64,000 bases of DNA, taken from NCBI GenBank assembly GCA_022763425.1, contig JALEGD010000001.1, positions 758,572 through 822,571 of the forward strand, read 5' to 3'. The notes under the pieces are model-generated. The model was not told the DNA's origin, searched no databases, and saw only the letters and a list, made by a program, of their open reading frames with translations. How positions within the stretch are numbered: the stretch's first letter is position 1; each line of letters opens with the position of its first letter. The DNA comes from Pelagibacteraceae bacterium (GTDB taxonomy: Bacteria > Pseudomonadota > Alphaproteobacteria > Pelagibacterales > Pelagibacteraceae). Shown here one piece after another: positions 1-64,000 of this stretch. The position numbers and the translations under genes are program-made.

Positions 1-360
1 AAATGTAACCTTTCCACTTATTACGACTTCTTCATTCAAAGGTAGAATTTGTTTAATATAATTTTCTCTTGAATTAAAAAAAACCAAATCAATTTTACTA
101 AATTCATCAATGCATGAAACTCTACTAGGTAAATTTTTTATTCTTGGAAAATTATATTTAATTGGTGTTGCAAATATTGTTGATATTTTTCCTATTTCCA
201 GTTGATCTAGTTTTGGACAAAATCTTCTATCTATTGTTCCAGTAGGAAGGTTGAGCAAAAGATCAACTTTATTAAAAATATTTTTTTCTTCCAGTTTCTT
301 CTGTATTTTTGGACCTATGCCTTTTATCTTCAGTACAGGATCAAATAAGCTATTTTTCAT
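1..360 (-). CDS. recG: ATP-dependent DNA helicase RecG, N-terminal part (gene runs off the left edge)
   Basis: Own reverse-strand translation from ATG at 360: MKNSLFDPVLKIKGIGPKIQKKLEEKNIFNKVDLLLNLPTGTIDRRFCPKL...EEVVISGKVTF; RecG-like N-terminal wedge region; open to the window edge. Confidence 0.8.
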   Translation of the reverse strand, partial: MKNSLFDPVLKIKGIGPKIQKKLEEKNIFNKVDLLLNLPTGTIDRRFCPKLDQLEIGKISTIFATPIKYNFPRIKNLPSRVSCIDEFSKIDLVFFNSRENYIKQILPLNEEVVISGKVTF

Positions 361-395
361 TGAATATATTATTTATTTTTATATTTATTTTAATT

Positions 396-653
396 GTGAG
401 CAATACAGACTTTGTAAAAAAATTAATGTTTAGATCATCGCACAGGGGAACCAAGGAAATGGATTTGGTTCTTGGTGGCTTTTTTAAAAATAACCATTCA
501 AGTTTATTACCTACTGATTTGGATGAATTTGAGAGATTGTTAGAATTTAGTGACAAAGCTCTCACTGATTATTTTGTAATGAATATTTCTAACCGGCAAA
601 TTGAAGACATTGGAATAACAAAAAAAATAAAGAGTTACTTGCAAAGACAATAA
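396..653 (+). CDS. sdhE: FAD assembly factor SdhE (succinate dehydrogenase assembly factor 2 family)
   Basis: MFRSSHRGTKEMDLVLGGFF matches the SdhE R-x-x-R-G-x-x-E-x-D motif. Listed ORF begins at 309; GTG at 396 gives a more typical length. Confidence 0.8.
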   Translation: MSNTDFVKKLMFRSSHRGTKEMDLVLGGFFKNNHSSLLPTDLDEFERLLEFSDKALTDYFVMNISNRQIEDIGITKKIKSYLQRQ

Positions 654-695
654 TTATAGGTTGAATTATTTGTTCATTAGTTTAAATACTTCGCC

Positions 696-980
696 ATGGA
701 TGGAAAAACATTAGGTCAATTTATACCTCTAATACTAATATTCGTTATTTTTTATTTCTTATTAATAAGACCTCAACAAAAGAGAATAAAAGAACATAAA
801 GCAATGGTCGAAGCACTTACTCGAGGTGATAATGTTGTTACATCTGGAGGCATTGTTGGTAAAATTATTCGAGTTATTGATAATGAAAAAGCAGAAGTTG
901 AAATAGCTGATAATGTAAATGTTCAGGTAATAAAATCTACCATCACTCAAGTTTTGAGTAAGACCGAGCCAAAAAATTAA
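696..980 (+). CDS. yajC: Preprotein translocase subunit YajC
   Basis: N-terminal TM plus FLLIRPQQKRIKEHKAMVEAL...GDNVVTSGGIVGKI; upstream of secD/secF. Confidence 0.95.
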   Translation: MDGKTLGQFIPLILIFVIFYFLLIRPQQKRIKEHKAMVEALTRGDNVVTSGGIVGKIIRVIDNEKAEVEIADNVNVQVIKSTITQVLSKTEPKN

Positions 981-986
981 TTAAGT

Positions 987-2537
987 GTGTTACATTTTTC
1001 TCGATTAAAAATCTTTTTTATTTCGTTAACAATTTTAATAGGTTTATTTTTTTTTATACCAAATTTATTAAATACACCTTCAAAAGTATTTCCAGAAAAA
1101 AAAGTCGTATTAGGTTTAGATCTTCAAGGAGGATCTTATTTGTTACTAGAGGTAGATTCTAAGCCGCTATTTCAGGAAAAAATTGATACAAAAGCTTTTG
1201 ATATTAGAAAAAAAATTAGATCAGAAAGAATAAATTATAAAAACTTTAAAATTAATAACTCCCAAACAATTTCTTTTCAGATAAATCTTGAAAACAAAAA
1301 TAAAATTGAAAAATTATTAAATGATAAAGATATTAATTCCAGAGTAGACGAAACAAATAAAGAGCTGCAATTCGTTATTAATGACAATATTATAAATATA
1401 AATTTTAGCTTGGCTTATCTTCAAAGAATTAAAAAAAATGCAATGGAACAATCTTTAGAAATTATCAGATCTAGAATTGATGAGCTAGGTACAAGAGAAC
1501 CAACAATTATTGCACAAGGTGATGAAAGAATCTTAATTGAATTACCGGGAATAAAAAATCCAAAAAGAATAAAAGAAATTATTGGAACTACAGCTAAATT
1601 AAGTTTCAAATTTTTAGCAAATAATGACGCCAATAGTAATAGCTTTGATATTTTGGATTCTAAAAGTAAGTTAGAAAAATTTAATGTTGAAAAAAAATTG
1701 GTACTTTCTGGAGAGCATTTAACAGATGCTCAACCAGGTTTTGATAATATAAACAATAGCTCTGTCGTAAATTTTAAATTGGATAATTTTGGCGCCAAAA
1801 AATTTGCTTATGCAACTAAAAATAACATAGGTAGAAGATTGGCAATTGTAATTGACAATCAAGTGGTTAGCGCACCCGTAATTAGAGATGCAATAACAGC
1901 TGGCAGTGGCCAAATATCAGGTGGTTTTAGTGTAGAGGAGGCTAATAATTTAGCAATTGTTCTAAGGTCAGGCGCACTACCTGCACCAATGTCTATCATT
2001 GAAGAAAGAACTGTGGGTCCAGACCTTGGCCAAGAAAGTATAGACAAAGGTATTATGTCACTAATAATAGGGTTTGTTTTAGTAATAATTTATATTTTAA
2101 TTAACTATAGAATATTTGGTATTTTTGCCAATATATCGCTTTTAGTAAATCTAGTTCTACTTTTAGGAATCTTAACATTAATTGAAGCTACATTAACATT
2201 GCCCGGTATAGCGGGAATTATTTTAACAGTTGGAATGGCTGTTGATGCGAATGTTTTAATTTATGAGAGAATTAAAGAAGAATTATTAATTGAAAAAAAT
2301 ATTATGATTGCATTTGATAATGGTTACAAAAGAGTTTTAACTACACTTTTAGATGCAAATATAACAACTTTAATCGCTGCAATTGTATTATATTTTATAG
2401 GTAGTGGTCCAGTTAAAGGTTTCGCCGTTACTTTAGCAGTTGGGATAATCACTTCTTTATTTACAACATTTACCCTAGGTAGATTGTTTGTGGCTTTATA
2501 TGTTAAGTCAAAAAAAGGGGAAATGATTCAAATATAA
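987..2537 (+). CDS. secD: Protein translocase subunit SecD (GTG start)
   Basis: VLGLDLQGGSYLLLEVD, RIDELGTREPTI, GMAVDANVLIYERIKEE motifs. Confidence 0.96.
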   Translation: MLHFSRLKIFFISLTILIGLFFFIPNLLNTPSKVFPEKKVVLGLDLQGGSYLLLEVDSKPLFQEKIDTKAFDIRKKIRSERINYKNFKINNSQTISFQINLENKNKIEKLLNDKDINSRVDETNKELQFVINDNIININFSLAYLQRIKKNAMEQSLEIIRSRIDELGTREPTIIAQGDERILIELPGIKNPKRIKEIIGTTAKLSFKFLANNDANSNSFDILDSKSKLEKFNVEKKLVLSGEHLTDAQPGFDNINNSSVVNFKLDNFGAKKFAYATKNNIGRRLAIVIDNQVVSAPVIRDAITAGSGQISGGFSVEEANNLAIVLRSGALPAPMSIIEERTVGPDLGQESIDKGIMSLIIGFVLVIIYILINYRIFGIFANISLLVNLVLLLGILTLIEATLTLPGIAGIILTVGMAVDANVLIYERIKEELLIEKNIMIAFDNGYKRVLTTLLDANITTLIAAIVLYFIGSGPVKGFAVTLAVGIITSLFTTFTLGRLFVALYVKSKKGEMIQI

Positions 2538-3445
2538 TGTTTAACATTTATAATAGAAATATCTCTTTTTTAAGATTTTATAAGCATTTTTACTCATTAT
2601 CTTTTTTGCTTATGATTATTTCTTTTATCTCTTTTTTTTCAAAAGGTTTGAACCTTGGAATTGATTTTAAGGGTGGAACGGTAATTGAAATGCAATTTGA
2701 TAAAAAATATTCAGCTACAAATATTAGAGAAGCTCTTATTCAACAAGAATTAGGCGATGTAAAAGTCAAAGAATTTGGGAATAATCAAACTTTCTTAGCA
2801 ATTTTTGAACAGAAAAGTGGAAAAAGTGACTTCATACCAAATATAAAAACACAATTAGAAAAAAGTTTGACAGAAACTATCAATTTTAGAAGAGTCGAAA
2901 TGGTAGGGCCAAAAATTAGCGAAGAGTTAACTAAAAGCGGTATATATGCTGTTTTAATTGCATTAATTTTAATGCTTTTTTATATTTGGCTTAGATTTGA
3001 GTGGCAGTTTAGTTTAGGTTCAATTTTAGCTTTGTTACATGACGTTGTGTTAACTCTTGGTGCGTTTAGTATAATTGGTTTTGAATTTAATCTTTCTATA
3101 ATAGCAGCTATTCTAACAATAGTTGGTTATTCCATGAATGATACGGTTGTAATTTATGATCGTATAAGAGAAAATTTAAAAAAAGATGATAAGAGCGATC
3201 TTTTAGATCTAATAAACATTTCTATTAACGAAACTTTGCCAAGGACTTTGAAAACTTCAATTACTACTTTATTAGCCTTAATTGCTATTTATTTTTTTGG
3301 TGGTGAAATATTGAGAGGTTTTTCTTTTGCATTAATTTGGGGTGTTATTGTGGGCACTTATTCATCAATTTTCATTGCAGCACCTTTAATATTAATTCTT
3401 AATGTTAAAAGAGATTGGAATGAAGTTGTAGATAAAACACCTTAA
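2537..3445 (+). CDS. secF: Protein translocase subunit SecF
   Basis: [32 protein letters not shown]; overlaps the secD stop. Confidence 0.96.
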
Positions 3446-6327
3446 GCAGACTTTTTTAATTTAGACTTATTTATAGATATAATTTTTTCTAAATATTCAC
3501 CAGTATAACTATTTTTAATTTTAACTAAATCTTCAGGTTTTCCTTGAAATAATATTTGACCACCATTATCTCCACCTTCTGGGCCCATATCTATTAACCA
3601 ATCTGCAGTTTTTATAACATCCATATTATGTTCGATAACTAAAACAGTATTACCTTTCTGGACAAAAGCCTGAAGAACTTCTAATAATTTTTTTATGTCA
3701 TGAGCGTGTAGCCCTGTTGTTGGTTCATCCAAGATATAGATAGTCCTTCCTGTAGACCTTTTTGACAATTCCTTAGCAAGCTTTATCCTTTGTGCCTCAC
3801 CACCAGATAGAGTAGTCGCTTGTTGACCAATTTTCATGTAACCAAGTCCTACTTTTTGCAATGTGAGTAATTTATCTTTAATAACTGGAATATTTTCAAA
3901 AAAACTGACGCCTTCATCAACACTCATATCTAGTACATCAGCAATACTTTTATTTTTAAAAGTTACGCTTAATGTTTCACGATTATATCTTTTTCCTTTA
4001 CAAACATCACATTGCACAAAAACATCTGGTAAAAAATGCATTTCATAGGTTATAACACCATCTCCTTCACATGCTTCGCATCTACCACCTTTTACATTAA
4101 ATGAAAATCGACCGGGCTTGTATCCTCTGCTTTTAGATTCTGGCAAACCAGCAAACCAATCTCTAATAGGTGTAAAAGCCCCAGAATATGTGGCTGGATT
4201 TGATCTAGGTGTTCTTCCGATAGGAGATTGATCTATATCTATAATTTTATCTAAATACTCAAATCCTTTTATACCTTTGAATGGTTGTGGCATCTGTCTT
4301 GAGTAAGATTTATTTATCATTAAATTTAAAGCTCTATATAATGTGTGAAGTACTGCTGTTGATTTTCCACTCCCAGAAACGCCTGTTACACATGTAAAAG
4401 TACCTAGTGGTATATGCAAGTTAACGTTTTGTAGATTGTTTCCTGTGCAACCAGTGATTTGGAGAAATCTTCCATTTTTTGCAGTTCTTCTACTTTTGGG
4501 AATTGATATATATTTTCTTCCAGAAAGATAATCACCAGTGATGCTTTTTGTATTTTTTTTTATTTCATTGATATTTCCTTGTGCAACAACAGTTCCGCCA
4601 TTAATACCTGCTTCGGGACCTATATCTATTATATGATCAGAGCTTAACATCGCTTCTTCATCATGCTCTACTACTATTACAGAATTTCCAAGATCTCGTA
4701 ATCTTTTTAATGCTTCTAACAATTTAGAGTTATCCTTTTGATGCAAACCAATTGATGGTTCATCTAGAACATAAAGCACACCTTGTAACCCTGAACCAAT
4801 TTGTGAAGCAAGCCTTATTCTTTGAGACTCTCCTCCAGATAAAGTACCAGATGAACGTGATAAATTTAAATAATCTAAGCCCACATTAACTAAAAATTTC
4901 AATCGTTCATTTATTTCTTTTAAAACATGTTTGGCTATTTCATTTTCTTTATCTGTTAAAATACTGGGCAAATCTAAAAACCATTTATTAGCCTCTTTTA
5001 TTGATAATTTTGTAACTTCACTGATATTTTTTTTATTAATCTTAATGCAAAGTGCCTCTTCTTTTAATCTAAAGCCATTACAAGAAGAGCATTCTTTTTC
5101 ACTTTGGTATTGAGATATTTCTTCTCTTTTCCAGTCACTTTCAGTTTCTAAATACTTTCTCTCTAAATTTGCAATAACTCCTTCAAATGTTTTTGTACTA
5201 GAATATTTTCCATAACCATCATCATATGAAAATTTGATTTCCTCATCATCAGAACCATATAAAATAATATCTTGAATTTTTTTTGAGATTTTCTTCCAGG
5301 GGTCATTTAAAGAAAATTTATAATGTTTGGCTAATGATGATAATGTTTGAGCATAATATAAAGAAGAACTTGTTGACCAAGGTTTGATACAACCATCTGC
5401 TAAAGTAACTTTATCATTTGGTACTACTAATTTAGGGTCAACAAATAAATCCATTCCAAGACCATCACATTCAGTACATGCGCCAAATGGTGAATTGAAT
5501 GAAAATAATCTTGGTTCAATTTCCTCAATCGTAAAACCACTTTCTGGACATGCAAATTTTGATGAAAAAGTAATTTTTTCAACTTTTTGATGTTCTTTAG
5601 GTAAGTTTTCATTTTTATATTCAGCATAGATAAGGCCATCAGAAAGCTTTAAACCTGATTCAATACTTTCAGATATTCTTTTGATTTCATCTTTTTTATT
5701 TGTAAATTTATCAATTTGAACATCAATATTATGTTTAACTTTTTTATTTAAAGATGGCACATCGTCTAAATCATAAATTTTATCGTCTATTCTAACTTTC
5801 TCGTAACCCTGTTTTTTTAAAGCTTGTAATTCTTTCTTATATTCACCTTTTCTTCCTCTAACTATTGGTGAAAAAATTATAACTCTCGATGGTTTTGGAA
5901 AATCTAAAATTTTATCTACAATTTCAGAAACTGTTTGAGATTTAATTTCTTTGCCAGTAAACGGAGAATAGGGAATACCAACTCTTGCGTACAAGACTCT
6001 CATATAATCATAAATTTCAGTAACTGTTGCAACTATAGACCTTGGATTTTTTGAAGTTGTTTTTTGTTCTATTGAAATTGCAGGCGATAAACCTTCAATT
6101 AATTCAACATTAGGTTTTTTCATTTTATCTAAAAATTGTCTTGCGTATGCAGATAAGCTTTCTACATATCGTCTTTGTCCTTCGGCATATATTGTATCAA
6201 ATGCTAGCGATGATTTTCCAGAGCCTGATAAACCGGTAATAATGACTAATTTCTCCCTTGGTATTTCAACTGAGAGATTTTTTAAATTATGTTCTTTAGC
6301 CCCTTTAACTATTATGTTTTTAAGCAT
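3442..6327 (-). CDS. uvrA: Excinuclease ABC subunit A
   Basis: [35 protein letters not shown], zinc-finger cysteines, two LSGGE signature motifs. Confidence 0.98.
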
Positions 6328-6418
6328 GCCTGTTGATGATTTATTTAATAATTAGTTATATCTTGCACTGATATATGTTAAAAATAAATCAATTTAAATC
6401 ACTAAAAAACATAAAATT

Positions 6419-6877
6419 ATGGCTGGCAGTTTAAATAAAGTATTACTAATTGGTAGGTTGGGCAACGATCCTGAAATAAAGCAAATGTCAAATGGGAAAA
6501 ATGTTGCTAGGCTTAGTTTGGCTACCTCAGAAACATGGAAAGACAAGAATACCGGTGAAAGAAAAGAAAAAACTGAGTGGCATAGGGTAGTAATATTTAA
6601 TGAAGGTTTGGTTAATGTAGTGCAGCAATATCTTAAAAAAGGTGCTCAAGTTTATATAGAAGGTCAGATCCAAACTACAAAATATACAGATAATAACGGG
6701 CAAGAAAAATATAGCACCCAAGTTATACTCCAAGGATATAACTCCACTCTTACAATGCTTGGTGGTTCAACTGGTAATAATAAAATTGATGAAGGTAGCA
6801 TGAATCAAGATACCAGTTCTTTGCCGTCTGACAACAATGTTTCATCAAGTGATTTAGATGATGAAGTACCTTTTTAG
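6419..6877 (+). CDS. ssb: Single-stranded DNA-binding protein
   Basis: NKVLLIGRLGNDPEIK...TEWHRVVIFN, acidic C-terminal tip DLDDEVPF. Confidence 0.97.
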   Translation: MAGSLNKVLLIGRLGNDPEIKQMSNGKNVARLSLATSETWKDKNTGERKEKTEWHRVVIFNEGLVNVVQQYLKKGAQVYIEGQIQTTKYTDNNGQEKYSTQVILQGYNSTLTMLGGSTGNNKIDEGSMNQDTSSLPSDNNVSSSDLDDEVPF

Positions 6878-6890
6878 ATCAAAATAATAA

Positions 6891-9437
6891 ATGTCATCAA
6901 AAAATCTAGGTAATAGAAATATTAGCGACGAAATGAAGTCCTCTTATTTGTCTTATGCCATGAGTGTAATTGTTTCTAGAGCATTACCGGATGCTCGTGA
7001 CGGATTAAAACCCGTTCATAGAAGGATAATATACGCGATGTATAAAGGTGGTTATGATTGGTCCAAACAGTTTAGAAAATCTGCGAGAGTAGTTGGTGAC
7101 GTAATAGGTAAGTATCATCCTCATGGAGATCAAGCTGTATATGATGCGCTCGTTCGATTAGCACAAGATTTTTCAATGAATACAAAATTGCTAGAAGGCC
7201 AAGGTAACTTTGGATCTTTAGATGGAGATAGAGCAGCTGCTATGAGATATACCGAAACTAAATTAGCAAAAATTTCTGAGTTTTTAGTTTCAGATATTGA
7301 CAAAAATACAGTTAATTTTCAAAATAATTATGATGATACAGAGACTGAACCTGTTGTGTTGCCAGCACAATTTCCAAACTTATTAGTAAATGGTGCAGGT
7401 GGTATAGCAGTTGGTATGGCAACAAATATTCCACCACATAATTTAGGAGAAGTTATTGATGGAACATTAGCGTATTTGGATAATAACAAAATTTCAGTTT
7501 CTGAAATTATGAAAAAAATTCCCGGACCTGATTTTCCAACTGGAGGTATTATACTCGGCAAGAATGAAATTAAAAATGGATACGAAAAGGGTAGAGGTTC
7601 AATAAAAATTAGAGGAGAAATAGATGTAGAGGATGGCGCACGTGATAGAAAATTAATTATTATTAAGTCAGTTCCTTATCAAGTTAACAAAACAGTTTTA
7701 ATTGAAAAAATTGCACTTTTGATAAGAGATAAAAAATTAGAAGGCATTGCTGATTTAAGAGATGAGTCTAATAAGGAAGGGGTCAGAATTGTTGTTGAGT
7801 TAAGAAAAGGTGTTAATCATGACATTATAATAAATCAACTTTATAAATTTTCACCTTTGGAAAGTTCTTTTGGTTTTAACACTCTAGCTATTAATGAAAA
7901 AAAACCAGAATTATTAAATTTAAAAAAATTTATAGAAATTTTTGTAACTTTTCGCGAAAAAACAATAATCAAAAGAACTTTATTCGATTTAAAAAAAGCA
8001 AAAGATAGATCTCATATTTTAATAGGGTTATTTATAGCTATAGAAAATATTGATGAGATTATAAGTATAATTCGAAAATCTAAAACACCTGGTGATGCAA
8101 GGTCAGCATTATTAAAGAAAGTATGGAATTTTGAGAAATCAAAGTTGGATAAAAATATTCTTCAAATTAATGAATTAGATCTAGCTTCAAAATATCAACT
8201 ATCAGATCATCAAGTCAAAGCTATTCTAGAATTAAGGCTACAAAAATTAACCGCAATTGGTTATGATGAAATTAATAATGAATTATCTGAGCTTTATAAT
8301 TTAATCATCAAATTAAAAAAAATATTAAATGACAAGGTTGAATTAATAAATCTCATTAAAGAAGAATTAATCAATATTAAAAATAAATTTTCAACACCAA
8401 GAAAAACAAAAATAATTGATCAAGTAACCTCGGTAGAAGTTGAAGATGTCATTCAAAAAGAAGAAGTTATCGTAACCGTAACAAATAAAGGGTATATTAA
8501 AAGAACACCTGTGACAAACATAAAAGCTCAAAAAAGAGGAGGCAGGGGTAAGATAGGTATAGTAACAAGAGAGGAAGATTTTGTTACACAGTTATTTTCT
8601 GTCAATACACTAACACCAGTATTGTTTTTTTCGAACAAAGGAATTGTTTATAAAATTAAAACTTGGAAAATTCCCGAAGGTTCAAATCAATCAAAAGGTA
8701 AATCACTGCATAACTTATTACCTATAGATAATCAAAGTTACATTTCATCCATTATGCCATTACCTGAAAATGAAGATGAGTGGTTAAAGATTGATATTGT
8801 ATTTATAACAAAATTAGGAAAAATTAGAAAAAACAACTTAGAAGATTTTAAAAATATCCAATCTAATGGAAAAATTGCTATGAAATTAGACAAGGATGAT
8901 GAAATAGTCTCTGTAAAATTATTAAAGGGCGCTCAAGATGTTATGATAAATTCACATCTTGGTAAAAGTTTGAGAGTAAGCAGTAAAAAAATTAGATTAT
9001 TTAAAGGACGTAGCTCGAAGGGTGTCAAAGGTATGAATTTAAAAAATAATGATAGAGTTATCTCTTTGTCAATCTTAAATCCAAATATAATTTCTTCTAA
9101 TAAAGATGAAATGAAATCAAAAGAAGAGTTTATTTTAACAATTACTGAAAATGGATATGGAAAAAGATCATCTGCTTACGAATTTAGAGAAACTGGTAGA
9201 GGTGGCCAAGGTATTATCAATATTTCTACCACTGAAAGAAATGGAAATGTTGCCGCTTCATTTCCAATAAATGCAGATGATGACATTATGCTTGTTACAA
9301 ATAAAGGACAAATGATCAGAGTTAAAGTCAGTGAGATTAGAATTGCTGGCAGAAATACCCAGGGTGTAAGAATATTTAAAACTTCGTCGGATGAAAAAGT
9401 TGTAACTGCAGTTAGGCTAGCTGATAATAATGAATAA
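6891..9437 (+). CDS. gyrA: DNA gyrase subunit A
   Basis: SYLSYAMSVIVSRALPDARDGLKPVHRRIIYAM, YHPHGDQAVYDALVR, AMRYTE (catalytic Tyr). Confidence 0.97.
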   Translation: MSSKNLGNRNISDEMKSSYLSYAMSVIVSRALPDARDGLKPVHRRIIYAMYKGGYDWSKQFRKSARVVGDVIGKYHPHGDQAVYDALVRLAQDFSMNTKLLEGQGNFGSLDGDRAAAMRYTETKLAKISEFLVSDIDKNTVNFQNNYDDTETEPVVLPAQFPNLLVNGAGGIAVGMATNIPPHNLGEVIDGTLAYLDNNKISVSEIMKKIPGPDFPTGGIILGKNEIKNGYEKGRGSIKIRGEIDVEDGARDRKLIIIKSVPYQVNKTVLIEKIALLIRDKKLEGIADLRDESNKEGVRIVVELRKGVNHDIIINQLYKFSPLESSFGFNTLAINEKKPELLNLKKFIEIFVTFREKTIIKRTLFDLKKAKDRSHILIGLFIAIENIDEIISIIRKSKTPGDARSALLKKVWNFEKSKLDKNILQINELDLASKYQLSDHQVKAILELRLQKLTAIGYDEINNELSELYNLIIKLKKILNDKVELINLIKEELINIKNKFSTPRKTKIIDQVTSVEVEDVIQKEEVIVTVTNKGYIKRTPVTNIKAQKRGGRGKIGIVTREEDFVTQLFSVNTLTPVLFFSNKGIVYKIKTWKIPEGSNQSKGKSLHNLLPIDNQSYISSIMPLPENEDEWLKIDIVFITKLGKIRKNNLEDFKNIQSNGKIAMKLDKDDEIVSVKLLKGAQDVMINSHLGKSLRVSSKKIRLFKGRSSKGVKGMNLKNNDRVISLSILNPNIISSNKDEMKSKEEFILTITENGYGKRSSAYEFRETGRGGQGIINISTTERNGNVAASFPINADDDIMLVTNKGQMIRVKVSEIRIAGRNTQGVRIFKTSSDEKVVTAVRLADNNE

Positions 9438-9924
9438 AAAAATTGCATTATACCCCGGTACTTTCGATCCAATTACTTTTGGTCATTTAGATATAATCAA
9501 AAGAGCAACAAAAATTGTAGATGTTTTGTATGTTGGAATTGCAACTAATAATGAAAAAAAATGTCTCTTTAATTTAAAAGATCGAATAGATATTGTAAAA
9601 AAAACGATAAACTCGCTTCCTAAATCAATAAAAAATAAAATTAAAGTTGTAAGCTTTAATATGTTAACTGTTAATTATTGTAAAAAAATTAATGCTTCTA
9701 TTATTATTCGTGGGTTAAGAGTTGTTGCTGACTTTGAATATGAATTTCAATTATCTGGCATGAACAATAAATTAGATAAAAATATACAAACTATTTTTTT
9801 AACGGCAGATATTGAAAATCAGGCTATTTCGTCAAGAATGGTTAAGGAAATTGCCGCTCTTAATGGGAATGTTTCTAAATTTGCACCTAAACCTGCATTA
9901 ATGTATTTAAAAAAGAAATATTAA
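9430..9924 (+). CDS. coaD: Phosphopantetheine adenylyltransferase
   Basis: ALYPGTFDPITFGHLDIIKRA, IIRGLRVVADFEYEFQLSGMN, SSRMVKEIA. Confidence 0.96.
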   Translation: MNKKIALYPGTFDPITFGHLDIIKRATKIVDVLYVGIATNNEKKCLFNLKDRIDIVKKTINSLPKSIKNKIKVVSFNMLTVNYCKKINASIIIRGLRVVADFEYEFQLSGMNNKLDKNIQTIFLTADIENQAISSRMVKEIAALNGNVSKFAPKPALMYLKKKY

Positions 9925-9926
9925 TA

Positions 9927-10490
9927 ATGAAATTTAATATAAAAATTATAATTGTTTTTTTTTTATTATTTTTCGTAACAAAAGGAGAAACAATGGAAAA
10001 TTCAAAAATAACATTAAAATTAAAATACGGTGAGGTTAAGATTGAATTATTTAATGATGTTGCTCCAAATCATGTAAAAAGAATTTTGGAGTTAAGTAAA
10101 GCAGGGAAATATGATGGCGTAGCATTCCATAGGGTAATTGATGGTTTTATGGCTCAAACGGGAGATGTCCAACACGGAAATACTAAAAATAATTTTAACC
10201 CAGCAATGGCAGGTACCGGCGGGTCAGATTTACCAGATTTAAAAGCAGAATTTAATAATATACCTCATGAAAGAGGTATTCTTTCAATGGCAAGATCACA
10301 AAATCCTGACAGTGCAAACAGCCAATTCTTTATATGTTTTGATGCCCATCCTCATCTTGATAGACAATATACAGTTTTTGGAAAAGTTATTTCTGGTATG
10401 GAATTTGTTGATCAAATTAAAAAAGGCGCACCCGGCTCAGGATCAGTAGACGCACCCGATATTATTGAAAAAATATCTATAGACAATTAA
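9927..10490 (+). CDS. Cyclophilin-type peptidyl-prolyl cis-trans isomerase with signal peptide
   Basis: FHRVIDGFMAQTGDVQHGN, SMARSQNPDSANSQFFICF, HLDRQYTVFGKVISGM. Confidence 0.93.
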   Translation: MKFNIKIIIVFFLLFFVTKGETMENSKITLKLKYGEVKIELFNDVAPNHVKRILELSKAGKYDGVAFHRVIDGFMAQTGDVQHGNTKNNFNPAMAGTGGSDLPDLKAEFNNIPHERGILSMARSQNPDSANSQFFICFDAHPHLDRQYTVFGKVISGMEFVDQIKKGAPGSGSVDAPDIIEKISIDN

Positions 10491-11597
10491 ATGCCAGTTA
10501 AGTTTTCATTATTAAATGAAGACAATGGAGCACGATTAGGCAGAATAGAAACGAAGAGGGGCAATATAGACACTCCCGCTTTTATGCCTGTAGGCACTGC
10601 CGCTACTGTAAAAGCACTTACCGTTGATCAAATAGAACAAACCGGTTCGCAAATAATACTTTGTAACACTTATCATCTTTATTTGAGACCAGGTACAGAG
10701 CGAATAGAAAGAGCAGGAGGGTTGCATGGTTTTATGAATTTTTCAAAACCTATTCTTACTGACTCCGGCGGTTTTCAAGTTATGTCATTATCAAAAAATA
10801 CAAAAATTAGTGAAGATGGAGCAACATTTAATTCTCATATAGATGGAAAAAAAATATTCTTATCACCAGAAATTAGTATTGATATCCAAAAAAAATTAAA
10901 TGCTGACATAGTTATGGTTTTTGATGAATGTCCAGAATACACAAAAGATAAAGATAGGATAAAATCTTCAATGGATTTGTCTATTAGATGGGCTCAAAGA
11001 TCTAAAATTGAATTTGGAACTAATAATGAAAAGATGCTTTTTGGTATAGTACAAGGTGGTATTTTCAACGATTTAAGAAAAGAATGTTTAGAAAGATTAA
11101 CTGATATTGGTTTTGATGGTTATGCTCTAGGCGGTTTGGCTGTAGGAGAACCTCAAGATGAAATGTTCAAAACGGTGGAAGAAATCTCTCCTTTAATGGA
11201 TAAATATAAACCAAGATATGTGATGGGAACTGGAACACCTGGAGATTTGTTAGGGGCAGTTAAAAGAGGGATTGATATGTTTGATTGTGTTTTGCCAACT
11301 CGATCTGGCAGAACTGGTTTAGCATTTACATGGGATGGAAAATTAAATTTAAGAAATTCTAAATATACAAATGATGACAAGCCATTAGATCAAAATGTAG
11401 ATTGTCCTGCCTCACAATTATATTCAAGAAATTATCTTAATCACTTAATTAATTGTAATGAAATATTAGCATCAACACTAATTTCATGGCATAATATTGC
11501 TTTCTTCCAAGACTTGATGAGAAAAATTAGAATTTCTATCAAAAACGGTAATTTTCAAGATTTCTATAATCAACACTTTGAAAAATTAAATTATTAA
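10491..11597 (+). CDS. tgt: Queuine tRNA-ribosyltransferase
   Basis: TPAFMPVGTAATVKALT, LTDSGGFQVMSL, FGIVQGG, GGLAVGEP, FDCVLPTRSGRTG. Confidence 0.97.
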   Translation: MPVKFSLLNEDNGARLGRIETKRGNIDTPAFMPVGTAATVKALTVDQIEQTGSQIILCNTYHLYLRPGTERIERAGGLHGFMNFSKPILTDSGGFQVMSLSKNTKISEDGATFNSHIDGKKIFLSPEISIDIQKKLNADIVMVFDECPEYTKDKDRIKSSMDLSIRWAQRSKIEFGTNNEKMLFGIVQGGIFNDLRKECLERLTDIGFDGYALGGLAVGEPQDEMFKTVEEISPLMDKYKPRYVMGTGTPGDLLGAVKRGIDMFDCVLPTRSGRTGLAFTWDGKLNLRNSKYTNDDKPLDQNVDCPASQLYSRNYLNHLINCNEILASTLISWHNIAFFQDLMRKIRISIKNGNFQDFYNQHFEKLNY

Positions 11598-11623
11598 AAA
11601 ACTTGTGTTATAAGGTTTTTTTT
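11596..11623 (+). terminator. Possible Rho-independent terminator after tgt
   Basis: aaaaactt-gtgttata-aaggttttttt: short A/T-rich stem with one C-G and one G-T pair followed by a T run; overlaps the last tgt codon. Confidence 0.35.
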
Positions 11624-11654
11624 AATACATGAAACTGGTATAAATTATGATTGT

Positions 11655-11730
<76 letters not shown>

Positions 11731-11736
11731 AATAAT

Positions 11737-12609
11737 ATGAAAAAAATAGTTTATATTACTTTCGCTTTTTTAATAGCAACTTATTCAGCCAAATGTGAAA
11801 TTTTTGAATATGACAAAAGAGCAAAATTTTATCTACCTGGTTCAGGCTACAAAAAAATAATTACTTTAAATACAAGGTTATCAGAAGGATACTCTTCACA
11901 TGAAAATTACTTTATTAAAGTTTCAAATGGTGAAATAGTTTCGTCGGCACTTTTTATTGTTTCAGATTACTTAAATAGAGAAAATGCCACAGATTATGTT
12001 GGGCATGATGATGCGTGTGATATTAAAGAAAGAATTTATTTTAAAAATTATATAAAAGGTAATACTTTTAATTGTTGGAGATTATCAGTAAACTATCCTT
12101 TCGAGAGAGAGACTGACACATTTGGTGTGATATTTTCAAATATTTTTGGGAATTCTTTTTCTGTTATGCCAGATAGGATAGAAAGTTACATCAAAGACAA
12201 AGGTTTAAAATATGAAATAGGATTATTAAGCACACATGCTTATTTCAGTAAATTAAATCAAAAGAGATATATAGTTGCTCAATATTATTTTAATCCTAAG
12301 TTTTATAAAAATTCACTTGTTATAGATAAAAATAAATTGATAGCTAAAAAAAATTCTTCTGTAGTAACTTCTTATGAAAAAAAGGGTTTAGAAGGTGTAT
12401 TACAATTTTTTAATAAACTTCAATATAATCATGAGAATACTATTAAAGTAAAAAAATTTCAAAAACTGAAAATTTTAAATGAGGTGGAAGAAAAACCTTC
12501 AAAAAATAACGATTTTGTAAAAGAGCTTAAAGAATTAGAAAAAATGTATAGATCAGGAACATTGAGCAAAAACCAGTTTGAAGATGCTAAGAAAAAATTG
12601 TTGAAATGA
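11737..12609 (+). CDS. Signal-peptide-bearing protein with C-terminal SHOCT-like segment, function unknown
   Basis: MKKIVYITFAFLIATYSAKC secretion signal; C-terminus FVKELKELEKMYRSGTLSKNQFEDAKKKLLK is SHOCT-like. Listed ORF start at 11716 lies inside tRNA-Lys; ATG at 11737 is the plausible start. Confidence 0.75.
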   Translation: MKKIVYITFAFLIATYSAKCEIFEYDKRAKFYLPGSGYKKIITLNTRLSEGYSSHENYFIKVSNGEIVSSALFIVSDYLNRENATDYVGHDDACDIKERIYFKNYIKGNTFNCWRLSVNYPFERETDTFGVIFSNIFGNSFSVMPDRIESYIKDKGLKYEIGLLSTHAYFSKLNQKRYIVAQYYFNPKFYKNSLVIDKNKLIAKKNSSVVTSYEKKGLEGVLQFFNKLQYNHENTIKVKKFQKLKILNEVEEKPSKNNDFVKELKELEKMYRSGTLSKNQFEDAKKKLLK

Positions 12610-12680
12610 AATTTAGAATTTTAATAATTTTAATTATTTTTTTTTCTACAAACACTAAAGCTGCTATATTAAATGATTAA
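12606..12680 (+). CDS. Tiny ORF, 24 aa, signal-peptide-like (MKFRILIILIIFFSTNTKAAILND)
   Basis: Start overlaps the preceding stop (aaATGA); hydrophobic core with KAA-like cleavage region; no homology evidence. Confidence 0.3.
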   Translation: MKFRILIILIIFFSTNTKAAILND

Positions 12681-12759
12681 AAAATTATTTATTATTTTCA
12701 TGTTTTTTTTCCCAATAAATTCATATTCCAAAATTATCAATAAATGTTTTATTATTTAA
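12673..12759 (+). CDS. Tiny ORF, 28 aa, signal-peptide-like (MIKKLFIIFMFFFPINSYSKIINKCFII)
   Basis: Start overlaps the end of the preceding tiny ORF; hydrophobic with SYS-like cleavage region; no homology evidence. Confidence 0.28.
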   Translation: MIKKLFIIFMFFFPINSYSKIINKCFII

Positions 12760-12884
12760 ACTGTTTTAAATGCAAAGATTCAGTTAAGGTGACAATTGAA
12801 GATTATAGATCTAAAAAAAAAGTATATTGTGATCTTTGTTTAAAAAAAACTTTTAAAAAAATAAAAAAAATTAAATATTTTTAA
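12744..12884 (+). CDS. 46-aa putative zinc-ribbon mini-protein
   Basis: Own translation MFYYLNCFKCKDSVKVTIEDYRSKKKVYCDLCLKKTFKKIKKIKYF: two CxxC knuckles and a basic tail. Confidence 0.4.
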   Translation: MFYYLNCFKCKDSVKVTIEDYRSKKKVYCDLCLKKTFKKIKKIKYF

Positions 12885-13695
12885 TTCTAGGAAATTGAGT
12901 TCTTATTTGAGGTATCCAGTTTCTAATTTGTCGTATACGATTTGTTGGAGAAGGGTGGGTGCTTAAAAATTGAGGAATTTCACTTCCCATTTCTTCTTTC
13001 ATTCTTTTCCACAATTCAGCACCTTCGTACAAATTATAGCCAGTTAATGAAGCAAAGGCTAAACCTAGATAATCAGCTTCACTTTCTTGTTTTCTGGTAA
13101 AAGGATTGAAAACACCAACTTGTAAAATATCAACACCTGTATTTTTTCCAACTGTATTTCTTGTTTTGCTTACTGCTCCACCTGTAAAAATATCTACTAC
13201 CAATGTACCAACGTTTAAAACCATACTCGCACTGGCTCTTTCAACGGAGTGTTTTGCTACAGCATGTGCAATTTCATGACCCATAACATTTGCTAATCCG
13301 TCTTCATTTTTGGTAACCTTCAATATACCAGTATAAACAGCAATTTTCCCTCCTGGCATACACCAAGCGTTTAGAGTTTTGTCATCATCTACCAAAATAT
13401 ATTCCCACTTAAAATTTTTTGTTGGATCTTTTAAATTTTTATTAGCAAAATAGTATGTAATTGCTTTTTCCATTTTTGAACCAATTCTTTTAATCATATT
13501 TAAAGTTTTGATATCTTTGCTTAATTTTGCTTTTTTCTTAAATTGAGAATAAGCTTTTGCTGCATTTGCATTAATTACAGACTCTGGATAAATTTTAAGC
13601 TGTTTTCTTTTTGTAATTGGTGTAGATGAACAAGACGGCATCATCATTCCACAGCATCCACATGTTAAATATTTGATAAAATCTCTTCTTTTCAT
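12871..13695 (-). CDS. M48-family metalloprotease, predicted Tat-exported lipoprotein
   Basis: HEIAHAVAKHSVERA (HExxH), ESEADYLGLAF; N-terminus MKRRDFIKYLTCGCCGMMMPSC has RRDFIK and a lipobox-like Cys. Confidence 0.9.
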   Translation of the reverse strand: MKRRDFIKYLTCGCCGMMMPSCSSTPITKRKQLKIYPESVINANAAKAYSQFKKKAKLSKDIKTLNMIKRIGSKMEKAITYYFANKNLKDPTKNFKWEYILVDDDKTLNAWCMPGGKIAVYTGILKVTKNEDGLANVMGHEIAHAVAKHSVERASASMVLNVGTLVVDIFTGGAVSKTRNTVGKNTGVDILQVGVFNPFTRKQESEADYLGLAFASLTGYNLYEGAELWKRMKEEMGSEIPQFLSTHPSPTNRIRQIRNWIPQIRTQFPRIKNI

Positions 13696-13732
13696 TTAAA
13701 ATATATAGTAATATTAATATAATATAATTTTT

Positions 13733-13816
13733 ATGAATTTAGACAACAAAGTAATAATAGTAATATTGGTATTAATTCTAGCTTTTATAATATACTCAGC
13801 TGGTAATACTATATAA
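13733..13816 (+). CDS. 27-aa single-TM peptide
   Basis: MNLDNKVIIVILVLILAFIIYSAGNTI; stop TAA overlaps the ATG of the DUF502 gene (taATG). Confidence 0.35.
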   Translation: MNLDNKVIIVILVLILAFIIYSAGNTI

Positions 13817-14436
13817 TGACAGATTCAGAAATAACTCAAAAGAAGTCATTTTTGTCTAGATTAAGAAATTATTTTTTTGCAGGAATAGTAGTTTTAATAC
13901 CAATAGCAATAACTATCTATTTAACTATTTTTATTGAAAAAATATTCTCAGATTTACTACCCAAAGCTATAAATCCCAACCAATATTTACCATTTGATAT
14001 TCCTGGGATTGAAATCTTAATTACAATCATCATTATTATCTTTATTGGTATGTTTTCAGTGACTTTTGTCGGAAAATTTTTCATTAATTTAAGTGATAAT
14101 ATTTTTAATAAAATCCCTGTTCTAAAAACTATCTTTAAAGGTCTATCTCAATTAACAAAAAGTTTTGCTGATACAGATGCTAATAACAAAAAAAAGATGG
14201 TTTTAATAGAATACCCAAGAAAAGGAATATATTCTCTTGGCTTTGCCACTAGTGTTAATACTGGTGAAGTTACTAATAAAGTAGGGGAGAAAATGATTAA
14301 TATATTTATCCCAACAACACCAAACCCTACGAGTGGATTTTTGCTTGTTGTTCCTGAAAAGGATGTAATTTATTTAGATATGTCTTTTGAAGAAGCATCC
14401 AAGTTCATAATGTCAGCTGGTTCCATCAAGTCTTAA
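13816..14436 (+). CDS. DUF502 family membrane protein
   Basis: RNYFFAGIVVLIPIAITIYLTIF, IPVLKTIFKGLSQLTKSF, FIPTTPNPTSGFLLVVPEKDVIYLDMSFEEASKFIMSAG. Confidence 0.9.
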   Translation: MTDSEITQKKSFLSRLRNYFFAGIVVLIPIAITIYLTIFIEKIFSDLLPKAINPNQYLPFDIPGIEILITIIIIIFIGMFSVTFVGKFFINLSDNIFNKIPVLKTIFKGLSQLTKSFADTDANNKKKMVLIEYPRKGIYSLGFATSVNTGEVTNKVGEKMINIFIPTTPNPTSGFLLVVPEKDVIYLDMSFEEASKFIMSAGSIKS

Positions 14437-14465
14437 TATATAGTTTAATCTAGCTTTTTAAGGAC

Positions 14466-14510
14466 GCTCAAGAGTAACAGAGATGGCTAAATCGCTATAT
14501 TCTCTTGAGC
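14466..14510. repeat. Long-loop hairpin with perfect 9-bp arms (gctcaagag ... ctcttgagc)
   Basis: Arms 14466-14474 and 14502-14510, 27-nt loop; intergenic, no T tract immediately after. Confidence 0.7.
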
Positions 14511-14628
14511 TATCTAATATTTATTAAATATCCTTTTTTTGTCTATCAATTTTATGTTTACTATATATTAATATAATAAATTAATAATTTAAGATAAATA
14601 TATGTTTTTATTGAATAAATTTAATTAA

Positions 14629-15000
14629 TTAATTAATAAATTCTACTATATCACCATCTTTAATTTGTTTAAAGAAATTAACATCCCAATTATTTATATC
14701 AAAGTTAGCCCATATATTTACCTTAGAAACTAAACGAATTTCGTCCTTTACAGAAGCTGGAGTAGGTCCAAAACCAATGGCTACTGAGCAACCCTCGACC
14801 CAATAAGCAATTTCTCCAAATTTCATTATATCTGAGGTATTTTCCTCTAATTTAACGCCTTTAATGGGGGTTTTAAAGTAAATCTCATCTCCCCAGGTAC
14901 TTATTCTCGAAACGAAATTCTTTGATTTTTGGATAATTTCAGATGTTTCAGTATTTAATAGGTTAATTTTAATATATTTATCTGCAATTTTAAGCTGCAT
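14629..15000 (-). CDS. Cyclophilin-like fold protein (DUF369/TM1367-like)
   Basis: MQLKIADKYIKINLLNTETSEII...WGDEIYFKTPIKG...GEIAYWVEGCSVAIGFGPTPAS. Listed ORF extends to 15162, but Met at 15000 gives the expected N-terminus. Confidence 0.75.
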   Translation of the reverse strand: MQLKIADKYIKINLLNTETSEIIQKSKNFVSRISTWGDEIYFKTPIKGVKLEENTSDIMKFGEIAYWVEGCSVAIGFGPTPASVKDEIRLVSKVNIWANFDINNWDVNFFKQIKDGDIVEFIN

Positions 15001-15058
15001 AATAGATTTATATGAATGTTTTTTAAATTTGACATCTATTATTAGTTGTATTATATTA

Positions 15059-15083
15059 TTCCGATAATTAATTGTTATCGGAA
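15059..15083. repeat. Perfect 9-7-9 inverted repeat ttccgataa-ttaattg-ttatcggaa immediately upstream of the integrase start
   Basis: Read directly; ends 2 nt before the recombinase ATG (15086), in the 85-nt gap between divergent genes. Confidence 0.85.
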
Positions 15084-15085
15084 GT

Positions 15086-16009
15086 ATGAATAATATTATA
15101 AACAAAATAAGCAATTTAGAAGCTGAAACTATTGAGAATATTAAAAACTCAAAAGCTAGCAATACACTAAGAGCTTACAAATCTGATTTTAAAGATTTTG
15201 AGAAATTCTGTAACGAATTTAATTTCAAATCAATTCCCGCAAATCCAAAAACAATAAGTTTGTATATTACCCATATGTCTAAAGACTCTAAATTCAGTAC
15301 TATAAAAAGAAGATTGGCTTCAATTAAAGTCTTTCATAACATGTCAGGAAATTACATTGATTTGAAAAATCCTATTATAAATCAAAACTTAATTAGTATA
15401 AAAAGAAAAATTGGAACTTTCCAAAAGGCTAAAAAACCAGTCACGCTTAATGAATTAAAATTAATTGTATCTAGAATTCATAAAGAAAAAAATAAAAAAG
15501 ATATGCTTAGAAATAAAGCGCTAATACTTGTTGGTTTTAGTGGAGCATTTAGAAGGTCTGAGCTTGTATCTATATTAATTGAAGATATTGATTTCGTTAA
15601 TGAGGGTGTAAAAATATTTGTAAAAAAATCTAAAACTGATCAGTCAGGTGAAGGATTGATAAAAGCTATCCCCTATTTTAAAAATAATGAATATTGTCCA
15701 GTTATTTCATTAAGAAATTGGATGGATTATCTTAAAATTTATCAGCCAGATAATAAATTAATTTTTAAAATGTCTGATAAAAACGTAGCCCTCATTGTAA
15801 AAAAATATATTCACGAAACAGGGCTAGATGCAACAAAATATGCTGGCCATAGTTTAAGATCAGGATTTGCTACATCTACAGCTGAATCAGGAGCTGAAGA
15901 ACGTCAAATTATGGCAATGACGGGTCACAAATCTACTCAGATGGTTAGGAGATATATTCAAGAGAGTAATTTGTTTAAAAATAATGCTCTCAATAAAGTA
16001 GAATTTTAA
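15086..16009 (+). CDS. Tyrosine recombinase / site-specific integrase
   Basis: Catalytic signature appears intact: FSGAFRRSELV (R), KSKTDQ (K), GHSLRSGFAT (HxxR), MTGHKS (H), RRYIQE (Y); N-terminal SAM-like domain. Confidence 0.92.
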   Translation: MNNIINKISNLEAETIENIKNSKASNTLRAYKSDFKDFEKFCNEFNFKSIPANPKTISLYITHMSKDSKFSTIKRRLASIKVFHNMSGNYIDLKNPIINQNLISIKRKIGTFQKAKKPVTLNELKLIVSRIHKEKNKKDMLRNKALILVGFSGAFRRSELVSILIEDIDFVNEGVKIFVKKSKTDQSGEGLIKAIPYFKNNEYCPVISLRNWMDYLKIYQPDNKLIFKMSDKNVALIVKKYIHETGLDATKYAGHSLRSGFATSTAESGAEERQIMAMTGHKSTQMVRRYIQESNLFKNNALNKVEF

Positions 16010-16012
16010 GAT

Positions 16013-17053
16013 TTACATTTTATCCCTCAACCTATCAAGATGCAAAATTATATCTTTTGATTTATGTGAAAAATTTTGAAGTGTTTTTTTTTGTAAAGAC
16101 CTTAGGTATTTAGGATTGTCTATTAATTTTGCAATTTGTTTAAATAAACTTTTTTTATCATTTTTTTCTAAAAACACTTTAATTTTTGTTGTCTCAGGTA
16201 ATCCACCTTTTTTTGTAATTATTATAGCGTTTCCAGTAGCAGCAGACTCAACTGCGACTCTTCCAAAAGGCTCTTCCCAGTTTGAATTAACAACTGAAAT
16301 TGAAGATTTTTTATAATAATTGATAACTTTTTCATGTTTCAACCATCCTTTATGTAATAATCTTTTATGTTGAAAATTATATTTTTCCCTTGGTTCTGAA
16401 CCAATTACATAAGATTTCCATGATTTGTACTTATTTAAAATATCAATAACAGCTTCACAAAATATATCATAACCTTTTGATTTGTTTAATTTTCCAGAAA
16501 AAATTATTATTTTTTCTTTATTCATTTTTTTTAGTGTTAAATCACAACCATGGTAAATTATATTTTTAGGGTATTTTAATTTAATTTTTTCAAAAAATTT
16601 TTTTCTTACCCAATTGCTTATGAAATAAATATTATTACATTTTTTTATTAAAAAACTTCTATCTGAAAGGGACTTTGATCCTCTTATACTTAAAGGATCG
16701 TTGCAAAAAAAAAGTGAAACATTTTTAATTCCTTTTTTTATCAAATATGATGCTATTTGAGGCCTGTTATGCACTTCAATTAAATCAAAATTTTTACTAA
16801 CAATAAATTTATAAATTTGCTTTGAATAATTTGTATTTTTGCTTAGAGAAAACAAATTTCTAGATACGTTAAAATTTTTATAATTATTTGATATAATATC
16901 TTTATGTTTTGTACTTCCGACTACAAAATTATTAAATTTACTATATTTGTCATTATCTTTTATAAATAAAGAAACTGCACCAGCTTTTGATTTAGAAAAA
17001 TTTTCAGTAAGTGGTAAAATAGTTAGAATATTTTTTTTTATCATTGAGTACAA
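16013..17053 (-). CDS. Glycosyltransferase family 4-like (GT-B)
   Basis: IIFSGKLNKSKGYDIFCEA, NSNWEEPFGRVAVESAATGNAIIITKKGGLPET. Confidence 0.88.
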   Translation of the reverse strand: MYSMIKKNILTILPLTENFSKSKAGAVSLFIKDNDKYSKFNNFVVGSTKHKDIISNNYKNFNVSRNLFSLSKNTNYSKQIYKFIVSKNFDLIEVHNRPQIASYLIKKGIKNVSLFFCNDPLSIRGSKSLSDRSFLIKKCNNIYFISNWVRKKFFEKIKLKYPKNIIYHGCDLTLKKMNKEKIIIFSGKLNKSKGYDIFCEAVIDILNKYKSWKSYVIGSEPREKYNFQHKRLLHKGWLKHEKVINYYKKSSISVVNSNWEEPFGRVAVESAATGNAIIITKKGGLPETTKIKVFLEKNDKKSLFKQIAKLIDNPKYLRSLQKKTLQNFSHKSKDIILHLDRLRDKM

Positions 17054-17808
17054 AAAAACTGATTGAAATTATTCTCTGTTACTTTTTCAATTTCATCAAT
17101 ATTTAAAGATTTCACGCTAGCCAGTTTTTCTGCAACAAATCTCACGTTAGAGGGGCAATTTACCCTGCCCCGTAGCGGATCTGGAGATAGATAAGGGCTA
17201 TCCGTTTCTATCAAGATTTTTTCCAGTGGAAAATCTTTACAAATATCTCTTAATTCCTCAGATTTTTTAAAAGTTAAAATACCACCAACAGATATGTAAC
17301 CATTCAATTTAATAATGTTTTCTGCAAATTTTTTTGTTCCTGTGAAACAATGAACAACAAATTTTAGGTTCTCGTTTTGATAATCTTTTAAAATTTTAAT
17401 TGTATACTCCTCTGCTTCTCTTGAATGAATAACGATTGGTAAATTTAATTCTAAAGCAATTTTAATTTGTTTATGAAAAAAATTTTCTTGCTCAATAATA
17501 TTTTTATTCCTAAAAAAATCTAGACCTATTTCGCCAATTGCTAAAATTTTATTTGAATTCTTAAATATTTTTTTTAATTCTATTAAATTTGCCTCGCTTG
17601 CGTTAATAACCTCATTTGGATGAATTCCAATAGTGCAAAAAATTTCTTTATATAAATTAGCTAATTCAATATTTTTTTTTGATGTTTCAATATCTACCCC
17701 AATAGATAATAATTTACGTACATTATATTTTTTGCAGGTATCAAGTGTATCTTTAATCTTGTTTACATACGGCTCATAATATAGATGGCAATGAGAGTCT
17801 ATTAACAT
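17041..17808 (-). CDS. tatD: TatD-family metal-dependent hydrolase
   Basis: MLIDSHCHL, IGEIGLDFF, PIVIHSREAEEYT, VVHCFTG, ETDSPYLSPDPLRGRVN. Confidence 0.93.
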   Translation of the reverse strand: MLIDSHCHLYYEPYVNKIKDTLDTCKKYNVRKLLSIGVDIETSKKNIELANLYKEIFCTIGIHPNEVINASEANLIELKKIFKNSNKILAIGEIGLDFFRNKNIIEQENFFHKQIKIALELNLPIVIHSREAEEYTIKILKDYQNENLKFVVHCFTGTKKFAENIIKLNGYISVGGILTFKKSEELRDICKDFPLEKILIETDSPYLSPDPLRGRVNCPSNVRFVAEKLASVKSLNIDEIEKVTENNFNQFFCTQ

Positions 17809-19301
17809 TAATCGTATTTCTTAAATAAAAGATCTGGTTTTGAAATTTGTTCACCTTTTTTTAAGTCTGTGTTAACTAAATTTAATAAAGGTTTATTTAT
17901 ATTCATATTTTTTAAGAATACTTCGCATACTTTGGGCATGATTGGATAGAGAAGTATAAAAATATTTCTTAAAGCAAATAACGATGAAAATAAAATATTT
18001 TGAATATTTTGATCAGAGTTAGTTTTTTTATTCCATGGTTCATTATCATTAACATATTTGTTAACAGCAGAAGAATAAAAATGTATTTCTTTGACGTAAT
18101 TATGAATTTCATAGTTGTCCATAAATTTGATTAATTTTTTAATATCAATTATCAATGAACTATTTACTGTATGATTACTACTAACATGTGGAATTTTACA
18201 TTCATAATTTTTTTGCAAAATGGTAAATATTCTATTCGAAAGGTTACCTATATTATTAGCTAGGTCATTAATTGTGGTTTTGAAATTTTCTAAATTAATT
18301 TTTCCATCAAGGCCAAAAATAACATCTTTCATTAAATAATATCTTATCTCATCAGATCCAAATTCTTCTATCAACTTAATTGGGTCTAAGATATTACCTT
18401 TAGATTTTGACATTTTTTCTTCCCCTGAAAGAATCCATCCGTGACCAAATATTTGTTTTGGTAAGGGCAAATTAGCAGCCAACAAAAAAGCTGGCCAATA
18501 AACAGCATGAAAACGCAAAATATCTTTTCCAATAATATGAACGTTAGCAGGCCAAAAACCATTATGATTATTAAAATAGTCTGTGGAGCTCACATAATTA
18601 GTTAGAGCATCCAGCCAAACATACATCACGTGTTTTTTATTATTTGGTACAGGTATACCCCAATTAAATGTGGTCCTAGAAACTGACAAATCTTTTAAAC
18701 CACTTGAAACGAAACTTACAACTTCATTTTTTCTACTTTCAGGTTTTATAAAATTTGGATTATTTTTGTAAAAATCTAATAATGGCTTTTCCCATTCAGA
18801 TAATTTGAAAAAATAACTCTCTTCTTCCATCCACTCAACAACACTACCACTAGATTTTGCGATTTTTTTACCTTCAATCTCATCTATTTCATCTTCTGAA
18901 TAATAAGCTTCATCTGAAACAGAATACCAGCCTGCATATTTTGATAAATATAGTTGATCATTTTTCTCTAAAACGGACCAAAGCTTTTGTACGGTTTCCT
19001 TATGTCGATTTTCAGTTGTTCTAATAAAATCTGTATTACTAAGATTAAGAGTTTTTGTTAAATTTATAAATGTTTCAGATATTTCATCACAAAAATCTTT
19101 GGGATTTTTGTTATCGCTTTCAGCAGCCTTTTGGATTTTTAAGCCATGTTCATCAGTTCCTGTAAGGAATCTTACATCGTATCCTTGGATATGTTTAAAT
19201 CTTGCTATCACATCTGCGGCGATACTAGAATACGCATGCCCCATGTGAGGTTTGGCAGAAGGATAATAAATCGGTGTGGTTATGAAAAATTTTTTATCCA
19301 T
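17808..19301 (-). CDS. metG: Methionyl-tRNA synthetase
   Basis: [36 protein letters not shown]. Confidence 0.97.
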   Translation of the reverse strand: MDKKFFITTPIYYPSAKPHMGHAYSSIAADVIARFKHIQGYDVRFLTGTDEHGLKIQKAAESDNKNPKDFCDEISETFINLTKTLNLSNTDFIRTTENRHKETVQKLWSVLEKNDQLYLSKYAGWYSVSDEAYYSEDEIDEIEGKKIAKSSGSVVEWMEEESYFFKLSEWEKPLLDFYKNNPNFIKPESRKNEVVSFVSSGLKDLSVSRTTFNWGIPVPNNKKHVMYVWLDALTNYVSSTDYFNNHNGFWPANVHIIGKDILRFHAVYWPAFLLAANLPLPKQIFGHGWILSGEEKMSKSKGNILDPIKLIEEFGSDEIRYYLMKDVIFGLDGKINLENFKTTINDLANNIGNLSNRIFTILQKNYECKIPHVSSNHTVNSSLIIDIKKLIKFMDNYEIHNYVKEIHFYSSAVNKYVNDNEPWNKKTNSDQNIQNILFSSLFALRNIFILLYPIMPKVCEVFLKNMNINKPLLNLVNTDLKKGEQISKPDLLFKKYD

Positions 19302-20077
19302 TAAATAAATTTATTTATTATTTTTTTAATGTCATTATTTAATGACAAATTAAGTTTAAGTTTTTTTAATATTTTTATATTATTGCTTGATGTTTTTAAC
19401 AGTTTGTCACTAATTATATTATAAAATAATGTTTGGTTATTTTTTTTTAATTTTTCTAAATTTGGGTTTAAATTATAAAAATATTTTCTAAGAAAAATAC
19501 CTGGTGAATCTTGTAAATCATAATTATCACTTATATTTTCAAGATTATTATAAGTAGAAAAGTTATCTATAATTTCTTTATAAAATTTATTATTTAGAAA
19601 AAGTTTTTTAATAAAAAACCTTGAATTTAGTGTGTCTATATTTTGATTAAGTGAATTGCAAGTAAATAAAAAATAAACATTTTCTTTTGGTTCTTCTATT
19701 ATTTTTAGCAATGAATTTACTGCATTTGTATTTAGATAATTAGAATTTTTCATTATTATAAATTTTGGCTTTTCATCTAATGATTTTAATTGGCAAAAAT
19801 TTATTATTTTATTCGTATCATCTAATTTAAATTCAAAATTGTTTAACTCACTATTTAAAATAAGAACATTTGTATCTTTGTTTAATTTTTCTTCAGGGTC
19901 ACTGGGATTTATTTTTAAAAAATTACAAATTAAATTTAAACACATAGTATACTTACCGATTCCATCTATTCCTTGAAACATAATATTTTGTGGTAGTTTG
20001 TTATATGCAAAAAGACTTTTGAGTAATTTAAACTCTCTATCAAAACCTATAATTTTATTTGATATTTTTAATGACAT
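19301..20077 (-). CDS. holB: DNA polymerase III delta-prime subunit (divergent)
   Basis: QNIMFQGIDGIGKYTMCLNLI, NAVNSLLKIIEEPKENVYFLFTCN; position tmk-holB-metG. Confidence 0.8.
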   Translation of the reverse strand: MSLKISNKIIGFDREFKLLKSLFAYNKLPQNIMFQGIDGIGKYTMCLNLICNFLKINPSDPEEKLNKDTNVLILNSELNNFEFKLDDTNKIINFCQLKSLDEKPKFIIMKNSNYLNTNAVNSLLKIIEEPKENVYFLFTCNSLNQNIDTLNSRFFIKKLFLNNKFYKEIIDNFSTYNNLENISDNYDLQDSPGIFLRKYFYNLNPNLEKLKKNNQTLFYNIISDKLLKTSSNNIKILKKLKLNLSLNNDIKKIINKFI

Positions 20078-20693
20078 TTTTTTTTATTAAATGATAAATG
20101 ATCTCGTCTTTAATATCTTTTTTATTTTTTTTACCATTTATTTTGATTATACGATTGTATTTTTTGGATAATTTTAAAAAACTATTTCTCAATTTATTTA
20201 ATTTTTTTTCACTATATTTATCAAATCTATCTAACCTGCCTCTTTTGTGAACCCTTTGTTTTGAAGTTTGTACTGGTATATCTATAAAAAACGTTAATTT
20301 AGGCTTGCTATCTTTGTCAATTTGATTTTGTAAAAAATTTATAAGTTTAATACTCTGCCCTTGTTCATAATGCTGGTATGCATATGTAGAATCTATATAT
20401 CTGTCACAAAGTACCACGTAACCTTTTTTTAGAAAATATTTTATTTTTAAAAAATGATTTGATCTAGCTGAAAAAAGTAACAGTAATTCAGTTAATTTGT
20501 CTTCATTGTTTTGCAAGTCATTTATAATTAATCTCCTAATTTTTTCAGCCAATTTTGTTCCACCAGGCTCTCTAGTTTTAATGCATTTAATTTTTTTATT
20601 TTTTAAAAATTTAAAAACTTTATTTATTTGAGTAGATTTTCCACTACCTTCTATACCTTCAAAGGTTATTAAGCTCCCTTTACTTAACCCCAT
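20055..20693 (-). CDS. tmk: Thymidylate kinase
   Basis: GSLITFEGIEGSGKSTQ, KTREPGGTKLAEKIR, LCDRYIDSTYAYQ. Confidence 0.95.
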   Translation of the reverse strand: MGLSKGSLITFEGIEGSGKSTQINKVFKFLKNKKIKCIKTREPGGTKLAEKIRRLIINDLQNNEDKLTELLLLFSARSNHFLKIKYFLKKGYVVLCDRYIDSTYAYQHYEQGQSIKLINFLQNQIDKDSKPKLTFFIDIPVQTSKQRVHKRGRLDRFDKYSEKKLNKLRNSFLKLSKKYNRIIKINGKKNKKDIKDEIIYHLIKKNVIKNIK

Positions 20694-21820
20694 ATCAAAT
20701 GACTTACAGAATTTAAAAATCTTACAAAGAAATTTTCTTTTTCAGTTTTCGTTGAAGAGTAAAGGATTTTTGATTTTATTAAATTATTATCAAAATAAAT
20801 ATTTAATTTAGATACAGGTGTGCCTTTATTCAGTACTTTAGAAAGTATATCACTTTCGTGATCAATTTCTATTTTTAGTTTATTTTTTTTTCTCTTTGGT
20901 ATCGTTACAAAAATATCGTTCTTAAGTTCTAATTGTAGAGTTTTTTGCTTCAAATTCCATGTTTTGATTTCATAACTTTTGTCTATTCTATTAATTTTTA
21001 ATAAATCATATCTGTTTTCAGCGTAACTAAGTAATTTAATTGTTTCTCTGGATCTCGCATTTTTAGAATCTGTTCCGCTTACAACACTGAGTATTCTTCT
21101 ATCTTTTTTTTTAATTGTTGCAGCTAATGAATATCCAGAATTATTAAGATAACCTGTTTTTATACCATCTGCACCCATATCTTTGTATAATATTGGATTT
21201 CTATTTCCTTGTGTAATAGGCGCCCCACCGGTTCTGTCCCAAGTAAATTTTTTTTCAGAATAGTACTTATACAAATTTGGAAAGTTATTTATTAAATAAA
21301 TTGACATTTTAGCAATATCTTCAACTGTAGAATAATTATTACCATCATAAATACCTGATGAATTTGCAAATCTAGTATTGGATAAACCAATCTTTTCAGC
21401 CATGCTATTCATCATATTTACAAACTCTTCTTCTGTTCCCGCAATTCCTTCTGCTAAAGCGATACAGGCATCGTTACCAGATACTATAATTATTCCTTTT
21501 AATAAATTTTCAACGCTTACTCTGTCATTAGGCATAATAAACATTGAAGAAAATCCCTTTGAAGACATTCTCCAAGCATTTTTTGATACTTTAAATTTTT
21601 CTTCTAATTTCAAATCTCCTTTTTTGATTAAATCAAAGGCAACAATTGCTGTCATAATTTTTGTTATCGAAGCTGGAGATATTTTTTGTTCTTTATTTTT
21701 TTCAAACAAAACCTCTCCAGATAAAACATCAACTAGATAAGCTTGTTTTGCGCTTGTTTCTAAAGCACTTGATTTTGCAGATATAAATAGAAAACAAATT
21801 ATGAAAATTTTTTTTATCAT
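20684..21820 (-). CDS. D-alanyl-D-alanine carboxypeptidase (peptidase S11)
   Basis: SPASITKIMTAIVAFD (SxxK), SGNDACIALAEG (SxN), DGIKTGYLNNSGYS (KTG). Confidence 0.93.
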   Translation of the reverse strand: MIKKIFIICFLFISAKSSALETSAKQAYLVDVLSGEVLFEKNKEQKISPASITKIMTAIVAFDLIKKGDLKLEEKFKVSKNAWRMSSKGFSSMFIMPNDRVSVENLLKGIIIVSGNDACIALAEGIAGTEEEFVNMMNSMAEKIGLSNTRFANSSGIYDGNNYSTVEDIAKMSIYLINNFPNLYKYYSEKKFTWDRTGGAPITQGNRNPILYKDMGADGIKTGYLNNSGYSLAATIKKKDRRILSVVSGTDSKNARSRETIKLLSYAENRYDLLKINRIDKSYEIKTWNLKQKTLQLELKNDIFVTIPKRKKNKLKIEIDHESDILSKVLNKGTPVSKLNIYFDNNLIKSKILYSSTKTEKENFFVRFLNSVSHLIWG

Positions 21821-22461
21821 TGAACTCTTATATTAAAACCGATTAAACCAATTTTTCCTAATTTTAAATATATATTATCGTATTCCGTTAAGTTTTTTAA
21901 TGGACCAATCGAAATAATATGATTTTTAGGAGCATAATCCTTATAGATTAATTTTTTATTTTTAATATTCAAACTTAATAACCTAAATAATGTTTCAGAA
22001 TAAGTTTTGTAATAAAATGGACCAAAATCTAAAAAAATTTTTTTTGTTATAACTTTTTCATTATCAATTTTCAAAACTTCTATGGTTTCTATATTAACTT
22101 TTTTATTAATATTTTTTTCTTCATCAAAAGTTTTTGCTTTTTTTGCAATAAATGATTTATTCTCTCTCATAGATTGCACAAGAACAAGTGGAAATTCTCT
22201 ATTCAAGCTAATTTCATTATATACAATTTCTGGCAAATAAATAATCCTTGAATCAGTTGATTTTAATTGTTCGTCTACTTTATAAACTTTACTAATTTTA
22301 TTATTTTTGTTTGTAATTTTGATCAGACTATCTTTTTGTAAGTATGAAATTATTTTATTATTTTTGGATATACCTGCAAAACCAGTTTTTTCATACACTT
22401 GATATTTATTGGAACAAGAAACAATAAAAAAAAAAAATATAAATAAAATTCTTTTATGCAT
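21817..22461 (-). CDS. Divergent RlpA-like lipoprotein with SPOR-like C-terminus
   Basis: Lipobox IVSCSN; YEKTGFAGISK; C-terminal IISIGPLKNLTEYDNIYLKLGKIGLIGFNI is SPOR-like; syntenic with rlpA between mltB and dac. Confidence 0.6.
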   Translation of the reverse strand: MHKRILFIFFFFIVSCSNKYQVYEKTGFAGISKNNKIISYLQKDSLIKITNKNNKISKVYKVDEQLKSTDSRIIYLPEIVYNEISLNREFPLVLVQSMRENKSFIAKKAKTFDEEKNINKKVNIETIEVLKIDNEKVITKKIFLDFGPFYYKTYSETLFRLLSLNIKNKKLIYKDYAPKNHIISIGPLKNLTEYDNIYLKLGKIGLIGFNIRVQ

Positions 22462-23440
22462 CTTTCAAATAATCAGAAAAAATACCAATAGTTATTGCAA
22501 ATCTAAGTGATCTATTCCAATTGAGAATTTTTTCATAATTATTAAAAACCATATATACATCAGAAATTTCTCCATCGGGTTTTACTAATTTTGCTTTTGT
22601 ATTTAAATTAATTTTATAGCTATCTGGTAATACAACACCCATTTTAATCCAGTCTTTAATTTTTTTTGAATCAGAAAGTTTTCTAGCATCAAATGTAAAA
22701 TGTTTTTTATTAATTTCTTTTGTCAGTTTCACTTTTAATCCCCAAGGATTTTTATCCCATCCAATTTTTTTTAAGTAATTTGCTGCTGAAGCAAAAGAAT
22801 CCTCCAAAGAAGTGTAAAGGTCAATTTTACCATCTCGATTATAATCAATTGCATAATTTTTAATTGATGAGGGCATAAATTGAAAGTTACCGTGTGCACC
22901 AGCCCAGGATCCTTTTAAATCCGATATGTTTACGACCTGCCTATCTATCAACTTTAAAAGAATTATAAGTTCATTGGAAAAATATTTAGATCTTCTTTTA
23001 TCAAAACTCAAAGTTGCCAAAGCTGAGATTATATCAACTTTACCTTTATGTTTACCAAAAACTGTTTCTACGCCCCACAATGCTACTAAATAGTTTTTTG
23101 GAATTTTATATTTTTTTTCAACCTTATCTAAAAGCTTTTTATTATTATTAATTAATTTTTTTGCATAAATTATTTTTTGTTTATTCACTCTTTTCGCAAC
23201 GTATACATCTGTTTTTTCGATAAATTCTGGTTGATTTCTATCGTAAGTAATAATTCTTTTTAAAAGTTTTGTATTCTTAAAAGCTTCATTTACGGTTTTT
23301 TTGGAAACACCCTGGTTAATTGCGTATTTTTTATAATTTTCTAACCATGTGCTAAATTTTTCATCTGATTTAGATATAGATGAGAAAATTAATAATAGGG
23401 AGAGAATCAAATACAACTGACGCATAATTAATATTATCAT
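22454..23440 (-). CDS. mltB: Lytic murein transglycosylase (MltB family)
   Basis: LVALWGVETVFGKHKGKVDIISALATLSFD, GSWAGAHGNFQFMPSSIKNYAIDYNRDGKIDL. Confidence 0.93.
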   Translation of the reverse strand: MIILIMRQLYLILSLLLIFSSISKSDEKFSTWLENYKKYAINQGVSKKTVNEAFKNTKLLKRIITYDRNQPEFIEKTDVYVAKRVNKQKIIYAKKLINNNKKLLDKVEKKYKIPKNYLVALWGVETVFGKHKGKVDIISALATLSFDKRRSKYFSNELIILLKLIDRQVVNISDLKGSWAGAHGNFQFMPSSIKNYAIDYNRDGKIDLYTSLEDSFASAANYLKKIGWDKNPWGLKVKLTKEINKKHFTFDARKLSDSKKIKDWIKMGVVLPDSYKINLNTKAKLVKPDGEISDVYMVFNNYEKILNWNRSLRFAITIGIFSDYLKDA

Positions 23441-23500
23441 AGCAAAAAGGCCAAGTCATTTGTTGTAATTTTATATGGTTAATTTATAAGTCGTTTTTTC

Positions 23501-23590
23501 GGAGAGGTGGCTGAGCGGTTGAAAGCACCGGTCTTGAAAACCGGCAATGGGGCAACTCATTCGTGGGTTCGAATCCCACCCTCTCCGCCA
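23501..23590 (+). tRNA. tRNA-Ser (TGA)
   Basis: 90-nt class II tRNA, acceptor GGAGAGG/CCTCTCC, anticodon loop CTTGAAA, long variable arm, encoded CCA. Confidence 0.96.
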
Positions 23591-24859
23591 TTATAAAGTC
23601 TCAACATTGCCCATATATTTTTTTAAACATTCCGGAACAGAAATTGATCCATCAGTATTTTGATAATTTTCTAAAATTGCAACAATTGTTCTGCCAACTG
23701 CTAAACCAGATCCGTTTAAAGTAGCTACTAAATTATTTTTTTTATCTAAAGTTTTATACCTTGCTCTCATCCTATTTGCTTGAAAAGTACCACAAGATGA
23801 GCAACTTGAAATTTCTCTATATTTACTTTGAGATGGTAACCAAACCTCAAGGTCAAAAGTTTTTTCAGCACTAAATCCCATATCACCTGATGATAAAAGC
23901 ATCACTCTATATGGAAGTTTTAATTTTTTTAATATTTTTTCAGCACACTCAACCATTCTATCAAGTTCTTTAAATCTAAATTCTGGTTGAACAATAGATA
24001 CCATTTCAACTTTAGTAAACTGATGCTGTCTGATCATTCCCTTAGTATCTTTACCGGCAGCACCCGCTTCTGCTCTAAAACATTGGGTTGAACTTACAAA
24101 TCTTAAAGGTAATTTTTCATATTCAATTATGCTTTCGGAAACCATATTCGTCAAACTAACTTCACTCGTTGGGATCAGCCATTGATTATTATTCAACTGA
24201 AATTGATCTTCTTTAAATTTGGGCAATTGACCAGTTCCATACATTGATTTTTCATTAACAATTACTGGAACGCTATATTCTGTATATCCATTTTCTTCAG
24301 TATGAATATCCAGCATAAAATTAATTAATGCCCGTTCTAATTTTGCAAGATTTTCTTTCAAAATAACAAATCTTGAACCTGATATTTTTACTGCTGTTTC
24401 AAAATCAATTTTTTTAATCTTTTCCCCAATTTCATCATGTGGCATAATTTTATCACTAATTTTGCATTCTCCTTCTTTTCTTATCTCAATATTTTGCTTA
24501 TCATCAGTTCCCACTGGCACATCCTCATGTGGCAAGTTTGGCAATGACATTAGGATTTCATTTATAGACAAGATCTTTTCTTCAGTAATTTTATCTAATT
24601 TAAATATTTCTTCTTTTATCATTGAAACTTTATTACTTAGTTCATTAAATTTTTTTTGATCGTCTTTATTTTTTCCCAACTCCTTAGAAATTGTATTTCT
24701 TTCATTTAACAACTTTTCTTTTTGTTCTAAAAAATTTCTATAAGTTTTGTCTAATTCCAAAATATTGTTTATAATTTTTTCTGGGTCATCAATATTTCTT
24801 TTCTTAAGATTCTGAATAAAGTTTTCTGGATTTGATCTTATATCTTTAATATTTAACAT
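23591..24859 (-). CDS. serS: Seryl-tRNA synthetase
   Basis: MLNIKDIRSNPE, FRAEAGAAGKDTKGMIRQHQFTKVEM, EISSCSSCGTFQANRMRARYK, NGSGLAVGRTIVAILENYQ. Confidence 0.97.
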   Translation of the reverse strand: MLNIKDIRSNPENFIQNLKKRNIDDPEKIINNILELDKTYRNFLEQKEKLLNERNTISKELGKNKDDQKKFNELSNKVSMIKEEIFKLDKITEEKILSINEILMSLPNLPHEDVPVGTDDKQNIEIRKEGECKISDKIMPHDEIGEKIKKIDFETAVKISGSRFVILKENLAKLERALINFMLDIHTEENGYTEYSVPVIVNEKSMYGTGQLPKFKEDQFQLNNNQWLIPTSEVSLTNMVSESIIEYEKLPLRFVSSTQCFRAEAGAAGKDTKGMIRQHQFTKVEMVSIVQPEFRFKELDRMVECAEKILKKLKLPYRVMLLSSGDMGFSAEKTFDLEVWLPSQSKYREISSCSSCGTFQANRMRARYKTLDKKNNLVATLNGSGLAVGRTIVAILENYQNTDGSISVPECLKKYMGNVETL

Positions 24860-25602
24860 TATTTTTTCTCGACAAATTTTACTGTAAAAATAGATATCTC
24901 ATATAGAAGCAGCAAAGGTAAAGCTAGACCTATTTGCGTTATAGGATCTGGTGGAGTTAAAATTGCAGCCATACTAAATATAATAATAACAACATATTTT
25001 CTTCGAGTTTTCAAATATTCAGAAGTGATGAATCCTACTTTTGCTAAGAGAGTTAAAAAAACAGGTAATTGAAAACTAATTCCAAAAGCTAGGATTAAGC
25101 GCATCACTAAAGATAAATATTCATTAACTTTTGCTTCTAGCTGAATTGGTAACGATCCGTTTATAGCTGTTGTTTCAAAAGATAAAAAAAACTTTATGGC
25201 TAATGGCATAATCAAATAATAGACAAGCATTCCTCCAAGCAAAAATAGAACAGGTGTTGCAATTAAAAATGGTAGTAAAGCTAATTTTTCATCCTTATAA
25301 AGTCCTGGAGCAACAAATTTCCATATTTGCATTAAAATTAAAGGGCATGAAAAAAAGAATGCAGCAAAAAAAGCAAGTTTTAAATATGTTAAAAACGTTT
25401 CATGCAAGGCTGTAAAAATTAATCTACGATTATTACCGTCACCTTTGACTGCTTGGGCGTATGGATCAACCAAGAAGTTATAAATTTTGTCAGAAAAAAT
25501 ATAACAAACAATAAATGTTATTATTAAAAAAATTATAGATTTGAGTAGTCTACTACGTAACTCTATTAAATGCTCACTAACCGTAGACTTTTTTTCTGTC
25601 AT
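24859..25602 (-). CDS. tatC: Sec-independent protein translocase TatC
   Basis: HLIELRSRLLKSIIF, multiple TM segments, FGISFQLPVFLTLLAKVGF. Confidence 0.96.
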   Translation of the reverse strand: MTEKKSTVSEHLIELRSRLLKSIIFLIITFIVCYIFSDKIYNFLVDPYAQAVKGDGNNRRLIFTALHETFLTYLKLAFFAAFFFSCPLILMQIWKFVAPGLYKDEKLALLPFLIATPVLFLLGGMLVYYLIMPLAIKFFLSFETTAINGSLPIQLEAKVNEYLSLVMRLILAFGISFQLPVFLTLLAKVGFITSEYLKTRRKYVVIIIFSMAAILTPPDPITQIGLALPLLLLYEISIFTVKFVEKK

Positions 25603-25607
25603 AAATT

Positions 25608-25820
25608 TTATGATTTATTTTTATTTTTCTTATCTTTTTCAATTTCAGTTTCTAAATCTACAGAATTTTCAATATCTTCTTGAATATTAGATACATATGA
25701 TTTTATTTTCTTTATCGATGAGGTAATTTTTTTTACAACAACGGGTAAATCCTTTGGTCCAATTATTAGTACAGCTAGTACTATTATCACTAAAAGCTCA
25801 GACCAACCTATCTGAGGCAT
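25608..25820 (-). CDS. tatB: Sec-independent protein translocase TatB
   Basis: MPQIGWSELLVIIVLAVLIIGPKDLPVVVKKI. Confidence 0.93.
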   Translation of the reverse strand: MPQIGWSELLVIIVLAVLIIGPKDLPVVVKKITSSIKKIKSYVSNIQEDIENSVDLETEIEKDKKNKNKS

Positions 25821-25823
25821 GTA

Positions 25824-26009
25824 TTAACTTTCTGATTTATTGTTATCGTTATTAGAAATAGATTTATTTTCAGGATCGTCAGACATCCCTTTTTTAAAAC
25901 TCTTGATGCCCTTAGCAACATCCCCCATTAATTCAGATATTTTTCCTCTTCCAAATAATAAAACAACTAACGCTACAACAATTGCTATTTGCCAAAATCC
26001 AATGCTCAT
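25824..26009 (-). CDS. tatA: Sec-independent protein translocase TatA
   Basis: [42 protein letters not shown]. Confidence 0.95.
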
Positions 26010-26049
26010 AATTACAATTATAGTTAATTAAAAAAATAAATACAAGAAG

Positions 26050-26691
26050 TTATTTTTCTTCGTCCAGCGTATCAGAAATCATATCATCGATATTAGAATA
26101 TATATTTTCTTTGTTTTCGTTTTGATCGCTTTCAATAAATTTTGAAGTACCAAAAATTGAGCTATCTACCCTGCTATCAATTAAGCCTGCCGCCAAAAGT
26201 TCATCTGAATTTGGTAAATCATCAAGACTATTAATATTAAAGTGATTTAAGAACTTATCTGTTGTTACATATAATAATGGTTTGCCTGGAATTTCTTTTC
26301 TACCATTGGGCTTTACCCAACCCAATTCAAACAATATCTCTAATGTTCCAGTACTGAATGATACACCTCTAATCTCTTCGATTTCAGATCTTGTAACAGG
26401 TTGATGATAAGCAATTATAGCAAGAGTTTCTATAGCAGCCTTTGACAATTTTTTTTGAATAATTATTTCTTTTTTTAATTTTCCAGAAAGATCGTCGGAA
26501 GTCCTAAATGACCATTTATCTGCTAAATTAATCAATCTAATACCTCTATCTTCATAATCTTTTTGCAATTCATATAGAATTTTTAATACATCTGTTCCCG
26601 ATTTTACTTTAGATTTAATTGTACCAACATCTAATGGTTCGCTTGCAGAAAATAATATTGCTTCAATTAAATTTTTTTCATTTTTTTTCAT
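26050..26691 (-). CDS. scpB: Segregation and condensation protein B
   Basis: IEAILFSASEPL, LSKAAIETLAIIAYHQPVTRSEIEEIRGV. Confidence 0.95.
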   Translation of the reverse strand: MKKNEKNLIEAILFSASEPLDVGTIKSKVKSGTDVLKILYELQKDYEDRGIRLINLADKWSFRTSDDLSGKLKKEIIIQKKLSKAAIETLAIIAYHQPVTRSEIEEIRGVSFSTGTLEILFELGWVKPNGRKEIPGKPLLYVTTDKFLNHFNINSLDDLPNSDELLAAGLIDSRVDSSIFGTSKFIESDQNENKENIYSNIDDMISDTLDEEK

Positions 26692-27469
26692 TTTTCACCT
26701 TATAAAATATTTTATCAAATAATTTTTCTTGTTTTATTAATAAATCACCCTCTCTTACAAGTTCTAAACCTGCAACAAAAGATCCAGCAAATCCTGTTTT
26801 TCTTAGATTTTTTTTTGCTTTAAATACTTGTGGAACAATATCTTTTAATTCACACCAATCTTTTAATTTAGAGAACATTGATGTAATTTTCTTAATTGCC
26901 TCCTCCATAGTATATGTTTTTAACTTTGTAATATTTATGGATGAAAAGTTTTTTCTCCTTTTAAAATCAGCATAAGATTTAATTAATTCATATAAAGATA
27001 CAGAATATTTTGGTGTACTCTTTGCTCTAATACCTTCCTTTATTCCTCTAAAAAAAATATCAACCCCCATTTGTTTTTTTGTCATGAGCTGGTCTGAAAG
27101 TAATCTTATCATTTCTAATTTTCTTAATTGAAGTTTAAGTTTTTCTGCCATTTTAGAGGCTGAAAATTCCTCATCATCATCCTCTGGCAATAACAACCTA
27201 GATTTTAAATAAGCTAACCATGAAGCCATTACCAAAAAGTCAGCTGCTATTTCTAAATTTTTTTTAATTTTATCAACGTATGAAATATATTGATCTACCA
27301 ATTGAACAATTGAAATTTGCATTAAGTCTACTTTTTGAGTTTTAGCTAAATCAAGTAATAATTCTAACGGACCCTCATAATTATCTATACTCAACTCTAA
27401 ACTATTTTTTACATACGAAGTTTTAGGATCATTACCCTCTAAAGTGTTTATATTTTTTGACTCATCCAT
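26678..27469 (-). CDS. scpA: Segregation and condensation protein A
   Basis: NYEGPLELLLDLAKTQKVDLMQISIVQLVDQYI, FLVMASWLAYLKSRLLLP. Confidence 0.94.
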   Translation of the reverse strand: MDESKNINTLEGNDPKTSYVKNSLELSIDNYEGPLELLLDLAKTQKVDLMQISIVQLVDQYISYVDKIKKNLEIAADFLVMASWLAYLKSRLLLPEDDDEEFSASKMAEKLKLQLRKLEMIRLLSDQLMTKKQMGVDIFFRGIKEGIRAKSTPKYSVSLYELIKSYADFKRRKNFSSINITKLKTYTMEEAIKKITSMFSKLKDWCELKDIVPQVFKAKKNLRKTGFAGSFVAGLELVREGDLLIKQEKLFDKIFYKVKNEKK

Positions 27470-28368
27470 TTTTTAAGAATACCTATTATTTTTTTCATTT
27501 CATTAATATTACCATTACAATGCAAAATAATATCACAACCTGCAAGCAAAGGTTGAGTAACTTTGCTTTTAAGATTTTCTTTTAAAGCTTTCATGCAAAT
27601 ATCATCTGTCATTATTAAGCCCTTAAAATTAATTTTTTTTCTGATTAAAGTTAAAATTTTCGATGAGTAAGTTGCTATTTTAAAATCTAAAAAAATATAT
27701 TTTATGTGTGCTATCATTAGAAATTTTGAACTTAGGTTCTTGAAGCATAAAAAATCTTTTTTAAATAAATTTTCTTTATTTTCTTCTACAATCGGAAGTT
27801 TAATATGGCTATCAACAACTGCTAAACCATGGCCAGGCGCATGCTTTGCAATGCAATTAATTCCCTTATCTTGGTACTTCTCAATAAAATATTCACATAA
27901 TTTGTTAACAATTTTAGGGTTGTTAGAAAAAGACCTATCTCCAATGACTTTATGTGTTTTTTTATATTTTAAATCGGCAACAGGATAGGCAACTGTATCA
28001 ATGCCAAGAAACTTAAAAATACCAACATTAAAATCTATAAAATTAGAAGTTTCTTTATAAAAATTTTTTCTATCAGTTAAATAAAGTTTACCAAAATACT
28101 CTGCAGAATATTTTTTTTGAGAAAATATTTTATTAAAACGGTTTACTCGTCCACCTTCATGATCAATCATTATCAGCGGATCATTTGGAGAAATAGACTT
28201 TATATGTTTAATAAGTTTTTTTAATTGCTCTAGGTTTAAAATATTTCTTTCAAAAATTATAAAACCATAAATTTTATTATTTTTTATTAATTTAATCTCA
28301 TCATTATTTAAAAATTGACCATGAAGTCCAAAAATAACAGGTATTATTTTGTTTTTAAAAGCTGCCAA
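27448..28368 (-). CDS. nagZ: Beta-N-acetylhexosaminidase (GH3, NagZ-like)
   Basis: MIDHEGGRVNRF, CIAKHAPGHGLAVVDSH, KGLIMTDDICMKAL. Confidence 0.9.
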   Translation of the reverse strand: MAAFKNKIIPVIFGLHGQFLNNDEIKLIKNNKIYGFIIFERNILNLEQLKKLIKHIKSISPNDPLIMIDHEGGRVNRFNKIFSQKKYSAEYFGKLYLTDRKNFYKETSNFIDFNVGIFKFLGIDTVAYPVADLKYKKTHKVIGDRSFSNNPKIVNKLCEYFIEKYQDKGINCIAKHAPGHGLAVVDSHIKLPIVEENKENLFKKDFLCFKNLSSKFLMIAHIKYIFLDFKIATYSSKILTLIRKKINFKGLIMTDDICMKALKENLKSKVTQPLLAGCDIILHCNGNINEMKKIIGILKKWMSQKI

Positions 28369-28601
28369 AATTTTTTCTCCTCTGTATTTTTTTTGAAATA
28401 TTTTGAATTATCTTGAAATTCTTTAAAATCTTTTTTGGTATTAATTACCTTAATTTTATTAATTTGATTATCTAAATAAATTGAAAAATTTTTTCTATTC
28501 TTATTTTTTATTTGTAAAAAATTTTCTGAAAAATAAAAATTAATTATAAAATAGAAGAACAAAATAAATATTATTAAATTTATTACTTTCAAATACTTCA
28601 T
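28344..28601 (-). CDS. Small single-TM protein in the conserved SPOR-protein position between argS and nagZ
   Basis: 85 aa with N-terminal TM (VINLIIFILFFYFIINFYF); no recognisable SPOR repeat. Confidence 0.5.
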   Translation of the reverse strand: MKYLKVINLIIFILFFYFIINFYFSENFLQIKNKNRKNFSIYLDNQINKIKVINTKKDFKEFQDNSKYFKKNTEEKKFWQLLKTK

Positions 28602-30304
28602 TACATTTTTTTTAAAACTTTAACGTCTAAAATATTTAAACCTATAGTTAAAACTAAATATAATTTTTGCAGTAAATACAGTCTAGAGTTAATTAGCTCT
28701 TTATCAGAATGTCCAATTATTTTTAAATCATTATTTTCTTTTCCGGCATTCCAATAAGCATGAAACTCAGAAGAAAGTTCGTACAAATAATAAGGAATGT
28801 AATGAACTTCTAAATTTTGATAACACAAATTTACTATTTTAGGCCATTCTACAATTTTTTTTATAAGATTGAATTCAGTTTCGTATTTTAAATTTTCTAA
28901 TTTTGCATCAGTGATAGGTTTTTCAATATTAAAATTTGATTTATCAAATAAAGAATTGATCCTTGCACATGCATATTGTACATAAAATATTGGGTTATCT
29001 TTAGATGTATCAGTTACCAAATCAAAATCAAAATCCAATTGAGAATTTGAACTTCTATAAACCATCATAAATCTTGCTGAGTCTTTACCTACAGCATCAA
29101 TTAAATCTTTTGCTAAAATAAAATCACCTGCTCTTTTTGACATTCTAAACGGCTTACCTGATTTATAAAGTTTAACAATTTGGCTAAGCTTAATCGAAAA
29201 TGTTTTATTATTATTTAATGCATTTACCGCTGAAGATAGTCTTTTCACATAACCTGCATGATCAGCGCCAAGTATATTTATGTAATGATCAAAGTTACGT
29301 TTGAGCTTGTCATAATGATAGGCTACGTCATTGGCAAAATATGTCCAAGTATTATCTGATTTTTGTAATGCTCTATCAACGTCATCTCCATACTTTGAAG
29401 ATTTAAATAATAATTGCTCTCGTGGTTCCCAATCTTCAGCATCACCTTTTGGCTTAGGCAATACCCCAGTATATACGTCTCCTTTGTTTTTTAACTTTTC
29501 AATGGCTTCACTTAAGATGTCCCTATTAACAATATCACTCTCTGATACAAAATTATCATGAACGATACCCATTAAATCTAAATCTTTTTTAATTATATCT
29601 AATGCAGACTTGATCGCGTAAGGCGTTAATATTGATATAGTTTCATCAAAACTAGATATATTTTCATTTTTAATATTTTTTAAAACATCTTTAGCAATAT
29701 CAATTATGTATTCGCCAGGGTACAAGCCCTGATCTTCTGGAAAAGTTTTTCCCTTTTGCAACTCTATTATTCTAAAATAAACAGATTTTACAAATAGATA
29801 GATTTGATTGCCATAATCATTAATATAATATTCTTTTACTACATTGTGACCGTAAAATTTTAAAAAATTACTTAATACATCACCAAATATTGCTCCCCTA
29901 CAATGCCCAACATGCAGAGGACCAGTAGGGTTTGCGGATACAAACTCAATATTAATTTTATTTGATTTAGTAGAGGCTGGTTTTCCATAATTTTTATCAA
30001 TTATTTTTATAAATTTTAAAAAAATTTCTTTTTTAAATTTAAAATTTATAAAACCAGGTTTTGCTACTTCTATCTTTTCAAAATCATTATTAGCAGCTTG
30101 TATTAATTCTTTAATTTCATTAGCTAATTGCATAGGTTGTTTTTTTAAAGAAGACGCTAAAATTAATGGAGCGTTAAAAGAAATATCACCAAATATCTTT
30201 TGCTTTGGCGTCTCTACAGTGATTTTTTTTATTATTAATTTATCAATTGGAATATCTTTTATAATTTTTAAAAATAAGTTTTTATAATAATCAAAAATAT
30301 TCAT
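28601..30304 (-). CDS. argS: Arginyl-tRNA synthetase
   Basis: EFVSANPTGPLHVGHCRGAIFGD, SKRAGDFILAKDLIDAVG. Confidence 0.97.
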   Translation of the reverse strand: MNIFDYYKNLFLKIIKDIPIDKLIIKKITVETPKQKIFGDISFNAPLILASSLKKQPMQLANEIKELIQAANNDFEKIEVAKPGFINFKFKKEIFLKFIKIIDKNYGKPASTKSNKINIEFVSANPTGPLHVGHCRGAIFGDVLSNFLKFYGHNVVKEYYINDYGNQIYLFVKSVYFRIIELQKGKTFPEDQGLYPGEYIIDIAKDVLKNIKNENISSFDETISILTPYAIKSALDIIKKDLDLMGIVHDNFVSESDIVNRDILSEAIEKLKNKGDVYTGVLPKPKGDAEDWEPREQLLFKSSKYGDDVDRALQKSDNTWTYFANDVAYHYDKLKRNFDHYINILGADHAGYVKRLSSAVNALNNNKTFSIKLSQIVKLYKSGKPFRMSKRAGDFILAKDLIDAVGKDSARFMMVYRSSNSQLDFDFDLVTDTSKDNPIFYVQYACARINSLFDKSNFNIEKPITDAKLENLKYETEFNLIKKIVEWPKIVNLCYQNLEVHYIPYYLYELSSEFHAYWNAGKENNDLKIIGHSDKELINSRLYLLQKLYLVLTIGLNILDVKVLKKM

Positions 30305-30306
30305 AA

Positions 30307-31416
30307 TTAATTTATATTTTCATAAATGTTCAGAGCAAATTTATCGGTCATTCCAGAGATATAATCTGCTATATTTCTGTCTTTGCTAAACAACGAATTT
30401 GAATTTGGTAATTTATCATAGTTTTTTTTAAAATAATTAAATAAAAATTCAATAATCATTTCTGACTTGGAATTCCATTTTTTAACAGAATTATGATTAT
30501 ACATTTTTACTTTCAAAAAATTTCTTATTTCGTTTAAACCTTTTTGTACTCTATCTGAAAAATTAATAATTGCTTCCTTAGCATTATACACATCATCTAT
30601 TGTTTTTAATTTGTTTATTTGAATTTTATTCATTGAATTTTCTATTAAGTCCGTAGCAAGATTATTTAATAAATTTCTGACAATTTCGTTCTTTTGAATA
30701 TTTTTATTATTTTCAAAAAGTTCATTGATAAAATTTAAATCAAGTAAATTATCTATACTAAATAAATTTGCTCTCAAACCATCATCTATGTCATGACAAT
30801 TATATGCAATATCATCTGCTAAAGCGCTTATTTGTGCTTCTAAACTACCTAAAGATTTAAAATTTAAATTATAATTGAAAATTTCAGGCAGTTGATTACT
30901 AAAAAATTCTTGGTTTGTTATTGGACCATTATGTTTAAGCAATCCATCTAAACAATTAATAGATAAATTTAATCCTTTATGCTCTTTATAAGTATCCTCC
31001 AATAAAATGAGTATACGTAATGATTGGATATTATGATCAAAACAATCGCTATTCATGCAGTTTGATAATGCTAATTCTCCAGCATGCCCAAATGGCGTAT
31101 GACCAAGATCATGAGCTAAGCTTATCACTTCACAAAGATCCTCGTTTAAATTTAATGCTCGCGCGATAGATCTGGCTATTTGAGAAACTTCTAGAGAATG
31201 TGTAAGCCTAGTTCTAAAATGGTCACCTTCATAATAAACAAAAACTTGTGTTTTAAATTTCAGTCTTCTAAATGAATTAGAATGTATTACCCTGTCTCGA
31301 TCTCTTTGAAATTCGCCTCTGTATAAAGTTGGCGAACATGGATATTTTCTTCCTAGAAAATTATCATCTTTTGATGCAAATGATGCCAAATTAGAGTAAA
31401 TATATTTATTATTCAT
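30307..31416 (-). CDS. dgt: dGTP triphosphohydrolase-like protein
   Basis: FQRDRDRVIHSNSFRRLKFKTQVF, RTRLTHSLEVSQIARSIAR, LAHDLGHTPFGHAGE (HD domain). Confidence 0.94.
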   Translation of the reverse strand: MNNKYIYSNLASFASKDDNFLGRKYPCSPTLYRGEFQRDRDRVIHSNSFRRLKFKTQVFVYYEGDHFRTRLTHSLEVSQIARSIARALNLNEDLCEVISLAHDLGHTPFGHAGELALSNCMNSDCFDHNIQSLRILILLEDTYKEHKGLNLSINCLDGLLKHNGPITNQEFFSNQLPEIFNYNLNFKSLGSLEAQISALADDIAYNCHDIDDGLRANLFSIDNLLDLNFINELFENNKNIQKNEIVRNLLNNLATDLIENSMNKIQINKLKTIDDVYNAKEAIINFSDRVQKGLNEIRNFLKVKMYNHNSVKKWNSKSEMIIEFLFNYFKKNYDKLPNSNSLFSKDRNIADYISGMTDKFALNIYENIN

Positions 31417-31429
31417 TTATAAAAATAAA

Positions 31430-31747
31430 ATGACGACTACATTTGAAATAACAGAAAATGCAAAAAAACAAATAGCAAAACTGCTTAAAAAAGAGCCAAA
31501 AGGATCTTTTTTTAGAGTATCAGTAGAAGGTGGCGGTTGCTCAGGGTTTAAATATAACTTTACCATAGATAACAAGACTAATGATAAAGATCTGCAAATT
31601 CAACAAGTTGTAATTGACGATACAAGTCATAATTTTTTAAAAAACTCGAAATTAGACTATGAACAAAATTTAATGAGTAAGTCATTCAGGGTCATAAACC
31701 CTGATGCCAAAGCATCTTGTGGATGTGGCATATCGTTTTCACTATGA
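31430..31747 (+). CDS. erpA: Iron-sulfur cluster insertion protein (A-type carrier, ErpA-like)
   Basis: FRVSVEGGGCSGFKYNF and C-terminal ASCGCGISFSL cysteines. Confidence 0.92.
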   Translation: MTTTFEITENAKKQIAKLLKKEPKGSFFRVSVEGGGCSGFKYNFTIDNKTNDKDLQIQQVVIDDTSHNFLKNSKLDYEQNLMSKSFRVINPDAKASCGCGISFSL

Positions 31748-32514
31748 TTATTTCAAGTTGGAATATTAATTCCGTAAGAATAAGAACAGAAAATATTGAA
31801 AAATATTTAGACAAAATTGATCCAGATATAATAATGTTTCAAGAAATTAAATGTGAAGATGACAAGTTTCCAAACGATTTTTTTGAAAAAAAAAATTATA
31901 ATTGTTATGTATTTGGACAAAAATCTTACAATGGAGTAGCAATAATTTCTAAAAAAAAACTCTTAAATATTGATAAAAGTTTTAAAGACCCCAATAAACA
32001 ATCTAGATTGATAGCTGCTGATATAAAAATAGCAGGAAAATTAGTCAAATTAATTTGTATTTATCTACCTAATGGCAATCCCGTAAATACAGACAAATAT
32101 CCTTATAAACTTAAGTGGTTAAATAATTTTATTAACTTTATAAAAAAAGAAATTCATAATTACGATGGAATCATTATCGGTGGTGATTTTAATATAATTC
32201 CAAATTCAAATGATGTAGGAAATCCAGAAGATTGGGAAAATGACGCTTTATATAGATTGGAGATTAGAAAAGAATTTCGGAAGATACTAAACCTTGGTTT
32301 CAAAGATAGTTTTAGATTATTTAATACCGAGGATAAACAGTATACTTTCTGGGATTATACTCAGGGTTCATGGCAAAGAAATAAAGGGTTGAGAATTGAT
32401 CACTTTTTAATAACTGATAGCATTTGTTCTAAAATTAAAAATGTTGAAATAGATAAGTTTACACGAGGCTTGAATAAACCTTCTGATCATTCACCTATTC
32501 GAGTTAATTTTTAA
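31744..32514 (+). CDS. xthA: Exodeoxyribonuclease III
   Basis: MIISSWNINSVRIRTENI, FQEIKCEDDKFP, IIGGDFNIIP, RIDHFLI, SDHSPI. ATG at 31744 preferred over listed 31717; overlaps the erpA stop. Confidence 0.94.
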   Translation: MIISSWNINSVRIRTENIEKYLDKIDPDIIMFQEIKCEDDKFPNDFFEKKNYNCYVFGQKSYNGVAIISKKKLLNIDKSFKDPNKQSRLIAADIKIAGKLVKLICIYLPNGNPVNTDKYPYKLKWLNNFINFIKKEIHNYDGIIIGGDFNIIPNSNDVGNPEDWENDALYRLEIRKEFRKILNLGFKDSFRLFNTEDKQYTFWDYTQGSWQRNKGLRIDHFLITDSICSKIKNVEIDKFTRGLNKPSDHSPIRVNF

Positions 32515-33703
32515 TACGTCCATAAACATCTTCAATACGAATAATATCAGTTTCTTTTAATATTTTACCGATTTGAGCTTCGATAATTTTAACTGGTTTT
32601 TTAAGTTTGTTATGTATTCTATGAATAGAACCTTTGGGTATATGAACCAAGTCTTTTAATTTGGGTTTTAAAGTTTTTTTATTTAGAATAATTTCTGGAT
32701 GTCCTTCAGTGACATACCAATGCTCTTCTCGGTGTCTATGCTTTTGCAAACTTAAACATCCCTTACTATTGACTATTAACTCTTTAATTAAAAAGTTTTT
32801 TCCCTTAAATAAATTTCTATAGGTACCCCAGGGTCTTTTAAAGAGATTGGTTTTTGTAAAGTATTTTTTCTTATTAATATTGTAAAAATTTAATAAAGAT
32901 TTCCAACTTCCGAGATCAGACCAATTTATATTCAATCTAATTGATTTTATATTACTAATTTTTTCAAGAATTGCGTAATCAAAAGAAACAGGTTTGATTT
33001 TGTTATATGTATAACTCTCTAAGAATATACTATTTGATTTTTTATTTGAATTTTGAACGGATAGTAAACAATTTTTAAAAAGTTTATTTTGCTCATTCAT
33101 AAAATGATAAATAATATTTTCCTTAGTAGACATGAAAATACCAGCATTCCATAAACCACCTTTTTTAATTATATTTTTTGCATTCTTAATAGAAGGTTTT
33201 TCTATAAACTTACTTACATTTATTGAATTTTTTTTTCTAAAAAAATAGCCAAATTGATCCGATGGCTCTTTCGGTTTTATACCAAAAACAAAAATATCTT
33301 TATAAAAAAGTTTATTTAAATTTTTTTTAATTTCTTGATTAAATTTATTTTTTTCCTCGATTAACTGATCAGATGGTAAAAATAAAATAATTTGATTAGA
33401 GGCTATTTCGGGTAACAAGCAAGGAGAAAGAATTGCAGGTGCTGTATTTTTTTTGCTTGGTTCTAGAACAATTTTATAGTTAGTGATTTTGTTTTTTTTT
33501 AAATGTTTTTTGACCAAGTTTAAATATTTAACATTTGTACTTATGATTGGTGGTAAAAAAAGTTTTGAATTAATTCTATCTAATGTTTTTTGAAACATTG
33601 TCCAACCACCAAAATCTATAAATTGCTTTGGTAAATTATCTCTATTCTCTTTAAAAAGCCTTGTACCAGCACCACCACATATTATGACTGGCAAAACTTT
33701 CAT
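32504..33703 (-). CDS. Mannose-1-phosphate guanylyltransferase with C-terminal cupin (AlgA/ManC-like)
   Basis: PVIICGGAGTRLFKENRDNLPKQF, FIEKPS, WNAGIFMSTKE, LQKHRHREEHWYVTEG. Confidence 0.92.
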   Translation of the reverse strand: MKVLPVIICGGAGTRLFKENRDNLPKQFIDFGGWTMFQKTLDRINSKLFLPPIISTNVKYLNLVKKHLKKNKITNYKIVLEPSKKNTAPAILSPCLLPEIASNQIILFLPSDQLIEEKNKFNQEIKKNLNKLFYKDIFVFGIKPKEPSDQFGYFFRKKNSINVSKFIEKPSIKNAKNIIKKGGLWNAGIFMSTKENIIYHFMNEQNKLFKNCLLSVQNSNKKSNSIFLESYTYNKIKPVSFDYAILEKISNIKSIRLNINWSDLGSWKSLLNFYNINKKKYFTKTNLFKRPWGTYRNLFKGKNFLIKELIVNSKGCLSLQKHRHREEHWYVTEGHPEIILNKKTLKPKLKDLVHIPKGSIHRIHNKLKKPVKIIEAQIGKILKETDIIRIEDVYGRIKN

Positions 33704-35418
33704 TATATATCTGCGTAAGATTTTTTTTCCTGTGAACTACCTGGATGTGTAACAGCTCCATTTGTTGCATCACCAACACTTTGAGCATATTTCCATAAAG
33801 TTCCACTTCCAAAATTTAATTCTCTAGGTTTCCAATTTGATTTTCTGTTATTGATTTCATCATTACTCAAATTAACATTAATTGTACCTTTCTCTGCATC
33901 AATTTCAATTTCATCTCCATCTTTTAACAATCCAATCATTCCACCAACGTGTGCTTCAGGGGAAACGTGTCCAATACAAAAACCTCTTGTTGCGCCAGAA
34001 AATCTCCCGTCTGTAATTAGCGCAACCTTCTCGCCCATGCCTTGTCCATATATTGCAGCTGTTGTTGAAAGCATCTCTCTCATGCCTGGTCCACCTTTGG
34101 GTCCTTCATATCTAATTACAATTACGTCACCTTCGTTATATTTTTTTTCTTTAACCGCTTTAAAAGCATCTTCTTCACAATCAAAACATTTAGCCTTGCC
34201 TTTAAACAACAATGTTTTCATTCCTGCCACCTTAACAATAGCACCACCCTCTGCTAAATTTCCTTTTAAACCAACTACACCACCAGTTGGCGTTATTGGA
34301 TTTGAATGATGTCTAACAACATCTTGATCATCATTAAATTTTACATCTTTCAAATTTTCTTTCATTGTTTTTCCAGTTACTGTTAAACAATCACCATTTA
34401 AGTATCCTCCATCCAACAATGTTTTGAGAAGTAATGGCACACCACCTGCTTCAAATAAATCTTTAGCAACGTATTTTCCACCTGGTTTTAAGTCTGCAAG
34501 GTAAGGTGTTTTTTTGAAAATTTCGGCAACATCCATGATGTCAAATTTTAAACCACATTCATTTGCTATTGCAGGTAAATGGAGTGCTGCATTTGTTGAT
34601 CCACCAGTTGCTGCAACTACAACTGCAGCATTTTTTAAAGCTTCAATAGTAACAATATCTCTTGGCCTAATTTTTTTCTTTAATAATTCCATTACCTGTT
34701 TACCACTTTCAATTGCATATTTATCACGTTCCTCATATGGAGCTGGTGTTCCAGATGAATATGGCAATGCTAAGCCAATAGCTTCAGACACACATGCCAT
34801 TGTATTTGCGGTGAATTGTCCTCCACAAGCACCAGCTGATGGGCAAGCAACAAGCTCAAGTTCTTCAAGTTCTTTGTCTGACATCTTTCCTGCTTCATGC
34901 ATACCAACACCTTCAAAAACGTCTAAGACTGTAACGTCTTTACCTTTAAATTTTCCTGGCAATATTGACCCGCCATACATAAAAACACTTGGAACATTTA
35001 ATCTACACATAGCCATCATTAGACCTGGTAAAGATTTATCACAGCCAGCTAAACCAACTAATGCATCGTAACAATGACCTCGTACTGTTAACTCAGTAGA
35101 GTCAGCGATTATTTCTCTAGAAATTAGAGAGGATTTCATTCCTTCGTGACCCATAGCAATTCCATCTGTAACAGTGATTGTACAAAACTCTCTTGGCGTT
35201 CCATGATTATCGTGAACACCTTTTTTTACACTTTGCGCTTGCCTCATTAAGGCTATGTTGCAAGGAGCTGCCTCATTCCATGTTGATACAACACCAACAA
35301 ATGGTTTAGCCACGTCTTCTTGAGTTAGATCCATAGCATAATAAAAAGATCTATGAGGAGCTCTATCTGGTCCTACTGTTGTGTGTCTGCTTGGTAATTT
35401 AGATTTATCAAATTTCAT
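33703..35418 (-). CDS. ilvD: Dihydroxy-acid dehydratase
   Basis: VALCP-type cysteine motifs ([27 protein letters not shown]), [21 protein letters not shown]. Confidence 0.97.
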
Positions 35419-38057
35419 TTTAAACTTTTTAATATTTCTTGGAGTGTTATATATTCTTTTTTATTTGTATCTAAAAGATTTTTTTCTTGTTTAACAATTT
35501 CTTTAGGCGCTTTTTTTACAAAATTATCATTATTTAATTTATTTTCGCTTGAAGATATTTGTTTTTGTATAGAGTCTAGTTTTTTTTCCAAAATATTTAT
35601 TTGATTATCTATATCAATCTCATCCCCGAAATTTACAACAAATTGCTTACCGGCCAATAATGTTTTTATGTTGCCTTTGTCGTCATCATTAGTATTTAGC
35701 GTAGAAATTCTACCAATCTTGCACAAAATATTTTCATTTTTTTTTATTATTTTTTTTTGGTTATTATCTAAAAATTGAATTCCAACTCTTACTAAACTTC
35801 CAGGTGCAACTTGCATTTTTGATTTAAATGACCTTAGATCATTAATAAAATTAATAATAAATAAAACATCTTTTATATTTTTTGATGATTTACTTTTTAG
35901 ATCTTTTGTAAAATGATGATTTATTAAGTCATTTTTTTCAGTTTTTTTAAAACCTGACAAATTCCAAAGTTCTTCAGTTACAAAAGGAATAAATGAATGT
36001 AGAAGAAGTAAATTTTCTTTCTGAACATGATTTAATACATTTTTTGTCTCAAAAATTAAATTTTTATCTTTTGAATTTAATAAAGGTTTTGAAAATTCGA
36101 TATACCAATCACAAAAATAATTCCATATATATAAATAAAGCTCCTTTGCCGCTTCATCAAACCTAAAGTTTTCAATAAGTTTTTTTATTTTAATTTTATT
36201 TTCATTTAATGTGAAAAGTATCCATTGATTAGCTGGGTTTTTTATATTTTTAATTTTACTTTTTTTAATATTAAAAACATTGTTCATGGAACAATAATTA
36301 AATGTATTCCAAATTTTTGTTAGAAAATTTCTATACCCTTTTACTCTGTCAATTGAGAGTTTAACGTCCCTGCCAGGAGAAGACATTGATATTAAAGTAA
36401 ATCGTAAAGCATCTGCTCCAAATTCTTCTATTATAGTTAATGGATCAATTACATTACCTTTTGATTTAGACATCTTTTGTCCTTTTTCATCTCTAACTAG
36501 GGCATGAACGTAAACTTTTTCAAATGGAACTTCCTTCATAAAATGTAACCCCATCATCATCATTCTAGCTACCCAGAAAAAAATAATATCAAAGCCAGTA
36601 ACTAATACGGAAGTTTTGTAAAATCTTTTTAACTCATAAGTTTTGTTAGGCCAACCCAATGTAGCGAATGGCCATAATGCCGACGAAAACCATGTATCAA
36701 GAACATCTTTATCGCGCTTAAGGTCTAAAATTTTTTTATATTTTTTTTTACAAATTTTGCGAGCTTCTTTAAGATCATTGGCAACTATAATATGACCATG
36801 AGGTGTATACCATGCTGGAATTTGATGACCCCACCATAGTTGACGAGAGATGCACCATGGCTCAATATTTTCCATCCATTGGAAATATGTTTTTTTCCAA
36901 TTATCTGGAAAAAAACTTGTTTCTTTTTTTTTAACTTTTTTTATTGCATCTTTTGCAAGTTTTTTTGCATCTACAAACCACTGTTCAGTAAGCAAAGGTT
37001 CAATAATAGTATTGCTTCTATCACCATAGGGAACGGTATGTTTGATATTTTCAATTTTATCTAAAATGTTTAATTCTTCTAACTCTTGAACAAGTTTTTT
37101 TCTCGCATCAAGCCTATCTAGACCCACATAAGCTTTTGGAACATTCTCGTTCAATGTTCCATCTTTGTTTAAAATATTAATAAATTCTAACTTATTTCTT
37201 GTTCCAACTTGATAATCATTAAAATCATGTGCGGGAGTTATTTTTACTGCACCAGAACCCTGATTAGGGTCGGCATACTCGTCTTTAATAATCTTAATAA
37301 TTCTTTTCGAAATAGGAACAATAATTTCTTCACCAATTAAATCTTTGTATCTTTCATCTTTAGGGTGTACTGCAATCGCGGTATCCCCAAACATTGTTTC
37401 TGGTCTCGTAGTTGCGATTGTAATGCTTTTTTCAGAATTTTTAAATTTATAATTAATATAATAAAGTTTTCCTGAAGTTTCTTTTTGTATAACTTCAAGA
37501 TCTGATATTGCTGTTTTTAATTTTATATCCCAATTGGTGAGCTTAAGATCTTTATAAATTAGTTTTTTATTATACAGATCAACAAAAACCTTTAATACAG
37601 CTTTAGATAATCCTTCATCCATTGTGAAGCGGTCTTTTGACCAATCGCATGAGGATCCAAGTTTTTTAAGCTGTGAAGTAATTGTGTTTCCTGATTTTTC
37701 TTTCCATTGCCAAACTTTTTTTAAAAACTCTTCTCTACCTAAATCATTCCTAGATATACCTTTTTCCGCTAATTGCTTTTCAACAACCAATTGTGTAGCA
37801 ATACCCGCATGGTCAGTTCCTGGTTGCCACAGTGTTTCTATACCTTTGTTTCTATTAAATCTTATTAAAAGATCTTGAATTGAATTGTTCAATGCATGAC
37901 CCATATGCAAGCTACCTGTTACATTTGGCGGTGGAATTACAATAGAATATGTTTTTTTTGATTTGTTTTTTTTTGGTTTAAAACACTTGTTTTTTTCCCA
38001 ATACTTATAAATTCTATCCTCAATATTTTTATGATTGTATGAACCAAAACTAGACAT
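35415..38057 (-). CDS. valS: Valyl-tRNA synthetase
   Basis: [41 protein letters not shown]-terminal coiled coil. Confidence 0.97.
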
Positions 38058-38117
38058 TTTATTGAATTATATTGGAGTTTATATATATCTCCTTTTAAAT
38101 AACAATTTCAAAAAATT

Positions 38118-38191
38118 GGCCACGTGGCGGAATGGTTACGCAGAGGATTGCAAATCCTTGTATCCCAGTTCGATTCTGGGCGTGGCCTCCA
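38118..38191 (+). tRNA. tRNA-Cys (GCA)
   Basis: 74 nt, acceptor GGCCACG/CGTGGCC, anticodon loop TTGCAAA, encoded CCA. Confidence 0.95.
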
Positions 38192-38240
38192 AAAAAAATA
38201 TTGTTTTGGATAAAAAATAATATATTAATCCGATTATCGA

Positions 38241-38316
38241 TCCCCGGTAGCTCAGTTGGTAGAGCAAGCGGCTGTTAACCGCTTTGTCGCTGGTTCGAGT
38301 CCGGCCCGGGGAGCCA
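38241..38316 (+). tRNA. tRNA-Asn (GTT)
   Basis: 76 nt, acceptor TCCCCGG/CCGGGGA, anticodon loop CTGTTAA, encoded CCA. Confidence 0.95.
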
Positions 38317-38318
38317 GA

Positions 38319-38687
38319 CTAAATAGCTTCCTTGATATTCTTTTGTTCACCAAGCACTTCAAGCAATTTTTCTTTTTGCTGTGGTTCTAGATCACTAAAA
38401 ATTCTTAATAGAAAACTATAATTTACATCTTTAGAAGAAGAATTGTCCTCATTCGAAGAAGCAAAATCTTGATAATCTTCAAAAAAGTACTTTATCGGTA
38501 CCTTTAAAAAGCTAGATAATTGCAATAACCTTGCGGAACTAACTCCATTTGTTCCTTTTTCATATTTCTGTATCTGTTGAAATGTAACGTTTATTGCTTT
38601 TGCTACTTGAGTTTGAGTTAATCCTAGTGAAGTTCTTCTTAATCTTAATTTTTTACCTAAGTGTTGATTTAACTGTGCGCTCACCAA
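38319..38687 (-). CDS. XRE-family helix-turn-helix transcriptional regulator
   Basis: GKKLRLRRTSLGLTQTQVAKAINVTFQQIQKYEKGTNGVSSARLLQLSSFLKVP. Confidence 0.9.
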   Translation of the reverse strand: MVSAQLNQHLGKKLRLRRTSLGLTQTQVAKAINVTFQQIQKYEKGTNGVSSARLLQLSSFLKVPIKYFFEDYQDFASSNEDNSSSKDVNYSFLLRIFSDLEPQQKEKLLEVLGEQKNIKEAI

Positions 38688-38712
38688 TGTCTCCCTTTGA
38701 GAATATGTTAAA

Positions 38713-38748
38713 TACCTTTTTGATATTCAAGGCAACAAAAAAAAGGTA
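38713..38748. promoter_or_regulatory. Possible operator: inverted repeat TACCTTTTT-N18-AAAAAGGTA in the XRE/photolyase divergent intergenic region
   Basis: Perfect 9-bp arms read directly; low complexity, so weak. Confidence 0.3.
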
Positions 38749-38808
38749 AAAAAGATGTAAAAAATTCCTTGATTTTGTTACTGATTTAACAGTTTATTTT
38801 TAAAAATT

Positions 38809-40212
38809 ATGCTTATTTATTGGCTTAGAAATGATTTTAGACTTAATGATAATGAAGCACTGTCCTATTTGTTATCAAATGAAAGTGATAATTTTGTCTT
38901 TTTTTCATATGATAAAGAAAAATATAAATTTAGATCAGCTCAAAAATGGTGGCTATATAAAACACTTAAAATTTTTGATAAAAAATTAAGTGAAATTGGA
39001 GTTAAATTAATTGTTGAAAACGATTTAGAATGTAGTTCTTTAGAAAAAATAATAAAAAATAAAAAAATTACTGAAGTTTGTTGGAATAAAATATTTTCAC
39101 CTGAGGAAATAGCTATTGAAAATAATATTATAAAACTATTGGAAAAGAATAATATTAAACATAAGATATTTTCTTCAAATTTGTTACAAAATCCAGATCT
39201 GTGCAGAAAAAAAGATAATACTCCCTTTCAAGTTTTTACTCCATTTTGGAAAAATGCTGAAATGATTTATCTTAAAAATTATAAATATAAAAAAAATCTG
39301 ATCAAATCAAAAAAATCGTTAAAAAATAACAATCAAGCTAAAATTGAAACTATATTGCCAAAAAAAAAATGGTATGAAAAATTTGAAAAATATTGGTTTC
39401 CTGGTGAAGATATAGCATTAAAGAAAGTTAAGAATTTCAATTCTGAAAAAATAAATTTCTATGATAAAAATAGAGATTTTCCATCAATAGAAGGTACCTC
39501 TAAACTATCGCCTCATTTAGCTTTTGGAGAAATTTCTCCTAAAAAAATATATGACGAATGCACAAAGATAAAAAATAAAAAAATTGGAGTTACAAAATTT
39601 TTAAATGAAATCGGTTGGAGAGAATTTGCTTATCATTTGATAAATCATTTTCCTATAATGTTAAAAAAAAATTTAAGAAAAAACTTTGATAAATTTCCCT
39701 GGTCTGAAAATAAAAAATTTTTAGATAAATGGAAAAAAGGAAATACTGGATATCCAATAGTTGATGCTGCTATGAAGCAACTATATGAAACTGGCTGGAT
39801 GCATAATAGACTTAGAATGGTTGTTGGTTCATTTTTAGTAAAACATTTGAGAATTAATTGGACCGAAGGTGAAAAATATTTCAAAGATACACTTTTGGAC
39901 TATGATACAGCCAATAATGTTTCAGGTTGGCAATGGATAGCGGGTTGTGGAGCTGATGCAGCTCCATATTTTAGAATTTTTAATCCTATAACCCAGGGAG
40001 AAAAATTTGATCCAAATGGCGAATTTGTGAAATACTGGATACCTAATTTAAAAAAAGTTCCAAAAAAATTTATTCATAAACCTTGGGAATTGCCAGAGGA
40101 ACAAGCAAAACTTATTAATTTCAATTTAAAAAAAGATTATTTTGAGCCAATCGTTGAACATAAGATGGCGAGAGAAGCGGCTTTAAAAGCATTTGAATTC
40201 ACAAAAAAATGA
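38809..40212 (+). CDS. phrB: Deoxyribodipyrimidine photolyase / cryptochrome family
   Basis: LIYWLRNDFRLNDNEAL, GEISPKKIYDE, GYPIVDAAMKQLYETGWMHNRLRMVVGSFLVKHL, NNVSGWQWIAGCGADAAPYFRIFNP. Confidence 0.95.
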   Translation: MLIYWLRNDFRLNDNEALSYLLSNESDNFVFFSYDKEKYKFRSAQKWWLYKTLKIFDKKLSEIGVKLIVENDLECSSLEKIIKNKKITEVCWNKIFSPEEIAIENNIIKLLEKNNIKHKIFSSNLLQNPDLCRKKDNTPFQVFTPFWKNAEMIYLKNYKYKKNLIKSKKSLKNNNQAKIETILPKKKWYEKFEKYWFPGEDIALKKVKNFNSEKINFYDKNRDFPSIEGTSKLSPHLAFGEISPKKIYDECTKIKNKKIGVTKFLNEIGWREFAYHLINHFPIMLKKNLRKNFDKFPWSENKKFLDKWKKGNTGYPIVDAAMKQLYETGWMHNRLRMVVGSFLVKHLRINWTEGEKYFKDTLLDYDTANNVSGWQWIAGCGADAAPYFRIFNPITQGEKFDPNGEFVKYWIPNLKKVPKKFIHKPWELPEEQAKLINFNLKKDYFEPIVEHKMAREAALKAFEFTKK

Positions 40213-41423
40213 AAAAATTAGCAATAGTCGGAACAGGTATTTCTGGGTTAGCCTCTGCATACTTGCTAAGAAATAATTTTGAAATAACTCTGATTGAAAA
40301 AAATGATTATATTGGTGGGCATACTCATACGCATTATTATAAAAATGATAATATTCATTACGATAGCGGTTTCATTGTTTTAAATAACAAAAACTACCCA
40401 AATCTCATTAAGTTGCTCAAAGAACTTAATGTTGAATATCAAAAGAGTGATATGTCTTTCTCTGTAGTAAAAGAAGACATAGGCTATGAATGGGCGGGAA
40501 AAAATATAAAAACTATACTAGATATTAAAAATATTTTTTCTTTAAAATATTTAAAAGTCTTAAAAGATATAATCAGATTTTCCAAAATATGTGAAGCTAA
40601 ATTGGCTAATGAGGAAATATCATTAAATAGATTTTTAAAAAATAATAAATTTTCAAAAGAATTTATAGAATTATATTTTTTTCCTATGTGTTCTTCAATA
40701 TGGTCATCAGATTTAAATCAAATAGAAAACTATAAAGCTTGTTTTATTTTAGATTTTTTCAAAAACCATGGACTGCATAATATTTTATCTAAAAGACCAA
40801 TTTGGTTCACTATTAAAAATGGAAGTAATACGTACATAAAAAAAATATTACAAAAAACAAATTTTAATATTGTCAAAAATAACAAAGTAACAATTATAGA
40901 CCAAGAGAAAAAAATTATAAAAACAGAGAATAATAATGAATATAAATACGACTATTTGATTTTATCATCACACTCAGATGAAACGTTTCAATTATTAAAA
41001 AATAAAACTTTTGAACAAAATCAATTATTATCTTCAGTAAATTATCAGAAAAATAAAATTATCATTCATACCGATGAATCTTTAATGCCTAAAAATAAAA
41101 ACAATTGGAGTTCATGGAATTTCAAATATCAAAAAAAACAATTAGTTTTAACTTATTGGATGAATTTATTACAAAATTTAAGATGTAAAACAAATATCTT
41201 TGTTACTTTAAATTCAAATGAAATTAACCAAGAAAAAATAATAAAAAAAATTGAATATTCACATCCTATTTTTTTAAAATCAAAGAAAACAATATCAGAA
41301 CTTTCGGAAAAAGCTCAGGGTCAAAATAATATTTGGTTCACGGGAGCATGGTTAGGATATGGTTTTCATGAAGATGGTTTAAATTCTGCAATAAATGTCT
41401 ATAATTTAATTAATGTTAGGTAA
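40209..41423 (+). CDS. FAD-dependent oxidoreductase (COG2907 amine-oxidase-like)
   Basis: AIVGTGISGLASAYLLRNNFEITLIEKNDYIGGHTHT (Rossmann), C-terminal WFTGAWLGYGFHEDGLNSAINV. Confidence 0.9.
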   Translation: MKKLAIVGTGISGLASAYLLRNNFEITLIEKNDYIGGHTHTHYYKNDNIHYDSGFIVLNNKNYPNLIKLLKELNVEYQKSDMSFSVVKEDIGYEWAGKNIKTILDIKNIFSLKYLKVLKDIIRFSKICEAKLANEEISLNRFLKNNKFSKEFIELYFFPMCSSIWSSDLNQIENYKACFILDFFKNHGLHNILSKRPIWFTIKNGSNTYIKKILQKTNFNIVKNNKVTIIDQEKKIIKTENNNEYKYDYLILSSHSDETFQLLKNKTFEQNQLLSSVNYQKNKIIIHTDESLMPKNKNNWSSWNFKYQKKQLVLTYWMNLLQNLRCKTNIFVTLNSNEINQEKIIKKIEYSHPIFLKSKKTISELSEKAQGQNNIWFTGAWLGYGFHEDGLNSAINVYNLINVR

Positions 41424-42159
41424 TTATGTTTGTGACAATAAAGTTTTTCATTCGAGAATAAAACCATTCAAAAATTATTTCTCTTACAATATTTGCTCAG
41501 TTATTTTTGATCTAAAAAAAATTAATAAACTTAAAAACCTTAAATTTTTATCGATAAATAAATTTAATATTTTCAGTATTAATTTGAGAGATTACGGCAA
41601 CTATGACCAAAAACTTTACGAATTTTTAATAAAAATGATAAATAAGAAATACAAGAAAAATAAAGATTACAATATTTACCTATTAACATCTCCAAAATTT
41701 TTAGGCTATATATTTAATCCAATTTCAATTTATTTTGTCGTTTACAAAAAAAAAATTGAATTTGTAATATATGAAGTAAGAAACACCCATGGAGAAAAGC
41801 ATATGTATTTTAAAAAAATACGAAATAATAAAAATATAACACATTATATAAATAAAAAACTTTATGTTTCACCTTTTTTAAAAATGGATTTGAAATATTT
41901 TTTTAAATTAAATATTCATAAAAAAAAAATTAAAATATTAATCGACGCTTATAAAAATAATGAAATTCTTAAAACTGGAATGTTTTTAAAAAATTATAAT
42001 TTAAATGACAAAAATTTGTTAAATATTGCTTTAAAAAGACTGTTTTATGCTCAAAAAATTATTATTTTAATACATTATCAAGCTATTAAAATCTTGTTAA
42101 AAAAAGCTAAATTTAATTTTAAAAAAAGAATAGCTACTAATACCAATAGTTACTCATGA
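41413..42159 (+). CDS. DUF1365 family protein
   Basis: HSRIKPFKNYFSYNICSVIFDLKKI, YLLTSPKFLGYIFNPISIYFVV, EVRNTHGEKHMY. Confidence 0.9.
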   Translation: MLGNYVCDNKVFHSRIKPFKNYFSYNICSVIFDLKKINKLKNLKFLSINKFNIFSINLRDYGNYDQKLYEFLIKMINKKYKKNKDYNIYLLTSPKFLGYIFNPISIYFVVYKKKIEFVIYEVRNTHGEKHMYFKKIRNNKNITHYINKKLYVSPFLKMDLKYFFKLNIHKKKIKILIDAYKNNEILKTGMFLKNYNLNDKNLLNIALKRLFYAQKIIILIHYQAIKILLKKAKFNFKKRIATNTNSYS

Positions 42160-43313
42160 TCAGATTATTTAAAAATTTAGTTGATAAAGAGTTTAAAAAA
42201 ATTCTATGGGGAAAGGTAAAATTTAATTTTGATGATATTTTAGAAAAAATTTACTCAGGAAATAAAGGTAATCTTGAGTCTAACATCATTGTAAAGGACA
42301 AATCTCTATATAAAGATTTGGTTCTTAGGGGTGATTTAGGTTTTGCAGAAGGCTATATAGAAAATAAATGGGAAACATCAAATTTAAACTCTTTGCTCAA
42401 AATTTTATTAAAAAATCAACAACTTAAAAAAAACCGTTATACGCCAACTTTGTTTAACAAAATCCTGGAACAGGTAAATTTTATTTTTAAAAGCAATTCT
42501 ATTAAACAGGCAAAAAAAAATATTAGTTTTCATTACGACCTAGGTAATGATTTTTATAAAGAGTGGCTCGACGAAACAATGACCTACTCTTCTGCTTTAT
42601 TTAAAGGTAAAGACATCACACTAAAAGACGCTCAAATTCAAAAATATGACTCTATATGTGAAAATTTAAATATTAATGATGATGATAAAGTATGTGAAAT
42701 TGGTTGTGGTTGGGGTGGATTTATTAACAATTTAAAAAATTACAATCCAAATACTAAAATTGATGGCTATACAATAAGTAAAAATCAATATGATTTTGTA
42801 AATAACAATAATCACAATGTTTTTTTTACTGATTACAGAGAAATTAATAATAAATATTCAAATGTTGTTTCAATTGAAATGTTTGAGGCTGTTGGGCAAA
42901 AATATTGGAAAAAGTATTTTGAAAAACTTAATAATATTTTAAATTCAAAGGGGACTGCATGCTTGCAAATTATTACAATAAACGAAAATTCTTTTTCTAA
43001 ATATTTAAGGAATGTAGATTTTATACAAAAATATATATTCCCCGGAGGTATGTTGCCAACAAAAACTATTTTGGCAAAACTTTTTAAAAGTAATGGATTT
43101 CAAATATATCATAAAATTTCTTTTGGACATGATTACTCAAAAACACTTTTGGAATGGAAAAAAAATTTTAATAATTCGTGGATAAAACTTAAAAATTTAG
43201 GTTTTGATGATAAATTTAATCGTCTATGGAATTATTATTTAGATTACTGTGAAACAGGCTTTTCATTGGATCATACGGATGTTACACAATTTTATATAAA
43301 AAAAATTAACTAA
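42156..43313 (+). CDS. Cyclopropane-fatty-acyl-phospholipid synthase family SAM methyltransferase
   Basis: ISFHYDLGNDFYKEWLDETMTYSSALF, VCEIGCGWGGFINNL, FIQKYIFPGGMLPT. Confidence 0.92.
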   Translation: MIRLFKNLVDKEFKKILWGKVKFNFDDILEKIYSGNKGNLESNIIVKDKSLYKDLVLRGDLGFAEGYIENKWETSNLNSLLKILLKNQQLKKNRYTPTLFNKILEQVNFIFKSNSIKQAKKNISFHYDLGNDFYKEWLDETMTYSSALFKGKDITLKDAQIQKYDSICENLNINDDDKVCEIGCGWGGFINNLKNYNPNTKIDGYTISKNQYDFVNNNNHNVFFTDYREINNKYSNVVSIEMFEAVGQKYWKKYFEKLNNILNSKGTACLQIITINENSFSKYLRNVDFIQKYIFPGGMLPTKTILAKLFKSNGFQIYHKISFGHDYSKTLLEWKKNFNNSWIKLKNLGFDDKFNRLWNYYLDYCETGFSLDHTDVTQFYIKKIN

Positions 43314-44311
43314 TGAAAAATCACTCTGTAATAGATCTTATTGGAAATACACCATTAATTTATTTAAAAAAACCCTCAGAAATAAGTGGATGTAATATCT
43401 ACGGAAAAGCTGAATTTTTAAACCCTGGGCAATCTGTAAAAGACAGAGCAGCGCTATATATTATTAAAGACGCGCTAAAAAATAATAAATTAGAAAAAGG
43501 TGGTACCATTGTTGAGGGAACAGCTGGTAACACAGGGATTGGTATAGCAATGGTTGCAAACTTCTACGGTATAAATACAAAAATTGTAATTCCAAATACC
43601 CAGTCAGAGGAAAAAAAAGATGCACTTAGAAATTTAGGAGCAGAATTAATAGAGGTGGAGGCAGTGCCCTACTCGGATCCAAAAAATTATGTAAAATACT
43701 CAAAAAATGTAGCAGATGAACTATCTAAAAAAAATTCAAAAAAAGTATATTGGGCAAATCAATTTGATAACACGATTAATAAATTAGCTCACATAGAAAC
43801 TACGTCACAAGAAATATTAAAACAAACTGAAAATAAAGTAGATGCATTTACCTGCTCGGTTGGCACAGGAGGTACATTAGCAGGTACTGCTGAAGGTTTG
43901 AAGAAGTTTAATAAAAATATAATAACAGCTTTAAGTGATCCTTTGGGATCCTCTTTATATAATTTTTTAAAAAAAAATGAGTTATCAGCGACAGGATCTT
44001 CAATAACTGAAGGTATTGGTACATCAAGGATAACTGAAAATTTTAAGAATTCTTTGGTTGATGAAGCATTTCAAATAAACGATCAATATGCTCTAGATAT
44101 TATTTTTGACTTACTTAAAAATGAAGGTTTAAGCTTGGGTACGTCTTCTGGAATTAATGTTGCTGGTGCAATAGAACTTGGTAAAAAAATCGGTCCAAAT
44201 AAAAATATTGTTACAATATTATGTGATTATGGTTCAAGGTATGCATCAAAACTTTACAATAAAAAATTTTTAGAAAGTAAAGGTCTTAAGGCACCTAACT
44301 GGCTGAAATAA
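43313..44311 (+). CDS. cysK: Cysteine synthase
   Basis: IGNTPLIYLKKPSEISGCNIYGKAEFLNPGQSVKDRAA, EGTAGNTGIGIAMV, GTGGTLAGTAEGLK. Confidence 0.92.
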   Translation: MKNHSVIDLIGNTPLIYLKKPSEISGCNIYGKAEFLNPGQSVKDRAALYIIKDALKNNKLEKGGTIVEGTAGNTGIGIAMVANFYGINTKIVIPNTQSEEKKDALRNLGAELIEVEAVPYSDPKNYVKYSKNVADELSKKNSKKVYWANQFDNTINKLAHIETTSQEILKQTENKVDAFTCSVGTGGTLAGTAEGLKKFNKNIITALSDPLGSSLYNFLKKNELSATGSSITEGIGTSRITENFKNSLVDEAFQINDQYALDIIFDLLKNEGLSLGTSSGINVAGAIELGKKIGPNKNIVTILCDYGSRYASKLYNKKFLESKGLKAPNWLK

Positions 44312-44549
44312 ATTTTTGCTTTATCTCTTTTCTCAATCTGTAATTTTTTTTTAATTTCATCTCTTCTTTCATAGCCTCTGACTTAGACTTATATTTATTA
44401 GAGTAAATAACTTTCCATTTTCTGCCACGAGTAAATTTAGCACCCTTGCCACAATTATGAAGATTTAGTCTTTTGTTGAGATTATCTGTGTAGCCAACAT
44501 ATGTATGTTTATAATCATCTAAACTAATTAAAAGATACACATAAAACAT
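44295..44549 (-). CDS. Stand-alone GIY-YIG nuclease-superfamily protein
   Basis: MFYVYLLISLDDYKHTYVGYTDNLNKRLNLHNCGKGAKFTRGRKWKVIY. Confidence 0.9.
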   Translation of the reverse strand: MFYVYLLISLDDYKHTYVGYTDNLNKRLNLHNCGKGAKFTRGRKWKVIYSNKYKSKSEAMKEEMKLKKNYRLRKEIKQKFISAS

Positions 44550-44554
44550 TTGTA

Positions 44555-44631
44555 TGGCGCGCCCTCCGCGACTCGAACACGGGACCCACGGTTTAGAAAA
44601 CCGTTGCTCTATCCAGCTGAGCTAAGGGCGC
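44555..44631 (-). tRNA. tRNA-Arg (TCT)
   Basis: 77 nt on reverse strand, acceptor GCGCCCT/AGGGCGC, anticodon loop TTTCTAA, encoded CCA. Confidence 0.95.
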
Positions 44632-44674
44632 TTAAAAGTTTAATATAAAATTTTATCAAAACTTCAAACATTTT

Positions 44675-46075
44675 TTATTTTAAAAATCTATATTTTGCTA
44701 ATGCAATTATGCTTAACGGAGTGACTTTAGATAATATGAGCATAATACAAGTAAAAATTATTGTTAAATTAGAAAAATTAGTAAAATTTATGTCTTCTGA
44801 TACAAAAATATTTGAAGGCAACGTATTAAAAGTTAATAAAACGGCAGTTAAAAAACTGTCTTCAAACTTTATATTTTCTAATGTCAAAATAAAAGAATAA
44901 ATTACAAACATTAAAATATAAAAAAATAATAATAATGAACATGAATAAAAATCTTTCGACTTAATTTTTTCATTTGATTTAAAAATTGTAGAATTTACTA
45001 CTGCAGAAGGTGTCAAAAGCTTAATTAATTCAGAATAAATTTTATTAAATATTATTAATATCCTTGAAACTTTAAAACCTGATGTAGAAGATATTAAGCA
45101 ACCTCCCAAAAAAGAAGCTGATATTAATATAAAAACAAAATTATTACTATCACTGTTGGAAAGGTTTAAACCAGAATTAGATATAGAGGATGATAAAATA
45201 ACTAATAAATCTGAATAATGAATATTATTAGTAAAAAAAACTAAAGTAATAAAAAAAAATATATATGCTAATAAAAAGTATCTATCTTCATAAAAAGTAT
45301 ACGTATTATTTATTTTAAATAAACCTAAAATTAAAAAAATATTTAAAGAAGATAAAATTAATAAAAAAGAAATAATTAACTTATCACTATTTGATAAAAC
45401 TAAATCAGAAATATAAAAACCACCAGTAGAAATTATTGTTAATGATAAAGTAAATTTGTCTAATATTCTTAAATTAGTAAAGTTTAAAAAAAATAAAGAG
45501 ATTAAAAATAAAATTACAAAAGCATAACAAGTATTATTAAAAATGCTTTCAAAATTAATTGAAAAATAAACAGTTTCTTTTTTTTTCGTTATAAACTTAA
45601 TTGGGTAAAGATTTATTTCCTTATTTCCAAGTACAAGAATAATAGTAATTACAAAAAATATAGCACCCATTAATTGTGTGGAGGCCCTCCAAAGTAGCAA
45701 TGGAGAATCTAAAAAATTTAATTTTTCTATAAAAACAGATGCACCAAAAGATGTGAATCCTGAAAGCGTTTCAAAATAGGAATTTAAAAAATTTTCATAG
45801 CCACCCAACCAAAATGGTATTGAAACGATTAAGGGCAGAATAATCCAACCAAGAATAGTTAGGGAAATTAGGTTATATGATCTTAGATTTTCCTCATTAA
45901 ATTTAATCCTTTTAGATAAATAGAAAAATATCAAAGAAAAAATTAAAGTAATCAAATAAACATGAATATTAAGATTAAAATTAAAATATAAACAGTAAAT
46001 TAAATTAATTATGCTGAAAAAAACTATTAATAAATTTAATTTACCTAGAAAGTAAAGTATTGCCTTTATATTCAT
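44675..46075 (-). CDS. trkH: Trk potassium uptake protein TrkH
   Basis: FETLSGFTSFGASVF, LLLWRASTQLMGAIFFVI, SLTIISTGGFYISD, FLGGCLISSTSGFKVSRILI. Confidence 0.92.
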   Translation of the reverse strand: MNIKAILYFLGKLNLLIVFFSIINLIYCLYFNFNLNIHVYLITLIFSLIFFYLSKRIKFNEENLRSYNLISLTILGWIILPLIVSIPFWLGGYENFLNSYFETLSGFTSFGASVFIEKLNFLDSPLLLWRASTQLMGAIFFVITIILVLGNKEINLYPIKFITKKKETVYFSINFESIFNNTCYAFVILFLISLFFLNFTNLRILDKFTLSLTIISTGGFYISDLVLSNSDKLIISFLLILSSLNIFLILGLFKINNTYTFYEDRYFLLAYIFFFITLVFFTNNIHYSDLLVILSSSISNSGLNLSNSDSNNFVFILISASFLGGCLISSTSGFKVSRILIIFNKIYSELIKLLTPSAVVNSTIFKSNEKIKSKDFYSCSLLLFFYILMFVIYSFILTLENIKFEDSFLTAVLLTFNTLPSNIFVSEDINFTNFSNLTIIFTCIMLILSKVTPLSIIALAKYRFLK

Positions 46076-46083
46076 CTAAAATG

Positions 46084-47457
46084 TTAATAATATTCACTTA
46101 TACGAAATAATTGTTCAACTTTTTTAAGCTGACTTCTTGAAGACAAAAGAATAACCTTATCATTAAGTTTAAATTCAAATTTTTTATTTGGTACAATTAT
46201 ATTTTTTTCTCGTGCAATTAATCCAATTTTTATGCCTTCTGGTAAAGAAGATTTTTCAATAGATTTGTTAACCAACTCAGAATTCTCTAAAATTTTTGCC
46301 TCAATAATCTCGTATTCACCATCATCAAGGGTGAATACGCTATCAATCTTTCCTTTATGAACGTGTTTTAAAATTGTAGATACTGTTGTCATTCTTGGGT
46401 CTACAATATCATCAATTTTCAAAGATGATTGTAACAAACTATAATTGTGACTATTTGCAATTGCTATGACTCTTTTAATACCTTTCTTTTTGCATAACAA
46501 AGCACTCATTAAATTAACCTCATCATCATCGGTAATACATAAAACTGTATCAATTTCTTCAAGATTTACCTCTTTTAGGATGTTTTCATCTAAACCATCA
46601 CCCTTAATTACCATTGCTTCATTAAGTTCATTGGCAACATATTGAGCTCTTTCATCGTTTTTTTCTATTATTTTAATCCTTGGATTGCTTGGGAGGTCTT
46701 CTAAAGATTTTGCAAGATCAAGACCTATATTACCGGCTCCTATAATTAATATTTTGTCAGAAATTTTTTCATTCTTACCAAAAACATTCATGGTTCTCTC
46801 AACTTGACTTGAGTCAGTTAAAATAAAAGCTTTATCATTTTCAGTTAAAATATCTTTCTTTTTTAATATTATAAATTTATCTTCTCTCTGAACTCCAACT
46901 ACATTAGCGTTTAAGTCAGAAAAAGACTCGGTAAGCTTTTGCAAAGGTGTATTAACCAATGGACATTTGTTATCGATATTTATTTCAATCAGTCTTATTG
47001 AATCATTTGCAAACGGAAAACTGTCTATTGCGCCTGGAGCTTCGATTTTTCTTAAAAGAGATTTAGCTACCTCGAACTCTGGAGATATAATTGTATCTAT
47101 TGGTAAATGGTTCTTGCTAAATAAATTGCTATAAGTTGGGTTCAAAAATTCTTTTGATCTTATTCTTGCAATTTTTCTAGAAACATTAAATAGAGAATGT
47201 GCTATTTGACAAACAATCATGTTAGTTTCATCATTTCTGGTTACTGCAATTATCATATCTGCATTTTTTGCTTCTGCTAATTCTAAAACACTTGGATAGG
47301 TGGCAATACCAACTATGCCCTTAGCATCCAAATTATCATTTATTTTTTGAATATCGGCACTAGCTTTATCAATTACAGTTATAGAATGCCCTTGTTGGGA
47401 TAATTGGTTAGCAATTGAATAACCGACCTGGCCTGCGCCACAAATTATAATATTCAT
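46084..47457 (-). CDS. trkA: Trk potassium uptake regulator TrkA
   Basis: MNIIICGAGQVGYSIANQLSQQGHSITVID, two RCK-N and RCK-C domains. Confidence 0.94.
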   Translation of the reverse strand: MNIIICGAGQVGYSIANQLSQQGHSITVIDKASADIQKINDNLDAKGIVGIATYPSVLELAEAKNADMIIAVTRNDETNMIVCQIAHSLFNVSRKIARIRSKEFLNPTYSNLFSKNHLPIDTIISPEFEVAKSLLRKIEAPGAIDSFPFANDSIRLIEINIDNKCPLVNTPLQKLTESFSDLNANVVGVQREDKFIILKKKDILTENDKAFILTDSSQVERTMNVFGKNEKISDKILIIGAGNIGLDLAKSLEDLPSNPRIKIIEKNDERAQYVANELNEAMVIKGDGLDENILKEVNLEEIDTVLCITDDDEVNLMSALLCKKKGIKRVIAIANSHNYSLLQSSLKIDDIVDPRMTTVSTILKHVHKGKIDSVFTLDDGEYEIIEAKILENSELVNKSIEKSSLPEGIKIGLIAREKNIIVPNKKFEFKLNDKVILLSSRSQLKKVEQLFRISEYY

Positions 47458-47463
47458 TATTTT

Positions 47464-48804
47464 CTAGTATTTAATATTTAGTGATGACAGCTTTCTATGC
47501 AAGGCTGACCTTTCCATTCCGACTGATTTTGCTGTTTTTGAAACATTTCCATCATTTATTTTCAATTGCTTTATTAAATATTCTCTTTCAAAATTATCTC
47601 TTGCTTCTTTTAATGTTAAATCTGATTTTGATGAATTTATTTTATCAACTTTTAAATTAGAATTAAAATAATTATATACTAATTTTTCTATTTTATCTAC
47701 ATTATCTTGACCTAAAATTACTACTCTTTCAACCAAGTTTCTTAATTCCCTAATATTTCCTGGCCAATTATAATCATAAAATAAATCAATATTTTTAATT
47801 TTATTTTTATAATCATAATTTTCGCCTTTAAATTTTTTAAAGAAATAATTGATTAGTAATGGTATATCAGTTGATCTTTCAATAAGCGGTGGCAAGTAAA
47901 AATAAATAACATTTAATCTGTGGAACAAGTCCTCTCGAAAACTACCATCTATTGTATTCTGTTTTAAATTTTCAGATGAAGAAGCAATAACTCTGAAATT
48001 TGATTTTACAATTAGTGTATCATTTAGCCTTTTAAACCTTTGGTCAGTAATCACTCTTAATAATTTATTTTGAGCGTCAAGTGGTAATTCGTTTATATTA
48101 TCAATATATAAAGTGCCATTATTTGCTTTTTCCAAGTGACCTTTGATAACAGTGCCCTCTTTAACTATTCCAAATATATTTTCTTCAAAATTTTTAGAAT
48201 TTATTCTAGAAGAATCTAAGATTACAAAATCAAAATCACTTCTTTTAGAACTTTTATGTATCTCTCTTGCTAATAATTCTTTACCACTACCGCTAGGTCC
48301 TTCAATTAAAATTCTACCATCAGAATTTGCAATTTTATTTATCTCTTCTTTAATTTTTAAAATTTCTTTTGATTGGCCAATTAATTCAAAAGATTTAAAA
48401 ATATTTTCTTGTAAATTTTGTTTAGAAGTTGATAGCTCAGAAAACTCAATTCCCCTTTTGATAAAATTTAATAATCTATCTTGATTAAAAGGTTTTTCTA
48501 AAAATTCAAAAGCTCCATCTTTGACAGAATTTACTGCAATTTGAATATTTACATGGCCTGACATCATGATAACTGGGATATCTTTATTTTTTTTTTTAAT
48601 TTGACTTAGTAAATACAATCCATCTCTAGATTTTTCATCTAAAAGAACATCTAATAATGCAAGATCGAAATGATCATTAATGATTATATTCTCAGCTTCT
48701 TTGATGGTTCCAGCAGAAACTACATTATATTGATTTTCAGTTAAGATTTCATTTAAAATGAACCTTATATCTTTTTCATCATCAACTATTAATATTTTTT
48801 TCAT
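47464..48804 (-). CDS. ntrX: NtrX-type response regulator (NtrC family) with degenerate AAA+ domain
   Basis: Receiver ILIVDDEKDIRFIL, Walker A GPSGSGKE, C-terminal Fis-like HTH GNVSKTAKSVGMERSALHRKLSSL. Confidence 0.9.
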   Translation of the reverse strand: MKKILIVDDEKDIRFILNEILTENQYNVVSAGTIKEAENIIINDHFDLALLDVLLDEKSRDGLYLLSQIKKKNKDIPVIMMSGHVNIQIAVNSVKDGAFEFLEKPFNQDRLLNFIKRGIEFSELSTSKQNLQENIFKSFELIGQSKEILKIKEEINKIANSDGRILIEGPSGSGKELLAREIHKSSKRSDFDFVILDSSRINSKNFEENIFGIVKEGTVIKGHLEKANNGTLYIDNINELPLDAQNKLLRVITDQRFKRLNDTLIVKSNFRVIASSSENLKQNTIDGSFREDLFHRLNVIYFYLPPLIERSTDIPLLINYFFKKFKGENYDYKNKIKNIDLFYDYNWPGNIRELRNLVERVVILGQDNVDKIEKLVYNYFNSNLKVDKINSSKSDLTLKEARDNFEREYLIKQLKINDGNVSKTAKSVGMERSALHRKLSSLNIKY

Positions 48805-50551
48805 TTAATTTTGGAAGTGTAATTGTTACAAATGCCCCTTCTTGATCATTTCTATTATCATAAAAAATTTGTCCATTATGCTCGTGTATAATTTTTGACA
48901 CTATTGACAAACCCAATCCGCTTCCATTTTTTTTTGTTGTGAAATAAGGCTCATCCTGCTTATTATTACCAGAGTCTTTAAAACCTACCCCATTATCAAA
49001 AATTGTAACTAAAAAATAATTTCTATCTTCAGATAAATTGGTAATTATTTCTCCATTAGAATTTTTTTCCTCGATAGACTCTACTGAATTTTTATAAATA
49101 TTTATCATCACTCTACTAATTTGATTTTTATCACAAAAAATATCACCATTTTTAATTGTATTGTTGATTACAAATTTAATCTTTTCGTAGTTTAATCTAT
49201 ATGTTTCTGAAGTATCTAAAATAATTTTTGTTAAATTATTTTTTTCAAAAACTGGCTTTGGCATTCTTGCGAAGTCGGAAAAGTTATTTACCAGTTCTGA
49301 AATAGCATTAATTTGGTTATCAATTATTAAAAGGTGTTTTTTTGAATTATCATCATTAATAATTTTAGATTTAATTCTATCTAACGACAATTGAATAGGT
49401 GTTAATGGATTTCTAATTTCATGAGCTAATTTTCTTGCAATGACTTGCCAAGCTTCAAAACGTCCAGATAAAATATTTTTTTGTTTTTGTTTTTTTATCT
49501 GAGAAACCATATCGCTAAAAATTAAATTTAAATTTTGAAAATCTTCATTTTTTGATTTTTCTAAACTTATATTATAATTACCCTCTCCTACACTTTTAGC
49601 TGCTTTAAATAAATTATTGAGAGGTTTCGTTGTTTTTGCAGCAAAATTAATTCCAAAAATTGCAGACATCAATACAAGTAAAAGAGTGAAAATTATATAA
49701 ATTGCAAAAAAGGTAATTTGTATTTTAAAGGTATTATTTTTGACTTGATAATAATATGTTGATGCATCACCAGTCTCTTTTAAAAATGAATTAATTTTTG
49801 CATCAACATTCTGAAATGAATATAAATATAAATTCTTGTAATTATTTAATTTTATTAATGCGTATGTTTTCTTTTCTACTGCATTTGAAATAATTAATGG
49901 TTTTCCGTTACTTGCTTGTAACAACATATTTTTAGATGGAGAAATATAATTGTTATTTGGCGTTTCAATTAGCTTTCCATTTTTGTCAATTAAAAATATA
50001 TTTTCAACATCTCTAAAATTTAATTGAAATATTAAGTAATTTTTTAATTTTTTGCTATCAGATAAAAGTATTTTCTTATTTCTGTTCAAGTCATTAGCTA
50101 TAAGTTTTAAATCTTTAACAATTGATTTTTGATAATCATTTAAATAATTGACAGCTATATTTCTCGAATTGTTAACTAAGGATAAAATTTTTTGATCAAA
50201 CCAATTTTGAATACCATAATTAAATATAATAATTGAAAAAATTGCAATTAACAAAGAAGGTAATGAAGATATAAGCAAAAAAGACAAAACTAAGTTTTTG
50301 CTAGTTTCTCCACCTAATTCTTTTGATTTTTTTTTCTGATAGTTTTTGTAAACTTTAACTGTAATAGAAATTATTAAAACTAATAATAAAAATAAATTTA
50401 AAATTAATAGAATTTCAACATTAAACTGACTTAATCTAAAATATCCAGTTCCAATAAATGTTTGAAGTGAGACAAAACCCAATGCAATTGATGCTAAAAA
50501 TAAAGTTGATAAAAAATATGTATTCGATAATAAATTTAATATATACTTCAT
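48782..50551 (-). CDS. ntrY: NtrY-type sensor histidine kinase
   Basis: HAMP-like region, RKLAHEIRNPLTPIQLSLDRI (H box), GVGFKDSG, GSGLGLSIVSKIIHEHNG. Confidence 0.93.
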   Translation of the reverse strand: MKYILNLLSNTYFLSTLFLASIALGFVSLQTFIGTGYFRLSQFNVEILLILNLFLLLVLIISITVKVYKNYQKKKSKELGGETSKNLVLSFLLISSLPSLLIAIFSIIIFNYGIQNWFDQKILSLVNNSRNIAVNYLNDYQKSIVKDLKLIANDLNRNKKILLSDSKKLKNYLIFQLNFRDVENIFLIDKNGKLIETPNNNYISPSKNMLLQASNGKPLIISNAVEKKTYALIKLNNYKNLYLYSFQNVDAKINSFLKETGDASTYYYQVKNNTFKIQITFFAIYIIFTLLLVLMSAIFGINFAAKTTKPLNNLFKAAKSVGEGNYNISLEKSKNEDFQNLNLIFSDMVSQIKKQKQKNILSGRFEAWQVIARKLAHEIRNPLTPIQLSLDRIKSKIINDDNSKKHLLIIDNQINAISELVNNFSDFARMPKPVFEKNNLTKIILDTSETYRLNYEKIKFVINNTIKNGDIFCDKNQISRVMINIYKNSVESIEEKNSNGEIITNLSEDRNYFLVTIFDNGVGFKDSGNNKQDEPYFTTKKNGSGLGLSIVSKIIHEHNGQIFYDNRNDQEGAFVTITLPKLNEKNINS

Positions 50552-51650
50552 GAATTTAGCAGTAATTATATTGGCCGCGGGGAACAGCTCTAGATTTAAA
50601 AGTAATATTCCTAAACAATTTCATTTTTATAAAAAAGATATCCTCATAAACCATAGTATAAAAAAATTTGATGAAATCAAAGAAGTTAAGCAAATCCATG
50701 TTGGTATAAATAAGAAATATCAAAAAAAATACAGCGCAATTATAAAAAAAACTAAAAAAGTTATTTTTTTTAATGGAGGGGAACATAGATGTGACTCCGT
50801 TAAAAATGGTCTTAAAAAGATTAAAAATAGTTACTCTCATGTTTTAATCCATGATGCAGCAAGAGCTGATGTATCAATTAAATTAATTAAAAAAATAATA
50901 AAACAATTAAAAAAAAATGATTGTGTTATACCAACTATTAAAAGCTCTGATACAACAATTTATAAAAATTCATATGTCAATAGAAATCAAATTAAATTGA
51001 TACAAACGCCCCAAGGTTTTAAATTAGATAAAATAAAAAAATTTCACAAAAAAAATATAGATAAAAAAATTACTGATGATTCAGTTTTATTTTACATTAA
51101 CCATGAAAAAATAAAAATAATAGATGGAGAGGAGCAAAATAAAAAAATAACTTATATTAAAGATTTAGGTTCAAAAGAAAAATTTTTTGGAATTGGATAT
51201 GATATTCATAAAATGTCACCAGGATATAATTTATATATTGGTGGTATAAAAATACCCTCAAGGTATGGTGCTATTGGTCATAGTGATGGGGACAGTCTTC
51301 TACACGCATTAATAGATAGTTTTATGGGTGCGGCTAGATTGGGTGATATTGGTACACTTTTTCCAAATAATAAAAAATACAAAAATATTAGATCGACCAA
51401 ATTATTAAGAGAAATTATAATAAAACTAAAAATGATTAATTTAAAAATCTCCTCTATTGATTTAAATATAATTTTGCAATCACCTAATTTAAAAAATTAT
51501 AAGGAAAAAATTAAAAAAAATATTTCCAAGCTTTGTTTTGTAAAACCAAATAAAATTAACATAAAAGCAAAAACAACAGATAAACTTGGAATAATCGGAA
51601 AAAATAAAGCACTGGCTTGTGAAGTAATTTCAGCACTAGAAAATGCTTAG
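50550..51650 (+). CDS. ispDF: Bifunctional IspD/IspF (MEP cytidylyltransferase / MECDP synthase)
   Basis: VIILAAGNSSRFKSNIPKQF; IGYDIHKMSPGYNLYIGGIKIPSRYGAIGHSDGDSLLHALIDSFMGAARLGDIGTLFP. Confidence 0.95.
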   Translation: MNLAVIILAAGNSSRFKSNIPKQFHFYKKDILINHSIKKFDEIKEVKQIHVGINKKYQKKYSAIIKKTKKVIFFNGGEHRCDSVKNGLKKIKNSYSHVLIHDAARADVSIKLIKKIIKQLKKNDCVIPTIKSSDTTIYKNSYVNRNQIKLIQTPQGFKLDKIKKFHKKNIDKKITDDSVLFYINHEKIKIIDGEEQNKKITYIKDLGSKEKFFGIGYDIHKMSPGYNLYIGGIKIPSRYGAIGHSDGDSLLHALIDSFMGAARLGDIGTLFPNNKKYKNIRSTKLLREIIIKLKMINLKISSIDLNIILQSPNLKNYKEKIKKNISKLCFVKPNKINIKAKTTDKLGIIGKNKALACEVISALENA

Positions 51651-52095
51651 TAATATTAATTATTTAATTTTTACACTATTTAATATAGGCAAGTTACCTG
51701 CATCTGGTACCTTTGGCAGTATATTTACTATTATCTTTTATTTTGTTTTTTATAATTTTTTTTCAAATTTGATTTTTGTAATTATAATTATTGGAGTTTT
51801 TTTATACTCATTATTTTATTTACAAAAAACACTAAATAACTTTTCAAAAGATGATCCTAAAGAAATTGTAATTGATGAATTTATTGGACAATTAATTCCA
51901 TTGATAATTTGTGATGGAAATTTATTATTAATTTTATTATCGTTTATAAGTTTTAGATTTTTTGATATTTTAAAAATATATCCTGCAAATATTTTTGATA
52001 AAAAAATTAAAGGGCCAATTGGAATTATTGGTGATGATATAATTGCTGGAATATATAGTTTTATAATAATTTATGTTATTAAATTATATTTATGA
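51643..52095 (+). CDS. pgpA: Phosphatidylglycerophosphatase A
   Basis: GKLPASGTFGSIFTI, DPKEIVIDEFIGQLIPL, FRFFDILKIYPANIFD, IGIIGDDIIAGIYS. Confidence 0.93.
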   Translation: MLSNINYLIFTLFNIGKLPASGTFGSIFTIIFYFVFYNFFSNLIFVIIIIGVFLYSLFYLQKTLNNFSKDDPKEIVIDEFIGQLIPLIICDGNLLLILLSFISFRFFDILKIYPANIFDKKIKGPIGIIGDDIIAGIYSFIIIYVIKLYL

Positions 52096-52559
52096 TCAAT
52101 AAAAAAATTATTAATAAGTTAATTAAAAATAAAATCACTATTTCTGTTGCTGAATCATGCACTGGAGGGATGATTGCTAGTGAAATAACATCAGTTCCGA
52201 ATTCATCAAATATTTTTAATCTTGGATTAGTCACATATTCAAATCAATCAAAAGAAAAACTACTGAAAATTAAAAAACAAAATTTAAAAAAATACGGAGC
52301 TGTAAGTTCACAAATATGTAAAGATATGATTGAAAATCTTTTTAAAATATCCAAAACTGATATATGTATATCAACGACTGGTATTGCAGGTCCAAGCGGA
52401 GGTAGCAAATTGAAACCAGTAGGATTAGTTTATATCGGTATCAAGTTTAAAAAAATCTATAAAATCTATATGTATAATTTTAATAAAAAATTAGAAAGAA
52501 ATAAAATTCAAAAAAAAACTGTAAATACTGCATTTAATTTGCTGGATCAAATAATCTAA
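52092..52559 (+). CDS. CinA C-terminal family protein (nicotinamide-nucleotide amidohydrolase type)
   Basis: ISVAESCTGGMIASEITSVPNSS, GLVTYSNQSKEKLL, ISTTGIAGPSGGSKLKPVGLVYIG. Confidence 0.94.
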   Translation: MINKKIINKLIKNKITISVAESCTGGMIASEITSVPNSSNIFNLGLVTYSNQSKEKLLKIKKQNLKKYGAVSSQICKDMIENLFKISKTDICISTTGIAGPSGGSKLKPVGLVYIGIKFKKIYKIYMYNFNKKLERNKIQKKTVNTAFNLLDQII

Positions 52560-53005
52560 TTTTTGTGTAAATAATCAGCTCTATTTTCAAAAGATCTCAA
52601 TATTTTATCAAAGCCAATATCAAACATTGAAGTTAGCATTTTATTTAACAAAAAATTCTTGAGTTCTAAATTTATAGAAAAAGATACTTCACACTTATTA
52701 TTTGAAATTTTTTTCAAAGACCAAATATTTTCTAAATTTTTTAAAGGACCTTTTATTGATTTAACTATTATTTTTTTCTTAATTTTATCAAAGTTTACAC
52801 TGCTAGTATAAACATCTTTTGCAAAAGAATAGCCTATTTCAAGATCTGCTACAATAACTATGTTTTTTTCATTTTCTTTTTTTGATACTATTCTTGAGTC
52901 GCTACACCAGGGTAAAAATTTTTTATATTCATCTATATCAAGTATTAACTTTTCTATTAGCTCAATTGGATAATTAAATTTTTTAACTATTTTTTTCTGA
53001 GGCAA
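52556..53005 (-). CDS. RatA/COQ10-like START-domain protein
   Basis: YPIELIEKLILDIDEYKKFLPWCSDSRIV...NIWSLKKISNNKCEVSFSINLELKNFLLN. Confidence 0.9.
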   Translation of the reverse strand: MPQKKIVKKFNYPIELIEKLILDIDEYKKFLPWCSDSRIVSKKENEKNIVIVADLEIGYSFAKDVYTSSVNFDKIKKKIIVKSIKGPLKNLENIWSLKKISNNKCEVSFSINLELKNFLLNKMLTSMFDIGFDKILRSFENRADYLHKN

Positions 53006-53006
53006 T

Positions 53007-53930
53007 TTAAATAAGGTTATTTTGTCTTTTTTCTTTTAATTTCTGAAAATCATCATCAGCATGATAACTAGATCTTGTCATAGGACTTGAGGATACTAAT
53101 AAAAAACCTTTTGAATAAGCAATTTTTTTATATTTTTCAAAATCCTCAGGGGGTATAAATTTTTTTATTGGATAGTGCCTTTCAGTTGGCTGAAGATATT
53201 GTCCTAAAGTTAAAAAATCTACCTTGGCACATCTTAAATCATCCATAACTTGATACAACTCGTCTTCACTTTCTCCTAAACCAAGCATTAAACCAGATTT
53301 TGTAAATATTTTATCATCACAATCTTTTACTTCTTTTAGTAAGTTTATAGATTGAAAATAACGTGATCCAGGCCTTACTTTTGTATAATTAGAAGGAACG
53401 GTTTCAATATTGTGATTAAATACATCAGGTTTTGCTAAGATGATTTTTTTATATACATCGCCTTTTCTTAAGAAATCAGGTGTTAAAATTTCAACACTTG
53501 TATTTGGGTTTAATTTTTTTATTTCTAAAATTGTTTGAGCAAAATGTTCTGCTCCACCATCTTCTAAATCATCTCTATCAACAGAAGTAATAACTACATG
53601 TTTTAAATTTAAATCGTTCGTTGCTTTTGCAATTCTTAACGGCTCTTTGCGATCTAGAGCATTTGGTAATCCTGTTTTAACATTGCAAAAAGCACAAGCC
53701 CTGGTGCAAGTATCTCCCATAATCATAAAAGTTGCATGTCTCTTGCTCCAACACTCAGATATATTGGGGCATCCTGCTTCTTCACAAACTGTATGAAGAT
53801 TATTACTTTTTACTATTTCTTTAGTTTCATTATAAACTGAAGAATTCGATATTTTTACCCTAATCCAATCAGGTTTTCTCTGTATAGGATTTATTGGTTT
53901 ATTAATCTTTTCTGGATGCCTTGGTTTCAT
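53007..53930 (-). CDS. lipA: Lipoyl synthase
   Basis: [39 protein letters not shown] (two 4Fe-4S motifs). Confidence 0.97.
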
Positions 53931-54226
53931 TTAATTATAATGAGCTTTTCCCCTTTTTTTCCAACTAAAAATTTTTTTCTATATATTTCGTCAATAAATT
54001 CGAGATTTATTTTTGTTGTTAATGCTTCATTTTCTTCTTTTAATTGTTGGTTTTTAATTTTAAGATTTTTTTCAACTTCAACTAAACTTTGATATTCAAG
54101 TTTTTTATTTTGAAAAGAAAAATAACCTCTATTTCCATCAAAAAAATTAATTACAAAGTACATTATTAAAAAGATATTAATAATTATAAATTTATAATTC
54201 TTAAAAAATAAAAAAAACTTTATCAT
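53927..54226 (-). CDS. ftsB: FtsB/DivIC-like septum formation initiator
   Basis: Single TM, coiled coil ([25 protein letters not shown]), [11 protein letters not shown]; adjacent to eno. Confidence 0.8.
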
Positions 54227-55482
54227 TATATTGCTGACATCCCAGGATTCTTAAGAATTTCTTCAATATTTAACAATCTATTATATTTTGAAACTCTTTC
54301 AGATCTTGAAAGAGAACCTGTTTTAATTTGATTAGATTTTGTGGCGACTGCTAAATCAGAAATAAAAGTATCCTCAGTATCACCGGATCTGTGAGAGATA
54401 ATTGTATTAAAGTTATTATTTTGAGCTAAATATATAGTTTTTAAAGTTTCACTGACGGTTCCTATTTGATTCAATTTAATTAAGATTGCATTCGCAGATT
54501 TTTCTTCAATGCCTTTGTCTAACCTTTTGTGATTAGTTACAAATAAATCATCACCTACAATTTGAACTTTTTCACCTAGTCTTTTGGTTAAACTCGACCA
54601 CGAGCTCCAATCATCTTCAAAAATTGGATCCTCAATTGATTTTATAGGATATTTATTTGTTAAAGATGAATAATAATCAATTAATTCTCCTGAACTAATT
54701 TTTTTATTAGTTATAATTGAATAATTTTTACCATCATATAATTCATTGGAAGCAACATCTAAACATAAAGTTACATCTTTACCTGGTTTAAATCCTGATT
54801 TGTTTATAGACTCTAAAATCAAATCTATTGCCTCTTCATCAGAATTTAAATTCGGGGCAAAACCACCTTCGTCACCTACGCTTGTATTCATTTTATTTGC
54901 TTCAAGTATTTTTTTTAAATTTTGTATTGTTAAAAAAGCTATCTGCATGCATTCTTCAAAAGAATCTGCTCCATCAGGTCTAATCATAAATTCTTGAATA
55001 TTCAGGGAATTATTTGCATGTGCGCCACCATTAACAATATTCATTAATGGAAAAGGTAATTTATATTTTTTATCTTTTGACAAATACTCAAATATTTCTT
55101 TTTTTTGACTTTGAGCAGCAGCTTTACAATTAGCTATAGAAACAGATAGAATTGAATTTGCTCCTAATTTAGATTTATTATCTGTACCATCTAAATTAAT
55201 TAATAATTCGTCAATATTTTCTTGATCTAAAGAATCTTTTCCCTTTAGATGATTGTTAATCAAATTGTTCACATTTTCCACTGCATTAAAAACGCTTTTA
55301 TTCAGATATTTAGAATTTTCATCTCTTAACTCACAAGCCTCGTAACTACCAGTTGATGCACCGGATGGTACTATAGATGTTCCAATTGAACCGTCCTCGA
55401 GTTTTACATTTGATTGAACAGTTGGAAAACCTCTGCTATCAAATACCTGTCTTGACTTAATCTCAATTATTTTTGTCATCAA
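54226..55482 (-). CDS. eno: Enolase
   Basis: IKSRQVFDSRGFPTVQ, SGASTGSYEACELRD, SVGDEGGFAPNL, SHRSGDTEDTFISDLAVA. Confidence 0.97.
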   Translation of the reverse strand: MMTKIIEIKSRQVFDSRGFPTVQSNVKLEDGSIGTSIVPSGASTGSYEACELRDENSKYLNKSVFNAVENVNNLINNHLKGKDSLDQENIDELLINLDGTDNKSKLGANSILSVSIANCKAAAQSQKKEIFEYLSKDKKYKLPFPLMNIVNGGAHANNSLNIQEFMIRPDGADSFEECMQIAFLTIQNLKKILEANKMNTSVGDEGGFAPNLNSDEEAIDLILESINKSGFKPGKDVTLCLDVASNELYDGKNYSIITNKKISSGELIDYYSSLTNKYPIKSIEDPIFEDDWSSWSSLTKRLGEKVQIVGDDLFVTNHKRLDKGIEEKSANAILIKLNQIGTVSETLKTIYLAQNNNFNTIISHRSGDTEDTFISDLAVATKSNQIKTGSLSRSERVSKYNRLLNIEEILKNPGMSAI

Positions 55483-56309
55483 AAACTGTTTTGTTTAACC
55501 AAATCATCTATTTTTTTTATATTTTTTAAAAAATTTTCTAAATCAGATAATTTTAACATATTTGGTCCATCTGAAGGTGCGTTATCTGGATCATCATGAA
55601 CTTCCAGAAAAAGACCCGCAACCCCTACTGCAATTGCGGCTTTAGATAAATCATAAATAAACTCTCTTTCCCCACCGCTTGAATCGCCTTTTCCACCAGG
55701 TTGTTGGACTGAGTGTGTAGCGTCAAATATAACTGGGTACTGTTCTTTTTTTAATATAGATATCGATCTCATATCTGAAACTAAAGTATTGTAGCCAAAA
55801 GATACTCCTCTCTCAGTTACTAAAATATTATCATTATTTGAATCTGATATTTTTTTTATTACATTTTTCATATCCCACGGAGCTAAGAACTGGCCTTTTT
55901 TAATATTTACTATTAAATTTGTTTTTGCCGCAGAAACCAACAAATCTGTTTGTCTACACATAAAAGCCGGGATTTGGATAATATCAACTACACTTTTAAC
56001 TTGATTACATTGTTCTGGTGAATGAACATCAGTTAAAATTGGTAAATTAAAATTCCTCTTAATTTCTTCGAATACTTTAATAGATTTATCCAAACCAATG
56101 CCTCTTTCGGACTTTAAACTTGTTCTATTAGCCTTATCGAAAGAGGTTTTATAAACTAAGTTTATTTTTAATTTATCAGTAATTTTTTTAATTTCTTCTG
56201 CCATGAACATGGCATGATCTCTATTTTCAAGCTGGCAAGGTCCAGAAATTAGGAAAAAAGGAAGATCGTTTGAAACATTAAATTTTTTTAAACTAATTTG
56301 TTTGCTCAT
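55479..56309 (-). CDS. kdsA: 3-deoxy-8-phosphooctulonate synthase
   Basis: FFLISGPCQLENRDHAM, YKTSFDKANRTS, DVHSPEQC, IIQIPAFMCRQTDLL, DATHSVQQPGG. Confidence 0.97.
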   Translation of the reverse strand: MSKQISLKKFNVSNDLPFFLISGPCQLENRDHAMFMAEEIKKITDKLKINLVYKTSFDKANRTSLKSERGIGLDKSIKVFEEIKRNFNLPILTDVHSPEQCNQVKSVVDIIQIPAFMCRQTDLLVSAAKTNLIVNIKKGQFLAPWDMKNVIKKISDSNNDNILVTERGVSFGYNTLVSDMRSISILKKEQYPVIFDATHSVQQPGGKGDSSGGEREFIYDLSKAAIAVGVAGLFLEVHDDPDNAPSDGPNMLKLSDLENFLKNIKKIDDLVKQNSF

Positions 56310-57926
56310 TTACTTTTTGTTTTTAGCGGCTTTTATAAAAGATGCAAATAAAGGGTGTGGAGAAAGTGGCCTAGATTTAAACTCGGGGTGAAATTGTACA
56401 CCCACGAACCACGGATGAGAATTTAGCTCAATAATTTCAGTTAATTTATTATTATTTGATAATCCAGAAAAAATTAACCCCTTGCTTTCAAATTTGTTTT
56501 TGTAGGCAATATTAACTTCGTATCTATGTCTATGTCTTTCATATATTTTTTTTGAATTATATATTTTCTTAACCATAGATTTTTCATTAAGATTACATTC
56601 ATATGAACCTAACCTCATTGTTCCACCCAGATTCTTTAAGTCACCTTTTTTTAACATGCCATCCTTATACCACTCCTCAATCAATCCGATTACTGGTATA
56701 CAATTTTTGTTTAATTCAGTTGAGTTTGCATTTCTTAATTTTAAAACATTTCTAGCAAATTCAATTAGCGATAACTGCATTCCAAAACAAATACCAAAAA
56801 ATGGAATTTTATTTTCTCTTGCAAACTTTATGCATTGTATTTTACCTTCGGTACCTCTTTTCCCAAATCCTCCTGGTATTAAAATACCATCTACTTTTTT
56901 TAATTTATTTTTAATTTGATTTTTCTTTAATTTTTCAGAATCTATTTTGTTTAGATTCACTTTAATACCATTCGCTAATCCACCATGGATTAAAGCTTCG
57001 TCAATAGATTTGTATGCATCTTTTAAATCAACATATTTTCCAACAACAGAAATATTTACTTCTTTTTTAGAATTTAAAATAATATTTTTAGTCCTGTACC
57101 ATGGTTTCAAATTAGGTTGTTTTTTGTTTTTTATATTGAAATGTTTTAAAACCTGATAATCAAATTTTTCTTTATAAAAACTAATTGGTGCTTCATAAAT
57201 TGTTTTAACATCTACAGTTTGAATAACATTTTCAATGTTAACATTACAAAATAAAGATATTTTTTTTCTTTGACCTTTTGGTAAAGGGATTTCTGATCTA
57301 CAAACTATAATATCCGGTTGTATTCCCAAACTTCTCAATTCTTTCACAGAATGTTGCGTAGGTTTAGTTTTTATCTCTTCAGAGGATTTTAGGTATGGAA
57401 CAAGAGTTAAATGAACAAATAAACTTTTATCTTTTCCAATATCGTTTGAAAATTGCCTAATTGCTTCTAAAAAAGGAAGGCTTTCGATATCTCCAACTGT
57501 TCCACCAATTTCACATATAACAAAATCATATCCACTAGTTTTTGCTTTTATGAAATCCTTAATTTGATTTGTTACATGAGGAATTACTTGAACAGTATTG
57601 CCCAAATATTTACCAGATCTTTCTTTTTCCAAAATTTGAGAATAAATTTTACCTGTTGTGACATTATCAAGCGATGTAAGATTTATATCGATAAATCTCT
57701 CATAGTGACCTAGATCTAAATCTGTTTCTGCTCCATCATCAGTAACAAAAACCTCTCCATGCTCAAAAGGATTCATTGTACCAGGATCAATATTTAAATA
57801 TGGATCAAGTTTCCTAATCTTTACTTTATACCCTCTGCTTTTGAGTAAGTAGCCTAATGAAGCTGAGGAAAGACCTTTTCCCAGGGAAGATACCACACCG
57901 CCAGTTACAAATATATAACGCGCCAT
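56310..57926 (-). CDS. pyrG: CTP synthase
   Basis: RYIFVTGGVVSSLGKGLSSASLGYLLKSRGYKV, glutamine amidotransferase PFFGICFGMQLSLIEFARN, VQFHPEFKSRP. Confidence 0.98.
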   Translation of the reverse strand: MARYIFVTGGVVSSLGKGLSSASLGYLLKSRGYKVKIRKLDPYLNIDPGTMNPFEHGEVFVTDDGAETDLDLGHYERFIDINLTSLDNVTTGKIYSQILEKERSGKYLGNTVQVIPHVTNQIKDFIKAKTSGYDFVICEIGGTVGDIESLPFLEAIRQFSNDIGKDKSLFVHLTLVPYLKSSEEIKTKPTQHSVKELRSLGIQPDIIVCRSEIPLPKGQRKKISLFCNVNIENVIQTVDVKTIYEAPISFYKEKFDYQVLKHFNIKNKKQPNLKPWYRTKNIILNSKKEVNISVVGKYVDLKDAYKSIDEALIHGGLANGIKVNLNKIDSEKLKKNQIKNKLKKVDGILIPGGFGKRGTEGKIQCIKFARENKIPFFGICFGMQLSLIEFARNVLKLRNANSTELNKNCIPVIGLIEEWYKDGMLKKGDLKNLGGTMRLGSYECNLNEKSMVKKIYNSKKIYERHRHRYEVNIAYKNKFESKGLIFSGLSNNNKLTEIIELNSHPWFVGVQFHPEFKSRPLSPHPLFASFIKAAKNKK

Positions 57927-57970
57927 GGAAGGTCTTTATATTTTAAATATATAAATAGTAAAACTCTTTA

Positions 57971-58270
57971 TTATTTGGATTTTGGTATTTTTGGAGAGTT
58001 ATCTTCTTTTTTCTCTATTTTATCTATAACAGAACTATTCTTTGCATCGTTTCTATGCATTGCTGTGAGTGTAATGCTTGTGATTATGAACATAATTGCA
58101 ACTACAGAAGTGAATTTCGTTAAAAAACTACCTGCGCTTCTTGACGACATAAATGAGTCGCTGCCAGAAGAACCTATTCCAAGAGCGCCCCCTTCAGATT
58201 TTTGCATTAACACAGAGCCAATTAATAAAAAGGCTAATATCACATGTACGGTTAAAATTATATTTTCCAC
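57971..58270 (-). CDS. secG: Preprotein translocase subunit SecG
   Basis: VHVILAFLLIGSVLMQKSEGGALGIGSSGSDSFMSSRSAGSFLTKFT. Confidence 0.94.
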   Translation of the reverse strand: MENIILTVHVILAFLLIGSVLMQKSEGGALGIGSSGSDSFMSSRSAGSFLTKFTSVVAIMFIITSITLTAMHRNDAKNSSVIDKIEKKEDNSPKIPKSK

Positions 58271-58275
58271 GCAGA

Positions 58276-59028
58276 CTAAGTATAATACTTTTTAATAATA
58301 TCAATGAAATTTTGTGTTTTCAAAGATGCACCACCAACCAAAAATCCATCACAAAAGTCTATATTTTTTAAACTTGATATATTTTTTGATGAAACTGAAC
58401 CTCCATATAAAACTGGAACATTTTTTTTAAAATCTTTTCTAATTAAATCTTTAATTTTTTTAAAAAAACTGTCCAAATATACTTTCTTCGGAATTATGCC
58501 TGTGCCGATTGACCAAATTGGTTCATATGCAATGACTATATTTCCTAAGTGCCTTTTATTATCTTTAAATGCTGAATAAATTTGGCTTTTAACTTTATTA
58601 AAAGATTTTTTATTTTTAAATTCATTTAAGGTTTCGCCAACACACAAAATGGCTTTTAAATTTTTGCTTGAAGCAAACTCAATTTTTTTATTTATATCTT
58701 TGTCTGTTTCACCTTCATTTCTATTTTCCGAATGACCTATAATTGTGTATTTGCAACCCAGTTGTCTTACCATTTTAGCACTCACAGATCCTGTAAATGC
58801 TCCATAATCGATTGATGAAGCAGTAATATTTTGTGACCCGATTTTTATAACAGAGATTTTTTTATCATTGATCAAACCCAATAAGGTAAATGGTAAACAG
58901 AAAATGCAGTTTAAATTAAATTTTTTTTTAAATTTTTTTAAAAATTTTTCAATTTTATATATTCGGTTAAGGTCTTTAGGCTCACCGTTCATTTTCCAGT
59001 TTGCAATAAAATACTTTTTTGAATACAT
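58276..59028 (-). CDS. tpiA: Triosephosphate isomerase
   Basis: KKYFIANWKMNG, YTIIGHSENR, IAYEPIWSIGTG, VLYGGSVSSKN. Met at 59028 preferred over listed 59058. Confidence 0.94.
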   Translation of the reverse strand: MYSKKYFIANWKMNGEPKDLNRIYKIEKFLKKFKKKFNLNCIFCLPFTLLGLINDKKISVIKIGSQNITASSIDYGAFTGSVSAKMVRQLGCKYTIIGHSENRNEGETDKDINKKIEFASSKNLKAILCVGETLNEFKNKKSFNKVKSQIYSAFKDNKRHLGNIVIAYEPIWSIGTGIIPKKVYLDSFFKKIKDLIRKDFKKNVPVLYGGSVSSKNISSLKNIDFCDGFLVGGASLKTQNFIDIIKKYYT

Positions 59029-59071
59029 TTTTACATTATTAAGGTAAATAACATTCACATATCAAGAAAAA

Positions 59072-60475
59072 ATGCAAAGCCTAACAAAAAAAATAGCTAT
59101 CACAATTATAACGGGAATAATTATTATTGTTTTTGGTGCCTGGGGAATGGGCGATTTGTTTAGTGATGGAAATAAAAACATTATAGCTGAAATAAAAGAT
59201 AAAAAAATTTATACAAAAGATTATATCGAATCTGCACGTAACTATGTAAATCAAAAAAATAAAACTGAATTAGCAGATATTGATCATTCTTTGATATTGA
59301 ATAATCTTTTAGCTGAAAAAATATATGAAAAATTTGCAGAAGACATGGGGATAGTTATTAATGATGACGCACTTGCATATTACATTCAGAATATCGAAGA
59401 GTTTAAAGATGAAGATGGAAAATTTTCTAGGACAAAATATGAAAAATATCTACTATTGAATAATTTAAATGTAATTAAGTTAGAGGAATATCTTAGAAAA
59501 GAATTAATTAAAAATTTAGTTGTACAATTATTTACCAACGGTATTTCTTCAACAAATTATCATTTAAAAAAAATAGAAAACGAATTTTTAAAGCAAGTTA
59601 AAGTTGAATTTTATCAAATTGAAAATGGTGAAAAAATTACTGATGAAAAAATAGAAAAATATTTCAATCAAAATAAACAAAAATTCTCCTTGGGTGAATT
59701 AAGAGAAGGAGAAGTTGCAAAATTAGATTATAAAACTCTTGGTTTTGAAAAAGAAAACGATCAATTTTACAAATTATTAAACAGTATAGAAAATGACGTA
59801 ATAAACAATTTAAACTATATTGATTTAAAAAAAAAATATAACATAAAAACCATACTAATAGAAAAAATTAATAGAAACGGTATAAACAAAAATCGTCTAT
59901 TATCTGAACAGAAACAATTCACAGAAATTCTATTCTCATTAAATGAAAATTTTAAAACGGAAATAATTGAAATAAAAAATGTTAAATACCTAGTACATTT
60001 AAAAAATATTATTAAAGATTACGAAGTAAAGTTAGAAACTGGAATTAAAAAAGAAATTCAAAATATCTTGAACTATAAAAAAAATAAAATATTAGCAAAA
60101 AATATAACAGAATCAAATGATGATGATATTTTTGAAATTTCAGCAAAAAAATATAACTTAAAAATAGAAAATGTTTTTTTTGAAAATATATTAGATAATA
60201 ACAAAATATTTGCTCAAAAGAGTATCGAACAAATATTTAGTGCAGAAGAAAACAAAGTATTGAGCATTAATGAAAAAAACAAAATTTATATTTTAAAAAT
60301 AAAAAAAATATCTAAAAATAAAAATAAAATTGATAACTTGGATAAAATACTAAAAAATCAAACAAAACAAGAATTTAAAACTTTAATTTTAAGAGACCTT
60401 GATGCTTATTTAATTAAAAAATATCCTATAAATTTAAATGAAAGAGTTTTAAATCAGGTTAAAAATAGTTTTTAA
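59072..60475 (+). CDS. PpiD/SurA_N-type periplasmic folding factor, apparently without a parvulin PPIase domain
   Basis: N-terminal anchor IAITIITGIIIIVFGAWGMGDLF, SurA_N-like helical region; syntenic with ppiD between tpiA and trpE. Confidence 0.78.
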   Translation: MQSLTKKIAITIITGIIIIVFGAWGMGDLFSDGNKNIIAEIKDKKIYTKDYIESARNYVNQKNKTELADIDHSLILNNLLAEKIYEKFAEDMGIVINDDALAYYIQNIEEFKDEDGKFSRTKYEKYLLLNNLNVIKLEEYLRKELIKNLVVQLFTNGISSTNYHLKKIENEFLKQVKVEFYQIENGEKITDEKIEKYFNQNKQKFSLGELREGEVAKLDYKTLGFEKENDQFYKLLNSIENDVINNLNYIDLKKKYNIKTILIEKINRNGINKNRLLSEQKQFTEILFSLNENFKTEIIEIKNVKYLVHLKNIIKDYEVKLETGIKKEIQNILNYKKNKILAKNITESNDDDIFEISAKKYNLKIENVFFENILDNNKIFAQKSIEQIFSAEENKVLSINEKNKIYILKIKKISKNKNKIDNLDKILKNQTKQEFKTLILRDLDAYLIKKYPINLNERVLNQVKNSF

Positions 60476-61914
60476 TGATTTCTCAAAAAAAAACTGAATT
60501 TAATAAATTCAAAAAAAAAAATAAATTTTCTATTACATATATAATTGAAAAAAATACCCCAATTGATAAAATAGATATTTTGATAAACAATGTTCTTCGA
60601 AAAAAAAATTCATTCATATTTGAATCTGTTGAAAAAGCAAAAACTAGAGGTAGGTATACGATTTTCGGATTCAAACCAGATTTAACACTCAAAATAATAA
60701 ATAAAAATATTTTTCTTAATAATAAAAAAATAAAAAAAAAATTAGAGCCTAAATTATTTTTAGAGAAATTTATTAAAGATTTTAATTTTAAATTACCCTC
60801 TAGCCTGCCTAAAATGTCAATGATGTTATCAGGATATCTAGGGTACGATATAATTCGATATTACGAAAATATACCCAATAAAAATAAAGATGATTTAAAT
60901 ATACCTGATGTACAATTAATCAGGCCTAATTTTATCTATATTCATGATAATCAAACTAATAAGATGTTTTATTTAAAATTAAATTTTAATAATAAATCAA
61001 ATTATAAAAATGAAATAAATTTTCTTAAAAAAGAAATATTAAAAGATTTCAAAACATCTAAAGTTTATAATAAAATAGAAATAAAAAAAAATTATTATTC
61101 AAAAATAAAATCAAATTTCACCAAGAAAGAGTTTTTGAAACTGGTGAATAAAGCAAAAAAATATATATCTATAGGAGATATTTTTCAGGTAGTAATAAGT
61201 CAAAGATTTGAAAAAAAATTAACAAAAGATCCGCTGGAAATTTATAAAAAAATTCGAGTTACAAACCCTTCGCCATTTCTATACTTTTTTAATTTTGAAG
61301 ACTTTCAGATTATTGGCAGTAGTCCTGAAATATTAGTAAGAGTTAGAGATCAAAAAATAACCATAAGGCCAATTGCGGGCACCAGAAAAAGAGGAAAAAA
61401 CAAAGATGAAGATAATAAACTTGCAAAAGATCTTTTAAATGACCCTAAAGAAATATCTGAGCATTTAATGTTGTTAGATCTTGGACGAAATGATGTAGGT
61501 AGAGTATCTGAGGATAATACAGTAAAAGTTGATGAAAAATTTAAAATAGAAAAATATTCACATGTTATGCATATTGTTTCTAATGTTGTGGGGAGATTTA
61601 AAAAAAATATTTCACTAATTGACGGCTTGCTTTCTGGTTTTCCAGCCGGAACAGTGTCTGGTGCGCCAAAAATAAGAGCCATGGAAATCATTGATCAATT
61701 AGAAAATAAAAAAAGAAAATTGTATGCAGGTGGCGTTGGTTATTTTTCAGCTAATGGTGATATGGATACATGCATTGCTTTAAGAACAGCTCTTGTAAAA
61801 AATAATAAAATTTATGTACAAGCCGGTGCAGGCATTGTAGCTGATAGTGTCCCCACTAAAGAATACCAAGAAACAATCAATAAAGCTAAGGCCTTACTCG
61901 AAGCTTCAAAATGA
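60475..61914 (+). CDS. trpE: Anthranilate synthase component I
   Basis: GDIFQVVISQRFEKKLTKDPLEIYKKIRVTNPSPFLYF, GTRKRGK, LLDLGRNDVGRV, FPAGTVSGAPKIRAMEII. Confidence 0.96.
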   Translation: MISQKKTEFNKFKKKNKFSITYIIEKNTPIDKIDILINNVLRKKNSFIFESVEKAKTRGRYTIFGFKPDLTLKIINKNIFLNNKKIKKKLEPKLFLEKFIKDFNFKLPSSLPKMSMMLSGYLGYDIIRYYENIPNKNKDDLNIPDVQLIRPNFIYIHDNQTNKMFYLKLNFNNKSNYKNEINFLKKEILKDFKTSKVYNKIEIKKNYYSKIKSNFTKKEFLKLVNKAKKYISIGDIFQVVISQRFEKKLTKDPLEIYKKIRVTNPSPFLYFFNFEDFQIIGSSPEILVRVRDQKITIRPIAGTRKRGKNKDEDNKLAKDLLNDPKEISEHLMLLDLGRNDVGRVSEDNTVKVDEKFKIEKYSHVMHIVSNVVGRFKKNISLIDGLLSGFPAGTVSGAPKIRAMEIIDQLENKKRKLYAGGVGYFSANGDMDTCIALRTALVKNNKIYVQAGAGIVADSVPTKEYQETINKAKALLEASK

Positions 61915-62477
61915 AAATAGCACTAATTGATAACTATGATAGCTTTACATTCAATGTTTACCATTATCTAAAAAATATAAAATGTGAAGTTGAAGTTTTC
62001 AGAAATGACAAGTTTAAAATAAAACAAATAAAAAATTTTGATAAAATTGTAATTTCTCCAGGGCCAGGAAATCCAAGCCAGGCTGGAAAATGTTTGGAAT
62101 TAATAGAAAATTATTTTAAAAATAAACCAATACTTGGAATTTGCTTAGGACATCAAGCAATAGCCCAATCGTTTGGGGCAAAAATAATCAAAGCTAAAAA
62201 GTTAATGCATGGAAAAATTAGTAAAATTAAAATATTAAATACAAAAAGCAAAATCTTTAAAAAAATTCCAAGAATTATAAATGCAACAAGATATCATAGC
62301 TTGATAATTGATAAAAAAACACTTGATCAATCTTTTGAAATTACCGCTCAAACTACTGATAAGATAATTATGGCAATAGAACATAAGAATTATCCATTAT
62401 ATGGTATTCAATTTCATCCAGAAAGTTATAAAACTAAACATGGGCAACAAATTATTAAAAACTTTATAAAATTATGA
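61911..62477 (+). CDS. trpG: Anthranilate synthase component II (glutamine amidotransferase)
   Basis: LIDNYDSFTFNVYHYL, ISPGPGNPSQAG, LGICLGHQAIAQSFG, YGIQFHPES. Confidence 0.95.
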   Translation: MKIALIDNYDSFTFNVYHYLKNIKCEVEVFRNDKFKIKQIKNFDKIVISPGPGNPSQAGKCLELIENYFKNKPILGICLGHQAIAQSFGAKIIKAKKLMHGKISKIKILNTKSKIFKKIPRIINATRYHSLIIDKKTLDQSFEITAQTTDKIIMAIEHKNYPLYGIQFHPESYKTKHGQQIIKNFIKL

Positions 62478-63472
62478 AAATTGAAGAAATAATAAAAAAA
62501 ACAATAAACAAAACTGACCTGCAAAAAGATGAGAGCAAATGTTTATTTTCAAATATAATGGAAGGAAAAATTAAAGATGAAGATTTAAAAAAAATCCTCG
62601 TTAACCTCTCAGAAAAAGGAGAAACTGTTGAGGAAATAACTGGAGGAGCTGAAGTTCTGAGAGAGAAATCTTTGAAAGTGAACTTAGAAGGTGATGTTAT
62701 AGATACTTGTGGTACTGGCGGAGATGGAAAAAATACAATAAATATCTCAACAGCAGTTGCTTTAGTTCTGGCTAGTATGGGTCATAAAGTTGCTAAACAT
62801 GGCAATAAAAGCGTATCATCTAAATCAGGTTCAGCTGACGTATTGGAAAAGCTTGGTATAAAAATCAATTTGAATGCTAAAGAAGTAGAAAAATCTATTA
62901 AAGAAAATAATTTTGCTTTTATGTTTGCGCCAAATTTTCATTCTGCAATGAAAAATGTTGCTAATGTAAGAAAAAGCTTAAAAAAAAGAACTATATTTAA
63001 TTTACTTGGACCACTATGTAATCCTGCAAATGTTAATAGGCAGTGCATAGGAGTCTTTTCGGACAATATCTTGGAAAAATATATAAAAGTATTAAAAAAT
63101 CTTAATTTAAAAAAAGCCTGGGTGTATCACAGCCATGATGGTCTAGACGAAATATCAATTTTTAATAAAACAAAAGTTTATGAACTAAATGATAATGAAA
63201 TTAAATCATTTGAAATAGACCCTGAAAAAATAATTGATAAAAAATATAATTTTAATGAAATAGTTGGAGATGATGCTGATTATAATTCTAAACAAATTAT
63301 AAACTTATTCAATGGTAAAGACGGTGCTTTACTAGAAATAGTTTCATTAAATACAGCTGCAGGATTAATTGTTCTAGATAAATATAATAAAATTGAAGAC
63401 GCTTTTATTTTCACAAAAGAACATATCAAATCAAAAAAAGTTTTTGATTATTTAAATATAATTAAAAAATGA
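62474..63472 (+). CDS. trpD: Anthranilate phosphoribosyltransferase
   Basis: DTCGTGGDGKNTINISTAVALVLASMGHKVAKHGNKSVSSKSGSADVLEKLG. Confidence 0.97.
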   Translation: MKIEEIIKKTINKTDLQKDESKCLFSNIMEGKIKDEDLKKILVNLSEKGETVEEITGGAEVLREKSLKVNLEGDVIDTCGTGGDGKNTINISTAVALVLASMGHKVAKHGNKSVSSKSGSADVLEKLGIKINLNAKEVEKSIKENNFAFMFAPNFHSAMKNVANVRKSLKKRTIFNLLGPLCNPANVNRQCIGVFSDNILEKYIKVLKNLNLKKAWVYHSHDGLDEISIFNKTKVYELNDNEIKSFEIDPEKIIDKKYNFNEIVGDDADYNSKQIINLFNGKDGALLEIVSLNTAAGLIVLDKYNKIEDAFIFTKEHIKSKKVFDYLNIIKK

Positions 63473-64000
63473 ATATCTTAAAAAAAATTATTAATGATAA
63501 ATATGAAGAAGTTCGATTAGATAAAATAAATACCCCCCTTACTGAAATAAAAAAAAAAGTTTCAAACAAAAATAATGCATTTAGTAAATCTTTAAATGAA
63601 TTTAAAAAAAACAATAAAATAGCTATTATTGCTGAGATAAAAAAAGCTAGCCCATCAAAAGGTGTTTTGAAAGATAATTTTAATCACTTAAAAATTGCTG
63701 AAGAATATATTACAAGTAATGCAGCATGTTTATCGGTATTAACTGAAAAAAAATATTTTTTAGGAGATAAAAAATTTGTAACAGATATTAAAAAAAAATT
63801 TAATATCCCAATTTTAAATAAAGATTTTTTCATTGATCCCTATCAAGTTATTGAGGCAAATAAAAATGGAGCAGATTGCATATTGGTAATTATTAATTCA
63901 TCAGACAGCACTTTGATTAATGAATTAATTGCATCGGCTGATGAATTGGGAATGGATAGTATTCTTGAAATTCACAACGAAAAGGAAATGGAAATTGCAT
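63469..64000 (+). CDS. trpC: Indole-3-glycerol phosphate synthase, N-terminal part (runs off the right edge)
   Basis: Own translation from ATG 63469: IAIIAEIKKASPSKGVLKDNF, ACLSVLTEKKYFLGD, IPILNKDFFIDPYQ, GADCILVII; 4-nt overlap with trpD. Confidence 0.95.
   Translation, partial: MNILKKIINDKYEEVRLDKINTPLTEIKKKVSNKNNAFSKSLNEFKKNNKIAIIAEIKKASPSKGVLKDNFNHLKIAEEYITSNAACLSVLTEKKYFLGDKKFVTDIKKKFNIPILNKDFFIDPYQVIEANKNGADCILVIINSSDSTLINELIASADELGMDSILEIHNEKEMEIA

Follow-up and report, generated by a model that had tools for sequence, protein, structure and literature searches.

In Xer/dif, a single-copy, low-GC, intergenic dyad with the inner motif ATAA...TTAT and a 6-bp centre lies at the GC-skew terminus of the chromosome. 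Streptococci (XerS/difSL) and Helicobacter and Campylobacter (XerH/difH) possess a single recombinase of about 354-362 aa that is linked to the terminus site, and these sites are imperfect, with longer or uncertain centres (PMC5357621, PMC2731167). XerL/dif of Legionellales also consists of a single recombinase outside the classic Xer proteins, together with long uninterrupted inverted repeats. It came to light in bacteria for which a lack of dif/Xer had been reported, the gene of the longer XerL (catalytic Y387) lies >400 kb from dif, and an exploiting element has a dif mimic (PMC9765430). Exploitation of the host recombination site is known for IMEX elements such as LME-1 (PMC9765430). Cre/loxP of P1 resolves dimers of a replicon and, like Dre/rox of D6, uses symmetric arms, which in loxP are 13 bp long and surround an 8-bp centre. 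When located at the terminus, Cre/loxP is able to replace dif in E. coli, and none of the dif-deficient proteobacteria was known in 2009 to use a Cre/lox-like system (PMC2731167). Pelagibacter ubique was reported to lack dif/Xer (Carnoy and Roten, 2009; PMC2731167).

The window, by which we mean the whole stretch of 64,000 bp that was analysed from a single-contig Pelagibacteraceae (SAR11) genome of 1,211,322 bp, contains the perfect 9-7-9 dyad TTCCGATAA-TTAATTG-TTATCGGAA on the forward strand, two bases (GT) before the ATG of a tyrosine recombinase gene (Table 1). We propose, with a probability of roughly 85%, that this dyad is the chromosome-dimer-resolution site of the Pelagibacteraceae and thus a functional equivalent of dif. 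This reading draws on the sequence of the site, its conservation, its terminus position, the absence of XerCD, the presence of FtsK-gamma, phylogeny, site-protein co-variation and phage copies. The dyad has the architecture of the dif class, i.e. inverted half-sites around a 6-8 bp centre, an intergenic location and a low GC content (7/25). The gap in which it lies measures 85 bp and ends at the start (15000) of a divergent cyclophilin-like gene (PF04126). Like dif, it has the inner ATAA...TTAT and is a single-copy dyad at the GC-skew terminus. Unlike dif, it has a centre of 7 instead of 6 bp and near-perfect symmetry, is linked to the recombinase gene inside its promoter and would be served by one recombinase from outside the Xer clade. 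The 7-bp centre also distinguishes it from difSL and difH, and together with arms of about 9-14 bp it does not fit the loxP format.

Table 1. Features of the putative dif-like locus, in positions of the window.
Feature	Position	Strand	Remarks
-35 element TTGACA, recombinase promoter	15029..15034	+	consensus match; TTGAC conserved
-10 element TATATT	15052..15057	+	17 nt after -35; same layout in orthologues
dif-like recombination site (putative), type-A arms	15059..15083	+	single genome copy; 91/91 orthologues; GC-skew flip
left arm TTCCGATAA, predicted recombinase half-site	15059..15067	+	inner GATAA invariant 91/91
7-bp centre TTAATTG, presumed strand-exchange region	15068..15074	+	asymmetric; length invariant across 91
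right arm TTATCGGAA, predicted recombinase half-site	15075..15083	+	inner TTATC invariant 91/91
Cre-clade tyrosine recombinase, 307 aa	15086..16009	+	PF00589 E 5e-20; alignment, tree, fold

The original prediction had described the perfect repeat directly before the ATG and the 85-bp gap, both of which match exactly, and had seen no second full site in the window. Indeed, no further match with up to three mismatches occurs in the window (0.04 expected by shuffling), and the dyad is also single-copy in the whole genome. The window contains three perfect 9-7-9 dyads, two of which have at least three G/C per arm. The other G/C-rich one (37137-37161, TGGAACATT) is located within the valS coding sequence and looks like a chance occurrence. 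These numbers are what could be said for a chance dyad, or for an intrinsic-terminator or promoter artefact in AT-rich DNA, and the bare dyad at the recombinase gene is indeed judged only mildly unusual. What raises it above chance is its conservation, since all 91 distinct orthologues have GATAA-N7-TTATC at the same place. This alone already refutes a chance origin. As the two arms moreover co-vary, a T-run is lacking and phages contain exact copies, such an origin has a negligible probability.

The recombinase gene is present in 124/148 family genomes (73/82 high-quality and 11/11 single-contig genomes) and in all 10 genera, which indicates that it is a core gene of the family. Its orthologue set comprised 91 distinct sequences with 51-66% protein identity, and GATAA-N7-TTATC directly precedes the ATG in every one of them, and positions -12 (T) and +12 (A) are likewise invariant. 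The original prediction had staked itself on conservation in front of orthologous integrases and survives, as all 91 keep the dyad. The centre is TTAATGG in 46 and TTAATTG in 40, next to five rare variants, always with the same length. A whole-genome scan of the 148 family genomes found exactly one copy of the core in 122 and two cores in none, against a total of two matches for the reversed control pattern. Together with the single copy in the source genome, this corresponds to the one copy per chromosome of the dif class. Wherever both could be placed on one contig, the core precedes the recombinase. The remaining 24/148 genomes lack gene and site and are all fragmented assemblies, and XerD was absent from those of them that were checked. 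Eight fragmented genomes that are 93-99% complete (G016, G021, G027, G038, G049, G058, G119 and G141) are without recombinase, site and XerD; FtsK-gamma was found in G016, G021, G038 and G119, the four of these that were searched. In some cases, e.g. in 4/5 sampled genomes of genus g6, the absence of gene and site may reflect either real loss or an assembly gap. Gene and site likewise seem to be absent from genomes of genus g10.

The outer arms occur in two forms in which both sides switch together: type A with TTCC/GGAA (37 orthologues) and type B with ACTA/TAGT (54 orthologues). Residue 232 of the recombinase is K in every type-A and Q in every type-B enzyme. A 12-residue insertion after residue 227 is present in 53/54 type-B and 0/37 type-A enzymes, so that it agrees with the arm type in 90/91, and it adjoins the helix 231-244 of the predicted model. 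Judged from these sequences, such co-variation is what is expected of a recombinase that co-evolves with its own binding site.

The location of the site agrees with the terminus location of dif. GC skew was sampled over about one third of each of four genomes round the whole circle and in eight stretches of seven others, with stretches adjoining the site deliberately included. In the four genomes the sampled cumulative maximum and the site lie at 773.0/773.6, 997.5/998.9, 463.5/471.0 and 1011.5/1013.4 kb, i.e. 0.6-7.5 kb apart. In all seven further single-contig genomes the 20 kb that lead up to the site have a positive skew and the 20 kb that follow it a negative one, which brings the sign change at the site to 11/11 single-contig genomes, with the limit that skew near the site partly mirrors gene orientation. 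The coding strand also flips around the locus in the window. Neighbouring genes vary, and the cyclophilin-like gene flanks only 7/92 loci.

The source genome encodes two PF00589 proteins. One is the dyad-linked recombinase; the genome's only other tyrosine recombinase is an island integrase of 450 aa that adjoins tRNA-Arg (G000:C1:1204798). Additional PF00589 matches are sporadic across the family. In 11/11 single-contig SAR11 genomes the XerD model reaches at most 83 bits, compared with 308-325 bits in 11/11 genomes of a sister family (f143) of the same order, 10/11 of which have a second Xer of about 244-258 bits. The PF00589 and XerD-model searches rule out that a canonical XerC/XerD is hidden in the source genome. 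In E. coli, the FtsK-gamma domain activates Xer and reads KOPS. It is present in 55/58 family genomes, as for a dif-class system. The KOPS-like motif GGGNAGGG occurs 19 times on the leading and 3 times on the lagging strand, a weak bias from few motifs that hardly exceeds the expectation from base skew.

The protein contains an N-terminal SAM-like domain, and R156, K183, H255, R258, H281 and Y290 are invariant in 32/32 aligned orthologues. On the basis of Pfam, fold and these invariant residues it is predicted to be an intact tyrosine recombinase. Its gene is annotated xerD in HTCC1062 (PMC5069961); a reading as XerC/XerD homologue is ruled out by tree and scores. The XerD equivalog model scores 83.6 against a cut-off of 329.6, and a tree of 61 proteins splits the XerC/XerD rows from all others at 100/100, with the exception of one very long-branched island integrase on the XerC/XerD side. 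The SAR11 enzymes, a single clade (100/100), group with Cre/Dre, with plasmid proteins and with sporadic proteins of Alphaproteobacteria, the order inside this larger clade being mostly unresolved. The top Foldseek matches of the predicted model (pLDDT 81, pTM 0.63; domain placement approximate) are Cre structures, with an identity to Cre of only about 17-18% in the structural alignment. The SAR11 system thus shares with Cre/loxP and Dre/rox the recombinase clade, the best fold matches and symmetric arms, and with Cre/loxP the proposed role in dimer resolution, and differs from both in that it is a chromosomal core gene with the site in its own promoter. XerH, XerS and XerL were compared by description and stood outside the 61-protein tree. 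The SAR11 system resembles XerS and XerH as a single recombinase linked to a terminus site and differs from them as a Cre-clade protein of 293-334 aa. With XerL/dif it has in common the single non-classic recombinase, the inverted repeats, the reported lack of dif/Xer and a mimic on exploiting elements, and it differs in the shorter protein and the adjoining gene.

Relatives of the enzyme were found in 2263 plasmid records (best identity 40.8%) and sporadically in other Alphaproteobacteria. Several of them have a dyad near the gene: TTCCGATAA-AATTCAC-TTATCGGAA (L396), GTCCGATAA-TTCTCAC-TTATCGGAC (L384), CCGGGATAA-TACTCTC-TTATCCCGG (L382) and, on plasmids, ACTTCCGATAA-TTTAACG-TTATCAGAAGT (L427) and TAACGTTCGATAA-TGTGTTC-TTATCGAACGTTA (L430). 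About half of 14 plasmid loci showed no such dyad near the gene, and 8% of background windows contain a dyad with a length of 9 bp or more. The form GATAA (or GACAA)-N6/7-TTATC (or TTGTC) was seen by the recombinase gene in L396, L384, L382, L383, L427, L430 and L432. We regard the dyads by the plasmid and sporadic alphaproteobacterial recombinases as candidate plasmid resolution sites. A plasmid recombinase-plus-site module appears to have replaced Xer/dif, a direction of replacement that we infer because the plasmid relatives exist and have dyads of the same form.

The mostly plasmid-borne relatives and their sporadic occurrence elsewhere could also imply that recombinase and dyad are the remnant of a mobile element, i.e. 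att and integrase of a prophage, island or integrated plasmid that have no function for the host. This is very improbable, since the pair occurs in 10/10 genera of the family and all 32 enzymes that were aligned keep the catalytic residues. Moreover, neither a direct-repeat partner nor a tRNA adjoins the dyad, cargo genes are lacking, the terminus position is fixed and the real island integrase of the genome is located elsewhere, at tRNA-Arg.

The -10 element ends one base before the dyad in the source genome, and TTGAC precedes the flank start of the site by 22-25 nt in 90/91 orthologues. Since TTGACA and TATATT precede the dyad with kept spacing, the transcription start should fall within the left arm. 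The site thus overlaps promoter and start of its own gene, as an operator does, and because it directly follows the -10 of this promoter, bound recombinase would probably repress its own transcription. Expression has been reported for P. ubique: a gene annotated xerD rises along with recA in light (PMC3090418), and the changes listed for sulfur limitation include an xerD-annotated gene as well as recA (PMC5069961). Since HTCC1062 encodes only one PF00589 protein, the xerD-annotated gene is presumably the dyad-linked recombinase.

The repressor-like position and fixed TTGAC-site distance would also suit a dyad that serves as autoregulatory operator only, bound by the recombinase or by a different dimeric regulator, with the true recombination site elsewhere or another task for the enzyme. 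Cognate site and gene always occur together, and the form of the dyad fits an operator as well, so that its conservation taken by itself is compatible with either role. An operator would have no need of an asymmetric 7-bp centre that is kept in length and nearly in sequence, nor of a terminus position in 11/11 genomes, and a second copy of the core was not found elsewhere in the genomes. We therefore consider an operator without recombination function unlikely. The original prediction had left the choice between recombination site, operator or both. Terminus position, single copy, co-variation and phage copies now point to a recombination site, and the overlap with a conserved promoter in 90/91 favours an additional operator role. 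The prediction did not foresee a terminus dimer-resolution role in a lineage without XerC/XerD.

In scans of viral sequences from IMG/VR, the full 25-bp type-A pattern was matched by 26 contigs and the full type-B pattern by 3. Of 25 contigs with TerL, 23 have the site upstream of this gene, at a distance of about 320-400 bp, and contigs of pelagiphage-type tailed phages are among the carriers (e.g. L178, L190, L243, L291, L357 and L362). Relatives of the recombinase were not found in the site-bearing contigs, nor was PF00589 in the 15 contigs scanned or in the complete isolate HTVC106P. Most contigs are fragments and may have an integrase on a part beyond their ends. That phages have the whole 25 bp while the recombinase gene was undetected again speaks against a mere operator: it is hard to see what a phage would gain from a host operator, and the use of host recombination sites is well known from IMEX elements. 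Among HTVC010P-type isolates, a search near TerL found no site; only HTVC106P contains a degenerate copy, with one base missing. In about half of the 26 contigs a type-B-like half or degenerate site directly precedes the type-A site (e.g. L234, L242, L243, L277 and L362), as if to serve both host types, and HTVC106P (MN698244) shows this near 35406-35439. A search for lysogens found a related TerL in only 5/297 SAR11 genomes, and in G077, the one of these that was placed relative to the site, about 180 kb separate TerL from it and an integrase-type frame is close to TerL. An integrated phage copy was not seen, as none of the family genomes has two cores. The viral contigs resemble IMEX elements and phages with dif mimics (CTXphi, LME-1) in that they have the full host site and, where scanned, no detected PF00589. 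They differ in that the carriers are tailed pelagiphage-type phages, several of which have type-B-like and type-A sites in tandem.

The dimer-resolution role could then work as follows. Homologous recombination would fuse sister chromosomes into a dimer, and at the septum the FtsK translocase would move the two site copies of this dimer next to each other. Two recombinase monomers would bind the two arms of each dyad, cleave it and exchange strands across the 7-bp centre, which would yield two monomeric chromosomes. Enzyme bound at the site might also keep its own transcription low. The module itself would be of the Cre-clade plasmid type, taken from a plasmid in place of XerC/XerD/dif. We are more confident of the dimer-resolution function than of its dependence on FtsK, of an origin from plasmids or of phage integration. 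We see about an even chance for the combined proposal that SAR11 replaced Xer/dif by a domesticated Cre/lox-like module from a plasmid, with a site that doubles as operator, and that integrase-less pelagiphages have copies of both site types next to each other in order to integrate via the host enzyme.

Few bacteria of the ocean are as abundant as SAR11, and with dif/Xer reported absent (PMC2731167) the separation of their chromosome dimers had been an open question, for which a candidate site and enzyme can now be named. The locus suggests that a plasmid Cre-type system is able to replace Xer on a chromosome. Pelagiphages that lack an integrase would have a possible integration route via the host enzyme. 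If the proposed role is true, the Pelagibacteraceae would provide a natural counterpart of the laboratory experiment in which loxP at the terminus rescues dif.
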